Of a DNA stretch of 64,000 bases, positions 1 to 64,000 are shown piece by piece (the stretch's first letter is position 1; each line of letters begins with the position of its first letter). The DNA is taken from contig JAQBPX010000032.1 in NCBI GenBank assembly GCA_028287305.1, forward strand, positions 124,001 to 188,000, read 5' to 3'. The notes under the pieces are model-generated. The model saw nothing but the letters and a program-made list of their open reading frames with translations. It searched no databases and had not been told where the DNA came from. The DNA comes from Gemmatimonadota bacterium. GTDB taxonomy: Bacteria; Gemmatimonadota; Gemmatimonadetes; Gemmatimonadales; Gemmatimonadaceae. The position numbers and the translations under genes are program-made.

Positions 1-1449
1 GGGGAAGCGCAGCAGCTCCACGCTGGCGCTGTCGCCGCGGTCCGTGGCGAACACGATCGACTTTCCGTCCGGGCTCCACTGCGGCTGCAGGTCGCCGAAC
101 TTGTCGTTCGTCAGTCGCTTCATGTTGTGGCCGTCGGCATCCACCACGTAGAGGTCCGTGATGCCGCCCACGTTGCCGCTCACCACCAGCTGCCGGCCAT
201 CGGGGCTCCAGCTCGGGCTCGTGACGCCCTCGAGCGGCAGCGTGAACCGCTTGGTCACGCTGCGGCTCTGCACGTCCGCCAGGTAGAGCACGTCGCGCCC
301 GCGGTACTGCGCGGTGAAGGCGAGCTGGCGACCATCCGGCGAGAAGCTGCTCTGCGAGTAGAGCAGCCGCAGCTCCTCGTAGTTCGGGTCGGTGGTGCTC
401 TTCACGATGCGCTTGATGCGCTTGCCGGTGATCGCGTCGCCCAGCCACAGGTCCACGAACACCTCGCCTCGCGAGAACTTTCCGTTCGACAGGAACGCGA
501 TGTAGCGCCCATCCTGCGAGAGCGAGGGCGCCAGGAAGATCTCGCCGCCGCTCTTGCGCGCATTCAGCAGCGGCGACGAGAACTTGCGCGGGCGCTCGAG
601 CGTGGCGACCGCCGGCAGGTAGCGCCGCTGCATGTCCTCCTTCCACTCGTCGCCCAGGTCTTCCAGCGAGAGTCCCAGCTGCCGCTTGAACGCGCGCTCC
701 ACTCCCACGCTCGGCACGCTGTTCATGATCTGGCCGATGGCCTCGTCGCCCCACCGCGAGCCGATGTACGCCCAGAAGGCGTGGCCGAAGCGATAGGGGA
801 AGTAGCGGTCGGGACGCTCCGACATCTGCTCCACGCTCGGGATGCCGCCGTTCATCGCGGCATCGCGCATCCAGGTGTCGGTGAGCGTCGAGCTCGGGCC
901 GAGCGACAGGTACTCCGCCATCCCCTCGGCGAACCAGAGCGGCACGTTCACCTGCGCGAGTGCCTGGAGGCCGTTGCCCGCCTTGCCGCGCGCGAAGATG
1001 TCGTACTGGAACGCGTGCGTCATCTCGTGGCCGAGCACGTGCTCGAACGACTTCATGTCGCCGGTGAAGGGAAGCAGCATGCGGTGACGCAGCGCTTCCG
1101 TCACGCCGCCGGTGCCCTCCCCCAGGTCGCCGGTGACGTTGTTCTGCCCGAAGTCGGTGCGACTGGAGAAGAGGACGAGGGGCTTCTTCTCGCGGAACTG
1201 GTGGTCGAGCAGGCGCGCGAGGCGGGCGTAGGAGCGCTCGGCCATGCGCGCGGCGTCCATCACGGCCGCGTGCTCTTCCGGGTAGTAGTAGACCAGGAAG
1301 TGCTCCGTCTCGAGCACGTGCCAGTCGAACCGGTCGTACTGCACCTGGTTCTGGCCGAAGTACGATTGCGCCGCGAGCGCGCGCGGCGCGCCGGCTGCCA
1401 GGAGCGCGGCCGCAATGGCCGCGAGCCACGGGCGGCCGCGCAACGTCAC
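1..1449 (-). CDS. Peptidase MA-like zinc protease with PD40/TolB-type beta-propeller repeats (partial, C-terminus off the window)
   Basis: The gene enters from the left edge, so only about the first 483 codons are visible. It starts at a GTG that overlaps the rsfS stop (GTGA). The N-terminus is a signal peptide (hydrophobic residues about 8-25, ending ALAAQ). A catalytic domain follows with HEMTH at residues 141-145 and a downstream glutamate in WFAEGMAEY (about 175), the layout of a gluzincin. From about residue 310 there are repeats with the SPDGRQ and WSPDG signatures of PD40/TolB propeller blades. It is probably an exported or periplasmic protease whose propeller presents the substrate. 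No substrate can be named. The coupling to rsfS is probably only transcriptional. Confidence 0.85.
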   Translation of the reverse strand, partial: MTLRGRPWLAAIAAALLAAGAPRALAAQSYFGQNQVQYDRFDWHVLETEHFLVYYYPEEHAAVMDAARMAERSYARLARLLDHQFREKKPLVLFSSRTDFGQNNVTGDLGEGTGGVTEALRHRMLLPFTGDMKSFEHVLGHEMTHAFQYDIFARGKAGNGLQALAQVNVPLWFAEGMAEYLSLGPSSTLTDTWMRDAAMNGGIPSVEQMSERPDRYFPYRFGHAFWAYIGSRWGDEAIGQIMNSVPSVGVERAFKRQLGLSLEDLGDEWKEDMQRRYLPAVATLERPRKFSSPLLNARKSGGEIFLAPSLSQDGRYIAFLSNGKFSRGEVFVDLWLGDAITGKRIKRIVKSTTDPNYEELRLLYSQSSFSPDGRQLAFTAQYRGRDVLYLADVQSRSVTKRFTLPLEGVTSPSWSPDGRQLVVSGNVGGITDLYVVDADGHNMKRLTNDKFGDLQPQWSPDGKSIVFATDRGDSASVELLRFP

Positions 1450-1952
1450 TTGCCGCTGCCGCCCGACTTGCTGCGCTTGCGCGGGGCGGCGGGCTTCTTC
1501 GCGGGCTTCTCGGCGAGCATCGCCTCCGCGTCGCGGTCGTTGTCCAGGTCGCTGCCGGCCCCGCTCGTGTTCTTCACCTGCGCGTCGCCACCGGCGGCGG
1601 TGATCTTCACCTCTTCGGCGTCGCCCCACAGCCGCTCGAGCTGGTAGTAGTTGCGCAGCGTCGGGTGAAAGAGGTGAACCACGAAGTCCACGTAATCGAG
1701 CAGCACCCAGCGACCCTGCTGCAGTCCTTCCACGTGGTTGGGTCGCAGCTTGTCCGACTTCTTGAGGTCGTCCTGCAGGCGCTCGCCCAGCGAGCGGACG
1801 TGCGTGTCGGAGGTGCCGCTGGCGATGATGAAGTAGTCCGTCATGTCCGTCACGCCCTTGAGGCTGAGGATGATGACGTCATTCGCCTTGCCATCGAGGA
1901 GCATGGCGGCGGCGTGCTGGACGTGCTGGAGGGACGGTGGGGACTTGGGCAC
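1446..1952 (-). CDS. rsfS: Ribosomal silencing factor RsfS
   Basis: This is a protein of about 168 residues of the RsfS/Iojap family, which binds ribosomal protein L14 and blocks subunit joining when nutrients are low. The family core is clear: a DGKANDVIILSL strand, the DYFIIASGTSDTHVRSL motif, and VLLDYVDFVVHLFHP near the C-terminus of the core, followed by a charged, lysine-rich tail of about 45 residues. I chose the GTG at 1952. The first ATG (1904) would remove the helix that precedes the DGKA motif in the family, and frames further upstream run through low-complexity repeat DNA. The gene is downstream of rplI but separated from it by a terminator and an inverted-repeat region. Confidence 0.85.
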   Translation of the reverse strand: MPKSPPSLQHVQHAAAMLLDGKANDVIILSLKGVTDMTDYFIIASGTSDTHVRSLGERLQDDLKKSDKLRPNHVEGLQQGRWVLLDYVDFVVHLFHPTLRNYYQLERLWGDAEEVKITAAGGDAQVKNTSGAGSDLDNDRDAEAMLAEKPAKKPAAPRKRSKSGGSGK

Positions 1953-2165
1953 TAGCGGGGGGCTCAGGGGCGCAGGGGCTGCGGGGCTGAGGACTTCGGC
2001 CCCACTTGGAGAATAACGGTGGTACTCGCGGTATGCATCGGAGGGGCGAAACGACGGGGCCCCCAGCCGAAGCTGGAGGCCCCTGGTCGTTCGGACGCCG
2101 CGGGCGGTAGTTGCTGTCGGGACTTCCTCAGCCCCCCAGCTCCCGCGCCCCAGTGCCCCTGCAGT
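1951..2165. repeat. Inverted pair of GGGGCTGA-type word arrays around a terminator
   Basis: The left arm (1951-1997) and right arm (2121-2165) are imperfect reverse complements of about 45 bases. Both are built from G-rich words such as GGGGCTGA and GGGGCGC and both end inward at GGCTGAGGA. They enclose about 120 bases that include the UUCG-loop hairpin at 2056-2083. The rsfS start codon lies at the outer edge of the left arm, and the right arm overlaps a palindrome at the rplI stop. The architecture matches the loci at 31708, 51087 and 56864. Confidence 0.7.
2056..2083 (-). terminator. Intrinsic terminator after rplI, with a UUCG tetraloop
   Basis: Read on the minus strand this is a GC-rich stem (GGGGCC, one mismatch, CCAGC) closed by a C(TTCG)G tetraloop, followed by GTCGTTTCG. 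It lies downstream of rplI and should end or attenuate the ribosomal protein operon ahead of rsfS. Confidence 0.65.
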
Positions 2166-2189
2166 AGTCGAGCGAAGCCCGACTACTGC
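2161..2189. repeat. Perfect 10-bp palindrome spanning the rplI stop codon
   Basis: GCAGTAGTCG (2161-2170) and its exact reverse complement (2180-2189) are separated by nine bases. The rplI TAG stop (2183-2185) lies in one arm, so the last bases of the gene are repeated in inverted orientation just after it. The lexA stop codon has a similar palindrome at 31809-31835. Confidence 0.75.
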
Positions 2190-2626
2190 TTGATGACCCA
2201 AACCCGGATTTCAGGCTTCACATCCGCATGCAGCTTGACCGGCACGCGGAACACGCCGAGCGTCTTGATCGGCTCGTGCAGGTCGATCATGCGCTTCTCG
2301 ATGTGGAAGCCCTGGGCCTCGAGCTGCTGCACGATGTCCGCGGTGGTCACGGACCCGAACAGCTTGCCTTCCTCGCCGACGCGCGCGGAGAAGGTGAGCG
2401 AGACCTGCTCGAGCTTCGCGGCCAGCTCGCTGGCGGTGCCGCGGCGCTCGGACTCGGCGGCCTCGAGGCGAGCCTTTTCCTGGCCGATGCGCTTCAGGTT
2501 GCCCGGCGTCGCCTCGTAGGCGTAGCCGCGCGGGAGCAGAAAGTTGCGGGCGTAGCCCGCCTTGACCTTCACCACGTCCCCGGGCGCACCCAGGTTCTCG
2601 ATGGCTTGGCGGAGGATGATTTCCAT
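2183..2626 (-). CDS. rplI: 50S ribosomal protein L9
   Basis: This is a full-length L9 of 147 residues that binds 23S rRNA at the base of the L1 stalk. The N-terminal rRNA-binding domain carries the family signature with G13-G16 spacing, GDVVKVKAGYARNFLLPRGYA (split as GDVVKVKAGYARN and FLLPRGYA). A long connecting helix (about residues 45-75) and the C-terminal domain with GKLFGSVTTADI follow. It is the last gene of the rpsF-rpsR-DUF2232-rplI operon, a conserved gene order, and is followed by a stop-codon palindrome and a terminator. Confidence 0.97.
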   Translation of the reverse strand: MEIILRQAIENLGAPGDVVKVKAGYARNFLLPRGYAYEATPGNLKRIGQEKARLEAAESERRGTASELAAKLEQVSLTFSARVGEEGKLFGSVTTADIVQQLEAQGFHIEKRMIDLHEPIKTLGVFRVPVKLHADVKPEIRVWVIKQ

Positions 2627-2641
2627 AAGTCCCCGATCGAA

Positions 2642-3709
2642 TTACGAAGTGGAGCGCGCACGGCGGCGCCAGTCTGCCCAGGTGTCACCCAGGCCAAGAC
2701 CGAACGCCGCGATGCCGAGCAGCAGGAAGCCCAGCGCCGAAAAGAACTGCAGGACCGGCAGCCACAGCATGGCGAAGCCGACCGTGAGTCCCATGACGAG
2801 GGCGCCGGGGGCCAGGAACCAGGCCAGGACCCCGAGTCCGCGGATCGCGTAGAGCGCGCCGAAAAAGAGGAGCAGGTTGCGTCCCAATCCCCGGAAGGAC
2901 TGGAGCGTCGGAAGAAAGACGATGGTGAGCCCGGTGATGAGCCCCCACACGAGCTGGTCGTTGAACCGGAACTCGCGCAGTGGCTGCAGCGGGTTGCCGA
3001 GGCGTGCACGACTGAGCCGGTGGTACATGGCCCAGGCGAGCGCGAGCGCCAGGATCGACTCGAGCGCCAGTAGGGCGGGGTAGAGCCCCGCGCCGGCCAG
3101 CGACAGCGTCGCCAGTTGCTTCTCGGTTTCCGCCGGCACCGTCCCCATGGACGGCACCTTCCTGATGAGGTCGTTCCATTCCACGGGGTGTTGCTGGATG
3201 AAGCCATTGATCAGCCCCATCGTCTCCCCGTTTCGCCTCGCCAGCTCGCTGCCGATGGCGCGCTGCACGTGCGCAGGCGTCACCGGACCGAGGGCGCTCA
3301 TCATCACCGCGAGGACGAGCGCGACGCCGAGTGCGACGAGCGCGCGCGCGAACAGCGGGCGGCGAACGCCGAACAGGCACACGAGGCCGAACGCGCCGGC
3401 GAGGAGCAGGCTCCAGCCGCGCGCCAGGTTCTGGAACGTGTCGGGCGAGGCGGACTTCTGCACGGCGAGGAGCACCGCAAGCCCGACCCACACGACCGCC
3501 GTCAGCAGCTTGCCCCCGGCCCACCATCCCACCAGGCAGCAGGCGGCGAGCGCCGGCACGAGCAGCACGACCGTGCGCTCCACCGGCAGCAGCGCGCGCA
3601 GCTGCGGCACCGTGGGAAGGATGAGGAACGCCGCGAGCGCGAAGAGGAGCTTCCCCCATCCGCGCTCACTGCGAGCGGGCACCAGCACTGCCGAGGTGGC
3701 GTCAGTCAT
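2642..3709 (-). CDS. DUF2232 (YybS-like) integral membrane protein
   Basis: The protein has about 355 residues and is mostly hydrophobic, with roughly eight membrane segments (for example about 19-55, 60-105, 115-145, and a C-terminal set from about 235 onwards). Proteins of the DUF2232/YybS family sit between S18 and L9 in many bacteria, which is the position here and the main ground for the call. The molecular function is not known. The start is the ATG at 3709; a GTG one codon earlier is equally possible. The stop lies 15 bases before the rplI start, so the genes are co-transcribed. Confidence 0.8.
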   Translation of the reverse strand: MTDATSAVLVPARSERGWGKLLFALAAFLILPTVPQLRALLPVERTVVLLVPALAACCLVGWWAGGKLLTAVVWVGLAVLLAVQKSASPDTFQNLARGWSLLLAGAFGLVCLFGVRRPLFARALVALGVALVLAVMMSALGPVTPAHVQRAIGSELARRNGETMGLINGFIQQHPVEWNDLIRKVPSMGTVPAETEKQLATLSLAGAGLYPALLALESILALALAWAMYHRLSRARLGNPLQPLREFRFNDQLVWGLITGLTIVFLPTLQSFRGLGRNLLLFFGALYAIRGLGVLAWFLAPGALVMGLTVGFAMLWLPVLQFFSALGFLLLGIAAFGLGLGDTWADWRRRARSTS

Positions 3710-3724
3710 CACCGGAGCGGGCGA

Positions 3725-3946
3725 CTAGCCCGCGAGTCCCCGGATGTAGGGGATCAGCGCCAGGTAGCGAGCGCGCTTGACCGCCGTCGAGAGCTGGCGC
3801 TGGTGGCGCGCGCAGGTGCCCGAGAGGCGGCTTGGCAGGATCTTGCCGTGGTCCGTGACGAAACGGCCGAGGGTGCGCTCATCCTTGTAGTCGATGAAGC
3901 GCACGCGGGTCTCGCAGAACGGGCAGGTCTTCTGTGGGCGTCGCAT
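3725..3946 (-). CDS. rpsR: 30S ribosomal protein S18
   Basis: The protein has 73 residues, the usual length. It has the N-terminal CPFC pair, the IDYKD segment, [18 protein letters not shown] and the basic tail [14 protein letters not shown]18 dimerises with S6 on the small-subunit platform, and its gene directly follows rpsF here (two bases between stop and start). No ssb gene intervenes, unlike the Firmicutes and Actinobacteria arrangement. The N-terminal cysteine pair suggests a zinc-binding form (C+), with further cysteine and histidine in GTCARH. Confidence 0.97.
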
Positions 3947-3948
3947 GG

Positions 3949-4314
3949 TTAATCCTCGTCCTCGTCGTCGTCCGCCTCACGGCGGCGGTTGGCAGCGGCG
4001 AGTTCCTCTTCGGTCATCGGCGGGGCGCCGAGCTCATTCTCATGAATGACGATGAGGTGCCGGATGACGGAGTCATCCAGCTTGAGCGCACGCTCGTACT
4101 CGGGCAGCGTGGACGTCTCGGCGGCGAAGCGCTCGATGACGTAGTAGCCAGTTTCGCGGGTCCCGATGGGATAGGCGAGCTGGCGGCGGCCCCAGTGATC
4201 GGAGCTCAGGTCGGTGGCGCTCAGCAGGCCGTGAAAACGGTCGAGGCGCTCCGTGATGGCGGCGTCTTCGAGTGTGGAATCGAAGACATAGACCGCCTCA
4301 TACATGCGTGGCAT
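3949..4314 (-). CDS. rpsF: 30S ribosomal protein S6
   Basis: The protein has 121 residues, starting [15 protein letters not shown], with [22 protein letters not shown] and the [13 protein letters not shown] strand typical of S6. The C-terminus is an acidic tail (ADDDEDED), as in S6 proteins that are glutamylated in some bacteria. The ATG at 4314 is preceded by a good GGGAGGA ribosome binding site; a second ATG three codons later is possible. It is the first gene of the operon and has a leader of about 100 bases with two hairpins. Confidence 0.96.
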
Positions 4315-4348
4315 GCGTTGGCAATCCTCCCTTTGGTCAGTGAATCCG

Positions 4349-4375
4349 CGCGTCGCTGGTTGCCTGAGCGACACG
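4349..4375 (-). promoter_or_regulatory. Candidate rpsF leader hairpin (possible S6:S18 autoregulatory site)
   Basis: Read on the minus strand, a 9-bp stem (one G-U pair) closes the loop CAGGCAACC about 35 bases upstream of the rpsF start. Many bacteria control rpsF-rpsR by binding the S6:S18 dimer to a leader hairpin, so the place fits. I have not matched the loop to the published consensus, so the regulatory role is an inference. A further hairpin at 4385-4403 (7-bp stem) precedes it. Confidence 0.35.
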
Positions 4376-4458
4376 AGGGGAGATGGAGGGCGTCGTGCCC
4401 TCCTATGGCTAGCCCTTTAAAATACTGGCGCGCTTCGACTTAGGGAAGGGCCCGGTAA

Positions 4459-4488
4459 GGGCTTTGGACTTTGGGCTTCGGGCTTTGG
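4459..4488 (+). repeat. Unpaired heptamer array (GGGCTTT / GGACTTT words)
   Basis: Four consecutive heptamers occur here: GGGCTTT, GGACTTT, GGGCTTC and GGGCTTT, followed by GGCAAC. The same words, also followed by GGCAAC, form the right arm at 56982-57011 when that arm is read on the minus strand. No inverted partner is visible nearby. The array lies about 90 bases upstream of the TonB receptor, in the divergent gap with rpsF. Confidence 0.7.
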
Positions 4489-4579
4489 CAACGGCGGAGC
4501 CTGCTCGGTATCATTGTCGCCGAGCGCCCGAAGCCGGGCATTCGCCCTTCCCCGGTACAAATTCCCCAGACCCCACCCC

Positions 4580-7500
4580 ATGCACCCGACCCTCAGTCGT
4601 GTGATTCGCGCCACGGTCGTGCTCGCCGCACTCGTCGCGCGTCCCGCCATCGCCCAGCAGGCTACCACCACGGGCAGTGTGCGCGGCGTGATCCGCTCCA
4701 GTGGCCAACCGCTCGCCGACGCGACCGTGAGCGCCACCAATACTGCCACCGGCACGCGGCGCACCAGCCGAACCGACGCCAGCGGCAGGTACCAGCTGCC
4801 CTTCCTCGATCCGGGGACGTATGCGGTGCGAGCCCAGCACCTGGGCATGCGCGCCGTGGAGCAGTCCGCGGTGCACGTCTCGCTCGGACAGGTCCTGACG
4901 CTCGACTTCACCCTCGAGAGCGCACCCGCAACCCTGGAGACGCAGCGCATCTCCGCCGACGTCGCGCCCCTGATCGAGAAGCAGAAGACGGGCACCGACA
5001 CGCGGATCAGCGAGGACCAGCTGCGCTCCCTGCCGACGAGTGACCGCAACTTCAAGAACCTCGTGGTGCTCACCCCCGGCACGAGCGACGTGGGCGCCAC
5101 CGGCGCCGGCGGCGGCCAGTCCATCGGCGGCGGGCGCACCGCGTCGTCGAACATCCTGATGGACGGCGCGAACAACAACGAGAGCTACTTCGGCGGCGAC
5201 GCCCGCGGCGGCGACCGCCTCCCCTTCTCCTACTCGATCGAGGCCGTGAAGGAGATCCAGGTGATCACCGCCGGCTACGACGTGGAGCGAGGCAACTTCA
5301 CGGGCGGCACGGTGAACGCGGTCACGAAGAGCGGCACCAACGCCTTCGAGGGCAGCTTCTTCGACTACGTCCGCGGCGACCGGAAGTTCGGGCTCAACCT
5401 CACCGGCAACGACTTCCTCGGCCGCGCCCCGCGCAACTACTCGCGCCAGCAGTACGGCGCGTCGCTCGGCGGCCCGATCCTGAAGGACCGGCTGCACTTC
5501 TTCTTCACCCTCGATCGCCAGGTGGGCAACGAGCCCAAGCCCGTGCTGCAGACCGGCACCACCACCGCGCAGATCAAGGCCGCCGGCATCAACGCCGACA
5601 CGCTGGCGAAGTTCCTCAACCTCGCCAAGACGGTCTACGGGTACGACCTGTCGCAGGAGACGGGCAACCTCCAGCAGAACATCGACGAGACGGCCGTCTT
5701 CGGCCGCCTGGACTACCAGGTCAGCGACCGTCACAGCTTCACGATCCGTGACAACTACCTGAACTTCGTCCAGTCGAACGACCGCCTCACCATCTCGCCG
5801 AGCACGAACGAGACGACGTCGAACGCCGGACCGTACAAGGAGAAGGCGAACTCGCTCGTGGCGGCCCTCACCAGCGCGTTCTCGAACCGCTTCTCGAACG
5901 AGGCGCGCATCCAGCTGGCGCAGGATCGCAAGCCGCGCCCCTCGAACCCGAGCCTGCTCGGCGGCCCCATTCCGCAGATCGGCGTGAGCAACATCGTCTC
6001 GCCCGCGGGCGACAACACCAACGTCACGACCGCGATCTTCTTCGGGTCGGACATCGTGCTCCATGCCAACAACCTGGAGCAGAACACCACGGAGTTCATC
6101 GACAACGTCCGCTACACGCGCGACGCGCACACGATGAAGTTCGGCGTGAACGCCACGCGCGTGCACGTGTTCAACAACTTCTTCCTCAACTCGCTCGGCA
6201 GCTACACCTTCAACAACCTCACGGACTTCGCCAACAAGAACCCGGCTCGCTTCACGCGCGCGCTGCCCTTCACCTCCACGAGCGGCGCGCCCGATGCGCT
6301 CTTCGCGGAGTACGAGTACGCGCTATACGCGCAGGACGAATGGCAGGCGACGCCGAAGCTCTTCGTCACGTACGGCCTCCGGTACGACAACAGCCGCCTG
6401 CCCAATGCGCCGGCCGCCAACACCACGCTCTCCGGCGGACCCCTCGCGCTCAGCACGAACTTCCAGCCGAGCGGAAAGGGTTACGTCTCGCCTCGCGGTG
6501 GGTTCACCTATGATCCCGGCGCCGACGGGCAGCAGGTGATTCGCGGCGGGTCGGGGCTGTTCTACGGCCGCGCTCCCTACGTGCTCTACGGCAACGTGCT
6601 CTCGGCCAACGGGCTCACGCAGCTCGACCTGACCTGCACCGGCGCGGCGCAGATCCCGGCGATCGACCTCTCGGCCTATGCGAAGAACGCATCCAGCATT
6701 CCGAGTGCCTGCTCCACCGGCGGCGCGGCAGTGGCGAGCAAGGCAAGTCCCGTGGTGTTCGCCCGCGACTTCTCGCAGACGCGCGCGTGGAAGTCGAACC
6801 TGGCGTACGACCGCCTGGTGATGAAGAACTGGCGCATGACCGTGGAAGGCGTGTACACGAAGACGTCGAATGACTACACGGTGCGCGACGCGAACCTGAA
6901 GACCACGTCGCAGTTCACGATCGAGGGCGGCATCCCGGTGTACGTGCCGGCGTCCACCATCACCGCGGCGGGGCTCACGAACATCAACAACAGCCGCGTC
7001 GACGCGAACTTCAACAACGTCTTCGTGCAGGAGTCGAAGGGCCAGGCGAACTCCATGCAGGGGATCCTGCAGCTGCGCGGCACCACGCGCTGGGGCGGGC
7101 TGCTGGCGAGCTACACCTACGACCGCACGCGCGATCACGGGTCGGTGAGCTGCTGCATCGCCGGCTCGGACATCTTCGGGGCCACGCGCGCCAACGGCAA
7201 CCCGAACGACCTCTCGAACCAGGAAGGGCCGGCGACGTACAATCGCCCGCACTCCCTGATCATCTCGCCCACTCTCAACCTGCCATACGGCGTGGCGCTC
7301 AGCGGGATCTTTCGTCGCTACTCAGGCCTGCCCTGGACGCCTCGCTATCGCGGCGACGTGAACGGCGACGGCGTGACGAATGACCGGCTCTACATTCCCA
7401 CGAGCGCGGAGCTGCAGTCGTACACCTTCCTCAACGGCGCCACGGAGCGGGACGCGTTCGAGGCCAAGATCGCCAGCACGCCCTGCCTCAACGATCATCG

Positions 7501-7828
7501 CGGAGCGGTGATCGGGCGCGGCGACTGCCGCAATCCATGGCAGAGCATCCTCGACATGCGCCTCGGCAAGACGATCAGCACGATTCGCGGGCAGCATGCC
7601 GAGATCTCGGTGGACTTCTTCAACCTGCTCAACGGGCTGAGCAAGAACCAGGGCAAGCGCTTCGAGGTCCAGAGCGCCAATGAGCAGGCGCTCCAGCCGC
7701 GCGGCTTCAGCCAGGCCACCCAGAAGTTCACCTATTCCTACAACACGAACTTCGGGCTCACGGAGCCGAGCGCGTTCGGGCTCTCGCAGCAGTTCCAGGT
7801 ACAGCTGGGCGTGCGCTACGCTTTCTAG
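4580..7828 (+). CDS. Oar-like TonB-dependent outer-membrane receptor with carboxypeptidase-regulatory N-domain
   Basis: The protein has about 1082 residues. After a signal peptide (cleavage near AIAQQ) comes a carboxypeptidase regulatory-like domain (GSVRGVIRSSGQPLADATVSA to about residue 90). Next are a plug with a glycine-rich stretch (TGAGGGQSIGGG), the DGANNNESYFGG motif and the VTKSGTNAFEGSFF segment, and then a large beta-barrel ending in aromatic phenylalanine (LGVRYAF). This is the OmpA/Oar-type family of TonB receptors. The ligand is unknown. The ATG at 4580 was chosen because it directly starts a proper signal peptide; no clear ribosome binding site is seen. A strong hairpin follows the stop. 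Confidence 0.9.
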   Translation: MHPTLSRVIRATVVLAALVARPAIAQQATTTGSVRGVIRSSGQPLADATVSATNTATGTRRTSRTDASGRYQLPFLDPGTYAVRAQHLGMRAVEQSAVHVSLGQVLTLDFTLESAPATLETQRISADVAPLIEKQKTGTDTRISEDQLRSLPTSDRNFKNLVVLTPGTSDVGATGAGGGQSIGGGRTASSNILMDGANNNESYFGGDARGGDRLPFSYSIEAVKEIQVITAGYDVERGNFTGGTVNAVTKSGTNAFEGSFFDYVRGDRKFGLNLTGNDFLGRAPRNYSRQQYGASLGGPILKDRLHFFFTLDRQVGNEPKPVLQTGTTTAQIKAAGINADTLAKFLNLAKTVYGYDLSQETGNLQQNIDETAVFGRLDYQVSDRHSFTIRDNYLNFVQSNDRLTISPSTNETTSNAGPYKEKANSLVAALTSAFSNRFSNEARIQLAQDRKPRPSNPSLLGGPIPQIGVSNIVSPAGDNTNVTTAIFFGSDIVLHANNLEQNTTEFIDNVRYTRDAHTMKFGVNATRVHVFNNFFLNSLGSYTFNNLTDFANKNPARFTRALPFTSTSGAPDALFAEYEYALYAQDEWQATPKLFVTYGLRYDNSRLPNAPAANTTLSGGPLALSTNFQPSGKGYVSPRGGFTYDPGADGQQVIRGGSGLFYGRAPYVLYGNVLSANGLTQLDLTCTGAAQIPAIDLSAYAKNASSIPSACSTGGAAVASKASPVVFARDFSQTRAWKSNLAYDRLVMKNWRMTVEGVYTKTSNDYTVRDANLKTTSQFTIEGGIPVYVPASTITAAGLTNINNSRVDANFNNVFVQESKGQANSMQGILQLRGTTRWGGLLASYTYDRTRDHGSVSCCIAGSDIFGATRANGNPNDLSNQEGPATYNRPHSLIISPTLNLPYGVALSGIFRRYSGLPWTPRYRGDVNGDGVTNDRLYIPTSAELQSYTFLNGATERDAFEAKIASTPCLNDHRGAVIGRGDCRNPWQSILDMRLGKTISTIRGQHAEISVDFFNLLNGLSKNQGKRFEVQSANEQALQPRGFSQATQKFTYSYNTNFGLTEPSAFGLSQQFQVQLGVRYAF

Positions 7829-7842
7829 CTCGGCGCAGTCCG

Positions 7843-7888
7843 GAAACACGGCGGGGCCCGGTCGAGAGACCGGGCCCCGCCCTGTTTC
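7843..7888. terminator. Strong bidirectional terminator between convergent genes
   Basis: A near-perfect hairpin has a 14-bp GC core (from GGCGGGGCC inward) around a GAGA loop, extended by GAAACA on the left and TGTTTC on the right. It therefore has a T-rich end on either strand. It serves the TonB receptor (plus) and the long minus-strand operon ending with the small gene at 7967. Confidence 0.85.
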
Positions 7889-7966
7889 CATCGCCAGCCT
7901 CGCTTCACTCCGCTCGGGATACCCGGCCAGAGTGTGGGCCAGGGGCGTCAGCGCGGCGTCAGGCCG

Positions 7967-8164
7967 CTACCCGAGCGCGCTCAGCCGTGCCGAGTCCGAC
8001 ATCCAGGCTGCCACCGCGCGCGCCTGGCCATGGTACTCCACCTCGGCCATGCGCTGGGTCATCGCGTCGAAGTCCGCGGGCGACATGTTGCTGCAGATCG
8101 CGCGGAGCCGCCCGCGGATCTGCTGCACCAGGAGCGCAATCTGCGCACGTTCATCGGTTCGCAT
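7967..8164 (-). CDS. Small conserved-looking protein, 65 residues, function unknown
   Basis: The ATG at 8164 opens a frame with strongly GC-ending codons like the neighbouring genes. It encodes a mostly helical, soluble protein (MRTDERAQIALLVQQIRG, then a methionine-rich middle, ending SARLSALG). It has no signal peptide or membrane segment, and I recognise no domain. It lies 62 bases downstream of ychF on the same strand and before the terminator at 7843-7888, so it is probably the last gene of that operon. The lack of a clear ribosome binding site keeps confidence moderate. Confidence 0.55.
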   Translation of the reverse strand: MRTDERAQIALLVQQIRGRLRAICSNMSPADFDAMTQRMAEVEYHGQARAVAAWMSDSARLSALG

Positions 8165-8226
8165 GCTACATGACAGGGCAGCGTGCGTGCCATACCGGCG
8201 AAAAACGGCCGTCAAGCGTTTATCGG

Positions 8227-9327
8227 CTAGACATTGAAGCGAAACAGCATGACGTCCCCATCCGCCACCACGTATTCCTTTCCTTCCGCGCGAACCGAAC
8301 CCTTCTCCTTCGCGCCCTTCCATCCGCCATTTCCAACAAACTCCGAGTAGGAAGCGGTCTCGGCCTTGATAAAGCCCCGCTCGAAGTCCGTATGGATCAC
8401 CCCCGCCGCCTGCGGCGCGGTGTCGCCCTTGTGGATGGTCCACGCGCGCACTTCCTGCTCGCCGGCGGTGAAGTACGTCTGCAGCCCGAGCAGGCGATAA
8501 CCCGCCTGGATCAGGCGGTCGAGTCCCGCTGACTCGAGGCCGAGCGACGCGAGGAACTCCACGCGCTCCTCCTTCGTCAGCTCGGCCAGCTCCGCCTCGA
8601 TCTTGGCGGAGAAGGGAACCACCTCCGCGTGCTCGCCGCTTTTCGCGACCGCGTCGCGCAGCGCCTTGAGGTACGCGCCTTCGTCGCCGGATAGCTCCGC
8701 ATCGGTCACGTTCGCCGCATAGAGCACCGGCTTCGCGGTGATCAGGGACAGCGGCTTGAGCGCCAGCTGCTCCTCGGCGGTGAGGTGCGCCTCCCACAGG
8801 CCGCGCCCATCCTTGAGGAAGGAGAGCGCGCGCTCGAGCGCCGGCATCTCGGCCTTCGCTTCCTTGTCGCCCGTGCGCGCCGCGCGGCTCGCCTTGTCGA
8901 GCCGCTTCTCCACAACGCCCAGGTCGGCGAGCGCCAGCTCGAACTCGATCACCTCGCGATCGCGGCCGGGATCGACGCCGCCCATCACGTGCGTGACGTC
9001 GGGGTCGTCGAAGCAGCGGACCACGTGCACGATCGCATCCGTCTCGCGGATGTTGGTGAGGAACTTGTTGCCGAGCCCCTCGCCGTCGGCGGCGCCCTTC
9101 ACCAGTCCGGCGATGTCCACGAACTGCACCACGGCCGGCACGGTGCGCTTGGGCAGCACCACTTCCGCCAGCGTGTCGAGGCGCACGTCCGGCACCTCCA
9201 CCATGCCCACGTTCGGCTCGACGGTGCAGAACGGATAGTTCGCGGCCTCCGCCTTGGCGGCGGTGAGCGCGTTGAACAACGTCGACTTGCCGACGTTGGG
9301 GAGTCCCACGATTCCGAGCTTCAGCAT
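8227..9327 (-). CDS. ychF: Redox-regulated ATPase/GTPase YchF (Obg family)
   Basis: The protein has 366 residues. The G1 motif GLPNVGKST is at residues 8-16, followed by NYPFCTVEPN, the G3 DIAGLVKGA, a coiled-coil helical insert in the middle, and the C-terminal TGS domain with LQTYFTAGEQEVRAWTI and the final DGDVMLFRFNV. YchF hydrolyses ATP rather than GTP, binds ribosomes and is linked to oxidative stress responses. The ATG at 9327 overlaps the pth stop by one base (TAATG), so the genes are translationally coupled, a common pth-ychF pairing. Confidence 0.97.
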   Translation of the reverse strand: MLKLGIVGLPNVGKSTLFNALTAAKAEAANYPFCTVEPNVGMVEVPDVRLDTLAEVVLPKRTVPAVVQFVDIAGLVKGAADGEGLGNKFLTNIRETDAIVHVVRCFDDPDVTHVMGGVDPGRDREVIEFELALADLGVVEKRLDKASRAARTGDKEAKAEMPALERALSFLKDGRGLWEAHLTAEEQLALKPLSLITAKPVLYAANVTDAELSGDEGAYLKALRDAVAKSGEHAEVVPFSAKIEAELAELTKEERVEFLASLGLESAGLDRLIQAGYRLLGLQTYFTAGEQEVRAWTIHKGDTAPQAAGVIHTDFERGFIKAETASYSEFVGNGGWKGAKEKGSVRAEGKEYVVADGDVMLFRFNV

Positions 9328-9905
9328 TACGCCTTCTTGTTGAACTTGTTCATGGTCGGCTCGATCCCTTCGGACAGCCACAGCTCCATCGCACTCGCCA
9401 GGTCGGGGAAGAGGGCGCGCACCTCCGCGCCCTCCTGCTTGCCGAAGTTGCCGAGCACGAAGTCGGAGAGGTCCCCCACCGAGCGTCGCTCGTCGTTCGG
9501 GCCGATGCCGATGCGCAGGCGCGCATACTCCTGCGTCTTCAGGTGCTGCTCCACGCTCTTCAGCCCATTGTGGCCCCCCGCGGAGCCGCGCGCGCGAAAG
9601 CGCGAGGTGCCGACCGGGATGGCTACTTCATCCACCACCACCATCAGGTCACTCGCGGCGCTCCAGAAGGCGCGTCGCTTGTACGTGGCCAGCACCTGGC
9701 CACTGAGGTTCATGTAGGTGAGCGGCTTCACGAGTCGCACCTGCGTGCTGCCCACGGGACCGCTGAGCGTGCGCGCCTCACCCTCCTTCTTCCACCCACT
9801 CAAATGCCAAACGTCGGCGAGGTGGTCGAGGAACCACCAGCCGACGTTGTGACGGGTGCCTTCGTATTCCTTGCCCGGATTGCCGAGCCCGAGGATGACC
9901 TTCAT
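9327..9905 (-). CDS. pth: Peptidyl-tRNA hydrolase
   Basis: The enzyme frees tRNA from peptidyl-tRNA dropped by ribosomes. The 192 residues begin MKVILGLGNPGKEYEGTRHNVGW, here split as the Asn-containing LGNPG (Asn9) and the catalytic His19 in TRHNVG. PLTYMNLSGQ, the VVVDEVAIPVG aspartate region and GSAGGHNGLKS follow, all diagnostic of bacterial Pth. A TTG at 9953 could add 16 residues; I prefer the ATG because family members begin at that methionine. The gene lies between rplY and ychF. Confidence 0.96.
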   Translation of the reverse strand: MKVILGLGNPGKEYEGTRHNVGWWFLDHLADVWHLSGWKKEGEARTLSGPVGSTQVRLVKPLTYMNLSGQVLATYKRRAFWSAASDLMVVVDEVAIPVGTSRFRARGSAGGHNGLKSVEQHLKTQEYARLRIGIGPNDERRSVGDLSDFVLGNFGKQEGAEVRALFPDLASAMELWLSEGIEPTMNKFNKKA

Positions 9906-9962
9906 GGGAGCGTCTTCACCCGGGCGCCGGCGTCCGAACAGGAATTCCAGCAATGCCGCGAA

Positions 9963-10607
9963 CTACTTCTCGTCGTCCGGCTTGACCTTGCGGATGAGCT
10001 CCGGCTCGGCCGCACCCGGCTCCACCGTCTCGGCGGCAGCCGCTTCGACCGCGGCGCGCGGCGCGGCGAGCACGCAGAGCGTCTGGTCTTCGTCATGCTG
10101 CGCCTCGACACCCTCGGGCAGCGACAGGTCGCGCACGTGGATGCTGTGGCCCAGCTGCAGCTTGCTGACGTCGACGTCGATGTGGTCGGGAATGGACGCC
10201 GGGTCCACGAAGATGGTGAGCGCGTGCAGCGTCTCTTCCATCACGCCGCCGCCGAGGCGAACGCCCTCGGGCACGCCGATGAAGCGCAGGGGGACGTCCA
10301 CGGTGATCTTCTCGCCGGCGACGAGCTCCTGGAAGTCCACGTGCATGATCTGCTTCTTGAACGGGTGGCGCTGGATTTCGCGCACGAGCGTCCTGGTCGT
10401 CGCGCCGTCGAGCGCGAGGTCGATGACGGTGGAGCTCGAGACGCTGGAGAGGATCCGGGTGAGCTCGCGGCCATTGACCGTGAGGGCCAGCGGCTCGCGG
10501 CCGTGGCCGTAGATCACGCCGGGCACGTTGCCGGCCTGGCGAACCTTGCGAGCGGCGCCCTTGCCGGTCTCGGCGCGAACGGTGGCGGACAGTGATGCGG
10601 AAGACAT
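9963..10607 (-). CDS. rplY: 50S ribosomal protein L25/general stress protein Ctc
   Basis: At 214 residues this is the long (CTC/TL5) form. The N-terminal 5S rRNA-binding L25 domain (residues about 4-95, with ETGKGAARKVRQAGNVPGVIYG and QRHPFKKQIMHVDF) is followed by the C-terminal TL5 beta domain with VPLRFIGVPEGVRLGGGV and HIDVDVSKLQLG. An alanine- and glutamate-rich tail ends the protein. It lies between prs and pth, the usual prs-ctc-pth order. Confidence 0.95.
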   Translation of the reverse strand: MSSASLSATVRAETGKGAARKVRQAGNVPGVIYGHGREPLALTVNGRELTRILSSVSSSTVIDLALDGATTRTLVREIQRHPFKKQIMHVDFQELVAGEKITVDVPLRFIGVPEGVRLGGGVMEETLHALTIFVDPASIPDHIDVDVSKLQLGHSIHVRDLSLPEGVEAQHDEDQTLCVLAAPRAAVEAAAAETVEPGAAEPELIRKVKPDDEK

Positions 10608-10713
10608 GGTGCGATTTCCTTGCTTGATGCGAACGTCATGCAGCGAACCCTCGCCCGGTCATACTCTCAGGAGGCTGCGTCCTCCCTACCATCCGGTACT
10701 GCGAGGGGCAAAA

Positions 10714-11667
10714 CTAGTCGAACAGGCTCGAGACACTCTGCTCGGAATGCGTGAACTTGATCGCCTTCGCGAGCAGGTCACCCACGCTCAGCACCACGAG
10801 GTTCTCGAAGCGCCGCTCCTCCGGGATCGCGATGGTGTTCGTCACCACGACCTCCTTCACCGGCGCCGACGCGAGCCGCTCGGACGCGGGACCCGACAGC
10901 AGCGCATGCGTGGCGCAGACGTAGACATCGCCCGCGCCCAGCTCCTTCAATGCGCGCGCGGCTTCCGTCACCGTGCCCGCCGTGTCGATCATGTCATCGG
11001 CGAGGATGCAGGTCTTGCCCTCGACCTCGCCGACCACGTTCACGACCTCCGATACATTCGCCGACGGGCGGCGCTTGTCGATGATCGCCAGCGACGCATT
11101 GAGCCGCTTCGCGAATCCTCGCGCCATCTTCGCCGAGCCCACGTCGGGCGCCACGATGACGACGTCCTGCATCTGCTTCTTCCTGAAGTACGACGTGAGC
11201 ACCGGCATCGCGTAGAGGTGGTCGACGGGAATGTCGAAGAACCCCTGGAGCTGGTGCTGGTGGAAGTCCACCCCGAGCACGCGGTGCGCGCCCGCGGCCA
11301 CGATCATGTTGGCCATGAGCTTCGCGCCGATGGCCACGCGCGGCTGGTCCTTTCGGTCCTGGCGCGAGTAGCCGTAGTACGGCATCACCACGGTGATGCG
11401 ACTCGCGCTCGCCCGCTTCGCCGCATCGATCATCAGCAGCAGCTCGAGCCAGTTGTCCGCCGGCGCGTTCGTCGGTTGCACGATGAACACGTCGTTGCCG
11501 CGGACGTTCTCGTCGATCCGGACGAAGATTTCGCCATCGGCGAACCGATTCAGCGTCCTCTTGCAGAGGTCCACCCCGATGATGCGGGCGATTTCCTCCG
11601 CCAACTCCATGTTGGCGTGTCCGGCGAGCAGCTTGAATCCGTGACTGGGTACGGCGAGTCCGTCCAT
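10714..11667 (-). CDS. prs: Ribose-phosphate pyrophosphokinase (PRPP synthase)
   Basis: The enzyme makes PRPP from ribose 5-phosphate and ATP for purine, pyrimidine, histidine and NAD synthesis. The 317 residues contain FADGEIFVRIDENVRGNDVF, the PYYGYSRQDRKD ATP loop, and the PRPP-binding DDMIDTAGT. The ATG at 11667 gives the family's normal length; the frame stays open upstream into tRNA-Gln but that part cannot be coding. The gene follows tRNA-Gln and precedes rplY. Confidence 0.97.
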   Translation of the reverse strand: MDGLAVPSHGFKLLAGHANMELAEEIARIIGVDLCKRTLNRFADGEIFVRIDENVRGNDVFIVQPTNAPADNWLELLLMIDAAKRASASRITVVMPYYGYSRQDRKDQPRVAIGAKLMANMIVAAGAHRVLGVDFHQHQLQGFFDIPVDHLYAMPVLTSYFRKKQMQDVVIVAPDVGSAKMARGFAKRLNASLAIIDKRRPSANVSEVVNVVGEVEGKTCILADDMIDTAGTVTEAARALKELGAGDVYVCATHALLSGPASERLASAPVKEVVVTNTIAIPEERRFENLVVLSVGDLLAKAIKFTHSEQSVSSLFD

Positions 11668-11747
11668 CGTCACAGCCTTGTAAGTTAAACGTGGACATCG
11701 GGTTGGGTCAACACTGGCCCCTCCCGTCATGCTCGGCGTGCCCGCAT

Positions 11748-11817
11748 TCCCCGCGGTGGATTCGAACCACCATTCACGGCTCCAAAGGCCGTTGTCCTGC
11801 CATTGGACGAGCGGGGA
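11748..11817 (-). tRNA. tRNA-Gln (anticodon TTG)
   Basis: The 70-base cloverleaf has acceptor arms TCCCCGC and GCGGGGA fully paired, a D arm with GTCC/GGAC, an anticodon stem ACGGC/GCCGT around CTTTGGA, and a T arm GGTGG/CCACC around TTCGAAT. The anticodon TTG reads CAA and CAG. CCA is not encoded. It is embedded between ispE and prs on the same strand. Confidence 0.95.
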
Positions 11818-11853
11818 GTGCACCCGCGGAATGACCCGCAGGAACCTCGAAAG

Positions 11854-12771
11854 CTAGTCCGTAAACTCCACAGCCACAACCGAATCCGCGCTTCGCGTCA
11901 CCACGGTCCTGGCCCCCTCCGCATGCACCGCCGAGAGCCCGCCCGGGGCCGGCTGGCCCTCGAAGACGCCGAACACGGTGGACCCCGAGCCGCTCATGCG
12001 CGCCACGCGCGCGCCCGCCGCTGCCAGCGCGCCGCGGATCCGCGCCAGCCCGGGATGCCTGGCGTCCACCACGCCCTCGAAGTCGTTGGACGACAGCCGC
12101 GCGAGGGTCTCCCATTCGCCCAGCTGCTGCACGGAGCCGAGCGACCGCGCCGCGCTCCAGCTCTTCTGGCTCTCGTTTCCACGCGACGCAGCCAGCCAGC
12201 CGTACGCCTCGGCGGTGCCCACGCCGAAGCTGGGGAAGGCGAGCACCACGGTGCGCTGCGGCGGGGCGGGCAGTGGCAGCAGCCGCTCGCCGCGCCCCCA
12301 GCCGAGCGCAAAGGGCGACTCAGTGGTGAGGAAGGGGACGTCGGCGCCCAGGCTCGTGGCGAGCTCGATCAGGCGCTCGCCGAGCGGGTGCGGGGAGAGC
12401 GCATCGAGGATGCGAAGCACGGCGCCCGCGTCGGCACTTCCACCACCCAGCCCGCCGCCGACCGGGATGCGCTTGTCGATCTCCACCTGGCAGCCGGGGG
12501 GCCACTGCGTGGCGGACTGGTAGGCGCGCGCGGCGCGATACGCCAGGTTCTTCTCGGTGGGGCCCAGCCCCTCGGCCGGCATGGCGTCGCCGCGCGCGTC
12601 GAGCACGATGCCGCCGCTGGTGATGCGAATGGCCACGCCGTCGCCGAGCGCGAGGCGGAGGAAGAGCGTCTCGAGCTGGTGGAAGCCGGTGCCCTCGCGG
12701 GCGAGGACGTGCAGCACGAGGTTGACCTTCGCCTGCGCGAGCGTGCGAGCCGACCTAGGCCGCGGCGTCAT
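11854..12771 (-). CDS. ispE: 4-diphosphocytidyl-2-C-methyl-D-erythritol kinase
   Basis: This is the GHMP kinase of the non-mevalonate isoprenoid pathway. The 305 residues contain AQAKVNLVLHVL, the glycine-rich ATP loop PVGGGLGGGSADAGA (about residues 108-122), and the C-terminal MSGSGSTVFGVF motif. The start overlaps the end of the upstream flippase-like gene by 17 bases. The C-terminus ends 36 bases before tRNA-Gln. The ispE-(tRNA)-prs order is common in bacteria. Confidence 0.95.
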   Translation of the reverse strand: MTPRPRSARTLAQAKVNLVLHVLAREGTGFHQLETLFLRLALGDGVAIRITSGGIVLDARGDAMPAEGLGPTEKNLAYRAARAYQSATQWPPGCQVEIDKRIPVGGGLGGGSADAGAVLRILDALSPHPLGERLIELATSLGADVPFLTTESPFALGWGRGERLLPLPAPPQRTVVLAFPSFGVGTAEAYGWLAASRGNESQKSWSAARSLGSVQQLGEWETLARLSSNDFEGVVDARHPGLARIRGALAAAGARVARMSGSGSTVFGVFEGQPAPGGLSAVHAEGARTVVTRSADSVVAVEFTD

Positions 12772-13777
12772 CGCTCCGGCCGGCGCCGCGCAACTCGTCG
12801 AAGCTCAGCCCCACGCGCGCGAAGTAGTACGCGCCCATCAGCGTGATCGGGATGAACGAGAGCAGGTGGAAGCCGATCGCCCACGTGACGGCGAGCGTGG
12901 GCTCCACCGAGTACACCGCGAGCCCGATCTTCGCGCTCGTCTCGAACACGCCGAAGAAGCCCGGGCTGCTCGGGATGGCGACGCCGATCGCGATGATTCC
13001 CTGCAAAAAGAGCGCGGCGCTGAACGGCGCGGGAATGCCCACCGCCTTGAACGCGATCCAGAAGGCGAATGCGTTGAGCAGCCAGTGCAGCAGCGTCCAC
13101 CACACGACCGCAGCGAAGCGCATCGGCGAGCGCAGCACGCCGAGGCCGTCGGCGAAGGCGCGGAGCACGTCCTTGCCGCGCTCCTCGAGCGTCGGCGCGA
13201 TGCGGCGCGCGAACAGCTCGTAGAGGCCGATCACGCGTTCGGGGAAGATCGCCACGAAGTAGAGCGACGCGAGCACCAGCACCGTGAAGCCCACGCCGTA
13301 GCCGGCGTAGTTCGCCACGTGCTGCTCGCCGAGCCTCGCGCCCCGCGGGAAGGCCGGATCCATCATCGCGCCGAACATCAGCATGAGGATCACGACCGCG
13401 TCGAACACGCGATCCACCGCGAGCGAGGCGAAGGCGGTGGAGAAGGGAACGCGCGGAGTCTCCCGCGAGAGCGCGTAGGCGCGCGCGAGCTCACCGGCGC
13501 GCGCGGGCACCACGTTGCTCACCATCATGCCGATGGCCGTGGAGCGCCACAGCTTGCCGAAGGGCAGGTTCGGCTCGACCGGATCGAGGATCGTGCGCCA
13601 GCGTCGCGCGCGGAGCGGAAAGATGCCGGTGGCCGCGATGGCGGAGGCGAACAGCAGCGGCACGTTGGCCGCGCGAATCTTCCCCCACACGTCGAGCCAG
13701 GCGATCCCGTGGAACGCCCACCAGAGGAGCGCCGCGCTCAGCAGGATGCCAAGCGCGCCCTTCCAGCTGGTACGCAC
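12755..13777 (-). CDS. Flippase-like membrane protein (lysylphosphatidylglycerol synthase TM-region family, UPF0104)
   Basis: The 340 residues contain about seven or eight membrane segments. The family hallmarks are RARRWRTILDP, the WRSTAIGMMVSNVVPARAGELARAY segment (here shortened to the VVPARAGELARA core), and the C-terminal PSSPGFFGVFE motif. These are seen in the integral-membrane half of MprF and in AglD-type proteins. The family is thought to move or modify lipids; this protein has no aminoacyl transferase domain. The GTG start directly abuts the stop of the upstream gene. Confidence 0.85.
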   Translation of the reverse strand: MRTSWKGALGILLSAALLWWAFHGIAWLDVWGKIRAANVPLLFASAIAATGIFPLRARRWRTILDPVEPNLPFGKLWRSTAIGMMVSNVVPARAGELARAYALSRETPRVPFSTAFASLAVDRVFDAVVILMLMFGAMMDPAFPRGARLGEQHVANYAGYGVGFTVLVLASLYFVAIFPERVIGLYELFARRIAPTLEERGKDVLRAFADGLGVLRSPMRFAAVVWWTLLHWLLNAFAFWIAFKAVGIPAPFSAALFLQGIIAIGVAIPSSPGFFGVFETSAKIGLAVYSVEPTLAVTWAIGFHLLSFIPITLMGAYYFARVGLSFDELRGAGRSDDAAA

Positions 13778-15550
13778 CTAGTCGGCGAGCGCCAGGTCCA
13801 TGAGCTCGTAGAGCTCGTGCAGCTCGTCGGCCGAGGGCGCACCGCCCTTGGCGCGGATCTCGTCGCGCAGCTCGATGGAGCGGTGAATGGCCGCGCGGCC
13901 GCGATAGAGGAGCATGTCGATCGGCATCGGCTCGTCGTCCAGGTCCACGGGCTCGGCGAGCGACAGGTCGGCCATCGCATCGAAGGCGGCGATGCCGGCG
14001 TCGAGCGCGGATGAGGCGGTGGAGGCGACGCTGGTCGCGACCGTGGCTGTCACGGTGGACACCATGGTGGTCACCGCGTCGGTGACGATCTCGCGCGCGA
14101 CCGCGGCAACGTCCTTCACCGTCTCGATGGCCTGCGCCACTGGCTCCGGCATGGGAGGCAGCTGCGGGATGGCCGCCATGCTGATGATCGGCGTCGGCGC
14201 CATCTGGTCCACCGCCGGCCGGGGCGGCACCGGTGGCGACACGGGGATCGGCGGCGGCGCGTCCTGCGTCGCGCCGCCGAGGACGGAGCTGAGGCGCTGC
14301 GTGGACTCGTCGGCGGGTGAGCTCGCGGGCTCGCTCGCGCCGAACGCGGCGCCCATGCCGCCGGCGAAGGCGTTCTGCTCGCGCAGCTGCGCGAGCGCGG
14401 CAGCCAGGTGCTCGCCATTCGCGCCCGGACTCGCGAGCGCCGCAGCCATGGCGTCGAGCGAGTTGAGCGACAGCATGTCGAGGTTGTCGCTCGTGCCGGC
14501 GTGCGCCTGTACCGCGCCGGCGACGTCCTTCTCGCCGAAGCTTGCGGCCACGTTGCGCACGTTGCGCAGCGACACCTTGATTTCGCGCCCGAAGCGCTCG
14601 CGATCCGTCGCCGGGGCGCTGCGCGCCTCCGAGACCAGTCGCCGGAGGTTCTCCCCCTGCGCCGTGACCTCGAGCCGGAAGCGCTGGCCGGGCGTGGTGG
14701 GCGGGTTGGGCGCGGCGTGCACCACGTGCGGCTGGTCGTCGTCATGGAACAGCTCGGACACCGGCACGATGCGCTCGCGCGCCTCATCGAGTGAAGTGAC
14801 CGACTCGAGCGCCGACTCGAACTGCGTGTGCGCGTTGCCGGGATTCATCGCGGTGCCGTCGCGCAGCGACTGCGCCAGCGCGCGCAGCAACTCGGCCGAC
14901 GCGCGGAGCAGCGTGATGTGCTCGGGCGCGAGCGCGTCGCCACGCTCCAGGGGGCGCGCGGCGCGCTCCGCCGCCTCGGCCACGGGCGCGAGGAGGGGCA
15001 CGTCGCGCAGGCCAGCGACACCGCGCAGCGCGCGCACGCGCTTGAGCAGGTTGCCGGCGACGTCGCCGTCGGTGGGGCGCGTGAGCAGGAGCTCGAGGCC
15101 AGCCGCGATGTTCGACGTCTCGCCGGCCAGGAAGCTGCCCGGCGCGGAGGTCGCCGCGGGCGTGGCCGCGGCCTGCACCGGAGCCCAGCGCGCGAGCTCG
15201 TTGGAACGCGTGACGGCGCGCATGTCCTCGGTGGGCGTCCAGCTGCGCGCGGCGCGCACGAGGATCTTCAGCTCGTCGATCGCGCTCGTGAGCGCGCCGC
15301 GGAGGGCGGCGTCCCAGGTGGCGTTGCCGGAGTTGAGCGCCCGGCCCACGCGCTCGACGGAGCCCGCGAGCTCGGCGAAGCTCGGGAGCTTGGCCATGGT
15401 CGCGCTGCCGCGCAGGGCCCGGGCGATCCGCTGGACTTCGGCGGCGTCGGGACCCTGCGCTGCGCCGGCCAGCACGAGGCCGTCCAGCTGCTCGATGTAC
15501 TCACTCGCTTCCAGGACGAAGAAGTCGAGAAATCCTGCCGGCTGCGTCAT
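13778..15550 (-). CDS. HPt-like multidomain protein lacking the phospho-accepting histidine
   Basis: The protein has 590 residues. Residues 5-105 look like a histidine phosphotransfer domain as in CheA/PilL, but the expected HxLKGSA reads R44-A-L-R-G-S-A. A second copy (about residues 145-245) reads R173-A-L-R-G-V-A-G, again with arginine in place of histidine. A third helical stretch near SLRNVRNVAASFG may be related. A proline-rich linker (about residues 420-450) precedes a C-terminal helical segment with an acidic VDLDDEPMPIDMLLYRG. The likely role is as a scaffold or as a remnant of a chemotaxis-type kinase. The family assignment is from visual comparison only. Confidence 0.6.
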   Translation of the reverse strand: MTQPAGFLDFFVLEASEYIEQLDGLVLAGAAQGPDAAEVQRIARALRGSATMAKLPSFAELAGSVERVGRALNSGNATWDAALRGALTSAIDELKILVRAARSWTPTEDMRAVTRSNELARWAPVQAAATPAATSAPGSFLAGETSNIAAGLELLLTRPTDGDVAGNLLKRVRALRGVAGLRDVPLLAPVAEAAERAARPLERGDALAPEHITLLRASAELLRALAQSLRDGTAMNPGNAHTQFESALESVTSLDEARERIVPVSELFHDDDQPHVVHAAPNPPTTPGQRFRLEVTAQGENLRRLVSEARSAPATDRERFGREIKVSLRNVRNVAASFGEKDVAGAVQAHAGTSDNLDMLSLNSLDAMAAALASPGANGEHLAAALAQLREQNAFAGGMGAAFGASEPASSPADESTQRLSSVLGGATQDAPPPIPVSPPVPPRPAVDQMAPTPIISMAAIPQLPPMPEPVAQAIETVKDVAAVAREIVTDAVTTMVSTVTATVATSVASTASSALDAGIAAFDAMADLSLAEPVDLDDEPMPIDMLLYRGRAAIHRSIELRDEIRAKGGAPSADELHELYELMDLALAD

Positions 15551-15583
15551 GCCCGCTCCGTGGGGTTGGTGCGCGGGTCGAAG

Positions 15584-16330
15584 TTAGGCGCCGCGGCGCG
15601 CGGCGTCCATTGCCGCGCGAAGCTCGCGCACCGCCTCGGCCAGCCCGACGAACACCGACCGGCTCACCACCGAGTGCCCGATGTTGAGCTCCTCGATCTC
15701 CGGAATGGCGGCGACCGGCCCGACATTGGCCACCGTGAGGCCGTGCCCGGCATGCACGGCGAGTCCGATTTCCGCGCCGCGCGCGGCGGAGTCGCGGAGG
15801 GCACGCAGGGCGGCCGGGTCGCCGCGCCCATGGGAATAGGGCCCGGTGTGGAGCTCCACCGCCAGGGCGCCGAGTGCCAGTGAGGCCTCCACGGTGGCGA
15901 CGTCGGGAGCGATGAAGAGGGAACTGCGGATCCCGACCGCATTGAGGCGGGCGAGGCCATCGCGCAGGCGCTCCACGTCGTGCGTGACGTCGAGCCCACC
16001 CTCGGTGGTGACCTCCTCGCGGCGCTCGGGCACGAGCGTGACCTGGTGCGGCTGCAGGCGCTCGGCCAGCAGGAGCATCTCCTCGGTGCACGCCATCTCG
16101 AGGTTGAGCACCGTGCGCACCACGCCGGCCAGGTCGTGGATGTCGGCGTCCTGGATGTGGCGGCGGTCCTCGCGGAGGTGCGCGGTGATGCCGTCGGCGC
16201 CCGCGAGTTCGCAGACGCGCGCCGCTTCACGGGGGCTGGGCTCGAGCCCGCGCCGCGCCTGCCGGATGGTGGCGACGTGGTCGATGTTGATGTAGAGCCG
16301 CTGGCGGCGGCGCGGTTCGGTTGCTGGCAT
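15584..16330 (-). CDS. pdxJ: Pyridoxine 5'-phosphate synthase
   Basis: PdxJ condenses 3-amino-2-oxopropyl phosphate with deoxyxylulose 5-phosphate to form pyridoxine phosphate. The 248-residue protein shows LYINIDHVATIRQARRG, the ADGITAHLREDRRHI motif, LVPERREEVTTEGGLD, ELHTGPYS and the C-terminal ELNIGHSVVSRSVFVGL. I chose the ATG at 16330 over a TTG three codons upstream. It is the first gene of the minus-strand operon and is divergent from the lipoprotein gene at 16379. Confidence 0.96.
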   Translation of the reverse strand: MPATEPRRRQRLYINIDHVATIRQARRGLEPSPREAARVCELAGADGITAHLREDRRHIQDADIHDLAGVVRTVLNLEMACTEEMLLLAERLQPHQVTLVPERREEVTTEGGLDVTHDVERLRDGLARLNAVGIRSSLFIAPDVATVEASLALGALAVELHTGPYSHGRGDPAALRALRDSAARGAEIGLAVHAGHGLTVANVGPVAAIPEIEELNIGHSVVSRSVFVGLAEAVRELRAAMDAARRGA

Positions 16331-16378
16331 CCGGGTCAATCGTTAGGTAAGCACTACCCATCACCACTGAGGACGCGC

Positions 16379-16837
16379 GTGAACAAGAAGTATATCCTGT
16401 CCCTCCTCCTCGTCGCGGCGGCCTCCGCCTGCCGGACCACGACTACTTCGAGCCAGCCGGGTAACTCCGCGCCCACCACGCCGGGCGCGACCTCCCCGAA
16501 GCTCGCGGTGCTCACCTTCCTGAACGCGGCGAAGCTGCAGGACCTGCAGGCGATGTCGCTCGTGTGGGGCGATGCCAAGGGGCCGGCGCGCTCGAGCATG
16601 CAGCGCGATGACCTGGAGAAGCGCGAGCTCGTGATGATGTGCTACTTCAATCACGAGACGGCCACGGTGCTGAACGACTCGCCGAGCCAGAACAACGAGC
16701 GGATCCTCTCGGTGCAGCTGAAGAAGGGACCGCTCGAGGGAACGACGAACTTCTACGCGGTGCGCGGCCCGGAGGGGCGCTGGTTCGTGCGCTCGGCGGA
16801 GCTGGAGCCGTTGCAGAAGTTCTGCCAGAAGCGATAG
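16379..16837 (+). CDS. Small secreted lipoprotein, function unknown
   Basis: The protein has 152 residues from a GTG preceded by GAGG. The N-terminus is a lipoprotein signal (KKYILSLLLVAAASAC, lipobox ending ASAC), followed by a Thr/Ser/Pro linker. The compact domain of about 105 residues reads AVLTFLNAAKLQDLQAMSLVWG and ends in a strand-rich part with GRWFVRSAELEPLQKFC. I recognise no named family; the layout recalls small lipoproteins of the NTF2-like or DUF4878 type. It is convergent with mce, with only four bases between the stops. Confidence 0.75.
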   Translation: MNKKYILSLLLVAAASACRTTTTSSQPGNSAPTTPGATSPKLAVLTFLNAAKLQDLQAMSLVWGDAKGPARSSMQRDDLEKRELVMMCYFNHETATVLNDSPSQNNERILSVQLKKGPLEGTTNFYAVRGPEGRWFVRSAELEPLQKFCQKR

Positions 16838-16841
16838 CGCA

Positions 16842-17252
16842 TCACTGCTCGGTAAGCTCGATCAACACGCCGGCGGTCGACGCCGGATGCAGGAACGCGA
16901 TGCGCTTCCCCTCGGCGCCCAGGCGCGGGGTGTCGTCGATGAGGCGAACGCCGGCGGCGCGGCACCGGTCGAGCGTCGCGTCCAGGTCGTCCACGGCAAA
17001 ACAAATGTGATGGATGCCGGGCCCGCGCTTGCCCACGAACTTCCCGATCGGGGAGTCCGGGCTGTCCGCCTCCAGCAGCTCCACCAGCGAGTCGCCCGCG
17101 GCGAGCCCGGCGATGCGGGCGCCGTCGGAATCGGCCAGTGGAACCTCTTCCATGCCGAGTAGATTACGGTAGAACGGAAGGATCTCGTCGAGTGCGGCTA
17201 CCGCGATGCCGATGTGCGCGATGCGGGTGCCGCGGCGGGTATCTTCCAGCAT
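16842..17252 (-). CDS. mce: Methylmalonyl-CoA epimerase
   Basis: The 136-residue vicinal-oxygen-chelate (glyoxalase fold) protein interconverts the R and S forms of methylmalonyl-CoA. The metal ligands appear in IAHIGIAV (His), ELLE (Glu in the middle), GIHHICFAVDDL (His) and VLIELTEQ (Glu). This length and these motifs match the epimerase subfamily rather than general glyoxalases. The gene stands alone on the minus strand and is divergent from trxA. It fits with the acyl-CoA enzymes at the right end of the window in propionate or odd-chain and branched-chain breakdown. Confidence 0.93.
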   Translation of the reverse strand: MLEDTRRGTRIAHIGIAVAALDEILPFYRNLLGMEEVPLADSDGARIAGLAAGDSLVELLEADSPDSPIGKFVGKRGPGIHHICFAVDDLDATLDRCRAAGVRLIDDTPRLGAEGKRIAFLHPASTAGVLIELTEQ

Positions 17253-17303
17253 GGTCGTAACCTAATTCCCGGTGGCGGACCCGGCAGTCCGCGAGGAGAA
17301 CCG

Positions 17304-17636
17304 ATGTCGAACGCTGTGGCCGTTACGGACGAGACCTTCGAGCAGGAAGTGGAAAAGAACTCCGGCCTCACGGTCGTCGACTTCTGGGCCACCTGGTGCG
17401 GCCCCTGCCGCATGATCGCCCCGATCCTCGACCAGCTTTCCGTGGATTACGCCGACAAGCTGAAGGTCACCAAGCTGGACGTCGACGCGAACATCAAGAC
17501 CGCCACTCGCTTCAACGTGCGCTCGATTCCGATGCTGATCTTCTTCAAGGACGGCAAGGTGGTCGACCAGATCGTGGGCGCGGTGCCGCGTCCCCAGATC
17601 GAGAGCAAGATCCAGCAGCACGCCACCGCCGCCTAG
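17304..17636 (+). CDS. trxA: Thioredoxin
   Basis: The protein has 110 residues with the classical active site WCGPC (Cys32 and Cys35) in VVDFWATWCGPCRM, the cis-proline region SIPMLIFFKDGK, and a C-terminal helix. It is a cytosolic thiol-disulfide reductase. The ATG at 17304 has a GAGGAGAACCG ribosome binding site just upstream. It is the first gene of a long plus-strand run. Confidence 0.97.
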   Translation: MSNAVAVTDETFEQEVEKNSGLTVVDFWATWCGPCRMIAPILDQLSVDYADKLKVTKLDVDANIKTATRFNVRSIPMLIFFKDGKVVDQIVGAVPRPQIESKIQQHATAA

Positions 17637-17723
17637 CGTCGCACCCACGCAGCATCCATCTTGACTCGTCCGGGCCAGCCGACGCAGGCGCCCGGGCGAC
17701 TCAGCAGGCCGCACCCCTCCTCG

Positions 17724-18698
17724 ATGCCCGCGTCCCTCGCCGGGCTGCGCTTCCCCGGCACTCGCGTGCTGCTGCCGCGCACCCGTCTCGCCTACATCCA
17801 TCTCCGCAACCTCCTGAATGACGCCAAGCGCGATCGCGCGGCGCGCATTTCGGGGTTCGTTGCGATCTGGCTCCCCGAGGAGCTGGTGATGCTGTACATG
17901 CGAAAGGGCGAAGTGGTGAACGCCACCTGCATCGACGACAAGTTCACGCGCGCCCTCCCGATCGCCGAGGCCATCGAGCGCGTGCCGGCGGAGCCGGAAT
18001 ACGGCGAGATCTGCTTCAACGAGGCGGAAGACGACCAGCTCGCGTGCATGTTCCAGGCGCTCTCCAAGCCGCCGATCTCGTGGCCGTCGGAGATGCGCGT
18101 CACCGACCCGGGCGCGCTCTTTCCGTACCTGATGGCGACGACCTTCGACGGCATGCTCGAGATCATCGCCGACGACACGGTGAACTACCTGATCTTCAGG
18201 CATGGCGCGGTGCATCGTGCGTTCCTCTCCACGGCGCACCACGGCACCGTGGTGGACCGCGTAGCGAAGATCTTCGCGCGCGAGGGGAAGATCGGCGGGC
18301 TGCAGATTCGCCGCTGGGACGCCCCCGCCGAGATCCCCACGCAGGCGCCCCCGGCGCTCGTGCAGGCGTATCGCGACCTGGCCTGCGCACTCGTGAACCG
18401 CCTGGTGGCTGACGGAAGCGGCAGCGCGCCCGCCGTGGCCGAGCATGCGCGACAGAACCTCGCGAAGGACCATCCCGCGCTCGAGGGCTTCTCCTTCTCG
18501 GGCAAGCCGGTGCGCGACCCGGTGACGGAGACGAAGTCGCTCAGCAACGCGGTCGCGCTGTGGATCACCGAGGTGATGTGGACCGCGGGCGATCACGGCA
18601 GCAACGCCGGACCGCTGCTCAAGGAGCTCACCTGGGAGCGCCGGCACATGTTCCAGTCGGCCGGGCTCTACGACAAGCTGCAATGGAAGGTGATGTGA
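17724..18698 (+). CDS. Protein with two PATAN/DUF4388-like repeats, function unknown
   Basis: The protein has about 324 residues. Two segments look like copies of one fold. Residues about 20-115 contain the hydrophobic strand FVAIWLPEELVMLYMRKGEVVNA followed by a helix; only the RKGEVVNA turn is diagnostic. Residues about 130-215 contain MLEIIADDTVNYLIFRHGAVHRAF. The strand - xxG - V - hydrophobic - A pattern followed by a helix resembles PATAN/DUF4388 modules of signalling proteins, but this is by eye. The C-terminal 100 residues are helical. There is no signal peptide. The start is uncertain: a TTG at 17661 would add 21 low-complexity residues. The gene ends one base before rsmI. Confidence 0.65.
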   Translation: MPASLAGLRFPGTRVLLPRTRLAYIHLRNLLNDAKRDRAARISGFVAIWLPEELVMLYMRKGEVVNATCIDDKFTRALPIAEAIERVPAEPEYGEICFNEAEDDQLACMFQALSKPPISWPSEMRVTDPGALFPYLMATTFDGMLEIIADDTVNYLIFRHGAVHRAFLSTAHHGTVVDRVAKIFAREGKIGGLQIRRWDAPAEIPTQAPPALVQAYRDLACALVNRLVADGSGSAPAVAEHARQNLAKDHPALEGFSFSGKPVRDPVTETKSLSNAVALWITEVMWTAGDHGSNAGPLLKELTWERRHMFQSAGLYDKLQWKVM

Positions 18699-18699
18699 C

Positions 18700-19545
18700 G
18701 TGACGCCGGAGGCAGTCGAGCCGGGCCGCCTGTATGTCGTGAGCACCCCCATCGGTAACATGGGGGATTTTTCTTTCCGGGCGGTGGAAACGCTGCGTTC
18801 CGTGGCGGCCGTGCTGGCCGAGGACACGCGCCACAGCCGCCACCTGCTCGACCGCTACGAGGTCGCCACGCCGATGCTCGCCTATCACGAGCACAACGAG
18901 GCGAAGATGACACCCCAGCTGGTACGCCGCCTCGCGGCCGGCGAGTCGCTCGCCATCGTGACGGACGCCGGCACGCCGCTCGTGAGCGATCCAGGCGCGC
19001 GCCTCGTGGCCGCGGCGATCGAGGCGGGCATCGTGGTGGTGCCGGTGCCTGGCGCCTCGGCGCTCCTCGCGGCGCTGGTCGCATCCGGGCTGCCGGGGGA
19101 GCGATTCACCTTCTACGGCTTCCTGGCGCGCCGCGGGCGCGAGCGTAAGGAAGTCGTAACTGAGATCGCGGCGCTGCGACACACGGCCATCTTGTATGAG
19201 GCGCCCTCGCGCGTTGCCGACACGCTCGCCGACCTGGGCGCTGCGTGCGGCCCGGAGCGACAGGGCGTGGTGGCGCGCGAGATCACCAAGCAGTTCGAGG
19301 AGGTTCGGCGCGGAACGATCGCGGAGCTCGCCGCGTACTACAGTGGCGCTGCGCCCCGCGGGGAGATCGTGATCCTGGTGGGTGGGGCGCCGGTGGTCGC
19401 GCTCGACGAGGCGATGCTTCGCGAGCGGGCACGCGCGCTGCGGGAAGCAGGGGTGTCGGTGAAGGATGCGGCGGCCCGCCTGGCCGCCGAGCACGGTGTT
19501 CCACGCAACCAGGCGTATCGCCTGGCCCAGGAGGAGGACGGATGA
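18700..19545 (+). CDS. rsmI: 16S rRNA (cytidine(1402)-2'-O)-methyltransferase
   Basis: RsmI methylates the ribose of C1402 in the decoding centre. The 281-residue SAM-dependent protein of the tetrapyrrole-methylase fold shows LYVVSTPIGNMGDFSFRA, AEDTRHSRHLL, VTDAGTPLVSDPG, the GASALLAALVASGLP motif, and REITKQFEEVRRG. A C-terminal helical extension (DEAMLRERARALREAG onwards) carries the GVPRNQAYRLA signature. The GTG start directly follows the upstream stop, and the stop overlaps the next ATG (ATGA). Confidence 0.96.
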   Translation: MTPEAVEPGRLYVVSTPIGNMGDFSFRAVETLRSVAAVLAEDTRHSRHLLDRYEVATPMLAYHEHNEAKMTPQLVRRLAAGESLAIVTDAGTPLVSDPGARLVAAAIEAGIVVVPVPGASALLAALVASGLPGERFTFYGFLARRGRERKEVVTEIAALRHTAILYEAPSRVADTLADLGAACGPERQGVVAREITKQFEEVRRGTIAELAAYYSGAAPRGEIVILVGGAPVVALDEAMLRERARALREAGVSVKDAAARLAAEHGVPRNQAYRLAQEEDG

Positions 19546-20219
19546 CTCGTCGCGCGCTCGCCGTTGCCCTGGGGGCGCTCCTGCTGCTCCCACTCGGCGC
19601 GGCGCGCGCGCCGCAGCGACTGAGCGTGGCCCGCCTGCAGTACGATGGCGGCGGCGACTGGTACGCGAACCCGTCGAGCCTCCCGAACCTGATCTCGGCC
19701 ATTCGCGAGCGCACCACCTTGCCGGTGGAGCCCGCGGAGGTGCGGCTCAAGCTCACCGACGAGAAGCTCTGGGAGCAGCCGTTCCTCCACGTCACCGGCC
19801 ACGGCAACATGAAGCTCTCCGACGTGGAGGTGTCCCGCCTGCGCGAGTACCTGCTGCGAGGCGGCTTCTTGCACGTGAGCGACAACTACGGGCTGGACGA
19901 CAGCTTCCGCCGCGAGATCAGGCGCGTGTTTCCCGACCGCGAGCTGGTGGATGTCCCGCTCACGCATCCCGTCTATCACGTGGTGTACGACTTCCCGAAG
20001 GGACTCCCGAAGATTCACGAGCACAACGGCAAGCCGCCGCGCGGCATGGGCGTGTTCATCGGCGATCGCCTCGCGGTGTTCTACGACTACGAGTGCGACC
20101 TCGGAAATGGATGGGAAGACACCGAGGTGTATCACGACCCGCCGGCGCTGCACGAGGCGGCGCTGCGCATGGGCGTGAACCTGTTCACGTACGCGGTCAC
20201 GAGCCGCGCGCTGCCATGA
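19542..20219 (+). CDS. DUF4159 secreted protein
   Basis: The protein has 225 residues with a signal peptide (residues 1-22, ending GAARA). The mature part matches the DUF4159 pattern: LQYDGGGDWYANPSSLPNL, WEQPFLHVTGHGNMKL, LREYLLRGGFLHVSDNYG, DVPLTHPVYHVVYDFP and CDLGNGWED. It has a flavodoxin- or glutamine-amidotransferase-like layout, but no catalytic role is established. Such genes commonly sit near MoxR, DUF58 and DUF4175 genes; here DUF4175 follows after 10 bases. The start overlaps the rsmI stop. Confidence 0.88.
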   Translation: MTRRALAVALGALLLLPLGAARAPQRLSVARLQYDGGGDWYANPSSLPNLISAIRERTTLPVEPAEVRLKLTDEKLWEQPFLHVTGHGNMKLSDVEVSRLREYLLRGGFLHVSDNYGLDDSFRREIRRVFPDRELVDVPLTHPVYHVVYDFPKGLPKIHEHNGKPPRGMGVFIGDRLAVFYDYECDLGNGWEDTEVYHDPPALHEAALRMGVNLFTYAVTSRALP

Positions 20220-20229
20220 GGGCGGGCGC

Positions 20230-23200
20230 GTGACGGTGCTGGAGCTGGTGGAGCGGGAGCGACGCGACATGCGTCGCCTCGAGATCGGCGCCGGCGCGGC
20301 GCTGCTGCTCGGCGCCTGCGCGGCGATCCTCGCCGCGAGCGCACTCGTGCTGGGACACGCGCGGTGGCTCGCGCTCCCGCGCCCCGCGCCGCTGGTGGCA
20401 TGGGTGCTGGTGGCGGCCGCGGCATTCGCGGCCTGGCGGCTCACGGTGCGCGCGCTGCACGCGCGTGGATCGCGCGCCGGCATCGCGAAGGTGATCGAGC
20501 AGGAGGGTGCGATGCGCGCGGGCGCATTGCGCGGCGCGCTGGAAGTTGCTGACCAGGGGGCACTCGGACGACTGGCCGCCGAGCGCATGGGCACGGCGCT
20601 ATCGGCGCGCGGGCCGGTGCTGGCGCCGCTCGCACGGCGCAGCGCCCTTCGACGCGTATCCATCGCCGGGGGATGCGCCGCGCTCGCGTTGGCGATGCTG
20701 GGCTGGGCGGCGCCCACGCACCCCGACGGATGGCGCGCGGTGCTGATGCCGAATCGCGCGTGGGCGGGAACGCTGCTGCCGTCGCTCTCGTTCCGGGCGC
20801 TGCCCCTGGACGTGGTGCGCGGCGAATCTCTCGCGGTGGTGATCGAGGCGCCCGGGCGCACGCGGGTGCTGCTTCACTTTCGCGCGACGGGCGAGGGGTG
20901 GCGCGATACCACGCTGTCGGTGAGTGCGGCCGGTTCTGCGCGCGCGTGGGTCGGTCCCCTTCGCAGCGAGCTCTCGCTGGTGGCGGACGATGGACGCTCG
21001 CGCACCGACACGGCGCGCGTGAGCGTGGCGGACCGACCCTTCATCGGCGGCGTCACCCTGCACGCGACGTATCCCGCGTACCTCGCGAGGCCGGCCGAGG
21101 ACCTCGACGCAGGCGAGACGCTGCGCCTGCCTCGCGGCACCGTGCTCGCGATCGGGGGACGTGCGTCCACGGTGCTCGCGCGGGTGTCGCTGGCGAGTGG
21201 CGCAGACACCGTGACGCTCGCGTCGGCCGACCGCAGCTTCTCGCTCCGCTGGATGCCGCAGCGGAGCGGCGACTGGCGCTGGGTTGCGCTGGGACGATCG
21301 GGCCCGATTGCCGACGTGCCACCCGCGCTGGGAATCGAGATCGTGCCGGACAGCGCGCCGACCATCGAGATCGTGGAACCGCGCGGGGACACGATCCTGC
21401 TCGAGGGGCCCGCACTCGGGCTGCGAATCCAGGCAGGCGACGATCATGGATTGTCGCGCGTGCACCTCGAGGTGCGGCGAAGCTCGGCGCAGAAGGGAAG
21501 GGCGGACGCGTCGTCGGTGATTGCGGTCGCGTCGCAGCTGCCCCCGGTGTGGGCGGGAATCGCCACGCTCGACGTGAGCGCGCTCGGCGCGGCCGCGGGC
21601 GACGTCATCCATGCGCGCGCGGTGGCCACGGACGACTCGCCCTGGGCGCAGCGCGGCGAGAGTCGCGAGGTGCTGCTCAAGGTGCCGACACTCGAGGAGC
21701 GCCGGGAGATCGCCCGCGACGCGGCTGACTCGGCGGTACACGACGCGAAGGCCGCCGCGCAGGCGCAGAAGGCGCTCGAGCAGCGCACCGACGAGGCGGC
21801 GCGGCAGCGTGGCGACCGGGAGAACGGCGCGAAGCCGGGCGACCCGGCGAACCCCGGCAACAAGCCCGACGATGACAAGGCCATGAGCTATGCGGGCGCC
21901 GAGAAGGCGCGCGAGGTGGCGAAGGACCAGCGCGCGCTCACCGACAAGGTGGACAAGCTGCGCGAGTCGGCGCAGTCGCTCGAGCAGCAGCTCAAGCAGG
22001 CGGGCGCGCTCGACAGCTCGCTGGCGAAGCAGCTGCAGGACGTCCAGCAACTGCTGAAGGACGCCATGACGCCGCAGCTGCTCGAGCAGATGAAGAAGCT
22101 CGAGAACGCCGCGCAGAAGCTCGACCGCGACGCAGCGAAGGCCGCGCTCCAGGACCTGCAGGAGATGCAGCGCAAGCTGCGCGAGCAGCTGGAGAAGAGC
22201 GCGGAGATGCTCAAGCGTGCCGCCTATGAAGGCGCCATGCAGACCATGACCGACGAGGCGCGCGACATCGCGAAGGCGCAGGACGCCGCAGCGGATTCCG
22301 CAGCGCAGGGCAAGCCGGACGCGTCGAAGGCCAGCGAGCTTGCGCAGCGCAGCCAGAAGCTCTCGGATGATGCCGGCAAGCTGGGTGACCGACTGCGCCG
22401 GGACAATGCGGAGTCCGCGGCGAAGGGCGCGAATGACGCCGGCAATGCCGCCCAGGAATCGCAGCAGAAGATGCAGGACGCGGCGAAGGCCATGAAGCAG
22501 GGCGGCAAGGGCGGGGAGAAGGAAGCCCGTGAGGCCGCCACGCAGATGGAGAAGGCCGCGCAGGACATGCAGCAAGCGCGCGACGGACAGGTGAAGGAAT
22601 GGAAGCAGGAGCTCACGCAGGAGCTCGATCGCGCGGTGCAGGAGCTGCTGCAGATGGCGCGGCAGGAAAGCGCGATCGAGCAGAAGCTGCGCGACGGCAA
22701 GAGCGACGCCGGGGAGGCGCGCGGCGAGCAGGGCGCGGTGAAGCAGGGGGTGGACCAGACGGCGCAGCGGCTGCAGCAGGAGGCGCGCAAGAGCTCCCTG
22801 CTGTCGCAGAAGGCGCAGCGTGCGATGGCCGAGGCGCAACAGAAGTCGGAGCAGGCCGCGGAGTCCATGAGTGGGCAGCCGCGACCGTCGCAGCAGACCG
22901 CGAACGCAGCGGGTGAAGCGGCGGATGCGCTGAACAAGGCGGCGGCCGCGCTCGCGCGCGACCGCGAGCGCGCGAACTCCGCCACGAGCGCGAGCGGCTT
23001 CAGCGAGATGCTGCAGCAGCTGCAGGAGATGGCGAAGAAGCAGGGCTCGCTCAACGCGCAGGCGCAGGGAATTTTCCAGATGCCCGGCGGCGAGCAGGGT
23101 GGCGCGCAGGCGCAGGCCACCGCGCGCATGCTCGCTCGCCAGCAGCGGAGCGTGGCGCAGCAGCTGGAGGAGCTCGGCGACGGCGCCGGTGGCGACAAGG

Positions 23201-23562
23201 CCGCGCAGCTCGCGCGCGAGGCGCGGCAGGTGGCCGATGCGCTCGACCGCGGCCGCGTGGATGCGGGCACCGTGGCTCGACAGCAGCAGCTCTTCCACAA
23301 GATGCTCGACGCGGGCCGCTCGCTCGAGAAGGAGGAGCGCGATGACCAGGGCAAGCGCGAGGCGACGAGCGCCACGACCACGGAGCGCTTCACGCCGAAC
23401 GATGGCACCGCGAGCGGCAAGGCCGCGTCGAAGTTCCGCGAGCCCACCTGGGATGAGCTGCGCGGCCTGAGCGCCGATGAGCGCCGGGTGATCCTGGAGT
23501 ACTTCAAGAGAATTAACGGGGGCACGGGGGCACAGGGAGCCGGGGGCTCGGGGAAGCCTTGA
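20230..23562 (+). CDS. DUF4175-type membrane protein with a very long coiled-coil
   Basis: The protein has 1110 residues. The first 170 carry three membrane segments (about 20-43, 55-72 and 142-160), followed by a beta-rich region (about 180-490) with Ig-like strands. From about 490 to 1090 the chain is almost entirely Ala/Gln/Lys/Glu-rich heptad repeats, including KLRESAQSLEQQLKQAG, and is predicted to be a coiled coil. The layout matches DUF4175 proteins, which accompany DUF4159 and TPR genes in putative envelope complexes. The C-terminal codons run into G-rich repeat words (GGGGGCAC type), giving RINGGTGAQGAGGSGKP. Function is unknown. Confidence 0.85.
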   Translation: MTVLELVERERRDMRRLEIGAGAALLLGACAAILAASALVLGHARWLALPRPAPLVAWVLVAAAAFAAWRLTVRALHARGSRAGIAKVIEQEGAMRAGALRGALEVADQGALGRLAAERMGTALSARGPVLAPLARRSALRRVSIAGGCAALALAMLGWAAPTHPDGWRAVLMPNRAWAGTLLPSLSFRALPLDVVRGESLAVVIEAPGRTRVLLHFRATGEGWRDTTLSVSAAGSARAWVGPLRSELSLVADDGRSRTDTARVSVADRPFIGGVTLHATYPAYLARPAEDLDAGETLRLPRGTVLAIGGRASTVLARVSLASGADTVTLASADRSFSLRWMPQRSGDWRWVALGRSGPIADVPPALGIEIVPDSAPTIEIVEPRGDTILLEGPALGLRIQAGDDHGLSRVHLEVRRSSAQKGRADASSVIAVASQLPPVWAGIATLDVSALGAAAGDVIHARAVATDDSPWAQRGESREVLLKVPTLEERREIARDAADSAVHDAKAAAQAQKALEQRTDEAARQRGDRENGAKPGDPANPGNKPDDDKAMSYAGAEKAREVAKDQRALTDKVDKLRESAQSLEQQLKQAGALDSSLAKQLQDVQQLLKDAMTPQLLEQMKKLENAAQKLDRDAAKAALQDLQEMQRKLREQLEKSAEMLKRAAYEGAMQTMTDEARDIAKAQDAAADSAAQGKPDASKASELAQRSQKLSDDAGKLGDRLRRDNAESAAKGANDAGNAAQESQQKMQDAAKAMKQGGKGGEKEAREAATQMEKAAQDMQQARDGQVKEWKQELTQELDRAVQELLQMARQESAIEQKLRDGKSDAGEARGEQGAVKQGVDQTAQRLQQEARKSSLLSQKAQRAMAEAQQKSEQAAESMSGQPRPSQQTANAAGEAADALNKAAAALARDRERANSATSASGFSEMLQQLQEMAKKQGSLNAQAQGIFQMPGGEQGGAQAQATARMLARQQRSVAQQLEELGDGAGGDKAAQLAREARQVADALDRGRVDAGTVARQQQLFHKMLDAGRSLEKEERDDQGKREATSATTTERFTPNDGTASGKAASKFREPTWDELRGLSADERRVILEYFKRINGGTGAQGAGGSGKP

Positions 23563-25298
23563 AACGTTCTGTCATCCTGAGCGCAGCGAGGGATCTGCCG
23601 TTGCAGTTGCTGTCGTTCGCACTGGCCGTTGCACTAGCCTCGCCCCTGCACGCGCAGGCCCCCGCCTCCGTCTCGAGCTCCGACACCACCGCCTTCTACC
23701 GCGCCCTGGACCTCGAGGGCAACGGCAAGAATCGCGAGGCTGCGGTGCTCTTTCGCAGTGCCCTCCATTCCGGCGCAGCGGTGAACTCCCTGCTCGGACT
23801 CGAGCGCGTGTACGCCGCCCTCGGCTGGGCCGACTCGCTGCTCTCCCCGCTCGACACGCTGCTGCGCGCGAACCCCACCGAGGCCGTGTTCCACTCGGTG
23901 AAGCTGCGCACGCTCACCACGCTCAACCGCGACGCCGCCGCGAGCGACGCGTTCGAACAGTGGATTCGCGCCGTGCCGAGCGATCCGAGCCCGTACCGCG
24001 AGTTCGCGCGCATCCTGCTGCAGCGCGGCAAGCCCGCGGCCGCCGACAGCATCATCGAGCGCGCGCGCACCACGCTCGGCAACACTCGCGACCTGCGCTA
24101 CGAGGTGGCGCAGGTCAAGTCTGCATCGGGCGACTGGGAAGGGGCCGCGGTCGCATGGCGCGAGGCGCTCGCCGCCGAACCATACCTGGCGCAGGCCGCC
24201 GCCTTTGCATTGATGCCCACTCCGAGCGCCGCGCGCCCGGCCGTGCGCGACAAGTTCCTGTCACCGCCGCCGGTGGTCGCCGCGCGGCGCGCACTGTCCG
24301 AGCTCGAGCTGGCGTGGGGATTCCCGGGCGAGGCGTGGTCGGCGCTGCGCGACCTGTTGCCCGACACCGCAGCCGCGAGCGCCTGGCGCGACTTCGCGGA
24401 ACGCGAGGAAGCCGAAGAGCGCTGGAGCCTGGCACGCGACGCGTGGACCTCCGTGATGCGAGTCGAGAATTCCCCGGCGCTCGCGCTGCGCGCCGCGCGT
24501 GCGTCACTGAATGCCGGCGACGCGCTCACCGCGCTCCGCCTCGCGCCCCTCGGCGCCGCCGGGCTGGACTCGGCGCGCGTGGCCGAGAGCGAGCTGCCGA
24601 TCATGGTGCGCGCACTCGCGATGCTCGGTCGCGCCGCGGAGGCCGAGCGACTCGTTGGCCGCTTCGACAAGTGGATCGCCGCGGACCTTCGCACGAGCCT
24701 CACTGAGATGCTCGCGCTGGGATGGGTCAGGTCCGGCGACCTGGTGCGGGCACGCGCAGCGCTGAAGGCCGCGGGCGTCGAGGCCGATTCCAGCGCGGCG
24801 GCGGGATGGCTGGCCCTCTACGAAGGCAACCTCAAGGGCGCGCGCGTGTTGCTCCGTCACAGCAGCGAGAGCACGCCGGAGCTCGCGCTCGCGCTCGGGC
24901 TGGTGGCGCGCGTGAAGGCCGACAGCGTGCCGGCGCTCGGTGCTGCCTTCGTGCTGCTGGCGCGTGGCGACACGGCTGGCGCGGCCAGCGGATTCGTCGA
25001 CGTCGCGCAGTCGTTGCCCGAGGGCGCGTCGGTGCTCTACACCACGGCGGCGCGGTTGCGGCTCCTGCGACGCGACGAGAATGGCGCGGTGGCGCTCTGG
25101 AAGCAGCTGCTCGAGAAGTATCCCGACAGCCCCGAGGGCGCCGAGGCCGACCTGGAACTCGCGCGCTCGCTGGAGCGGCGCAAGGATTCGACCGGAGCGC
25201 GCGCGCACCTCGAGCACCTCATCCTCACCTATCCCCAGAGCGCGCTGGTGCCGCAGGCACGCCGCGAGCTGGAGTTGATCAAGCAGGCGATTCCATGA
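23559..25298 (+). CDS. Secreted TPR-repeat protein
   Basis: The protein has 579 residues from a TTG that overlaps the DUF4175 stop (TTGA). The signal peptide is unusual: its first part (RSVILSAARDLP) is the translation of an interspersed repeat, followed by a hydrophobic core and cleavage near LHAQ. The mature protein is built from helical TPR-like pairs, clearest at residues about 45-115, 140-215 and 480-575 (for example AVALWKQLLEKYPDSPEGAEADLELARSL as a TPR pair). It probably works with the DUF4159/DUF4175 proteins as a periplasmic scaffold. Confidence 0.85.
   Translation: MKRSVILSAARDLPLQLLSFALAVALASPLHAQAPASVSSSDTTAFYRALDLEGNGKNREAAVLFRSALHSGAAVNSLLGLERVYAALGWADSLLSPLDTLLRANPTEAVFHSVKLRTLTTLNRDAAASDAFEQWIRAVPSDPSPYREFARILLQRGKPAAADSIIERARTTLGNTRDLRYEVAQVKSASGDWEGAAVAWREALAAEPYLAQAAAFALMPTPSAARPAVRDKFLSPPPVVAARRALSELELAWGFPGEAWSALRDLLPDTAAASAWRDFAEREEAEERWSLARDAWTSVMRVENSPALALRAARASLNAGDALTALRLAPLGAAGLDSARVAESELPIMVRALAMLGRAAEAERLVGRFDKWIAADLRTSLTEMLALGWVRSGDLVRARAALKAAGVEADSSAAAGWLALYEGNLKGARVLLRHSSESTPELALALGLVARVKADSVPALGAAFVLLARGDTAGAASGFVDVAQSLPEGASVLYTTAARLRLLRRDENGAVALWKQLLEKYPDSPEGAEADLELARSLERRKDSTGARAHLEHLILTYPQSALVPQARRELELIKQAIP
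23564..23600 (+). repeat. Interspersed-repeat copy (GTCATCCTGAGCGCAGCGAG core) used as coding sequence
   Basis: The core GTCATCCTGAGCGCAGCGAG followed by GGATCTGCC belongs, from memory, to a repeat family widespread in environmental bacterial genomes. It usually lies between genes and contains a short dyad (ATCC...GGAT). Here it lies just after the TTG start of the TPR gene and supplies residues of its signal peptide. No other copy was found in the window. Confidence 0.6.
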
Positions 25299-26551
25299 AT
25301 TTCCGATGGCTGACGGCGGCGCTGCTCCTCATGGCCGCCCCACTGCACGCGCAGCGATTGCTCGTGCCGATGGACGACGCACAGTCGGACCACCTGAAGG
25401 CCTACGGGCTCACCTTCGCAGCGCTCAAGGCGAGCCTGCCGAGCGAATGGCTGCTCAACTATCGCGGCGGCAGCTTCCTCATTCCCGACCTGCCCGAGCT
25501 GCGCAAGCGCGCGGCGCTCGACGGCGTGACCATCGAGCCGATCTCCGACGCGCAGCTCGCGACCGTGCGCACCGAGATCGCGGGTGCGAACATGGATGCC
25601 GTGCCGCTCGAGAAGGCACCGCGCATCGCCGTCTACACGCCTCCCGACGCGCCGCCCTGGGACGACGCGGTGACGCTCGCCCTCAAGTACGCCGGCATCG
25701 AGTACACGCCGATCTACGACGACGAAGTGCAGAAGGGCGACCTGTCGAAGTACGACTGGCTGCACCTGCACCACGAGGACTTCACTGGGCAGCTCAACAA
25801 GTTCCACCTCGGCTACCGCGACCAGCCCTGGTTCGTGGACCTCTACCAGCGCAACCTCGCGACCGCGAAGAAGCTCGGCTACGCGAACATTCCCGCGCTC
25901 AAGAAGGAAGTGGCGGAGCGGATAAGGCAGTTCGTGGAGCGCGGCGGGTTCGTCTTCGCCATGTGCGGCGCCACGGAGACGCTCGAGCTCGCGATCGCCG
26001 GCAAGGACGTCGACATCGCCGGCAGCTTCGCCGATGGCACGCCTGCCGACGACGATGCCGACAGCAAGATGGACTGGAAGCGCGCCATGGCGTTCCAGGG
26101 AGTGCACCTCGAACCGTCGCCCTTCATCTCCTCGATGAGCGACATCGACGGGCACCAGGTGAACGTCGCGCAGCGGCGGCAGCCGCTCGGCGCCTTCACG
26201 CTGTTCGGCTTCTCCGCCAAGTTCGATCCCGTCGCCACGATGCTCGTGCAGGACCATCGCGCCGTGATCAACGACTTCTACGGCGTGACCACCAGCTTCC
26301 GGAAGACCGCGCTCAAGCCGAGCGTCACGGTGCTGGCGCTGGAGGAGGGCGCGCCATGGGTGAAGTACATCCACGGCGACTACGGGAAGGGGACCTGGAC
26401 CTACTACGGCGGCCACGATCCCGAGGACCCGCAGCACGCGATCGGCAACCCGCCCACCGACCTCTCGCTGCACAAGCACTCGCCGGGCTATCGGCTCATC
26501 CTCAACAACGTGCTGTTTCCGGCGGCGAAGAAGAAGCCGTTAAAGACATGA
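25295..26551 (+). CDS. Secreted protein of the family often labelled 'asparagine synthetase B' (function unknown)
   Basis: The protein has 418 residues with a signal peptide (MNFRWLTAALLLMAAPLHAQ). The mature part shows LVPMDDAQSDHLKAYGL, WLLNYRGGSFL, YDWLHLHHEDFTGQ and GGFVFAMCGATETLELA, the hallmarks of a family in Bacteroidota and relatives annotated asparagine synthetase B. No ATP-pyrophosphatase SGG(L/V)DS motif or N-terminal glutaminase cysteine is visible, and an exported protein cannot use cytosolic ATP, so that name is very doubtful. A glutamine-amidotransferase-like or DUF4159-like fold is possible. The start overlaps the TPR gene stop (ATGA). Confidence 0.75.
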   Translation: MNFRWLTAALLLMAAPLHAQRLLVPMDDAQSDHLKAYGLTFAALKASLPSEWLLNYRGGSFLIPDLPELRKRAALDGVTIEPISDAQLATVRTEIAGANMDAVPLEKAPRIAVYTPPDAPPWDDAVTLALKYAGIEYTPIYDDEVQKGDLSKYDWLHLHHEDFTGQLNKFHLGYRDQPWFVDLYQRNLATAKKLGYANIPALKKEVAERIRQFVERGGFVFAMCGATETLELAIAGKDVDIAGSFADGTPADDDADSKMDWKRAMAFQGVHLEPSPFISSMSDIDGHQVNVAQRRQPLGAFTLFGFSAKFDPVATMLVQDHRAVINDFYGVTTSFRKTALKPSVTVLALEEGAPWVKYIHGDYGKGTWTYYGGHDPEDPQHAIGNPPTDLSLHKHSPGYRLILNNVLFPAAKKKPLKT

Positions 26552-26576
26552 GGGCGTTCTTCGGTTAACTTTCGGT

Positions 26577-29090
26577 ATGCCCGCCGTGACCCGGACGACC
26601 CTCTCGAAAAAGGCAGCGAGCGCCATCCGGGTCGGGATCAAGCTGGCCGGTGGGAACGAGGTCTGTTTCGCCTGCACCCAGGGCGAGGACGGCACGCTCG
26701 AAACCGCCCGCATCGTCTCCCGCGGTGACATCGGCCGAGTATTGGCCCTGCCGGGATTCGCGCAGCGTGGCGAGATGCTGGTGCACAACCACCCCTCGGG
26801 GGTGCTGGAGGCGAGCGACGCCGACCTGGCTGTCGCCGCCCGCATCTACGAAGACGGCGTGGGCTTCGCGATCGTCAACAACGACGCCAGCAACCTCTAC
26901 GTCGTAGTCGAGACGCCCAGGACCGAGCCACAGAAGAAGATCGCGCCGGGCACGGTGTCCGACGACCTGGGTCCCGACGGGCCGATCGCCGCGCTCCATG
27001 CCAGCTTCGAGGACCGTCCCAGCCAGCGCGCGCTCGCGTCATCCATCACGGCGCTGTACAACAGCGGCGGCGTGGGGCTGCTCGAGGCGGGCACCGGCGT
27101 CGGCAAGTCGCTCGGCTACCTGCTGCCCGCGCTGCGCTGGTCCGCCGCGAATGGCGAGCGCACGATCGTCTCGACCAACACCATCAACCTCCAGGAACAG
27201 CTCGTCGGCAAGGACCTGCCCTTCCTCGCGCGCGCGCTCACCGACCAGAAGGTGCGCTTCGCGCTGCTCAAGGGCTGGCGCAACTATCTCTGCAAGCTGC
27301 GGCTGGAGCAGGCGCGCGGCGCCGGCGCCACGCTGTTCGAGGATGGCATGCAGTCGGAGCTCGGCATCATCGCCGCCTGGGCGGAGCGCACGAGCGACGG
27401 GTCGCTCGCCGACCTGCCCACGCCGCCGCGCAGCGAGGTGTGGGACGAGGTGGCCGCCGAGCCGGACATCTGCCCGCGCTTCAAGTGCCAGCACTTCGAC
27501 GCCTGCTTCCTCTTCAGGGCGCGACGCGCGGCAGCCGAGGCCGACGTCATCGTGGTGAACCATCACCTGCTGCTCGCCGACGTCGCAGTGCGACGCGCAT
27601 CGCAGAACTGGGATGACTCTGCCGTGCTGCCCGCGTACCAGCGCCTGGTGATCGACGAGGGGCATCACCTGGAGGATGCCGCCGCCGCGCACCTCGGGGC
27701 GACCGTCACTCGGCGCGCGCTGCAGCGACTCTTCAGCCGGCTCGAGCGCCGCGGCAAGGGATTGATCGCCGCGCTGGTCCAGCGTCTCGGCGCGACGAAC
27801 GAGTTGATGAGCACCGCGAGCCTGGACCTGGTGCAGGAACGACTCGCTCCCGCCGTGCACTCGGCGCGCGACAAGAGCACGCTGCTGTTCGACCTGCTCG
27901 ACACCGTGCTGGAGGAAGCGGGCGTCCCCGTGCTGCGGCTCACCGACGCGTTTGCGACGCACCGCGTGTGGCAGGGGGGCCTCAAGGTGGCCTTGGAGAA
28001 CACGCTCGGCGAGATCGCCGTGATCGACGGCGCGCTGCGCACGATTCGCGAGCGGATCGAGCGCGTGGAGAAGGTCGACGAAACCGCCGGTCCGCTGCTC
28101 GCCGAGATTCGCGCGGTCAGCCGCCGGCTCACGAGCGCGGGCGATGCACTGCGCGCGACGCTATCCCCGCCGGAGGGCGACGAGAGCGTGCGCTGGATCG
28201 AGGTGCGCGGCAAGGAGCGCGTCGTCGCGGTGTCGATGGTGCCGCTGGACCTCGCGCCGATCCTGCGCGACGACCTCTTCGGCCGCGTGAAGACCACCGT
28301 GGTCACGAGCGCGACGCTCACCGCCGACGAGCGATTCGACTTCCTCACGCAGCGGCTGGGGCTGCGCGACAAGGCGCCCGTCACCGGAATCTTCCCGTCG
28401 CCATTCCGCTATGGCGAGCAGGCGCTGCTCGCGATCCCCAACGACGTGCCCGCCCCGAACGTGGACGCCGCGGGGCACATGCGCGCCGTCACGCGCATAG
28501 TGCTCGACGTGGCCGAGGCGAGTGACGGCGGCATGTTCGTGCTGTTCACGAGCCACAAGGACGTGCGGGCGATGGCGGCCGAGCTGCGCTCGCGCGGCGT
28601 GGAGCGTCGCTGGCCGCTGCTGGTGCATGGCGACGAGAGCCGCGACGTGCTGCTCGCTCGATTCCGCGACGCGGGCAGCGGAATCCTGCTCGGGACCGCC
28701 AGCTTCTGGGAGGGCGTGGATGTGCCCGGCAATGCCCTGCGGGCGTTGATCCTGGCCAAGCTGCCGTTTCGCGTGCCTACCGAGCCCATCACGGCAGCGC
28801 AGTGCGAGGCGATCGAGGCCCACGGCGGCAACGCGTTCGCCGAGTACATGCTGCCGCATGCGGCGCTGCGACTGAAGCAGGGGTTCGGTCGTCTGATCAG
28901 GACAGCCACCGATCGAGGGGTGGTCGTGATCTGCGACCCCCGCATCGTCACGAAACACTACGGTCGCGGCCTCCTGGACGCCCTTCCGCCCGCCCGCCGA
29001 ACGGTAGGCCGGTGGCGTGCGTTACTGGAGGAGGTCCAGTCGTTCTACAGCGCCCACCTCGCCCCCACCGCCCAAGTGACTCGCCAGTGA
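26577..29090 (+). CDS. JAMM-domain/DinG helicase fusion (XPD-like, 4Fe-4S)
   Basis: The protein has 837 residues. Residues 1-115 form a JAB/MPN domain of the RadC kind with a complete JAMM motif: H70-x-H72, S80 and D83 (HNHPSGVLEASDAD), with Glu28 as a candidate catalytic residue. From about residue 140 it is a DinG-type superfamily 2 helicase with Walker A AGTGVGKS (171-178), iron-sulfur cysteines C239, C299, C304 and C310, a DEGH box in LVIDEGHHLEDAA, SFWEGVDVPG, and motif VI QGFGRLIRT. DinG helicases unwind damaged DNA, D-loops or RNA-DNA hybrids 5' to 3'. The intact JAMM suggests a peptidase or nuclease-like activity coupled to repair. Confidence 0.9.
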   Translation: MPAVTRTTLSKKAASAIRVGIKLAGGNEVCFACTQGEDGTLETARIVSRGDIGRVLALPGFAQRGEMLVHNHPSGVLEASDADLAVAARIYEDGVGFAIVNNDASNLYVVVETPRTEPQKKIAPGTVSDDLGPDGPIAALHASFEDRPSQRALASSITALYNSGGVGLLEAGTGVGKSLGYLLPALRWSAANGERTIVSTNTINLQEQLVGKDLPFLARALTDQKVRFALLKGWRNYLCKLRLEQARGAGATLFEDGMQSELGIIAAWAERTSDGSLADLPTPPRSEVWDEVAAEPDICPRFKCQHFDACFLFRARRAAAEADVIVVNHHLLLADVAVRRASQNWDDSAVLPAYQRLVIDEGHHLEDAAAAHLGATVTRRALQRLFSRLERRGKGLIAALVQRLGATNELMSTASLDLVQERLAPAVHSARDKSTLLFDLLDTVLEEAGVPVLRLTDAFATHRVWQGGLKVALENTLGEIAVIDGALRTIRERIERVEKVDETAGPLLAEIRAVSRRLTSAGDALRATLSPPEGDESVRWIEVRGKERVVAVSMVPLDLAPILRDDLFGRVKTTVVTSATLTADERFDFLTQRLGLRDKAPVTGIFPSPFRYGEQALLAIPNDVPAPNVDAAGHMRAVTRIVLDVAEASDGGMFVLFTSHKDVRAMAAELRSRGVERRWPLLVHGDESRDVLLARFRDAGSGILLGTASFWEGVDVPGNALRALILAKLPFRVPTEPITAAQCEAIEAHGGNAFAEYMLPHAALRLKQGFGRLIRTATDRGVVVICDPRIVTKHYGRGLLDALPPARRTVGRWRALLEEVQSFYSAHLAPTAQVTRQ

Positions 29091-29701
29091 CTCGCCCCGG
29101 GAAGATCGTCTGCGTCGGCCGGAACTACGTGGACCACGCGAAGGAGCTCGGGAACGACGTGCCGAAGGAGCCGCTGATCTTCCTCAAGCCGCCCTCATCG
29201 ATCGTGGCGAGCGGGCAACCAATCGTGCTCCCACATGTGTCGAAGCAAGTGGAGTTCGAGGGGGAGATCGGGGTGATCCTGGGCACCACCCTCCGGAAAG
29301 CCAGCGAGGACGAGGCGCGGGCGGCGATCCGGGGCATTGCGGCGGTGAATGACGTGACCGCTCGCGACCTCCAGCGCTCGGACTCGCAATGGACGCGTGC
29401 GAAGGGGTTCGATAGCTTCTGTGCAGTGGGACCCGAGGCGCCTGCCCCGGAAGAGCTGGACCGCCTGACCGTGATCACGCGGGTGAACGGCACGCAGCGA
29501 CAGGTAGGGTCCGCCTCGGACATGGTGTTCTCCATTCCGATGCTGCTCGCCTGGATATCACGGATCATGACGCTGGAACCCGGCGACCTGGTCCCGACCG
29601 GCACGCCTGCGGGAGTGGGGACCCTTGCCCCCGGTGACGTGGTAGAAGTGGAGATCCCGGGCGTGAGCATCGTACGCAACCCAGTTGAATCGGAGTCGTA
29701 G
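29087..29701 (+). CDS. Fumarylacetoacetate hydrolase family protein
   Basis: The protein has 204 residues from a GTG overlapping the helicase stop (GTGA). It has the FAH fold signatures KIVCVGRNYVDHAKELG, EFEGEIGVILG with the metal-binding glutamates, NDVTARDLQ, and DLVPTGTPAGVG. Members of this short class act as acylpyruvases, oxaloacetate decarboxylases or 2-hydroxyhepta-diene-dioate isomerases. The exact substrate cannot be told from sequence. It sits six bases before the aminotransferase. Confidence 0.88.
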   Translation: MTRPGKIVCVGRNYVDHAKELGNDVPKEPLIFLKPPSSIVASGQPIVLPHVSKQVEFEGEIGVILGTTLRKASEDEARAAIRGIAAVNDVTARDLQRSDSQWTRAKGFDSFCAVGPEAPAPEELDRLTVITRVNGTQRQVGSASDMVFSIPMLLAWISRIMTLEPGDLVPTGTPAGVGTLAPGDVVEVEIPGVSIVRNPVESES

Positions 29702-29707
29702 CCGCCC

Positions 29708-30892
29708 GTGCCGTCGCTTTCGTCCCGATTCGAGCATTTCCCGGAGTACGTGCTGGCGCGCATCCCGCAGCGCAAGCACGAGCTGCTGCAGAAGGGGGTC
29801 GACGTCATCGACCTGGGAGCCGGCGACGCAGACCTCGCTCCCCCGCCGAAGGCAGTCGCGCGGCTCAAGGAGGCCGTGGACATCCCGGCCATGAACCGAT
29901 ACGGGTTCGGCCTTGGCCTCGTCCAGTTTCGCGAGGCTGCGAGCGCCTTCATGGCGAAGCGCTTCGGCGTGAGCTTCGATCCCATCAAGGAGATCGTGCC
30001 GCTGATCGGCAGCAAGGAGGGGATCTCGCACCTCGCCTTCGCATACCTGCAGCGGGGACTCGTGGGAATCATCCCCGAGCCGGGCTACAACTCGTATGTG
30101 GGCGGCACGCTGCTCGCCGACGGCGAGCCGTACAAGTACGCGCTGCGCCCGCGCACGAACTTCCTGGTGGAGCTCGACGAGATTCCGGAGGACGTGCTGA
30201 AGCGCGCGCGCATCCTCTACCTGAACTATCCGAACAACCCGACGGCCGCGATCGCGCCGCAGGAGTACCTCGAGAAGGTTGTCCGGCAGTGTCGCGAGCG
30301 GGACATCCTGCTCGTGTACGACAACGCCTACTCCGAGATGGCGTACGATGGCTATGTGCCGCCGAGCATCTTCGAGATCGACGGGGCGCGTGACGTCGCC
30401 ATCGAATTTCACTCGCTGTCCAAGACGTACAACATGACGGGATGGCGCTGCGGATTTGCCGTGGCCCGACCCGAGGTGGCTGGCGCGCTGGCCAAGGTCA
30501 AGTCATTCGTGGATACGGGGCAGTTCATGGCGGTGCAGGCGGCGGGCGTGGCGGCGATGGAGAGTCACGCCGACTTCGTGCCCGGCAACGTGGCGAAGTT
30601 CAAGGAGCGGCGCGACGCCGCCGTGAAGGCGTTTCGTGCCGCTGGCTTCGAGTGTGAGCCGCCGCAGGCCACGATGTACCTCTGGATCCCGCTGCCGGAC
30701 GGGGTGCCGAGTGCGCTCTTCGCCGAACGGCTGATGGAGGACGAGGGCGTGATCGTGCTGCCGGGTTCTGGCTTCGGCGCAGGCGGCGAGGGCTTCTTCC
30801 GCATCTCGTTCATCACGACTCCCGAGCGGATCGCCGAGGCTGCGGTGCGCGCGGGCCGCGTGCTCGCGTCGCTCGCGGCAGCTGTCGCATGA
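29708..30892 (+). CDS. PLP-dependent class I/II aminotransferase (LL-diaminopimelate aminotransferase-like)
   Basis: The protein has 394 residues. The PLP-binding lysine is in SLSKTYNMTGWRCGF. DLGAGDADLAPP, MNRYGFGLGLVQFREA, YLNYPNNPTAA and VYDNAYSEMAYDGY match the DapL/alanine-aminotransferase branch of fold type I. DapL would form LL-diaminopimelate in one step for lysine and peptidoglycan. The SKxxxMTGWR form and the motifs fit, but substrate choice in this branch (aspartate, alanine, methionine) is not readable by eye. Its stop overlaps the next start (ATGA). Confidence 0.88.
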   Translation: MPSLSSRFEHFPEYVLARIPQRKHELLQKGVDVIDLGAGDADLAPPPKAVARLKEAVDIPAMNRYGFGLGLVQFREAASAFMAKRFGVSFDPIKEIVPLIGSKEGISHLAFAYLQRGLVGIIPEPGYNSYVGGTLLADGEPYKYALRPRTNFLVELDEIPEDVLKRARILYLNYPNNPTAAIAPQEYLEKVVRQCRERDILLVYDNAYSEMAYDGYVPPSIFEIDGARDVAIEFHSLSKTYNMTGWRCGFAVARPEVAGALAKVKSFVDTGQFMAVQAAGVAAMESHADFVPGNVAKFKERRDAAVKAFRAAGFECEPPQATMYLWIPLPDGVPSALFAERLMEDEGVIVLPGSGFGAGGEGFFRISFITTPERIAEAAVRAGRVLASLAAAVA

Positions 30893-31707
30893 AGTTCCCA
30901 CGCCGTGAGCCACGTGCGTTCGCCCTGTCAGTGCTCATCCACGTGGTGGTGGGCGCGCTGCTGCTCAGCATCACGTTCTATTACCCGCTCGGCAACCTGA
31001 TCGGCTTGCCGAAGGACCGCGAGCGGCAGGCGGAGAAGCTGACGTACATCCAGGTGCGGCCGAGTGGCGGCGGCGTGAGTGGAGGCCCCAGCAAGTCGCC
31101 GGCGAAGGGCACGCCCGCCGCGCCGCTGCATGCGCCGGACGTGGTGCCCACGGCGATTGCGACGCCGGCTCCCGCGCAGGGCGGCGTGCCGGAAGGAACG
31201 GGCAAGGGAACCGGAGTGGGTCATGGCGGCGGTGCGGCAACTGGCATCGAGCCAGAGCTGCCCGATCCGCGCATCGCGCTCAGCTCACCGCCGTTCACGC
31301 CAGTGCCGAAGACGCCGGCGCAGCGGCTCGACAGCGCGATCAAGACGGCCTATGGCGTCTACGTGGACTCGGCGAATGCGGATCGCGCGCGCCAGCTGGG
31401 GCAGCGCACGCCGGGCGACTGGACGAAGACCGACAAGAACGGGAACAAATGGGGGTGGGACCAGGGCGCCATTCGCCTGGGCAAGTACTCGATCCCGAAC
31501 GCGGTGCTCGCGATGCTGCCGCTCAACGCGGGAATGCAGAACCCGGCGATGGACGCGCGCAACACGAGCATGATCCGGCGCGAAGTGCTGGAGAACGCGC
31601 AGCGCCACGTGACGGAAGATGAATTCCGCGCGAGCGTGAAGCGGATTCGCGAGCGGAAGGACAGGGAACGGAAAGCAGCGGGGCGGGATACTTCGGGAGT
31701 GAGGTAG
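30889..31707 (+). CDS. Membrane-anchored protein with TonB-like layout, function unknown
   Basis: The protein has 272 residues. A short basic N-terminus is followed by one membrane helix (about 13-33, LSVLIHVVVGALLLSITFYY) and a Gly/Pro/Ala-rich periplasmic linker (about 58-125). A C-terminal domain (about 150-272) contains WGWDQGAIRLGKYSIPNAVLAML and ends in a highly charged helix. The N-terminal SVLIHVVVGALLL helix resembles TonB, but the C-terminal domain does not have the TonB YP motif. Its stop is immediately followed by the inverted-repeat and terminator region shared with lexA. Confidence 0.7.
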   Translation: MKFPRREPRAFALSVLIHVVVGALLLSITFYYPLGNLIGLPKDRERQAEKLTYIQVRPSGGGVSGGPSKSPAKGTPAAPLHAPDVVPTAIATPAPAQGGVPEGTGKGTGVGHGGGAATGIEPELPDPRIALSSPPFTPVPKTPAQRLDSAIKTAYGVYVDSANADRARQLGQRTPGDWTKTDKNGNKWGWDQGAIRLGKYSIPNAVLAMLPLNAGMQNPAMDARNTSMIRREVLENAQRHVTEDEFRASVKRIRERKDRERKAAGRDTSGVR

Positions 31708-31808
31708 TGGGGGGCTGAGGAGCTGGGGACTGCAGTTCCCCAGCTCCTCAAGGCAAAGGGCGACAGCGTCAGCTGTCGCCCTTCTGCGTCCCGTGCCCCT
31801 GAGCTCCG
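31708..31808. repeat. Nested inverted word-repeats around a terminator
   Basis: The left arm (31708-31736, GGGGGGCTGAGG and AGCTGGGGACTGCAG) is an imperfect reverse complement of the right arm (31784-31808). Inside, the left arm also folds back on itself: TGAGGAGCTGGGGA (31716-31729) has a perfect 14-base inverted copy at 31737-31750 across a 7-base loop. The terminator hairpin at 31756-31783 lies between the arms. Confidence 0.7.
31756..31783. terminator. Bidirectional terminator between the TonB-like gene and lexA
   Basis: This is a perfect 12-bp stem, AAGGGCGACAGC with its reverse complement, around a GTCA loop. The A/T-ending stem suits both strands; no long T tract follows. It separates two convergent genes. 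Confidence 0.75.
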
Positions 31809-31835
31809 TGCATTGATCGCCTAGCGATCAATGCA
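31809..31835. repeat. Perfect 12-bp palindrome spanning the lexA stop codon
   Basis: TGCATTGATCGC and its exact reverse complement are separated by CTA. The lexA TGA stop (31828-31830) lies in one arm, so the gene's last bases are mirrored just after the stop. The rplI stop has the same arrangement at 2161-2189. Confidence 0.8.
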
Positions 31836-32493
31836 CATTGTCGTCGCCCGGCACCGGCATGCTCGGCTGCGGGTCCTGCTCCCAGAAGGGGCGGAACACG
31901 CCGCACACCACGCCGAGCACGGCGAAGTCATCGCGCGGGCCGACCTCGATCGGGCGGTCGGCTGGGTTCGCCGGCTCGAGCACGATCGTGGCGCCGCGGT
32001 GGGTGAGCGTCTTGACGGTGGAGTCCGGACCCAGGCGCGCGGCCACGATGTCGCCATCCTTCGCGCGGGCGGAGGGCGTCACCATGACGAAGTCTCCGTC
32101 AAGCAGCCCGCGACCCACCATGCTCTCGCCCTTCACCTTGAGGAAGAACACGTCGTCGCTCGGCAGGAAGCGGCGATCGACCGTGATGAAGCCGCTGCGG
32201 TGCTCGTTCATCAGCGCCGGCTCGCCCGCATGCACCTTGCCGTAGTACGGGATCGGCTGGGTCGCGCCTGAGGCCGCAAATCCGAGTAAACGGACGCCGC
32301 GTGAGCGCGACTGGTCGCGCTCGATGTAGCCCTTGCTGGCGAGCGAATGGAGAAGGTCCGAGACGGTCTTGGTCGACTTGATCCGGAACTTCTTCGCGAT
32401 CTCGCGTATGCTGGGCTGATAGGTGTTCTCGGCGAGAAAGTCTATCATGTAGTGATAGACCTTTCGCTCGAGTTGCGTCAGCGGCTCCGTCAT
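31828..32493 (-). CDS. lexA: LexA-type SOS repressor
   Basis: The protein has 221 residues. The N-terminal winged-helix domain contains QPSIREIAKKFRIKSTKTVSDLLHSLASKGYI. The C-terminal S24 self-cleaving domain has the Ala89-Gly90 bond in GKVHAGEP, nucleophile Ser124 in KGESMVG and Lys161 in DSTVKTL, so it should be cleaved when RecA is activated. The ATG at 32493 has GGCGGAAG upstream. The C-terminus is about 15 residues longer than in E. coli (proline- and aspartate-rich). It stands downstream of gltX with a 200-base gap that probably holds its own promoter. Confidence 0.95.
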   Translation of the reverse strand: MTEPLTQLERKVYHYMIDFLAENTYQPSIREIAKKFRIKSTKTVSDLLHSLASKGYIERDQSRSRGVRLLGFAASGATQPIPYYGKVHAGEPALMNEHRSGFITVDRRFLPSDDVFFLKVKGESMVGRGLLDGDFVMVTPSARAKDGDIVAARLGPDSTVKTLTHRGATIVLEPANPADRPIEVGPRDDFAVLGVVCGVFRPFWEQDPQPSMPVPGDDNVH

Positions 32494-32539
32494 GGGGCTT
32501 CCGCCAGAGAGGGGGTGGATGCGACGATGGTCCGCGCAC

Positions 32540-32610
32540 GTTCCCGTTCCTCGTTCCGGTGACAAGGTAGCCCCGCGGCACACAAACGGTCAACAACGAA
32601 TAAACAGGCA
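32540..32610 (-). promoter_or_regulatory. Candidate lexA promoter and GAACG-repeat operator
   Basis: Upstream of lexA the minus strand reads TTGACC, 18 bases, TACCTT as a possible -35/-10 pair. It is followed by three close direct GAAC words (GAACGAGGAACGGGAAC, 32541-32557). GTTC/GAAC words are the core of several known LexA boxes, though the spacing here matches none that I know. The role in autoregulation is inferred. Confidence 0.3.
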
Positions 32611-32693
32611 AGTACCGTAGCCACGGCCACTTGGACGTACGTTTCGGCCCACCGCACACAACAAGGTATCGTCGAACGGCCCGAACCGCGGCC

Positions 32694-34151
32694 TTAATTC
32701 GCCGCCAGCCACTCCAGTGCGCGGTCGATCCGGGCCAGCGAGCGCTCCCGTCCCAGCATCACCAGCACGTCGAAGATGCCGGGGCTCACAGTGAGGCCCG
32801 TGAGCGCAACGCGCATGGGCTGGAAGATCTTTCCACCCGTGGTGCCCATCCGCTCGGCCAGCGCGCGCAGGGCTTCCTCCATGGGCTCCGGCTCCCAGCG
32901 CTCGAGTTGCGCGAGTGTCTCGCGCGTACCCCTGAGCGCGTCGGCCGAGAGGGAGCGATCCTTCCACTGCTTGGCGACCGCGTCCGGGTCGTACTCGATG
33001 TCGTCGCGCAGGTAGGGCGATGCCTGGCGCACCACGTCGTCCAGGGTGCGCGCGCGAACCTTGAGCAGCTCCAGCAGCGAGAGGAACCAGGCCTTGCGAT
33101 GCTCGACGTCCTGCAGGGTCGTGAGGCCCGCGTCAGCGAGCAGGGGCGCCACGCGCGGCAGGAGGACGTCGGCGCCAATGAGGCTCAAGTGCTGGCCGTT
33201 CATCCACTCCAGCTTCTGCGTGTCGAAGATCGCCGCCTTCTTCGAGAGGTGCGACGCGTCGAACAGCTCGATCATCTGCTCGAGCGTCATGACCTCGATG
33301 TCGTTGCCCGGGCTCCAGCCCAGCAGCGCGAGGAAGTTCAGCATCGCCTGCGGCAGGATGCCCAGGTGCTGGTACTCGCCCACCGCGGTGGCGCCGTGGC
33401 GCTTGCTGAGCTTCTTGCCGTCCATGCCGTGGATCATCGGCAGGTGCGCGAAGATCGGCAGCGGGGCGCCGAGCGCCTCGTAAAGCAGGATCTGCTTGGG
33501 CGTGTTCGAGATGTGATCGTCGCCGCGCATCACGAGCGAGATCTCCATCGCGATGTCGTCGGAGACGACTGCCATGTTGTAGATCGGCGTGCCGTCGGTG
33601 CGGAGCACGATGAAGTCGCCCTCGCCGATGTCCTTGTTCGGGAAGGTGATCGTGCCGTGCACCAGGTCGTCCCACGTGGTCGTGCCTTCCGGCATGCGGA
33701 AGCGCACGACGAACGGCTCGCCGGCGGCGACGCGCTTCTCCACCGTGGCCGGATCGATCGAGTCGCAGCGGCGGTCGTAGCGGAACGCCTCCTTGAGCGC
33801 GTGCGCTTCCTTGCGCTGCGCCTCGAGCTCGGCGGCGGTGCAGAAGCAGCGGTACGCGGTGCCGGCCTTGAGCAGCTGCGCGACGTGCGCCTGGTGGCGA
33901 TCGAGGTTGGCGCCCTGGTAGACGACGTCCTCATCCCACTGGAGGCCGAGCCACTCGAGGCCCTCGTAGATGGCCGTGGTGGAGGCCTCGGTGCTGCGCG
34001 CCTTGTCGGTGTCCTCGATCCGCAGCAGGAACTGGCCGCCGTACTTCTTCGCGAACAGCCAGTTGAAGAGCGCGGTGCGCGCGCCGCCCACGTGGAGGTA
34101 GCCGGTGGGGGAGGGCGCGAAGCGAAGGCGGATGGGTCGTGCTGAGGACAT
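32694..34151 (-). CDS. gltX: Glutamyl-tRNA synthetase
   Basis: This class Ic synthetase of 485 residues has the HIGH-type motif in RFAPSPTGYLHVGGARTALF, the KMSKS-type KKLSKRHGA, and LLRIEDTD, typical of bacterial GluRS. The helical C-terminal anticodon-binding domain is complete. The non-discriminating or discriminating type cannot be told here, and no gatCAB is in the window. The ATG at 34151 was chosen over a TTG eight codons upstream because the family begins near RPIRLRFAPSPTG. It lies downstream of two tRNA-Ser genes but after a terminator. Confidence 0.96.
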   Translation of the reverse strand: MSSARPIRLRFAPSPTGYLHVGGARTALFNWLFAKKYGGQFLLRIEDTDKARSTEASTTAIYEGLEWLGLQWDEDVVYQGANLDRHQAHVAQLLKAGTAYRCFCTAAELEAQRKEAHALKEAFRYDRRCDSIDPATVEKRVAAGEPFVVRFRMPEGTTTWDDLVHGTITFPNKDIGEGDFIVLRTDGTPIYNMAVVSDDIAMEISLVMRGDDHISNTPKQILLYEALGAPLPIFAHLPMIHGMDGKKLSKRHGATAVGEYQHLGILPQAMLNFLALLGWSPGNDIEVMTLEQMIELFDASHLSKKAAIFDTQKLEWMNGQHLSLIGADVLLPRVAPLLADAGLTTLQDVEHRKAWFLSLLELLKVRARTLDDVVRQASPYLRDDIEYDPDAVAKQWKDRSLSADALRGTRETLAQLERWEPEPMEEALRALAERMGTTGGKIFQPMRVALTGLTVSPGIFDVLVMLGRERSLARIDRALEWLAAN

Positions 34152-34175
34152 GGAGTTGACCAGTGTATAAACCAA

Positions 34176-34201
34176 GAGCCCGCCACTCGCGTGGCGGGCT
34201 C
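34176..34201 (-). terminator. Terminator after tRNA-Ser(GCT)
   Basis: This is a perfect 11-bp stem (GAGCCCGCCAC and its reverse complement) with a four-base loop. On the minus strand it is followed by TTGGTTTATA, a good T-rich tail. It ends the tRNA-Ser transcript before gltX. Confidence 0.85.
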
Positions 34202-34206
34202 AGAGC

Positions 34207-34296
34207 GGAGAGGGAGGGATTCGAACCCTCGATAGGGCTTTTCAACCCTATAACGGTTTAGCAAACCGCCGCCTTCAGCCTCTCGGCCACCCCTCC
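34207..34296 (-). tRNA. tRNA-Ser (anticodon GCT)
   Basis: This 90-base tRNA has a long variable arm, as expected for serine. The acceptor GGAGGGG pairs with CCTCTCC (one G-U). The anticodon loop TTGCTAA gives anticodon GCT, reading AGC and AGU. The variable arm stem is TAGGG/CCCTA, and the T arm GAGGG/CCCTC surrounds TTCGAAT. CCA is not encoded. Confidence 0.95.
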
Positions 34297-34355
34297 AGCG
34301 GTACGGCCTTCAAGCTAGTTGGCGGGCGAGGCCGGGGCAACCGCATGACGACGAC

Positions 34356-34441
34356 GGGCAGGGTGGGATTCGAACCCACGGTACCGTTGCCGGTACGCCG
34401 GTTTTCAAGACCGGATCATTCAACCACTCTGACACCTGCCC
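34356..34441 (-). tRNA. tRNA-Ser (anticodon TGA)
   Basis: This 86-base tRNA has acceptor GGGCAGG/CCTGCCC. The anticodon loop CTTGAAA (stem CCGGT/ACCGG) gives anticodon TGA for UCA codons. It has a long variable arm (GTACCG/CGGTAC) and a T arm GTGGG/CCCAC around TTCGAAT. CCA is not encoded. It is 59 bases upstream of tRNA-Ser(GCT) on the same strand. Confidence 0.95.
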
Positions 34442-34493
34442 CAGCGCGAAAAATCGCGGTCTCGGCAGGTTGGCGCTACTGGCCGGGCCGGTC

Positions 34494-34695
34494 GCGCCGG
34501 GGTCGGTGCCTCGGACTCCGCGGACTGAAGGGCGGAACAGTGCCGGATACTTCAACTGCAGGAGCTTTTGCAACTGCACAAGAACCGAGAATGGAGAAAT
34601 GGCCTGCTGAGGTAGAACGGCCACTCCTGAAAAGTGGTCCTTTCCGTGATGTCCGCCCTTCAGTCCGCGAGATCCGAGGAACCGGCCGCGGCGCC
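34494..34695. repeat. 202-bp inverted-repeat element with 43-bp arms beside tRNA-Ser
   Basis: The left arm (34494-34536) and right arm (34653-34695) are reverse complements at 37 of 43 positions. The innermost 18 bases (CGCGGACTGAAGGGCGGA) match perfectly. The core (34537-34652) is less GC-rich than its surroundings. It holds two CAACTGCA words (34553 and 34570) and a small dyad (CCACT...AGTGG). No open frame across it looks like a protein. The right arm stops six bases before the histidine kinase stop codon. No terminal duplication of flanking bases is obvious. Confidence 0.85.
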
Positions 34696-34700
34696 AGAGG

Positions 34701-36134
34701 CTATCCCGGCAGCACCAGCACAAACGTCGAACCCTCGGCCGACGAGCGCTCAAGTGTGAGGCGACCACCGTGCGCCTCGGCGATCCAGCGCGCGATCGAG
34801 AGGCCCAGGCCCGCGCCGGCGGGATGCGACTCGTCGCGCGTGCGCGCGGCGTCGGCCCGCACGAAGCGCTCGAACAGGTGTGGCTGCACTTCCAACGGGA
34901 TGCCGGGCCCGGTGTCGCTCACCTCGAGTCGATACCCCTCGGCGGCGCGCGTGAGGCGCAGCGAGATCGCGGTGCCGGGCGGCGAGTACTTGATCGCGTT
35001 GTCGAGCAGGTTGAGCACCAGCCGGTGCAGCAGCTCGTCGTCGCCGGTGAACGGCGATTCCTCCGCCAGCGCGAGCGCCACGCTCACGCCGCGCTCCTCG
35101 GCCAGGGTGCGGACGTTGCGCGCCACTTCGGCCACCAGGTCATCGAGGTAGAGTGGGGCGCGACGCAGCTCGATCTCGCCGGCGTCGGCGCGCGCGAGCA
35201 TGAAGAGGTCGTCCACCATGCGACGCATGCGACGTCCCGCGTCCCGCACGATGGTCAGCGCCTCCTCGTACTCGCCGGCGTTGCGCCCGGGGCGCGACAG
35301 CGCGAGGCTGGCCTCGTGCTGGATCACGGCGACCGGCGTGCGGAGCTCATGCGACGCATCCTCCATGAACTGTCGCTGCCGCGCGAAGGCCAGCTCGAGT
35401 CGCGCGAGCAGGTCGTTGATCACGGCCGCGAGCTGACCCACTTCGTCGCCCGGGTTCGACACGGGAAGGCGGTCGGAGAGGTTCGACGCGCCGATGCGCG
35501 CCGCATGCTCGCGCATGATGATCATGGGCTGCAGGCTGCGGCGCGCCAGCAGCCACCCACCCAGGCTGGCGAGGAGCAACGCCACGGGAATCGTGACGAG
35601 CATCGCGAGGCGCGCGGCGGCCAGCGTCTCCTCCTCCTCGTGCAGCGATGCGGCGGCGCCCACGACGAAGCGGCCGTCCGGCATCTGCACGCCGATGGTC
35701 ACCGCGCGATAGCCGCCCTCGGGATCGGGCAGCGACACCGCGCGTGAGCGCGTCGGCCAGTCCGCGGCGATCAGTCGGCCCAGCCGAGTCGCATCGAACG
35801 CCGCTTCAGGCGGCTCGTGTCGCGACGCGCGCGCGCGGGGAAGGCTGCTCGCCACCAGCGCGCCCGCCGAGTCGTACACGAAGAAGGTGATGTGCCGGAA
35901 CTGGAGCTCCTGCAGCACCTCCTGCGCGGCCTCGCGCGTGGTCGCGTGCTGCGGCCGCTCGGCGACCAGCTGGTACTGCAGGTCGGTCATCGCGTCGCGC
36001 ACCACCGAGTCGGTGCGCGCGCGGCTCGTCTCCAGCACGAAGGCGTACGCCCCTGCGGCAAGGAGCACGAGGAGCAGCGCGAGCACCGCGGTGTTCCAGA
36101 GCGCCAGGCGGGCCCGCACGGAGGCGAGCCTCAT
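34701..36134 (-). CDS. Sensor histidine kinase (HAMP, HisKA, HATPase)
   Basis: The protein has 477 residues: membrane helix about 10-34, a periplasmic sensor region about 35-172, a second helix about 175-197 (LAMLVTIPVALLLASLGGWL), and HAMP about 198-250. HisKA carries phospho-acceptor His262 in DASHELRTP. The ATPase domain has LNLLDNAIKYSPPG and DTGPGIP. Its ATG overlaps the response-regulator stop by four bases. The signal sensed is unknown. The partner regulator and the TonB receptor upstream suggest it may control envelope uptake, which is an inference from position. Confidence 0.94.
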   Translation of the reverse strand: MRLASVRARLALWNTAVLALLLVLLAAGAYAFVLETSRARTDSVVRDAMTDLQYQLVAERPQHATTREAAQEVLQELQFRHITFFVYDSAGALVASSLPRARASRHEPPEAAFDATRLGRLIAADWPTRSRAVSLPDPEGGYRAVTIGVQMPDGRFVVGAAASLHEEEETLAAARLAMLVTIPVALLLASLGGWLLARRSLQPMIIMREHAARIGASNLSDRLPVSNPGDEVGQLAAVINDLLARLELAFARQRQFMEDASHELRTPVAVIQHEASLALSRPGRNAGEYEEALTIVRDAGRRMRRMVDDLFMLARADAGEIELRRAPLYLDDLVAEVARNVRTLAEERGVSVALALAEESPFTGDDELLHRLVLNLLDNAIKYSPPGTAISLRLTRAAEGYRLEVSDTGPGIPLEVQPHLFERFVRADAARTRDESHPAGAGLGLSIARWIAEAHGGRLTLERSSAEGSTFVLVLPG

Positions 36135-36847
36135 TCCTCGTCGGCGTCGAACGGCGGCTCGCCCGCGGTGCTCGTGCCAAGATCGGCGAGCATGTAGCCG
36201 GCGCGCCGGCGCGTGTGGATGAGCGGCCGCGCGCCCCCCTCGTCCACCTTGCGACGCAACCGGCCGAGGCAGACCTCGAGCGTGTTGGAGAACGGATCGT
36301 GATTGCCGTCCCAGACGTGCGCGGAGATGTCGGCGCGACTCACTACTGCGCCGGCGCGATGCGCGAGGAACTCGAGCATTGCGTACTCCTTGCTCGTGAG
36401 CGGCAGCGGGCGGCCGGCGCGCGTGGCCACCTGGCTCCTCGTGTCCACGGTGAGGTCGCCGACGGTGATCACCTGCGGCGACATGGCGGGCTGGCGCCGG
36501 TGCAGCGCCCGCAGCCGCGCCAGCAGCTCCTCGAACTCGAAGGGCTTCGTGAGGTAGTCGTCGGCGCCCGCGTCGAGCCCCTCCACCTTGTCGCCGAGGC
36601 GATCGCGGGCCGTGAGCATGAGGATCGGCGCGCGCACGTCGCGGGCGCGAAGGGCGCGCGCGACGTCGAAGCCATCACGCCCCGGAAGCATCACGTCCAG
36701 GATGATCGCGTCGTACTCGTGCAGCACGCCCTGGATCACGGCGCTCTCCCCGTCCGCCACGTGATCGACGGCGTGCGTGCGCTCGCGCAATCCCTTCACG
36801 AGGGATCGCGCGAGGAGGGTGTCGTCCTCAGCGACGAGGATGCGCAT
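36131..36847 (-). CDS. OmpR/PhoB-family response regulator
   Basis: The protein has 238 residues. The receiver domain has the acidic pair in VAEDD, phospho-acceptor Asp51 in IILDVMLPGRDG, and the switch lysine in DYLTKPF. The C-terminal winged helix (about 125-225) contains LPLTSKEYAMLEFLAHRAG and RRKVDEGG...IHTRRRAGYML, typical of OmpR-type DNA binding. An acidic tail follows. It is paired with the kinase just downstream, and it lies 14 bases after a TonB receptor gene on the same strand, so all three may be co-transcribed. Confidence 0.95.
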   Translation of the reverse strand: MRILVAEDDTLLARSLVKGLRERTHAVDHVADGESAVIQGVLHEYDAIILDVMLPGRDGFDVARALRARDVRAPILMLTARDRLGDKVEGLDAGADDYLTKPFEFEELLARLRALHRRQPAMSPQVITVGDLTVDTRSQVATRAGRPLPLTSKEYAMLEFLAHRAGAVVSRADISAHVWDGNHDPFSNTLEVCLGRLRRKVDEGGARPLIHTRRRAGYMLADLGTSTAGEPPFDADEE

Positions 36848-36861
36848 CGGTCATCGCGTCG

Positions 36862-39309
36862 TCATCCCGGCGGAAGGCCGCCGCCACCCTGGTCGCCGCC
36901 CTGGTCGCGCAGCTTCTCCTCCTCGGGGGGCTTGCCGAAGTTCCACGTCACGCTGAGCAGCAGGCTGCGATCGATGCGCCGCCGGTTCGAGACCTGGATG
37001 AAGCGCGGGTCATTCGTCGTGAACTTCTCGACCGAGGTGTTGAACGGGTCGATCACGCGCAGCGTGAGGTTGAGGCGGTCGTCCATCATCTTCTGTCGCG
37101 CCGCCAGGTTGAAGCGCGTGCGGCTCGCGTTGCGCCCCTGTTCCACCGTGGTCGGCGCCTGGTAGAAGAAGATGGACTGCAGGTCGAAGCCCTTCGACAC
37201 GCGCAGCGAGGCGTTCGTGCGGGCGGTCCAGCCGAAGGTGTGCGCCGACAGCCCCGGGGAGAGGTTGGCCGCGTTGCTCTCCTGGCGGAAGGCGCTGGCG
37301 CCCATGAAGCCGCTCAGGCGGCCCCCGTGCAGCGCCACCGTGGCGTCGGTGCCGTAGGAGTTGGAGGTGGCGACGTTGGCGAAGGTGCGCGTCGTGACCC
37401 CGAGGGTGTCGATCGAGCGGATGGTGCGCACGGCGTCGATCGTGTGGCGGAAGAAGGGCGTGAGCTGCATGGTGACGCGGTCGCCGCTGCGCTGCAGGCC
37501 GAGCTCGATCGCGCGGATGTACTCCGGCTTCAGGTTCGGGTTGCCGCGCGACACGTTGAGCGGGTCCAGGAAGTGGAGCGTGGGATCGATGACGTCGGTG
37601 TCGTCGGGGCGCCGGATGCGCGTGGAGTAGCTGAGCTTCACCTGGCGGGTGTCGTCGAAGTTGAAGAGCACCAGGCCGCTCGGAAAGAGGCTGTTGTAGT
37701 TGTTGTCGTAGGTCGCCCCCTTCGAGTTCAGGTGGAACTGCGTCGTCGCCCGCTCGGCGCGGAGCCCGCCCTGGAGCACGAAGCGGCCGAGCTGCGACAC
37801 GAGCATGCCGTAGGCGGCGTTCACGTCCTGGGCATACGTGAAGTCGCTGATGCGGGAGGTGTCGGGGAAGTACGCGGCGCGCGTCGTGTCGAGCACGCGC
37901 GTGTCGAGCGTGGTGTGGAAGCGCTGCATCGAGCCCTTGTAGCCCGTCTCGAGGCGCATCACGCTGGAGAGCGGGCGCGCGTAGTCCACCTTCAACGTGC
38001 CGTCGCTCGGGCGATCCCAGGCGGTGCGTGACTCACGCGTGGCCTGGCCCATCGGTGCCCCATCCAAGGTGAGCCGGCGGGCGGTGAAGTCCACCGGTCC
38101 GCCCTCCGTCGAGTGCGCGAAGCGCAGCTCGCTCGTGAGCTTGTGCTGCTGGCCCGCGAACGAGTGCTTGTAGCCAAGGGTGGACTCGAACTCGGTCTCG
38201 TGGTTCACGTTGCTGCTGTAGCGATCGCTGAGGCCGGTGAGGGCGCGGGCGCTGTTGAGGTCCCGGTAGAGGATGCCGTTGGTCTCGTCCTCCTTCCGCG
38301 TGGTGAACAGCATCTCGGCCGACAGCTCGTCGTGCTTCGCCAGCTCGTACGTCGCACTGCCGGTGAAGCTGTGCGCCATCGGCACCTGCGTGCGGCGCGA
38401 GCTCTCGTCCAGGTAGGTGACCGGGGTGAGGTAGAGGTTGTCGCGGTAGAGGGCCTCGGTGCGCGGGCGGTTGTCGCGCAGGAATCCGTAGCTGCCGAAG
38501 AGCGTCAGGGGTCCCTTCTGCGTGCCTGCGTTCGCACCGATTTCGGCGTGCGCATTGGTGGCGCCCGCCACCGTGAGCGCACCGCTGGTGCCTGCGTCGC
38601 TCTCCTGCTTGAGCACGATGTTGATGATGCCGGCCACGCCCTCGGGGTCGTCCTTGGCCGACGGGTTCGGGATCACCTCGATCTTCGCCACCATGTTCGC
38701 CGGGAGCTGCGACAGGAAGTTGCCGAGCTGCGCGGGCTTCATCGGGCTCGGGCGGCCGTTGATCTGCACGGTGACGCCCGAGTTGCCGCGGAGGCTCACC
38801 ACGTTGTCGATGTCCACGTCCACGCTGGGCACGTTGCGCAGCACGTCGAGCGCGTTGCCGCCCTTGGTGGAGGGCATGTCACGCACGACATAGGTGTTGC
38901 GATCGGGATTGAGCTGCACGTCCTTCGTCTGTCCGCCGGTGACCACCAGCTTCTCGAGCTGGACGGTGGAGGCGGCCAGCGCCACCGTGCCCAGGTCGAG
39001 GATCGGCGTTGCGGTGGAGAGCACGGCGGGCAGGAGGCGGGGAGCGTACCCGAGGGAGCGAACGCGGACGCGATACGTGCCGAGTGCCAGGCCGGTGATC
39101 CGGAAGGCGCCATCGGCCGCCGCGTTCGCGCGCCCGCGGATGGTGGAATCGGCCCCGCGGGTGAGCTCGATGACCGCGTTCGGCAGGGGCCGCTTGCTGG
39201 CGCCATTTACCACCACGCCGTGAAGTTCGCCGGGAGCGGCCGCCTGCGCCGAGAGGCTGGCGGTCGTGAATGAAACGGCCGTGAGGGCCGCGAGAAGTGC
39301 TCGAATCAA
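36862..39309 (-). CDS. TonB-dependent receptor, outer-membrane beta-barrel family 3 type
   Basis: The protein has 815 residues from a TTG that starts a signal peptide (cleavage near LSAQAAA). A carboxypeptidase-regulatory-like domain (about 28-115, GVVVNGASKRPLPNAVIEL) is followed by a plug with VDVDIDNVVSLRGNSGVTVQINGRPSP and IEVIPNPSAKDDPEGVAGIINIVLK, and a barrel with RIRRPDDTDVIDP...LKPEYIRAIELG. The last 25 residues are Gly/Asp/Gln-rich (GGDQGGGGLPPG) rather than ending in a phenylalanine strand. The ligand is unknown. It is the first gene of the run that continues with the two-component system. Confidence 0.9.
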   Translation of the reverse strand: MIRALLAALTAVSFTTASLSAQAAAPGELHGVVVNGASKRPLPNAVIELTRGADSTIRGRANAAADGAFRITGLALGTYRVRVRSLGYAPRLLPAVLSTATPILDLGTVALAASTVQLEKLVVTGGQTKDVQLNPDRNTYVVRDMPSTKGGNALDVLRNVPSVDVDIDNVVSLRGNSGVTVQINGRPSPMKPAQLGNFLSQLPANMVAKIEVIPNPSAKDDPEGVAGIINIVLKQESDAGTSGALTVAGATNAHAEIGANAGTQKGPLTLFGSYGFLRDNRPRTEALYRDNLYLTPVTYLDESSRRTQVPMAHSFTGSATYELAKHDELSAEMLFTTRKEDETNGILYRDLNSARALTGLSDRYSSNVNHETEFESTLGYKHSFAGQQHKLTSELRFAHSTEGGPVDFTARRLTLDGAPMGQATRESRTAWDRPSDGTLKVDYARPLSSVMRLETGYKGSMQRFHTTLDTRVLDTTRAAYFPDTSRISDFTYAQDVNAAYGMLVSQLGRFVLQGGLRAERATTQFHLNSKGATYDNNYNSLFPSGLVLFNFDDTRQVKLSYSTRIRRPDDTDVIDPTLHFLDPLNVSRGNPNLKPEYIRAIELGLQRSGDRVTMQLTPFFRHTIDAVRTIRSIDTLGVTTRTFANVATSNSYGTDATVALHGGRLSGFMGASAFRQESNAANLSPGLSAHTFGWTARTNASLRVSKGFDLQSIFFYQAPTTVEQGRNASRTRFNLAARQKMMDDRLNLTLRVIDPFNTSVEKFTTNDPRFIQVSNRRRIDRSLLLSVTWNFGKPPEEEKLRDQGGDQGGGGLPPG

Positions 39310-39474
39310 GGGATGGTCAGGTTCAGGTGTGGCAGCAAGCTGGGTGCGGTCGCCTGACGGGCCGATGACACTGCCCAGTTCGACGGCCTAGCGCCTTTCT
39401 TGCGCGATGGTGCGCCGAACCCCAGAGTTCGGGGAAGGCAGGCAGTCATCACACCCCTCACGAGGGCGGAATCC

Positions 39475-39867
39475 ATGCGTGTCACCCGGGCCCCCTTCAT
39501 CCTGCTCGCCGCGGCGCTCTGCCTCGGCGGCTGTGCCTCGTCGCGCCGCACCGGTGGACCGAGGGAGGGCGATCGCAACGTGATCACGCAGGACCAGATG
39601 CTCAGCCGCCACTTCCCGACCGTGTTCGAGGCCGTGCAGGCCATCCACGCGAACTGGCTCACGGAGAAGGGAACCGACAGCTTCACCAAGCCCACGCCGG
39701 TGCTCGTCTACCTGGACGACATGAAGGTCGGCCCGGTGGAATCGCTGCGGAACATCCGAGTGGAAGAGGTCAGCTGGGTGACGTACATCGACGGCGTGGC
39801 CGCCAGCGCGCGATGGGGAATGGGACACAGCCAGGGCGTGATCTTCCTGTCCTCACGCCCTCGCTGA
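39475..39867 (+). CDS. Small lipoprotein resembling a free-standing TonB-receptor plug
   Basis: The protein has 130 residues. The ATG at 39475 has GGCGGA upstream and opens a lipoprotein signal (FILLAAALCLGGCASS, lipobox LGGC). The C-terminal 60 residues read TPVLVYLDDMKVG, ESLRNIRVEEVSWVTYI and the end MGHSQGVIFLSS. This follows the plug pattern of TonB receptors (VxxDGxxxG, IESIEVLxxxxAxxxYG, GVIxITT) but no barrel follows. It may be a periplasmic partner or regulator of a receptor. It is divergent from the receptor at 36862-39309. Confidence 0.75.
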   Translation: MRVTRAPFILLAAALCLGGCASSRRTGGPREGDRNVITQDQMLSRHFPTVFEAVQAIHANWLTEKGTDSFTKPTPVLVYLDDMKVGPVESLRNIRVEEVSWVTYIDGVAASARWGMGHSQGVIFLSSRPR

Positions 39868-39876
39868 GTCTCGGCG

Positions 39877-42240
39877 CTACGGCTTCTTCTTCGCCGGCGC
39901 GGCTGGCGCTGCAGCCGCCGGCGCCTTGCCCGAGGGAAGCGTGGCGCTGGCAGTGGAGTCCGCCGGCGCGGTGAACAGCGGGGACTGGGCCTGCGGCTGG
40001 TCCATCTGCGCCACCAGGTCACCGAGGTTCACGGCCTGCGCGACCTGCTTCGAGAGCGACATCACGCTCTTCGCCCCGTTGGCGTCGCCCGTGAGCTTGA
40101 GCGCCTCACCCAGCTGCAGCCCCGTGGCGATGTAGAGGTAGGGGATGCCCACCGAGGGACGGTCGATCCAGTCGCCCGTCTTCACCACCGACTTGTGGCC
40201 GACGAAGACATCGTTCCAGAGTGACTTCGTGCGTCCCACGTCGAGCCATCCGTCGCCCTGCACGTAGAGCGTGTCCTTCCCCTGCGACGTGGGCGGCACG
40301 AAGACCTTCGCCGCCAGTCCCTGCGTGATCACGTAGTCGCCGAGCCCGAGCTGGCGCGCGTAGCTGCCACTCGTGCGGCTGAAGTAGATCGGGCGCGCGG
40401 GCCACGCATCGGCGATCATGCGGAGGACGAAGATGTCCGCGCGCTGCATCGCCTGCTGCGAGAAGTTCTTGGGATCGATGGTCGCCGTGATGCGCCCGTC
40501 CGGCGTGCGGAAGAGCATCGGCTTGTCGAGCATGACGTACGGCGGCACCGAGTCCGCCTGGTCGAGCGTCATGTTGAGGGGCACGGACTTGGGCTTCACC
40601 CAGGCCTGTCCGCGATAGATCGCGGGCCCGGCAGCTGCATCGTACTCGTACACCGGGCGACGCAGGAGCTGTCGCGTGTACCAGTCGGTGTTGAGCAGCG
40701 ACGTGTTCGCCACGACGACATCCTTGCGGATGCCCTCGACTTCCTGCGCGTACCAGAGCGGGAAGGTGTCGTTGTCGCCGACCGTCACCACCACGCCGTA
40801 GGGCTCGACCGACATCAGCAGGTCATGCGCGAAGTCGCGCGTGTCCGTGTGGCCGGCTCGTGACGCCTGCTTCCAGTTGGCGAAGAGCGGCACGAGCGCG
40901 AGCAGCAGGATGGGCGATCCCATCAGCCAGCTCCGCTTCGGCGGCACCTCGATCACCTCTCGGCCCACCGTCACGTTCTCGGTGCCGACCATCGCGGCGA
41001 TGGTCTCCCAGACGTAGAGCAGGCCCAGGCCAGCCCACACGCCCCACGCCGAGAAGCTCCAGAGGTAGAAGTAGTCCCGGTCGCGCACCTCGCGCGCCAC
41101 GGTGTCCCCCAGTTCGGGGCTCTGCGAGTAGCCGTACTTGAAGTTCAGGTAGTAGATGAGCACGAGCGATGTCGTGAACATCAGCGACCCGAAATACCAG
41201 AAGCTTCGCCGGTCTCGCCTGAAGTGGACGTACCCGCCGAAGAGGCCGAGCGCGAGGAAGACGGCCGCAAGCACGGCCTGCGGGACCGGGGCGACGCCAT
41301 GCGCGTCGCGCATCCACTGCCACTTGAAGTACAGCCACCACATGCCCACCTGCGCGCTGAGTGGCGCCTGGCGTTCCGCGAGGTCGGGCTTGCCGTACTG
41401 CCCGCGGTTGAAGTTGTACATGAACGCGTCGTACGTGCCCTTGCTGAAGGTGCAATCCATCTTCAGCTCGGTGCGGCACGCGGTCGGCTCGCCCTCGTTG
41501 AGCGCCGGGAAGTGCGCGGCGCGAATCGGTTGCGTCGCAAAGGGCGTGATGCCGAACAGCAGCGCGGCGACGCAGGCGATGAGCAGCTTCCATCGCAGCG
41601 CGGTGGCGGGACGCACGATCAGCACGGCGAGGCCCACGGCCGGCGCGGCGAGCATGCCGCCCATGTGGTTCGAGTAGCCGAGGCCGAGCAGGTAGGCGAC
41701 CAGCACCAGGATGCGGTCGGAGCGCGGGCCATCCGGATCGTCGGACCAGCGGATCATCAGCCACGAGATGATGGCGATGCCCACGAGCGACACGGTGTAC
41801 ACCTTCTCGTTCACCACGCTCTGGTTCCAGACCGTGAAGGCGGTGGCCCCGATCACTGCCGTGACCACGCCGCCCAGCACGCGCTGCCAGCGCTCGGCGA
41901 ACCAGCCGACGAGCACGCGCTCGGTGATGAGGAACCACATCCCCGCCGACGTCGCGCTGCAGAGCGCGGCGAAGAAGTTGATGCGCACCGCCACGTTGGA
42001 CCCGATCGGGATCATGGCGAACACGCGCCCGATGATCACGAAGAGCGGGTTGCCCGGCGGGTGCGGCAGGCCGAGGGTGTAGGCCGCGGTGATGTACTCG
42101 CTCGTGTCCCACATCGCGGTGGACGGGGCGAGCGTGAGCAGGTAGAGGAGCAGTACGCCGAGCGAGACCAGGAGGGCCGCCAGGTAGGACGGGCGGTCAT
42201 CGTGTGCTACGGTAGTGGCTTGCGCCGAAGTCGTCGCCAT
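39877..42240 (-). CDS. DUF2723 multispanning membrane protein
   Basis: The protein has 787 residues. The first 500 contain about ten membrane helices. The DUF2723 signature is clear near the N-terminus: LAPSTAMWDTSEYITAAYTLGLPHPPGNPLF, with the acidic WDTSEY and HPPGNP motifs resembling glycosyltransferase family 39 (protein O-mannosyltransferase) active-site loops. A soluble periplasmic part of about 270 residues follows (with GDNDTFPLWYAQEVEGIRKDV), ending in an Ala/Pro/Lys tail. A role in lipid-linked sugar transfer to proteins is inferred from the fold. It is convergent with the plug-like lipoprotein gene. Confidence 0.85.
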   Translation of the reverse strand: MATTSAQATTVAHDDRPSYLAALLVSLGVLLLYLLTLAPSTAMWDTSEYITAAYTLGLPHPPGNPLFVIIGRVFAMIPIGSNVAVRINFFAALCSATSAGMWFLITERVLVGWFAERWQRVLGGVVTAVIGATAFTVWNQSVVNEKVYTVSLVGIAIISWLMIRWSDDPDGPRSDRILVLVAYLLGLGYSNHMGGMLAAPAVGLAVLIVRPATALRWKLLIACVAALLFGITPFATQPIRAAHFPALNEGEPTACRTELKMDCTFSKGTYDAFMYNFNRGQYGKPDLAERQAPLSAQVGMWWLYFKWQWMRDAHGVAPVPQAVLAAVFLALGLFGGYVHFRRDRRSFWYFGSLMFTTSLVLIYYLNFKYGYSQSPELGDTVAREVRDRDYFYLWSFSAWGVWAGLGLLYVWETIAAMVGTENVTVGREVIEVPPKRSWLMGSPILLLALVPLFANWKQASRAGHTDTRDFAHDLLMSVEPYGVVVTVGDNDTFPLWYAQEVEGIRKDVVVANTSLLNTDWYTRQLLRRPVYEYDAAAGPAIYRGQAWVKPKSVPLNMTLDQADSVPPYVMLDKPMLFRTPDGRITATIDPKNFSQQAMQRADIFVLRMIADAWPARPIYFSRTSGSYARQLGLGDYVITQGLAAKVFVPPTSQGKDTLYVQGDGWLDVGRTKSLWNDVFVGHKSVVKTGDWIDRPSVGIPYLYIATGLQLGEALKLTGDANGAKSVMSLSKQVAQAVNLGDLVAQMDQPQAQSPLFTAPADSTASATLPSGKAPAAAAPAAPAKKKP

Positions 42241-42350
42241 TGCGTGCGCGGGGATGTACGGATGGGCGTGCTAGCGGAAACGGGAAAGATGGGCCCCGGG
42301 GGGCGGGGCGGGTAGTGAGCGAGGCGTGCGAAAGTTGTGGGGGCGACCTG

Positions 42351-42931
42351 GCGGCCGACTGCGGCCGACTGCGGCCGACTGATGGCCCGTGGGCCCGTGG
42401 GCCCGTAGGCTCCGGACTTTTCATGGGGGGTGCGGCGGGATGGTTATTCTCGCCCTGTGCTGCGCGCCCATGATGGGCGATGCGAAATCCCGAGAACCTT
42501 CGCGTCTACCAGCAGGCGTTGGCACTGGCCATCGAGCTTGGGCCGATCACTCGGCAATTTCCCGAGGACCTCGATTTCATCGTCCCCCAGGTTCGTACTG
42601 CGGCGAACTCGATCCACGCGAGCATCGCGGAGGGCATGAAGCGGGGAACGGAACCCGACAAGGCGCGCTTTCTCGACATCGCGAACGGAAGTACGTCGGA
42701 GCTTCGCAGCCACCTGCTCGAGGTGCGCGGCACGGTCCCCAACGCAGTGCGAGTCGAGTGGGCTCAGGCCGAATGCGAATCGATCAGCCGCCAGCTCTCC
42801 GCACTCATCGTGAGCATCCGCGGCCGCCGCAGTAGCGATGACGATCGCGTCAAATAAAAAGTCCTGAGCCTACCGGCCTACGGGCCTACGGGCCATCAGT
42901 CAGCCGCCGTTAGCCGCCATCGGCCGACTAG
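42351..42931. mobile_element. 581-bp element: four-helix-bundle gene between long imperfect inverted repeats
   Basis: The left arm (42351-42421) starts with three tandem GCGGCCGACT decamers, then GATGGCCCGT, repeated GGGCCCGT words, GTAGGCTC and GGACTTTT. The right arm (42856-42931), read on the minus strand, gives the same order: related decamers, TGATGGCCCGT, AGGCCCGT words, GTAGGCTCAGGACTTTTT. The only gene inside is the 125-residue protein at 42480-42857. The right arm fills the whole gap to purH and covers its stop codon. Calling it mobile is an inference; no transposase or target duplication is seen. Confidence 0.6.
42480..42857 (+). CDS. Four-helix-bundle protein (S23 / 23S rRNA intervening-sequence protein family)
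   Basis: The protein has 125 residues. It shows the family pattern LRVYQQALALAIELGPITRQFP, VPQVRTAANSIHASIAEGMKRG and FLDIANGSTSELRSHLLEV, four amphipathic helices as in intervening-sequence proteins and the related Avd accessory protein of diversity-generating retroelements. The biochemical role of stand-alone members is unknown; binding of structured nucleic acid is suspected. The 13-base palindrome GCCCATGATGGGC ends two bases before the ATG. Codons ending in T or A are more frequent than in neighbouring genes, a hint of transfer. It is the only gene inside the inverted-repeat element. Confidence 0.9.
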   Translation: MRNPENLRVYQQALALAIELGPITRQFPEDLDFIVPQVRTAANSIHASIAEGMKRGTEPDKARFLDIANGSTSELRSHLLEVRGTVPNAVRVEWAQAECESISRQLSALIVSIRGRRSSDDDRVK

Positions 42932-44460
42932 TGCCTGAACAACCGTCGCCCGGTCATGACCATCGCCATTCCCTTCTCGTTGGCAGCCGCGATCACCTCG
43001 GCGTCCTTCACCGACCCGCCGGGCTGCACGATGGCGGTCACGCCTGCCTCGGCGGCCTGGTCCACTCCGTCGCGGAAGGGGAAGAACGCGTCCGAGCCGA
43101 GCACCGAGCCCGCGGTGGCGTGACCGGCCTGCTGCGCCTTGTGGACCGCGAGGAAGCTCGCGTCCACGCGGGACATCTGGCCGGCGCCGATGCCGATCGT
43201 CATGCCGTCGCGCGCGAGCACGATGGCGTTCGACTTGACACTCGCGACCGCGCGCCACGCGAAGAGCAGGTCCTTGCGCTCGGCGTCGGTGGGCGCGCGC
43301 TCGGAGACCACCTTCCAGCCGTCGTCGGCGATCTCGCCCGACGGGCGCTCCTGCACCAGCATGCCGCCGCGCACGCGCTTGAAGTCGAAGCTCGCCTCGG
43401 GCCAGCGCGCCGAGCCCTCGAGCACGCGGAGGTTCTTCTTGCGCCCCAGGATCTCGACGGCCTCGTCGGCGAACTTCGGCGCCACGATGCACTCCACGAA
43501 GAGGCCGGACACGGCGTCGGCGGTGGGGCCGTCCACTTCGCCCGAGAACGCGATCACGGAACCGAATGCCGAGACGGGATCGCACGACAGCGCCTTGCGG
43601 TAGGCGTCGAGCAGGCTGGTGCCGGTGGCCACCCCGCAGGGCGTGGTGTGCTTGATGATCGCGCACGCCATCTCGCCGCTGAACGGCTCGATGGCGAGAA
43701 GTGCGCCCTCGAGGTCGAGAAGGTTGTTGAACGACAGCTCCTTGCCGCCCTTCTGCTGCAGCCCCGCCAGTCCGTTGCCTGACTGCTCGACGTAGAACGC
43801 CGCCGCTTGCCCCGGGTTCTCCCCGTAGCGCAGCGACTGCTGGCGCGAGAGCGGCAGCACCAGCTCCTGCGGAAAGCGCTCACCGCGCTGCCGCGCGAAC
43901 CACTCCGCAATCGCGCCGTCGTACGCGGCGGTGTGCGCGTACACCTTGCCGGCGAGGAGGCGCTTGAGGTCCTGGTCATCGTCCTTCGCGTGCAGCGCCG
44001 CGAGCACCCGCGAGTAGTCGACCGGGTCCACGATGGTCCAGACGCTCGTGAAGTTCTTCGCGGCGGAGCGGAGCATGGAGGGGCCACCGATGTCGATCTG
44101 CTCGATCACCTCGTCGGGCGGCAGTCCGCGACGGGCCGCAGCCTCGCGGAACGGATAGAGGTTCACCGCCACCAGGTCGATCGGCTCGATGCCATGCTCG
44201 GCGATCGCCTGCATGTGCTCCGGCAGCTCGCGCCGCGCGAGCAGCCCGCCATGCACCACGGGATGCAGCGTCTTCACGCGCCCGTCGAGCATCTCCGGAA
44301 AGCCGGTGACGTCGCTGACGTCGCGCACGGTGAGCCCCGATTCCCGAATGGTGCGCGCGGTGCCGCCGGTCGAGAGCAACTCCCAGCCGAGCTCCGTGAG
44401 GCCGCGGGCGAGGTCGAGGAGGCCGGTCTTGTCGGAGACGGAGAGCAGGGCGCGCGGCAT
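42928..44460 (-). CDS. purH: Bifunctional AICAR formyltransferase/IMP cyclohydrolase
   Basis: PurH catalyses the last two steps to IMP. The 510 residues comprise the IMP cyclohydrolase domain (about 1-195, [43 protein letters not shown]) and the AICAR transformylase domain with [24 protein letters not shown], and [24 protein letters not shown]. The ATG at 44460 is preceded closely by the purN stop. The gene is last in the minus-strand operon, and its stop codon lies inside the right arm of the four-helix-bundle element. Confidence 0.97.
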
Positions 44461-44461
44461 T

Positions 44462-45088
44462 TCAGCGTGGTTCGGTGAAGGAGAAGGGAGGGGCGCCGTC
44501 GAGCACGATCTCACCCCGGCCGGCCAGCGCGTGAATCACGCGCGGATACAACCAATGCTCCACCTGGAGCACGCGCGCGGCAAGCGTCGCGGCGTCGTCG
44601 TGCGGGAAAACCGGCACGGGCCACTGCGCGAGGATGGAGCCGCGGTCGTACTCCTCCGTCACGAGGTGGACGGTGGCGCCCGTCACGCGCACGCCCGCGT
44701 CGAGCACGGCCTGGTGCACGTGGAGGCCGTACATCCCCTCGCCGCCGAACGCGGGGAGCAGCGCCGGATGGATGTTGACGAGCCGACCATCATAGTGATG
44801 CACCACTGCCGGCGGGACGAGCCGCAGGTATCCCGCGAGGACCACGAGGTCCACGCTGGCGTCGTGCAGGGTGCGGAACAGCTCGGCCGCGCCGTCCGCT
44901 CCCTTCGCGATGGAGCACGCCGGAATGTCGTGGGCGCGTGCCCGCTCGAGCGCGCCGGCCGTCGGCCGATCGGAGATCACTGCCACCACCTCGCCGGGCG
45001 AGTCGTCACCGAGCGAATCCAGGTAATCGAGGAGCGCTTGCAGGTTGCTGCCACCGCCGGATGCGAGCACCGCGATGCGCGAGATCAT
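44462..45088 (-). CDS. purN: Phosphoribosylglycinamide formyltransferase
   Basis: GAR transformylase uses 10-formyltetrahydrofolate to formylate GAR in purine synthesis. The 208 residues include RIAVLASGGGSNLQALLDY, VVLAGYLRLVPPAVV, the catalytic Asn-His in RLVNIHPALLPAFGG, HVHQAVLDAGVRVTGATVHLV and the aspartate in EEYDRGSILAQ. The start overlaps the gmhB stop by four bases and the stop nearly touches the purH start, so purine genes are coupled to the selA-gmhB part of the operon. Confidence 0.96.
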   Translation of the reverse strand: MISRIAVLASGGGSNLQALLDYLDSLGDDSPGEVVAVISDRPTAGALERARAHDIPACSIAKGADGAAELFRTLHDASVDLVVLAGYLRLVPPAVVHHYDGRLVNIHPALLPAFGGEGMYGLHVHQAVLDAGVRVTGATVHLVTEEYDRGSILAQWPVPVFPHDDAATLAARVLQVEHWLYPRVIHALAGRGEIVLDGAPPFSFTEPR

Positions 45089-45656
45089 TCGGCTGGCGCG
45101 CCCTGCGCGAGCATCGCGGTGAGCGCCACCCGAACGGCCTCGCCCAGGTTGGGCATCAGCTGTTGGGACGCCTGCGCCGCATCAACTTCGGCGGCCGGCG
45201 TGTTGTCGCTCGGCACGAGCAGGCCGCGTCCGCCCAGCGCGATCAGCGCCTGAAGGTCGCGGCCGCGGTCGCCCAGCGACCAGCTCCTCGCCGGATCGAG
45301 CGCGTGCTCCTCGGCGGCGCGGCGGAAGAGCAGGGTGCCCGGCTTGCGACACTCGCACTGATCCGCGGGAGCGTGCGGGCAGTGATACGCTGCATCGAGG
45401 TGGGCGCCCTCGGCCGCAAGGAGCTGGGAGAGCCTGGCGTGCACACGCTCATAGTCCTGCTCGGTGAAATACCCGCGCCCGATTCCGCTCTGGTTCGTGA
45501 CGAGGATCGCCGGCACGCGCGCCTCGTTCACCGCTCGCAGCGCGGCGGCAGCGCCGGGAATCAGTACTACCTGCTCGGCGCGACCTACATAGTGCGCGTC
45601 GCGCATGAGCGTGCCGTCGCGGTCGAGAAAGATCGCGGCGCGCCTGTCCGTGGAGG

Positions 45657-45660
<4 letters not shown>
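45085..45660 (-). CDS. gmhB: HAD-family D-glycero-D-manno-heptose 1,7-bisphosphate phosphatase (GmhB-like)
   Basis: The protein has 191 residues with HAD motif I FLDRDGTLMRD, motif II VTNQSGIGRGYF and the late GDRGRDLQALIALG. A zinc loop CPHAPADQCECRKPG is diagnostic for GmhB and HisB-N. GmhB removes the 1-phosphate in ADP-heptose synthesis for lipopolysaccharide. A histidinol-phosphatase role is the main alternative, since the two share all visible motifs; no other his or heptose gene is in the window. It overlaps selA and purN by four bases each. Confidence 0.85.
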
Positions 45661-47017
<1,357 letters not shown>

Positions 47018-47021
<4 letters not shown>

Positions 47022-48274
47022 GGGGGCGGGATCTTCGGCTTGCTCGCGCTATCCGGCGGCGGGCCCTTCCTGCTCGTGTCGGCGGCCGCCGGCTTCACTA
47101 CCGGTGGCTTGGGCACCGTGAACACGCGCTCGCTGCTCTTCGTGCGGCCCACCAGGTTGCGGGTCTCCGTGGCGGTCACTCGATAGGCCTTGCTCACCTC
47201 GAGCTTCTCTCCCGGCGCGAGCCGGAACACGAGCTCCGTCGGCGGGGCGGGGAGGCTGGGCTTCGGTGGGGGCAGTTTGGTGCTCGGCGCGAGCCGCACG
47301 CTGTCCACTGGAGCGGGGGGCTTTGCCGCCGCTGGCGGCGCGGCTGCCGCTGCCTTCTTCACGGAGTCGGCGTGCTGCGTCGAGTCCGCGACCTGCTTCG
47401 CTCGGGTGTCCTGCGCGCTTGTTCGCACGGACGCGAGCGCCATGGGCGTGGAGTCGGCGTGGAACAGGTGGAAGTGCACCGTGTCGAAGGGCTGCGCGGG
47501 ATCGATGGGGCGGTCGAAGCTCGCCCTGAACGTCATCGAGTCCTGCACGACCACCGTGAGGATGCGCGGTCCCGCGGAATCGCGGCGCGCCGCCAGCAGC
47601 TCCAGGAAAGGGCGTCGCTCGGTGAGCACCACGTGCGTGGAATCCCACAGCTCGGTGGGGTCGAGCGCGCGATTCTTGTTCGCGTCGAGGATTGCGCGAA
47701 CCGTGTAGGTGCCGGCGGGAAGGGGCCCGATGTTGAACTGTCCCCCAGTGTCGGCCACCGCCACGTACACGATGCTGTCCGGTCGCGAGATCGCTTCCAC
47801 CCAGGCGAGGCCCGCGACGTTCTGCGACGACCAGTCGAACACGCGTCCCAGGATTGCGCCGCTCGCGAGCTCAGGACCCGTGCTGAATGTCACCTGCGCG
47901 GAACCCTTCTGCACGTTGCCGCGCAGGTCGGTGATGCCGGGCAGCAGCGTGACGGTGTACGTGGTGTTCTTCCGGAAGCCCTTGCGCGGGCGGACGGTGA
48001 TGCGGTCGCGCTTCCACGACACGTGCGGCGCGCCATCGCGCGGGGAGATCGTGATGAGCTGCTCGAGCTCACCGCCGGTGGGGCGATCGCTCACCACCTC
48101 GTCGAAGAGGAAGGTCACGTCCTTCGACTTGAAGTTGAGCGCGCTCGAATCAGGCGTCACGCGAACGAGGCGCGGCGGATCCTTGCGCTCGGGGCCACCG
48201 GGCGGCGGCGCGAGCGATGCGCACGCGGCCACCGCGACGAACAGCGCCAGCCGCGCCGAGGGCTTCAACCGCAC
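47018..48274 (-). CDS. Lipoprotein with N-terminal Ig-like (SbsA-type) domain
   Basis: The protein has 418 residues from a GTG overlapping the valS stop. The signal RLALFVAVAACAS ends in a lipobox cysteine. The first domain (about 30-140) carries LVRVTPDSSALNFKSKDVTFLFDEVV and TVTLLPGITDLRGN...VTFSTG, the SbsA Ig-like pattern. A second domain (about 145-225) resembles a carboxypeptidase-regulatory fold (GGQFNIGPLPAGTYTVRAILDANKN). The C-terminal third is Ala/Pro/Lys-rich with a possible further strand domain. Such lipoproteins are common in Bacteroidota and related lineages; function is unknown. Confidence 0.82.
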
Positions 48275-51063
48275 AGTGAGCGCACCTTGTCGGCCAGCTG
48301 CTGCCGGCGGGTGGTCCACTCGGCCAGCTTGTTTCGCTCGCCCTCGATCACGCTCGCCGGCGCGCGGCTCACGAAGCCCTCGTTGGCGAGTCGGCCCTCG
48401 AGCGCCGCCAGCTGCTTCTCGAGACCGGCGAGCTCCGTCTTCAGTCGCGCGCACTCCTTCGCGACGTCAACGAGCCCTGCGAGTGGGACCACGATCTCGC
48501 TGCCGCCCTCGATGATCGAGTGCGCCGACGCGTCGCCTCCCGGCGCCGCGCCCGAGATCGTGAGCGTGGTGCGCGTGAGTCGCTCGATGGTCTCGCGCTC
48601 CTCGCCCAGGATCGCGTGCGCATCGAGCACGCGTCCCTGCACGGCACCGCGGCGCGGCACGATCGTTCCCTCGATCACCTTGCCCGGCGCCACGTTGTAC
48701 TCCGAGCGAATCTTGCGCAGCGCGTTCACCGCCGAGATCACCAGGTCGAACTCATGGCCCTCGCTGGCGGGCGCGGTCGGCCACGTCGCGCTCGCGAGGT
48801 AGGTGCCGCCCACGTGGCCGGGCAGCAGCTGCCAGAGCTTCTCGGTGACGAAGGGAATGGCCGGGTGCAGCAGGCGGAGCGCCCCGTCGAAGGCGTGCAC
48901 GAGCACCGCGCGCGCGACGTCTCCGTCATCACCGCCGGCGAGCAGTCGTGCCTTGGCCGACTCCAGGTACCAGTCCGCCAGCTCGTTCCAGACGAAGCGC
49001 CGCGCCCCCTCGGCGTACTCATTGAGGCGCATGCCCGCGTAACGCTCTTCCTTCTTCCAGTACCTGTGATCTGCGCCCGCGCCGGACTCCGACGGAAACA
49101 TGGGGCCGAGTGCCGTGTCGCACTCCGCGATCGCCGTCGCGAGGCGCGAGAGGATCCAGCGATCGGACCGCTGCAGTCGCGCATCCGGAATGTCCGCCAG
49201 CTTCGCGACCGGCGCATCGCCCACGCGCTGCAGCAGGAAGCGGCCGATGTTCCAGAGCTTCGTGACGAAGTTGCGCCCCGGGGCGAACGACTTCTCGAGG
49301 TCCTTGTGATCCAGGATCACGTCGGCGCCGAGACCCATCCCCGCCACGAGCGTCCAGCGCAGCGCGTCGGCGCCATAGAGCGCGATCACGTCGAGCGGGT
49401 CCACGCCGTTGCCGAGCGACTTGGACATCTTCACGTGATTGGCGTCGCGCACCGTGCCGTGCAGGTACACCGTGTGGAAGGGCGCGCGTCCCTCGAACTC
49501 GTAGCCCGCCATGATCATGCGCGCCACCCAGAAGAAGAGGATCTCCGGGGCAGTCACGAGCACGTCGGTGGGATAGAACGCCTTGAGGTCCGGTGTCTGG
49601 TCGGGCCAGCCGAGCGTGGACAGGGGCCACAGCCACGAGGAAAACCAGGTGTCGAGGACGTCCTCGTCCTGGCGTACGGGCCCACCGCAGAACGGGCATT
49701 GCGTGAGCGGCTCGCGACTCGCGTGCACCTGCTGCGGCGGGTCGCAGTCGTCACAGTACCAGATGGGGATGCGATGGCCCCACCAGAGCTGCCGCGAGAT
49801 GTTCCAGTCGCGAATGCCCTCGAGCCAGTTGACGTACACCGCCTCCCACCGCTCGGGCAGCACGCGAATGGCGCCCGTCTTCACGGCCTCGAGCGCCGGC
49901 GCGGCCAGTGGCGCCATCTTCACGAACCACTGGTCGGAGAGCCGCGGCTCCACCACGGTGTCGCAGCGATAGCAGTGACGCACGGAGTGCTCGTGCGGCT
50001 CGACCTTCACCAGGCGGCCGAGCCGCTCGAGCTCCGCCGTGATCCACTCGCGCGCGGCGAAGCGATCCATGCCCTTGAGCGCGTCGGGGACCCGCCCCGC
50101 CGCGTCGGCGCCCTCGTTCATCCGCCCTTCGGCGTCGATCACAATGGGAGCCGCGAGCTTGTGGCGCTTGCCCACCTCGAAGTCGTTCGCGTCGTGCGCG
50201 GGCGTGATCTTCACCACGCCGGTGCCGAACGCGGGGTCGGCGTAGGCGTCAGCGATCACGGGGATGTCGCGGTCCACGATCGGCAGGCGCACCGACTTGC
50301 CGATCAGCGAGCGATAGCGATCGTCGTCGGGGTTCACGGCCACGGCCACGTCGCCGAGCATCGTCTCGGGGCGCGTGGTCGCGATGGTGATCGTGCGAGC
50401 CGGGTCGTCGCTCACCACGTACGAGATGTGGTACAGCTTGCCCGTCTCGTCGTGGAACTCCGCCTCCTCGTCGCTGAGCGAGGTGAGGCAGCGGGGGCAC
50501 CAGTGAATCACGCGATGCCCGCGATAGATCAGCCCCTTCTCGAACAGCCGCACGAACGCCTCGCGCACCGCGCGCGAGAGCTCGGGAGAGAGCGTGTACG
50601 CCGTGCGCGTCCAGTCGGCGCTAGCGCCGAGCGCGCGCAGCTGGCGCAGGATGGTGCCTCCCGTCTCGGCGACGAACGCCTCGGTCTTCCTGACGAACGC
50701 CTCGCGTCCCACGTCGAAGCGCGTCTTCCCCTCGGCAGCGAGCTGCTTCTCGACGACGTTCTGCGTCGCGATGCCCGCGTGGTCCGTGCCCGGCACCCAG
50801 AGCGCCTCGGTGCCGCGCATGCGTGCCCAGCGCACCAGCACGTCCTGCACCGTGTTGTTCAGCGCATGACCGACGTGCAGCACCGCGGTGACGTTCGGCG
50901 GCGGGATGACGATCGTGAATGGTGGCCGGTCCCCGCCCGCGCGCGTGGTGCGCTCATCGTGCGCGACGAACGATCCCGCGTCGAGCCACTGCTCGTAAAT
51001 CGAGGGCTCGGTGGCGGCGGGATCGTAGCGGTCGGGGAGGGGCGGGAGCGGGGCGTCGGACAT
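48265..51063 (-). CDS. valS: Valyl-tRNA synthetase
   Basis: This is a complete class Ia synthetase of 932 residues. HIGH is represented by HVGH (63-66) in PPPNVTAVLHVGHALNN, and KMSKS appears exactly in HVKMSKSLGNGVDP. Editing-domain and zinc-ribbon cysteines are seen in IHWCPRCLTSL and in YCDDCDP with TQCPFCGG. The C-terminal anticodon-binding region and the coiled-coil arm (LVDVAKECARLKTELAGLEKQLAALEGRL) are present. It is the first gene of the overlapping operon valS to purH; a terminator with inverted repeats separates it from the upstream BON gene. Confidence 0.97.
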   Translation of the reverse strand: MSDAPLPPLPDRYDPAATEPSIYEQWLDAGSFVAHDERTTRAGGDRPPFTIVIPPPNVTAVLHVGHALNNTVQDVLVRWARMRGTEALWVPGTDHAGIATQNVVEKQLAAEGKTRFDVGREAFVRKTEAFVAETGGTILRQLRALGASADWTRTAYTLSPELSRAVREAFVRLFEKGLIYRGHRVIHWCPRCLTSLSDEEAEFHDETGKLYHISYVVSDDPARTITIATTRPETMLGDVAVAVNPDDDRYRSLIGKSVRLPIVDRDIPVIADAYADPAFGTGVVKITPAHDANDFEVGKRHKLAAPIVIDAEGRMNEGADAAGRVPDALKGMDRFAAREWITAELERLGRLVKVEPHEHSVRHCYRCDTVVEPRLSDQWFVKMAPLAAPALEAVKTGAIRVLPERWEAVYVNWLEGIRDWNISRQLWWGHRIPIWYCDDCDPPQQVHASREPLTQCPFCGGPVRQDEDVLDTWFSSWLWPLSTLGWPDQTPDLKAFYPTDVLVTAPEILFFWVARMIMAGYEFEGRAPFHTVYLHGTVRDANHVKMSKSLGNGVDPLDVIALYGADALRWTLVAGMGLGADVILDHKDLEKSFAPGRNFVTKLWNIGRFLLQRVGDAPVAKLADIPDARLQRSDRWILSRLATAIAECDTALGPMFPSESGAGADHRYWKKEERYAGMRLNEYAEGARRFVWNELADWYLESAKARLLAGGDDGDVARAVLVHAFDGALRLLHPAIPFVTEKLWQLLPGHVGGTYLASATWPTAPASEGHEFDLVISAVNALRKIRSEYNVAPGKVIEGTIVPRRGAVQGRVLDAHAILGEERETIERLTRTTLTISGAAPGGDASAHSIIEGGSEIVVPLAGLVDVAKECARLKTELAGLEKQLAALEGRLANEGFVSRAPASVIEGERNKLAEWTTRRQQLADKVRSLCG

Positions 51064-51086
51064 TCGGGAAAGATAAAGCGATCGTC

Positions 51087-51204
51087 AGGAGCTGGGGGGC
51101 TGAGGGGCTGGGGAGAGCAAGGACAAGGAAAAGGCGACGGCTCTCGCCGTCGCCCTACCTCATCGTGTCGTCCTCAGCCCCTCACACCTCAGCCCCTCAC
51201 ACCC
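51087..51204. repeat. Inverted GGGGCTGA-word arrays around a terminator
   Basis: The left arm (51087-51116) reads AGGAGCTGGGG, GGCTGAGG, GGCTGGGG. The right arm (51171-51204) contains two exact tandem copies of TCAGCCCCTCACACC (51174-51188 and 51189-51203), the reverse complement of the same words. The enclosed hairpin at 51133-51154 is a terminator. The right arm includes the stop codon of the BON gene. Confidence 0.75.
51133..51154. terminator. Terminator downstream of the BON-domain gene
   Basis: This is a perfect 9-bp stem, GGCGACGGC and its reverse complement, around TCTC. On the minus strand it is followed by TTTTCCTTGTCC, a T-rich tail, so it most likely ends BON-gene transcription before valS. 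Confidence 0.8.
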
Positions 51205-52021
51205 CGCTCTGCGGCGCTGACAGTGGGTCCTTCACATGGTCCGCCTTCGGCACTCCCGTCGGCGCCACCGGCGAGCCACCGGTGCGGTCGCCCTTCGGCA
51301 CTGCCTTGCTTCGCGCGCGGCGCTCGGCCTTGATGTCGTCGATGTCGTCCACCGCGTTGCGCTCGGCGTCAGCCTGCTCCGTCCACTTCTCGCTCAGCCC
51401 CACGTGCGGGTCGGCGCTGCGATCCAGGTCGTTGCTGCTGCCCTGGCGCGTGCGGCCGATGCCCACCTGCTGTCCCTCCCAGTGCGCCTCGGCGTATGAC
51501 GGGTCGCCCGCGGCGCGCGCCGACGCGGCGTCAGCGAAGCGCTCCTCCTCCTCGCCGATCGCCATGCGATTGAGCACCGTGCGAACGCCCGGCACCCCGC
51601 GCGCAATCACGACTGCGTGCTCCGACTCCTCCTCGGAGTCGACCCAGCCGGCCAGCTCGATCGTCCCTGCGCCGATGGAACCGATGTCCACGGCCCGCTC
51701 GGAGAGGATCGGATCGTTGGTGAATGCCTCGAGCACCCGCTCCTCGAGCGCCGAGTCCACGCTGTCGGCGACCACCATGTCGCCCCCGTCGAACTCGTCC
51801 TCTTCCTCGACCTCATCCCAGGTCTCGGCGGCGTCGTAGGGCGGCGTGATCGGCGTGTCACCATTGCGGCCCCGGCGGAGGCGCTCCTTGAGGCCATCCA
51901 GCCCGCCCACCTTCTGCGAGACGATCATGCCGATGGCAAAACCAGCCAGGGCGCCTACCAGCACGGTGCCGACCGTGGCCAGCGTCGACGATTCTTCTTC
52001 GCGATAACGGAACGGCGACAT
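51197..52021 (-). CDS. Membrane-anchored BON-domain protein
   Basis: The protein has 274 residues. One membrane helix lies near the N-terminus (about 13-36, LATVGTVLVGALAGFAIGMIVS), then an acidic linker. A BON domain (about 88-155) contains ALEERVLEAFTNDPILSERAVDIGSIGAGTIELAGWVDS and VVIARGVPGVRTVLNRMAI, the usual layout of this lipid- or envelope-binding domain. The last 110 residues are charged, low in complexity and probably disordered. The last residues (PQSGV) are encoded in the right arm of the word-repeat element. Confidence 0.82.
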   Translation of the reverse strand: MSPFRYREEESSTLATVGTVLVGALAGFAIGMIVSQKVGGLDGLKERLRRGRNGDTPITPPYDAAETWDEVEEEDEFDGGDMVVADSVDSALEERVLEAFTNDPILSERAVDIGSIGAGTIELAGWVDSEEESEHAVVIARGVPGVRTVLNRMAIGEEEERFADAASARAAGDPSYAEAHWEGQQVGIGRTRQGSSNDLDRSADPHVGLSEKWTEQADAERNAVDDIDDIKAERRARSKAVPKGDRTGGSPVAPTGVPKADHVKDPLSAPQSGV

Positions 52022-52110
52022 GGTTCGCCCTGTGGCGGAGGTTGTTGCGAAAGGATAGCTTACGACCGTAATCCCTGCGAGCGGCGTGCAAGAAAAAGGC
52101 CACCCAACTC

Positions 52111-52269
52111 ATGCGCATTTCCAAGCTGTACAAGGCCGAGCTGCCCTCGATGGAGCTCGAGCGAGTGCCCCTCACCCGCTACCTGCTGTGGGGCGTGGTG
52201 GGCGTCATCGCCATCGTGGGCCTCGTGCTCTACTTCATGTACGCGCGGCGCCTCTCGCCGCTGGTCTGA
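52111..52269 (+). CDS. 52-residue single-span membrane protein upstream of thrS
   Basis: The ATG at 52111 opens a short frame. It begins with a basic/acidic cytosolic segment (MRISKLYKAELPSMELERVP) and continues into one strong membrane helix (about 24-44, YLLWGVVGVIAIVGLVLYFMY), ending RRLSPLV. Codon use is GC3-rich like real genes. The frame ends 16 bases before thrS on the same strand, so co-transcription is likely. I know no named family for it. Confidence 0.65.
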   Translation: MRISKLYKAELPSMELERVPLTRYLLWGVVGVIAIVGLVLYFMYARRLSPLV

Positions 52270-52285
52270 CGTCCCGATCCCCAAC

Positions 52286-54271
52286 ATGACCGCCGCGGCA
52301 ACCGCCCAGCTCACGCTCACCCTTCCTGACGGCGCCGAACGGCTCGTCGATGCGGGAACGCTGCCCTCCGAAGTCGTCCGCTCCATCGGCGAGCGCCTGC
52401 TGCGCGCGGCGGTGGCCGTGGAGGTCAACGGCAAGGTGCAGGACCTCATGACGCCCATCCGCGAGGGGGGCGCGTTCCGCGTGCTCACCGAGAAGGATGC
52501 GCACGCGCTCGACGTCCTGCGCCATTCCGCCGCGCACGTGCTCGCGACAGCGGTGCGACGCCTGCGTCCCGACGCGAAGATCGGCTTCGGCCCCTCCATC
52601 GACGAGGGCTTCTACTACGACTTCGAGGTCGAGCAGCCCTTCACGCCCGAGGACCTCGAGACGTTCGAGGCCGAGATGAAGAAGGTCGCGCAGGAGAAGT
52701 TTCCCTTCGTGCGCGCCGAGGTGAATCGCGGCGAGGCGCAGCAGCGCTTCGTGGATGACCCGCTCAAGCTCGAGCGCCTCTCCGAGCTCGGCGAGGATGA
52801 GGTGATCTCGACCTACACCGACGGGCCGTTCATCGACCTCTGTCGCGGCCCGCACGTGCAGGACACCAGCTGGCTCAAGCACTTCAAGCTGCTGCACACC
52901 GCGGGCGCGTACTGGCGCGGCGACTCGAAGCGGCAGATGCTGCAGCGCATTTACGGCACCGCCTTCTTCAAGAAGGACGAACTGGAGGCGCACCTCCACC
53001 AGATCGAGGAAGCGAAGCGACGCGACCATCGCGTGCTCGGCAAGGCGCTCGACCTGTTCCACTTCTTCCCGCACTCACCCGGGGCGCCCTTCTGGACGCC
53101 GCGCGGCACCACGCTCTACAACACGCTCGTGGCGTTCGTGCAGGAGCGGCAGCGCGAGGACTTCCTCGAGATCAAGACGCCGCTGCTCTACACCAAGCGG
53201 CTCTGGGAGCAGTCGGGGCACTGGGGGAAGTACCGCGAGAACATGTTCCTGGTGCTCGACAACGAGACCAACGAGCACGACATGTCGCTCAAGCCGATGA
53301 ACTGCCCGTCACACCACCTGTACTACGGCGTGACGAAGCATTCCTACCGCGAGCTGCCCAAGCGCTTCGTCACCTTCGACGTGCTGCACCGCAACGAGCT
53401 CTCGGGCGCGCTGAGCGGCCTGACGCGCGTCCGCCAGTTCGCGCAGGACGACTGCCACGTGTACCTGCGCGAGGACCAGATCGCCGACGAGGTGAAGTTC
53501 CTGATGGACTTCATCCTCGGCTACTACGAGACCTTCGGCCTCACGGCGCGGCTCAAGTTCGCGACGCGTCCCGAGACGCGCATCGGCGACGATGCGATGT
53601 GGGACAAGGCCGAGGACGCGCTGCGCGCGGCACTGGAAGCGACCGGTGTGGAGTACGAGCTGAAGGAAGGCGACGGCGCGTTCTACGGGCCGAAGATCGA
53701 CTTCGACGTCACCGACTCGATCGGTCGGGCGTGGCAGCTGGGCACCATCCAGCTCGACTATGCGGCGCCCGAGCGCTTCGAGCTCTCGTACACGGGCGAG
53801 GACAATGCAGCGCACCGGCCGGTGGTCATTCACCGCGCGGTGAGCGGCTCGATGGAACGCTTCATCGCGATCCTCATCGAGCACTTCGCGGGGGCCTTTC
53901 CCACGTGGCTGGCACCGGAGCAGGTGCGCGTCCTTCCCATCTCGGACGAGCTTAACGAAACGGGCGTTCGCGTCGTCCAACAGCTGAAGGCTGCCGGGCT
54001 GCGTGCGTCGCTCGATGACCGCTCCGAGACGCTCAACTATCGCATTCGCGATGGCGAGCTCATGAAGGTTCCCTACATGGCCGTGATCGGCAAGCGTGAA
54101 GCCGAGTCCGGCATGGTCGCCGTCCGCGTGCGAGGTAGGGGAAAGAAGCAGGAAATTGTTCCTGTAGCAGACTTCATCGCGCGCCTGGTTGGCGAGCGCG
54201 ACAGCCGCTCGCTGTCGCCGAGCTCGGAAGACGTGCCGGACGCAGCGGAAGGGAAGCAGGCGCAGGCATAA
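52286..54271 (+). CDS. thrS: Threonyl-tRNA synthetase
   Basis: This class II synthetase of 661 residues has the N-terminal TGS domain (about 5-70), the editing domain with RHSAAHVLATAVRRL and the zinc/editing residues in DLCRGPHV, and the catalytic core with MNCPSHHLYYG, FVTFDVLHRNELSGALSGLTRVRQF, GAFYGPKIDF and HRAVSGSMERFIAILIEH. The anticodon-binding domain follows (VRVLPISDELNE). Compared with E. coli it has a tail of about 20 residues at the C-terminus. The ATG at 52286 follows the 52-residue membrane gene. infC and other ribosomal genes often found downstream of thrS are absent; a terminator follows. Confidence 0.97.
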   Translation: MTAAATAQLTLTLPDGAERLVDAGTLPSEVVRSIGERLLRAAVAVEVNGKVQDLMTPIREGGAFRVLTEKDAHALDVLRHSAAHVLATAVRRLRPDAKIGFGPSIDEGFYYDFEVEQPFTPEDLETFEAEMKKVAQEKFPFVRAEVNRGEAQQRFVDDPLKLERLSELGEDEVISTYTDGPFIDLCRGPHVQDTSWLKHFKLLHTAGAYWRGDSKRQMLQRIYGTAFFKKDELEAHLHQIEEAKRRDHRVLGKALDLFHFFPHSPGAPFWTPRGTTLYNTLVAFVQERQREDFLEIKTPLLYTKRLWEQSGHWGKYRENMFLVLDNETNEHDMSLKPMNCPSHHLYYGVTKHSYRELPKRFVTFDVLHRNELSGALSGLTRVRQFAQDDCHVYLREDQIADEVKFLMDFILGYYETFGLTARLKFATRPETRIGDDAMWDKAEDALRAALEATGVEYELKEGDGAFYGPKIDFDVTDSIGRAWQLGTIQLDYAAPERFELSYTGEDNAAHRPVVIHRAVSGSMERFIAILIEHFAGAFPTWLAPEQVRVLPISDELNETGVRVVQQLKAAGLRASLDDRSETLNYRIRDGELMKVPYMAVIGKREAESGMVAVRVRGRGKKQEIVPVADFIARLVGERDSRSLSPSSEDVPDAAEGKQAQA

Positions 54272-54283
54272 ACGAACGTTTCG

Positions 54284-54304
54284 AGACGACCCGGCTGGTC
54301 GTCT
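54284..54304 (+). terminator. Terminator after thrS
   Basis: This is a perfect 8-bp stem AGACGACC/GGTCGTCT with a five-base loop, 13 bases after the thrS stop, followed by TGCATATG. It has no long T tract and is modest in strength. Confidence 0.6.
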
Positions 54305-54388
54305 TGCATATGGGTAATACGCAGCGGACATTCACCGGCCGATGGGGGCTGCTGGACGCTCGCTGCGACTCCATTCGAGGTCATCACC

Positions 54389-56860
54389 TTGCGCATTCGA
54401 TCCCTCTCCTTGCTCGTGGTCGCGATCCTCGCCGCCTGTGGCGGCGCTGGTGAGACGGGTCCCTCCACGGGTGCGATGGCCCTCTCGTTTGCCGGCCTGC
54501 CCACGGGCGCCACGGCCACGGTCGCCGTCACCGGCCCGGGCGGATACTCGAAGAGCTTCTCGAGCGCGACGACCATCGACGGGCTCGCGACCGGCACGTA
54601 TACGCTCAAGGCCACCCAGGTGAAGACCGCCTCGGCCACCTTCGAGCCGAACAACCCGTCGCAGTCGGTCGAGGTGTCCAAGGGCGGCACCGCCACCGCC
54701 TTCGTCGGCTTCACCATCGTGACGGGTTCCATGACCGTCACCATCAACGGCCTGCCCGCCAGCGTGAACGGCGCGATCTCCGTGCGCGCGCCCGACGGCA
54801 CGAGCACCACCGTGACGCAATCCACCACGCTCACGCAGATGGCGCCGGGCAACTATACGGTTTCGGCGACCAATGCGTCGGGCGGCGGAAACGTCTACGC
54901 GCCGAACACGCCTTCGCAGGTCGTGGCCGTGTTCCCGCAGCCGGAGCCCGCGGTCATCACGTTCCTCTACACCCTGCAGCTCGGCTCGCTCGCGGTGAAC
55001 GTCACGGGCCTGCCCAATGGCGTGAACCCGAGCGTCAACATCTCGGGCCCCGGTGGATACAGCAACTCGATCACCGCCGTCACGTCGTCGCTGCTCGGAC
55101 TGCAGTCGGGCGCGTACGTGGTGACCGCCGCGAACGTGAGCTCGGGGGGCGTGACCTACGTCGCCACGCCGGCCGCGCAGACCGCGAACGTGACGAGTGG
55201 CAACCAGGCAACGATCACGATCCCCTACGCGCCGCAGCAGGTGGCGGGTGGGCTGCTCAACCTGAACATCAACGCGATCCAGCTCCAGCAGGTGGTGCAG
55301 AGCGCGGCGAACGACGTCCCCATGGTCGCCGGACGCCAGGCGCTCGTGCGCGTGTACGCCACGGCGAACGGCGCCAACGCCGTGCTGCCCGCGGTGCGAC
55401 TGCGCGCTTACCTGAACGGCGCGCTGCAGCAGACCTTCACGATCACCGCGCCGGAAGCGGCGGTGCCCACGGCGAACGCCGAGTCGCGCCTCACGAGCTC
55501 GTGGAACGTGACGCTGCCGGCGAACCTCGTGCAGCCGGGGCTGTCGCTCGATGCCACCGTGGATCCGGGCAACACGATCACGGAGGGTGACGAGACCGAC
55601 AACACCTTCCCGGGCACCACGCCGCTGGCGATCACCGTGAAGACCGTGCCGCGCCCACAGCTGCGCCTGGTGCCGGTGCGCCAGTCGGTCAACAACCTTT
55701 CCGGCGACGTGAGCGCCTCGAACCTGTCGCAGTTCACGTCGTTCATGGAGCAGATCTATCCTGCCACCGGGGTGGATGCCGCGGTGCGCGCGACGTACAC
55801 CACGAGTGCCGCTGCGCTCGTGTCCGGCGACGACAACAACGCGTGGGAGACGATCCTCACCGAGGTCGAGGCGCTGCGCGTCACGGATGCGGACACGCGC
55901 AACTACTACGGCGTGGTGAAGGTGACGTACAACTCGGGCGTGGCCGGCCTTGGCTACGTGAGCGGCAAGAGCGCGATCGGCTGGGACTACCTGCCCACCG
56001 GCGCCCGCGTGCTGGCCCATGAGCTCGGGCACAACTACGGGCGACTGCACTCACCGTGCGGCGGCCCCGCGGGTATCGACCCGCAGTACCCGTACACGGG
56101 CGCGCAGCTCGGCGGCTTCGGCTATGACGGGTCGGTGCTCAAGAGCCCGACCGCGAACACCGACGTGATGGCGTACTGCAACAACCAGTGGATCTCCGAC
56201 TACACCTACAAGGCGATCATGAACCGCCTGCTCGGTGCGAGCGACGTGACGTCGGCGGCGGAGCCCACGGTGACGGGCGCCGCGGTCGAGCCCACGCTGC
56301 TGGTGTGGGGTCGCGTGGTGAACGGGGCAGTGGTGCTGGAGCCGAGCTTCGAGGTCTCCACGCGTTCGGCCATGCCGGGCGCGCGGGGCAGCTACACGCT
56401 GCACGCGGTGGGCACGAGCGGAGCGGACCTCTACACGCTCTCGTTCGAGCCGGCGGACATGGGCGACGACGTGGGGCATGGAAAGATGTTCGCCTTCGCG
56501 ATCCCGCTCACGAAGTTCGACAAGACGCAGCTGGCGGAGCTTCGCGTGAATGGCCCGAGCGGCCAGATGGCGAAGATGACGGTCGACGGCACGACCACCG
56601 GCGGCACGCTGCGCTCGGCGAGCACGGCGCTGGCTTCCGACGATCCGCAGGTTGCGGTGACGCGCCCGTCGGCGCACCAGGCGAAGGTCACCTGGGATGC
56701 GACGAAGTTCCCGATGGCGATGATCAAGGATGCGGCGACGGGGCAGGTGCTCTCGTTCGCCCGGGGTGGCACGGTGACCCTGGCGACGGACGCTTCGACG
56801 ATCGATGTGCATGCATCCAATCGGGTCTTGTCCAAGGGCAAGAGGGTGCCGCTGCGGTAA
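54389..56860 (+). CDS. Secreted metzincin-like metalloprotease lipoprotein with tandem N-terminal repeats
   Basis: The protein has 823 residues from a TTG. The lipoprotein signal RIRSLSLLVVAILAACGG gives an anchor cysteine. Three tandem modules of about 85-90 residues follow (about 30-115, 116-200 and 201-290), each with a GLP, GPGGY-or-similar and GxYxVxAxxV pattern, probably small beta sandwiches. A CARDB-like segment (about 300-420) precedes the catalytic region with HELGHNYGRLH near residue 544, the extended zinc motif HExxHxxGxxH of metzincins. About 180 C-terminal residues are beta-rich. The substrate is unknown. Confidence 0.85.
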   Translation: MRIRSLSLLVVAILAACGGAGETGPSTGAMALSFAGLPTGATATVAVTGPGGYSKSFSSATTIDGLATGTYTLKATQVKTASATFEPNNPSQSVEVSKGGTATAFVGFTIVTGSMTVTINGLPASVNGAISVRAPDGTSTTVTQSTTLTQMAPGNYTVSATNASGGGNVYAPNTPSQVVAVFPQPEPAVITFLYTLQLGSLAVNVTGLPNGVNPSVNISGPGGYSNSITAVTSSLLGLQSGAYVVTAANVSSGGVTYVATPAAQTANVTSGNQATITIPYAPQQVAGGLLNLNINAIQLQQVVQSAANDVPMVAGRQALVRVYATANGANAVLPAVRLRAYLNGALQQTFTITAPEAAVPTANAESRLTSSWNVTLPANLVQPGLSLDATVDPGNTITEGDETDNTFPGTTPLAITVKTVPRPQLRLVPVRQSVNNLSGDVSASNLSQFTSFMEQIYPATGVDAAVRATYTTSAAALVSGDDNNAWETILTEVEALRVTDADTRNYYGVVKVTYNSGVAGLGYVSGKSAIGWDYLPTGARVLAHELGHNYGRLHSPCGGPAGIDPQYPYTGAQLGGFGYDGSVLKSPTANTDVMAYCNNQWISDYTYKAIMNRLLGASDVTSAAEPTVTGAAVEPTLLVWGRVVNGAVVLEPSFEVSTRSAMPGARGSYTLHAVGTSGADLYTLSFEPADMGDDVGHGKMFAFAIPLTKFDKTQLAELRVNGPSGQMAKMTVDGTTTGGTLRSASTALASDDPQVAVTRPSAHQAKVTWDATKFPMAMIKDAATGQVLSFARGGTVTLATDASTIDVHASNRVLSKGKRVPLR

Positions 56861-56863
56861 AGC

Positions 56864-57011
56864 GGGCTTTGGGCTTTGGCCTTTGGACTTTGGGTACGAG
56901 CACTGACAGGGAAGGAGGGCCCGGCGCTTCGCGTCGGGCCCTCCTTCGTTATCCGTTTGTCGTTCGCTGTTGGGGCAGTTGCCAAAGTCCAAAGCCCAAA
57001 GCCCAAAGTCC
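56864..57011. repeat. Inverted heptamer arrays (GGGCTTT/GGACTTT) around a terminator
   Basis: The left arm (56864-56894) has four heptamers: GGGCTTT twice, GGCCTTT, GGACTTT, then GGG. The right arm (56982-57011), read on the minus strand, has GGACTTT, GGGCTTT twice, GGACTTT, then GG. The 87 bases between hold the terminator at 56911-56947. The words are those of the single array at 4459-4488. Confidence 0.85.
56911..56947 (+). terminator. Terminator after the metzincin lipoprotein gene
   Basis: A perfect 13-bp stem (GAAGGAGGGCCCG and its reverse complement) is topped by an 11-base loop with a small inner GCG/CGC pair, followed by GTTATCCGTTTGT. It lies between two genes on the same strand and inside the heptamer arms. 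Confidence 0.85.
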
Positions 57012-57033
57012 GTAGTTCAATTAGTTTTCTGCC

Positions 57034-58233
57034 ATGACCAATGACCCGTCCCGCACCCCCGTAATCGTCTCAGCCGCCCGCACCCCCATAGGCAAGTACC
57101 TTGGCGCGCTCGCTTCCCTCAGCGCCCCCGAGCTGGGCGCCATCGCGATCCGCTCCGCGCTCGAGCGCAGCAAGGTGCCCGGTGACCAGGTGCAGGAAGT
57201 GATCATGGGCAACGTGCTGCAGGGCGGCGTGGGGCAGGCACCCGCCCGTCAGGCGATGCTCAAGGCCGGCGTGCCGTCCAGCGTCTCGGCGCTCACCATC
57301 AACAAGGTGTGCGGCTCGGGCCTCAAGGCCGTGATGCTCGCCGCGCAGTCCATCAAGGCCGGCGACGCCGACGTCATCGTGGCCGGTGGCCAGGAGTCCA
57401 TGTCCAACGCGCCGCACTACGTGTACGGCATGCGCGGCGGGATCAAGATCGGCGACCAGACGATGGTGGACGGCATGATCCGCGACGGCCTGTGGTGCGG
57501 CACCTGCGGCGTGCACATGGGCAGCCATGCGGAGTACACCGCGAAAAAGGCGCAGGTCACGCGCCAGCAGCAGGATGAATTCGGGGCCGCCTCGCATCGC
57601 AAGGCCGTCGCTGCGCAGGAAGCGGGGAAGTTCTCCGCCGAGATCGTGAACGTCACCATCCCGGGCAAGAAGGGCGATACGGTTGTCTCGATGGATGAGG
57701 GCCCGCGCAAGGACACCACCGAGGACGTGCTCGCGAAGCTTCGTCCTGCCTTCGGCAAGGGCGACGACGCGACCGTCACCGCCGGCAACGCCTCGAGCCT
57801 GAACGATGGTGGCGCCGCGCTGGTGGTCACCTCCGAGGCGTTCGCGAAGGCGCACGGGCTCACGATCCTGGCGCGCATCACCAACTACGCCACTGGCGCA
57901 GTGGACCCGCAGGACCTGTTCTTCGCGCCCATTCGCGCGGTCGGCAACCTGATGGCGAAGGACGGCAAGAAGATCGGCGACTACGGGCTGATCGAGGCCA
58001 ACGAGGCGTTCGCGTCGCAGGCGCTGGCCGACGGCGCGGGTCTTGGCTGGGACTGGGATCGCGTGAACGTGAACGGCGGCGCGATCGCGCTCGGCCATCC
58101 GATCGGCGCCAGCGGCGCGCGCGTGCTCACCACGCTGCTCTACGCCATGCAGGACCGCGACGTGAGCACCGGGCTCGCCACGCTGTGCCTCGGTGGCGGC
58201 GATGCAGTGGCCCTCAGCGTGGAGCGCGCCTGA
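57034..58233 (+). CDS. Acetyl-CoA C-acetyltransferase (thiolase)
   Basis: This 399-residue thiolase has the acyl-accepting Cys93 in [11 protein letters not shown], the catalytic histidine in [17 protein letters not shown] and the second cysteine in TLCLGGGDA. The biosynthetic (acetoacetyl-CoA) class is favoured over long-chain 3-ketoacyl thiolase by length and motifs. With the 3-hydroxyacyl-CoA and acyl-CoA dehydrogenases downstream it probably serves short-chain acyl-CoA breakdown or butyrate-type interconversion. It is the first gene of the catabolic run and starts 22 bases after the heptamer arm. Confidence 0.94.
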
Positions 58234-58234
58234 G

Positions 58235-58777
58235 ATGACGAGCAACATCGCAACCGCGCGCGCCCAGCGACTCTCGCGCGCCGCCGGGATCATCGGCTTT
58301 GCCATCGCGCTGGCCGCGAGTGCGCAGGTCGCGATCCCGCTGCCAGGGACTCCGGTGCCGCTCACGCTGCAGCCGCTGCTCGTGGTGCTTGCAGGCTTGT
58401 TCCTCGGTCCGGTTGCCGGCGCGGGCAGCATGCTGCTCTACCTGGTTGCGGGCGCTGTCGGACTGCCGGTGTTCGCGCCGATGGGCGCACCGGGCGTGCT
58501 GCGGCTGCTCGGCCCCACGGGCGGTTACCTGCTCGCGTATCCGGCGGCGGCGTGGGTTGCCGGCCGCGTTGGCGCGAACGCCTCGCGGTATGCGGTGCGT
58601 CTCGCCGCTGCGGCCGCGGGAATGGCCGTGCTCTATGCCGGTGGACTCGCGCAGCTCGCGATCATCACCGGCAGCGTGCAGTCGGCGGTGACGCTCGGCT
58701 TCCTGCAATTCGCCGCGCTCGACGCCGTAAAGACCGTGATCGCGGCGGCCGTCACGCGCCCCTCGCGCAGCGCCTGA
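58235..58777 (+). CDS. bioY: Biotin transporter substrate-binding component BioY
   Basis: This 180-residue, strongly hydrophobic protein has about six helices. The BioY signatures are AQVAIPLPGTPVPLTLQPLLVVLAG and YLVAGAVGLPVFA, followed by LLGPTGGYLLAYP. It is the S component of an ECF-type biotin importer; no ecfA or ecfT is nearby, so it either uses a shared energising module elsewhere or works alone. Biotin is needed by acyl-CoA carboxylases, which suits its place in an acyl-CoA operon. The start lies two bases after the thiolase stop. Confidence 0.95.
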   Translation: MTSNIATARAQRLSRAAGIIGFAIALAASAQVAIPLPGTPVPLTLQPLLVVLAGLFLGPVAGAGSMLLYLVAGAVGLPVFAPMGAPGVLRLLGPTGGYLLAYPAAAWVAGRVGANASRYAVRLAAAAAGMAVLYAGGLAQLAIITGSVQSAVTLGFLQFAALDAVKTVIAAAVTRPSRSA

Positions 58778-59644
58778 TTGACCGACAGCCCCCTCCTCGT
58801 TTCGCGAACGGGGGCACTGCGGGCACCGTGGCGCATTGCGCTGTTCGTGCTCGCGACCGTCGCCGCATTCATACTCGTGGGCACCACCGTGCTGCCCCTC
58901 GCGGCGTGGCTGCTGTTGCGAGCCGGGATGCGCGCCGAGGTGCCGCTCGATGCGCCGGCGCTCGCGCTGTCCCTGGTGCTGGCGCATGTGGCGATGCTGC
59001 GTTGGGTCGAGCACAAGCCGTGGAGCGAGCTGTGGCTCGGCCGGAGCGCCGCTCGGGCAGCGCTGATGGGACAGGGGTTCCTGCTCGGGTCGCTTGCCAT
59101 CGGCATTCCGTCGCTCGCGCTGCTCGCCCTGGGATGGCTCGAACGTGTTCCCGGTACACACGGGGCGTGGTGGCCCAGCGCGGCTCGCGTCACGCTGTTC
59201 CTGCTGCCAGCGGCCCTCTGGGAGGAGCTGTTCGTGCGCGGCTATCTTTTGCGGGTCCTGAAGGACGCATGGGGATGGCGCTGGGCCATCATCGCTACGA
59301 GCGCAGCCTTCGGGGCACTACACCTGCGCAATGCGGGAGCCGATGTCGCGTCGGTTACCCTGGTGGTGCTGGCGGGGTGCTTCCTCGGCGCCGTGGTGAT
59401 GGTGACGGAGAGCCTGTATGCGGCGTGGATGGCACACGTGGGCTGGAACTGGACGATGGCGGTGCTGCTGCACACGGCGGTGAGCGGGTTTCCGCTCGAC
59501 GCGCCGAACTACCGAGTGATCGATGCCGGTCCCGACTGGGCGACCGGCGGCGCGTGGGGACCCGAGGGTGGCGCGTTCGGCGCCGTGGGACTGCTGCTCG
59601 CCACGACATGGCTACTGGTGCGACGCAGGCGTCGCGGAGATTGA
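58778..59644 (+). CDS. CPBP-family intramembrane metalloprotease (type II CAAX-like)
   Basis: The protein has 288 residues from a TTG directly after the bioY stop, with about eight membrane helices. The CPBP motifs are present: EELFVRGYLL (motif 1, EExxxR), FGALHLRN (motif 2, FxxxH) and AHVGWNW (motif 3, HxxxN). Members cleave membrane-bound substrates, including prenylated proteins in eukaryotes and bacteriocin precursors in some bacteria; the substrate here is unknown. It stands between bioY and the dehydrogenase genes, probably without functional linkage to them. Confidence 0.88.
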   Translation: MTDSPLLVSRTGALRAPWRIALFVLATVAAFILVGTTVLPLAAWLLLRAGMRAEVPLDAPALALSLVLAHVAMLRWVEHKPWSELWLGRSAARAALMGQGFLLGSLAIGIPSLALLALGWLERVPGTHGAWWPSAARVTLFLLPAALWEELFVRGYLLRVLKDAWGWRWAIIATSAAFGALHLRNAGADVASVTLVVLAGCFLGAVVMVTESLYAAWMAHVGWNWTMAVLLHTAVSGFPLDAPNYRVIDAGPDWATGGAWGPEGGAFGAVGLLLATTWLLVRRRRRGD

Positions 59645-59645
59645 G

Positions 59646-60497
59646 ATGAACGACCGGATCGCGGTGCTGGGCGCCGGACAGATGGGAAACGGGATCGCGC
59701 ACGTGTTCGCGCAGGCGGGCTTTCCCGTTTCGCTGATTGACGTGTCGAAGGATGCGCTCGCGAAGGCGCGCGACACCATCGGCCGGAACATCGATCGCCA
59801 GGTGAAGAAGGGCGCGCTGCAGGCCGGCGATCGCGAGGCGATCCTCGGCCGGATATCCGATCATGACAGCCTCGATGCCGTGAGTGACGCGACCATCGTG
59901 ATCGAGGCAGCCACCGAGCAGAAGGAGCTCAAGTTCCGGATCTTCTCGGACATCGACCGGCTCGCGCCGGCGGGTGCGATCCTCGCGACCAACACCAGCT
60001 CGATCTCGATCACGGAGATCGCGGGGCGCACGCAGCGGCCGCAGCAGGTGATCGGGATGCACTTCATGAATCCCGTGCCGGTGATGCAGCTCGTGGAGGT
60101 CATTCGCGGCCTGGCGACGAGCGACGCAGTGATGCAGCAGACCATCGAGCTGGCGAAGGCGGTCGGGAAGACGCCGGTGGAAGCCAACGACTATCCGGGC
60201 TTCATCGCCAATCGCATCCTGATGCCGATGATCAATGAGGCGATGTTCTGCCTGATGGAGGGCGTGGGCACCGCGGAGTCCATCGACACCGTGATGAAGC
60301 TCGGCATGAACCACCCGATGGGTCCCCTCGCGCTGGCGGACTTCATCGGCCTCGACACCTGCCTCGCGATCCTCGAGGTGCTGCACCAGGGACTCGGCGA
60401 CCCGAAGTACCGCCCATGTCCGCTGCTCCGGAAGTACGTGGCGCAGGGGTGGATGGGGAAGAAGAGCGGGCGCGGGATCTACGAATACACGAAATGA
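59646..60497 (+). CDS. 3-hydroxybutyryl-CoA dehydrogenase
   Basis: The protein has 283 residues. The NAD-binding Rossmann motif is IAVLGAGQMGNGIAHVFAQAG. The catalytic region has NTSSISITEIA, IGMHFMNPVPVMQLVEVI with the active histidine, and NDYPGFIANRILMPMINEA. The C-terminal domain has NHPMGPLALADFIGLD. The length matches the short-chain 3-hydroxyacyl-CoA dehydrogenases (Hbd/PaaH) rather than fused FadB. It overlaps the following acyl-CoA dehydrogenase by four bases. Confidence 0.95.
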   Translation: MNDRIAVLGAGQMGNGIAHVFAQAGFPVSLIDVSKDALAKARDTIGRNIDRQVKKGALQAGDREAILGRISDHDSLDAVSDATIVIEAATEQKELKFRIFSDIDRLAPAGAILATNTSSISITEIAGRTQRPQQVIGMHFMNPVPVMQLVEVIRGLATSDAVMQQTIELAKAVGKTPVEANDYPGFIANRILMPMINEAMFCLMEGVGTAESIDTVMKLGMNHPMGPLALADFIGLDTCLAILEVLHQGLGDPKYRPCPLLRKYVAQGWMGKKSGRGIYEYTK

Positions 60498-61654
60498 CCC
60501 TCACGCACCTGTCCGAGGAACAGCGCGAGATCGTCTCGCTCGCGCGCAACTTCGCGCGCGACGAGGTCACGCCCTTCGCCGCGCAGTGGGATCGCGATTC
60601 GCACTTCGAGCCCTCGCTCGTGAAGAAGCTCGGCGACCTGGGCTTCCTGGGCCTCATGATTCCCGAGGAGTTCGACGGGATGGGCCTCGACACGCTCACG
60701 TATCTCCTGGCGCTGGAGGAGATCGCGCGCGCTGACGCCTCCGTCGCGGTGATGTTGTCGGTGCACAACTCGCTGCCCACGCAGATGCTGCTGCGCTGGG
60801 GCAACGAGGCGCAGAAGGAGCGCTTCCTCAAGCCGATGGCGCGCGGCGAGCTGCTTGGCGCGTTTGCCCTTTCGGAGGCCGAATCCGGATCCGATGCGAG
60901 CTCGCTGCGATGCCAGGCCGTGCGCGACGGTGACGACTGGATCATCAGCGGCACGAAGACGTGGGTGACGAGTGGCTCGCACGCCGGCGTGATCATCGCC
61001 ATGGTGCGCACGGATGCTTCCGACGCACGGAGGGGCTCGAAGGGGATCTCCGCGTTCATCATCACCCCCGACCTGCCCGGCTTTTCCGTGTCGAAGAAGG
61101 AGGACAAGATGGGGCTGCGCGCGTCTCCCACGGTGCAGCTCGTCTTCGACCATTGCCGCGTGCCCGCCGACAGGCTTCTCGGCGACGAGGGGCAGGGTTT
61201 CATTTATGCGATGCAGTCGCTGGACAACGGCCGGCTCGGCATCGCCGCGCAGGCCCTCGGGATCGCCCAGGCAGCGCTCGATGCGAGCCTCGCCTACGCC
61301 GCGGAGCGCCGGCAGTTCGGCACGGCCATTCGCGACTTCCAGGCGATCCAGTTCAAGCTCGCCGACATGGCGAGCCGCATCACGGCGTCGCGTGCGCTGC
61401 TGCACGCGACGGCGGCCGCAAAGGACCGCGGCGAACCGACCACCGCCTTCGGCGCCATGAGCAAGCTCATGGCATCGGAGACGGCCATGTGGGCGGCCAC
61501 GGAGGCCGTCCAGATCTTCGGCGGATATGGGTACGTGAAGGACTATCCCGTCGAGAAGCTGTTCCGCGACGCAAAGATCACGGAGATCTACGAGGGCACC
61601 TCGGAGATCCAGCGCGTAGTCATCGCACGCCAGCTCTACGCCCAGCAGGACTGA
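60494..61654 (+). CDS. Acyl-CoA dehydrogenase (short-chain type)
   Basis: The 386-residue flavoprotein introduces the alpha-beta double bond into acyl-CoA. It shows [61 protein letters not shown], and the catalytic glutamate in [21 protein letters not shown]. The motifs fit the butyryl/short-branched-chain branch. Electrons would go to an electron-transfer flavoprotein, not in the window. With the neighbouring thiolase, dehydrogenase and leucine dehydrogenase it suits breakdown of branched-chain amino acids or short fatty acids. Confidence 0.95.
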
Positions 61655-61680
61655 CCTTTCAATCGACGACACCAGCACAC

Positions 61681-62751
61681 ATGCAGATCTTCGACACGAT
61701 CGCCGGGATGGGCCACGAGCAGCTGGTGCTCTGCCAGGATTCGGCGTCCGGATACCGCGGCATCATCGCCGTGCACAGCACCACGCTCGGCCCCGCCCTC
61801 GGCGGCACCCGCTTCTGGAACTACGCCAGCGACGATGAGGCGATCGTCGATGCGCTGCGCCTCGCGCGCGGCATGACGTACAAGAATGCCGTGGCCGGCC
61901 TGAACCTCGGCGGCGGCAAGTCCGTGATCATCGGCGACAACAAGACCGCCGACCGCGAGCTGATCTTCCGCGCGCACGGCCGCTTCGTCGAGTCGCTCGG
62001 CGGCCGGTACATCACCGCCGAGGACGTCGGCACCAGCACCGCCGACATGGACTTCGTGCACATGGAGACGGATTACGTCTCCGGGCTCGCGGGACGCTCG
62101 GGCGACCCGAGCCCCGTCACCGCGCACGGCGTGTTTCGCGCCATCCAGGCGAGCGCCAAGGAAGTGTGGGGCTCCGACGACGTCACCAATCGCACCATCG
62201 CGGTGCAGGGCTGCGGGCACGTGGGCTACTACCTGGCCAAGGAGCTGCACGAGGCGGGCGCCAAGCTGGTCGTCACCGACATCGACGCCGAGCGCGTGAA
62301 GCGCGTGGTGAGCGAGTTCGGCGCTCGCGCGGTGGGCACGGACGAGATCTACGGCGCGGAGGCAGACGTCTTCGCCCCCTGCGCACTCGGCGCCATCATC
62401 AACGACAAGACGCTGCCGCAGCTCAAGGTCGAGATCGTGGCCGGCGCCGCGAACAACCAGCTCCACGAGGAGCGCCACGGGAACGAGCTGGAGGAGAAGG
62501 GAATCCTCTACGCGCCCGACTACGTGGCGAACGCGGGCGGCGTGATCAACGTGTACAGCGAGCTGGCCGGCTGGACCTCGGCGCGCTCGTTCCGCAAGGC
62601 GGACGAGATCTACGACACGATCCTCAAGGTGTTCGCGATCGCCAAGGCCGATCATGTGCCGAGCTACGTGGCCGCCGATCGCCTGGCCGAGCAGCGCATC
62701 CGCACCGTGGGTGCAATGGTGAAGACCTGGCCGCAGTGGCCGAACAAGTGA
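61681..62751 (+). CDS. Glu/Leu/Phe/Val dehydrogenase, probably leucine dehydrogenase
   Basis: The protein has 356 residues, the length of leucine and phenylalanine dehydrogenases rather than glutamate dehydrogenase. It has [20 protein letters not shown], the catalytic lysine region [34 protein letters not shown], and the Rossmann motif [17 protein letters not shown]. It deaminates branched-chain amino acids to oxo acids with NAD. This matches the acyl-CoA dehydrogenase and the other acyl-CoA genes upstream. Substrate choice among Leu, Val and Phe is inferred. Confidence 0.93.
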
Positions 62752-62773
62752 GCCCGATGAGGGGGAGCGAGGG

Positions 62774-64000
62774 ATGACGCAGAGAAAGTGGGCTACGTGG
62801 GACCGCTGTCCGCCCGGAAAGGCGCTCGCCGCCGCCGATCCGGAGATCGCCGCGCTGATCCGTGAGGAGATCACGCGGCAGAACGACGGCATCGAGCTCA
62901 TTGCGAGCGAGAATTTCGTGTCGCCCGCGGTGATGGAGGCCATGGGCTCGCCGCTCACCAACAAGTACGCCGAGGGACTGCCGGGCAAGCGCTACTACGG
63001 TGGTTGCGAGGTGGTGGATCGCGTCGAGCAACTGGCGATCGATCGCGCGAAGGAGCTCTTTGGCGCGGAGCACGCGAACGTGCAGCCGCACTCCGGCGCG
63101 CAGGCGAACGCCGCGGCGTTCCTCGCGTTCCTCAAGCCGGGGGAGACCTTCCTCGGCATGGACCTGTCGAACGGCGGGCACCTGACGCACGGGTCGCCGG
63201 TGAACTTTTCCGGTATCCTCTACAAGGCCGTGTCGTACGGCGTCACCGATGAAGGGCTGATCGACTACGACGACGTGCGACGCAAGGCGCTCGAGCACCG
63301 GCCGAAGATGATCATTGCCGGCTACAGCGCCTACAGTCGCGTGGTGGACTTCGCGTTCTTCGCGAACGTGGCGCACGAGGTGAACGCCACGTTCATGGTG
63401 GACATGGCGCACTTTGCGGGCCTCGTCGCGACCGGGTTCTATCCGTCGCCGGTGCCGCATGCGGACGTTGTCACCACCACCACGCACAAGACGCTGCGCG
63501 GGCCGCGCGGTGGCCTGATCCTCTGCAAGGCCGAGCATGCGAAGGCGGTGGACAAGGCGATGTTTCCCGGCACGCAGGGCGGCCCGCTGGAGCACGTGAT
63601 CGCCGCGAAGGCCGTGAGCTTCCGCGAGGCGCTGGAGCCGCAGTTCAAGGATTACTGCTCGCGCGTGGTGGCGAACGCCAAGGCGCTCTCCGACGCGATG
63701 ATGAGCCACGACTTCAAGGTGGTGTCGGGGGGGACGGACAATCACCTGATGCTCATCGACCTGCGCAACAAGGGCGACACGCTCACCGGCAAGGTGGCGG
63801 AGAAGGCGCTCGATCGCGCCGGGATCACGGTGAACAAGAACACCGTGCCCGGCGAGACGCAGTCGCCCTTCGTCACGAGCGGCATTCGCATCGGCACGCC
63901 CGCCGTCACCACGCGCGGCATGGGCGAGAGCGAGATGCTCGAGATCGCGGGACTGATCAACGAGGTGCTCCAGGCACCGGACGATTCGGTGGTTACTGCC
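62774..64000 (+). CDS. glyA: Serine hydroxymethyltransferase (partial, C-terminus off the window)
   Basis: About 409 codons are visible before the right edge; the last residues of a usual SHMT are missing. [55 protein letters not shown] and the PLP lysine in [14 protein letters not shown] are diagnostic. The enzyme interconverts serine and glycine and supplies one-carbon units for PurN and PurH reactions. The ATG at 62774, with GAGCGAGGG upstream, gives an N-terminal extension of about 15 residues relative to E. coli. Confidence 0.97.

Follow-up and report, generated by a model that had tools for sequence, protein, structure and literature searches.

The palindromic element and its neighbours

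The window (the whole 64,000-bp stretch of Gemmatimonadota DNA analysed here) contains a 201-bp inverted repeat, with the stop codon of a histidine-kinase-like gene 6 bp away and a tRNA-Ser(TGA) gene 52 bp away. The features of the locus are as follows.

34494-34694, no strand assigned: whole element, subfamily 1, v1/v1 arms; inverted repeat matched by the R1 covariance model with 123 bits, on both strands
34494-34515, + strand: outer segment A, left arm (GCGCCGGGGTCGGTGCCTCGGA); kept across copies in alignments A1/A2
34519-34536, + strand: inner segment B v1, left arm (CGCGGACTGAAGGGCGGA); the most conserved segment of the family, pairing perfectly with 34652-34669
34537-34651, no strand assigned: core of decayed inner arms and centre, with CAACTGCA twice; equivalent of the ACTGCAACTGC...TTTGGAACNGC inner arms in better-kept copies
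34652-34669, + strand: inner segment B, right arm; identical to 34519-34536 when reverse-complemented
34673-34694, + strand: outer segment A, right arm, from the sequence and the alignments of copies
34701-36134, - strand: neighbouring histidine-kinase-like gene, outside the element; ORF and coding score, function predicted from the translation
34355-34441, - strand: tRNA-Ser(TGA) (ARAGORN, Rfam); adjacency incidental by comparison with relatives

The arms (34494-34536 and 34652-34694) are complementary at 37 of 43 positions, with perfect pairing of the innermost 18 bp, and an inverted-repeat tool extends them to 34471-34536 and 34652-34717, with 115 nt between. By comparison, when the 600-bp region was shuffled 300 times with dinucleotides preserved, the best 43-bp inverted repeat matched at 30 of 43 positions, and the predicted fold of the element as single-stranded DNA reaches -64.6 kcal/mol, against -34.7 ± 3.4 kcal/mol for shuffled sequences (z = -8.9). 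These data bear out the arms, the inner 18 bases and the 115-bp core described in the initial annotation, along with the start of the element, although the proposed 202-bp span ran 1 bp too far at its other end, which lies at 34694. The repeated sequence noticed within the core is indeed present, CAACTGCA occurring at 34553-34560 and 34571-34578, and the view that no protein is evident is consistent with the ORF check, which revealed no convincing frame confined to the element. The core of this copy looked unpaired because its inner arms have decayed.

A dispersed family at gene ends

A single copy without conserved pairing would have spoken against a mobile or structured element, as the initial annotation recognized. 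A search of the DNA of the source genome (G000; 39 contigs, 4.37 Mb in total) gave dozens of matches about the size of an arm, and the R1 covariance model placed the family at ∼41 distinct sites, counted by hand from matches with E≤1e-3. The 17 full copies that were read and aligned display a nested palindrome in which the outermost segment A (GCGCCGGGGCCGGTTCCTCGGA) is followed by a spacer of 3-6 nt and then by segment B, which exists in two versions (CGCGGACTGAAGGGCGGA or CGCGGACGAACTGAAGCGGA). Inward of segment B come a CGCGGA block and then inner arms of the ACTGCAACTGC type, and the centre often forms a hairpin of its own (GGAACGGCACACCGG...CCGGTGTGCCGTTCC). Subfamily 1 consists of hairpins of ∼190-225 bp; in subfamily 2 (∼11 copies) the stem is lengthened by GCGCTCCACACGTAGGGGTC.../...GACCCCTACGTGTGGAGCGC, giving a total of ∼265 bp. 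Stems across the family are about 90-130 bp long. The subfamily 2 loci L156-L166 (contigs C31, C24, C4, C12, C16 and C25) share a conserved 30-bp outer stem. One copy (L039, G000:C12:289701-289790) has its outer end (GGAACCGGCCGCGGCGCGA) three times in tandem, which suggests local end duplication, while two divergent copies, L168 (C14:110628) and L169 (C32:34429), contain tandem CGCGGACGAC-type units expanded in parallel in both arms.

The location of the copies was assessed against genes called by a home-made codon-score finder. By this measure 18 of 44 copies occupy convergent gaps, 25 tandem gaps and one a divergent gap, compared with 25 convergent, 86 tandem and 25 divergent among background gaps of at least 20 bp, and a gene 3′ end flanks at least one side in 43 of the 44. 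The distance from stop codon to element edge has a median of 9 bp and is most commonly 6-7 bp; for ordinary strong hairpins downstream of stops in this genome, the median distance to the hairpin start is 21 bp. Between convergent genes the elements fill the whole gap. The neighbouring genes are ordinary and functionally unrelated (release factor 3, LeuRS, SecA, ribonucleotide reductase and others).

In two cases a reading frame runs into the element. The C-terminus of TrmD (...KAEGERLS-RSGQSPRNDAD*) derives its last 11 residues and stop codon from the element at C4:41562, while at C24:336970 a decarboxylase ORF reads 34 bp into a copy. The TrmD tails of relatives are variable, and none of the 19 that were read contains the element. 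Judging from the trmD tail and the decarboxylase run-in, these elements seem to have inserted at the ends of genes or into them. A second TrmD-like frame in G000, at C8:1493-2128, is 78% identical to that at C4:41721 and is either a paralogue or part of a contaminant contig (the listed contamination of the assembly is 3%).

Genomes within the element-bearing genus g19 were also compared. In G170 a two-gene pair (L177, G170:C20) is bracketed by two similar hairpin elements, at 2112-2314 and 5322-5507. G162 and G164 carry the pair but lack the hairpins, and in G160 the pair is absent from this position; the exact junctions are unreadable because these species are too diverged, and no clean empty/filled site was found at base resolution among the relatives compared. 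One element in G170 lies in an apparent divergent promoter gap. A shared element site behind a ribonucleotide reductase gene in G171 was dropped from consideration, as the gene is about 600-700 bp away.

The window copy lies close to tandem tRNA-Ser genes, and the initial annotation viewed such genes as a frequent insertion site, and named a core belonging to an annotated tRNA-linked RNA as an outcome that would count against its reading. Neither possibility fits the placement of the copies behind gene 3′ ends or the organization of this region in relatives. Upstream of gltX (L193-L221), gltX and tRNA-Ser(GCT) are adjacent in 27 of 29 relatives, with tRNA-Ser(TGA) joining them in six, and no element-like hairpin was seen by eye at gltX/tRNA-Ser in the 15 relatives inspected. 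The tRNA neighbourhood of the window element is thus incidental.

Element ends and the likeness of the two arms

No target-site duplication (TSD) was evident, the mean direct repeat across 27 flank pairs being 0.30 bp compared with 0.14 bp by permutation (p=0.09). Outside the GCGC of the left end, position -2 is K and position -1 is Y in 26 of 27 copies each, and the right flank mirrors this pattern, with R at +1 (25 of 27) and M at +2 (26 of 27). The true ends of the element are therefore probably KYGCGC...GCGCRM, judging from the aligned flanks. The conserved arms, inspected in A1/A2, contain none of the integron attC core boxes (GTTRRRY / RYYYAAC). Insertion into terminator dyads was considered and rejected, as complementarity between the flanks was marginal (p=0.07). 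Loss of the hairpin nuclease SbcD was likewise set aside, since weak matches to it occur nearly everywhere in the family, including the source genome, which renders the idea uninformative.

The two arms of an element match each other better than they match the arms of other elements (permutation p=4e-4 for the whole arm, 5e-5 for the outer segment and 1e-3 for the spacer). In 13 of 25 copies the two arms have the same motif blocks at the A end, against 3.0 expected (p=5e-5), and this concordance is also significant inside each subfamily. The variant blocks (TTCCAA, TCTCCT and TCTACG among them) differ from each other at several positions and usually appear in both arms of one copy. On the presumed transcribed strand, G-T mismatches (74) show no clear excess over A-C mismatches (62), and hence the mismatches give no hint that an RNA helix is under selection. 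The RNAalifold covariation signal in the 17-copy alignment is weak (3 of 30 pairs) because that alignment pools copies, making the within- versus between-element comparison the better test. Block-wise replacement together with the lack of a wobble excess favours the view that the arms are kept alike by templated correction at the DNA level; selection on a DNA cruciform could also account for their likeness. At a site common to G167 and G018 the hairpin is kept and its central stem contains paired changes, which is also compatible with selection on structure.

Origin of the family

These data indicate that the window feature is one copy of an interspersed palindromic (foldback) repeat family, which has probably spread by insertion, mostly no more than ∼10 bp behind stop codons. 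The element would move as a hairpin or folded single strand, mobilized by an enzyme that would recognize the GCGC-type palindromic ends and that either acts in trans or has since been lost. The likeness of the arms would derive mainly from the use of one arm as template for the other (quasi-palindrome correction), and not from selection on RNA, and the element, tolerated at gene ends, may secondarily serve as a bidirectional 3′-end barrier. It is possible, although this proposal is tentative, that the family represents a distinct bacterial foldback class defined by placement ∼6-7 bp behind stops, lack of a TSD and of a Y1 transposase, and arms repeatedly rewritten by templating.

One rival to this reading is a functional 3′-end RNA structure, either a bidirectional terminator or an mRNA-stabilizing hairpin, that would be selected at gene ends and would have spread by duplication. 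Element edges close behind stops, the filling of entire convergent gaps, pairing of the arms within each element and retention of the hairpin at one site in both G167 and G018 are all consistent with such a role. It is nevertheless rather unlikely, given that wobble mismatches are not in excess on the strand presumed to be transcribed, and given a downstream U-tract that is not consistent by eye, the unrelated functions of the neighbouring genes and the G170 element in an apparent divergent promoter gap. The structured RNA suggested in the initial annotation fares no better in Rfam, where the window element returned only a chance-level match to mir-26 (16 bits against a gathering threshold of 57).

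Mobile repeats of known type were also weighed. REP, BIME and REPIN sequences are, like the present family, many-copy extragenic palindromes, and a REP/REPIN-type repeat moved by a RAYT (Y1 tyrosine) transposase would account for dispersal without a TSD, as in single-strand transposition. REPs, however, are 20-40 bp long and tagged with GTAG or CGTC, the GTAG type being linked to RAYTs (PMC3733652), whereas the arms here far exceed this length, are untagged and show only the KY/RM flank consensus. Y1_Tnp is present in 30 of 179 genomes of the taxonomic family but absent from the source genome, and none is listed for 18 genomes of g19, making this origin highly improbable. Similarly hard to credit is a classical MITE whose ends would match those of a parental DDE insertion sequence. 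The MITE-like character proposed initially holds in so far as the elements are short, non-coding, dispersed and multicopy with long terminal inverted repeats, but direct repeats do not exceed chance and no insertion sequence with matching ends was recognized, the genome-wide transposase search having covered Y1_Tnp. As the REP/RAYT tests and one defining MITE test (TSD) failed, the family was assigned to neither group.

Known repeats and relatives of the family

With dispersed extragenic copies of ∼100-250 bp that each form one long stem-loop, the family resembles the YPAL/ERIC-like class, and the best reading is a foldback mobile repeat that works like YPAL or ERIC and moves without target duplication. 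YPAL (RU-2, the Yersinia palindromic sequence) is 168 bp long and reported to be co-translated with upstream genes (PMC2229807). It is similar in size, palindromic and non-coding, is not A+T-rich and lacks TA termini, but duplicates 3-26 bp of target (PMC2229807), in contrast to the present family, which, comparing descriptions, has longer arms and a centre that is often itself a hairpin. ERIC (IRU, 127 bp) is also an intergenic repeat with a single long stem-loop predicted (PMC2267715), although it has TA termini and a TSD (PMC2229807) where the present family has GCGC ends and none. NEMIS/Correia repeats (∼106-158 bp) likewise have inverted termini and the potential to form RNA hairpins (PMC2229807, PMC2267715), but differ in their TA termini, TSD and 24-bp terminal inverted repeats, compared with long arms and GCGC ends. 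Searches of the open-access literature yielded no description of the present family. It documents dispersed long palindromes with narrow placement behind stops and arms evolving in concert, and poses two testable questions: what directs an element that makes no target duplication to the ends of genes, and by what means one bacterium maintains dozens of near-perfect palindromes of 190-280 bp.

A species-restricted origin was initially suggested by BLAST, which gave only 26-27-bp matches in 2 of 59 relatives, but was rejected once the covariance model detected diverged relatives. A horizontal origin was also discarded: blastn against phage and plasmid collections gave no match to the window copy, the exact core 18-mer is absent from viral contigs, and 24 scattered single matches among 84,980 genomes were taken as chance. 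At E≤0.01, R1 has matches in 28 of the 288 order-level genomes and in 25 of the 395 phylum-level genomes; these counts are lower bounds owing to fast filters, and the weakest matches are near threshold. All the matching genomes belong to the same taxonomic family, probably the Gemmatimonadaceae, with none outside it among the 395 phylum genomes searched. Relatives weaker than the copies in G000 but alike in architecture are found in other genera of this family. The stronger among them are near-perfect hairpins that have the architecture, but not the sequence, in common. Their hairpin modules include CCGCGGA or ACGGAGA, CAACTGCAACTGC and a centre of GGGGGAACTGC...GCAGTTCCCCC.
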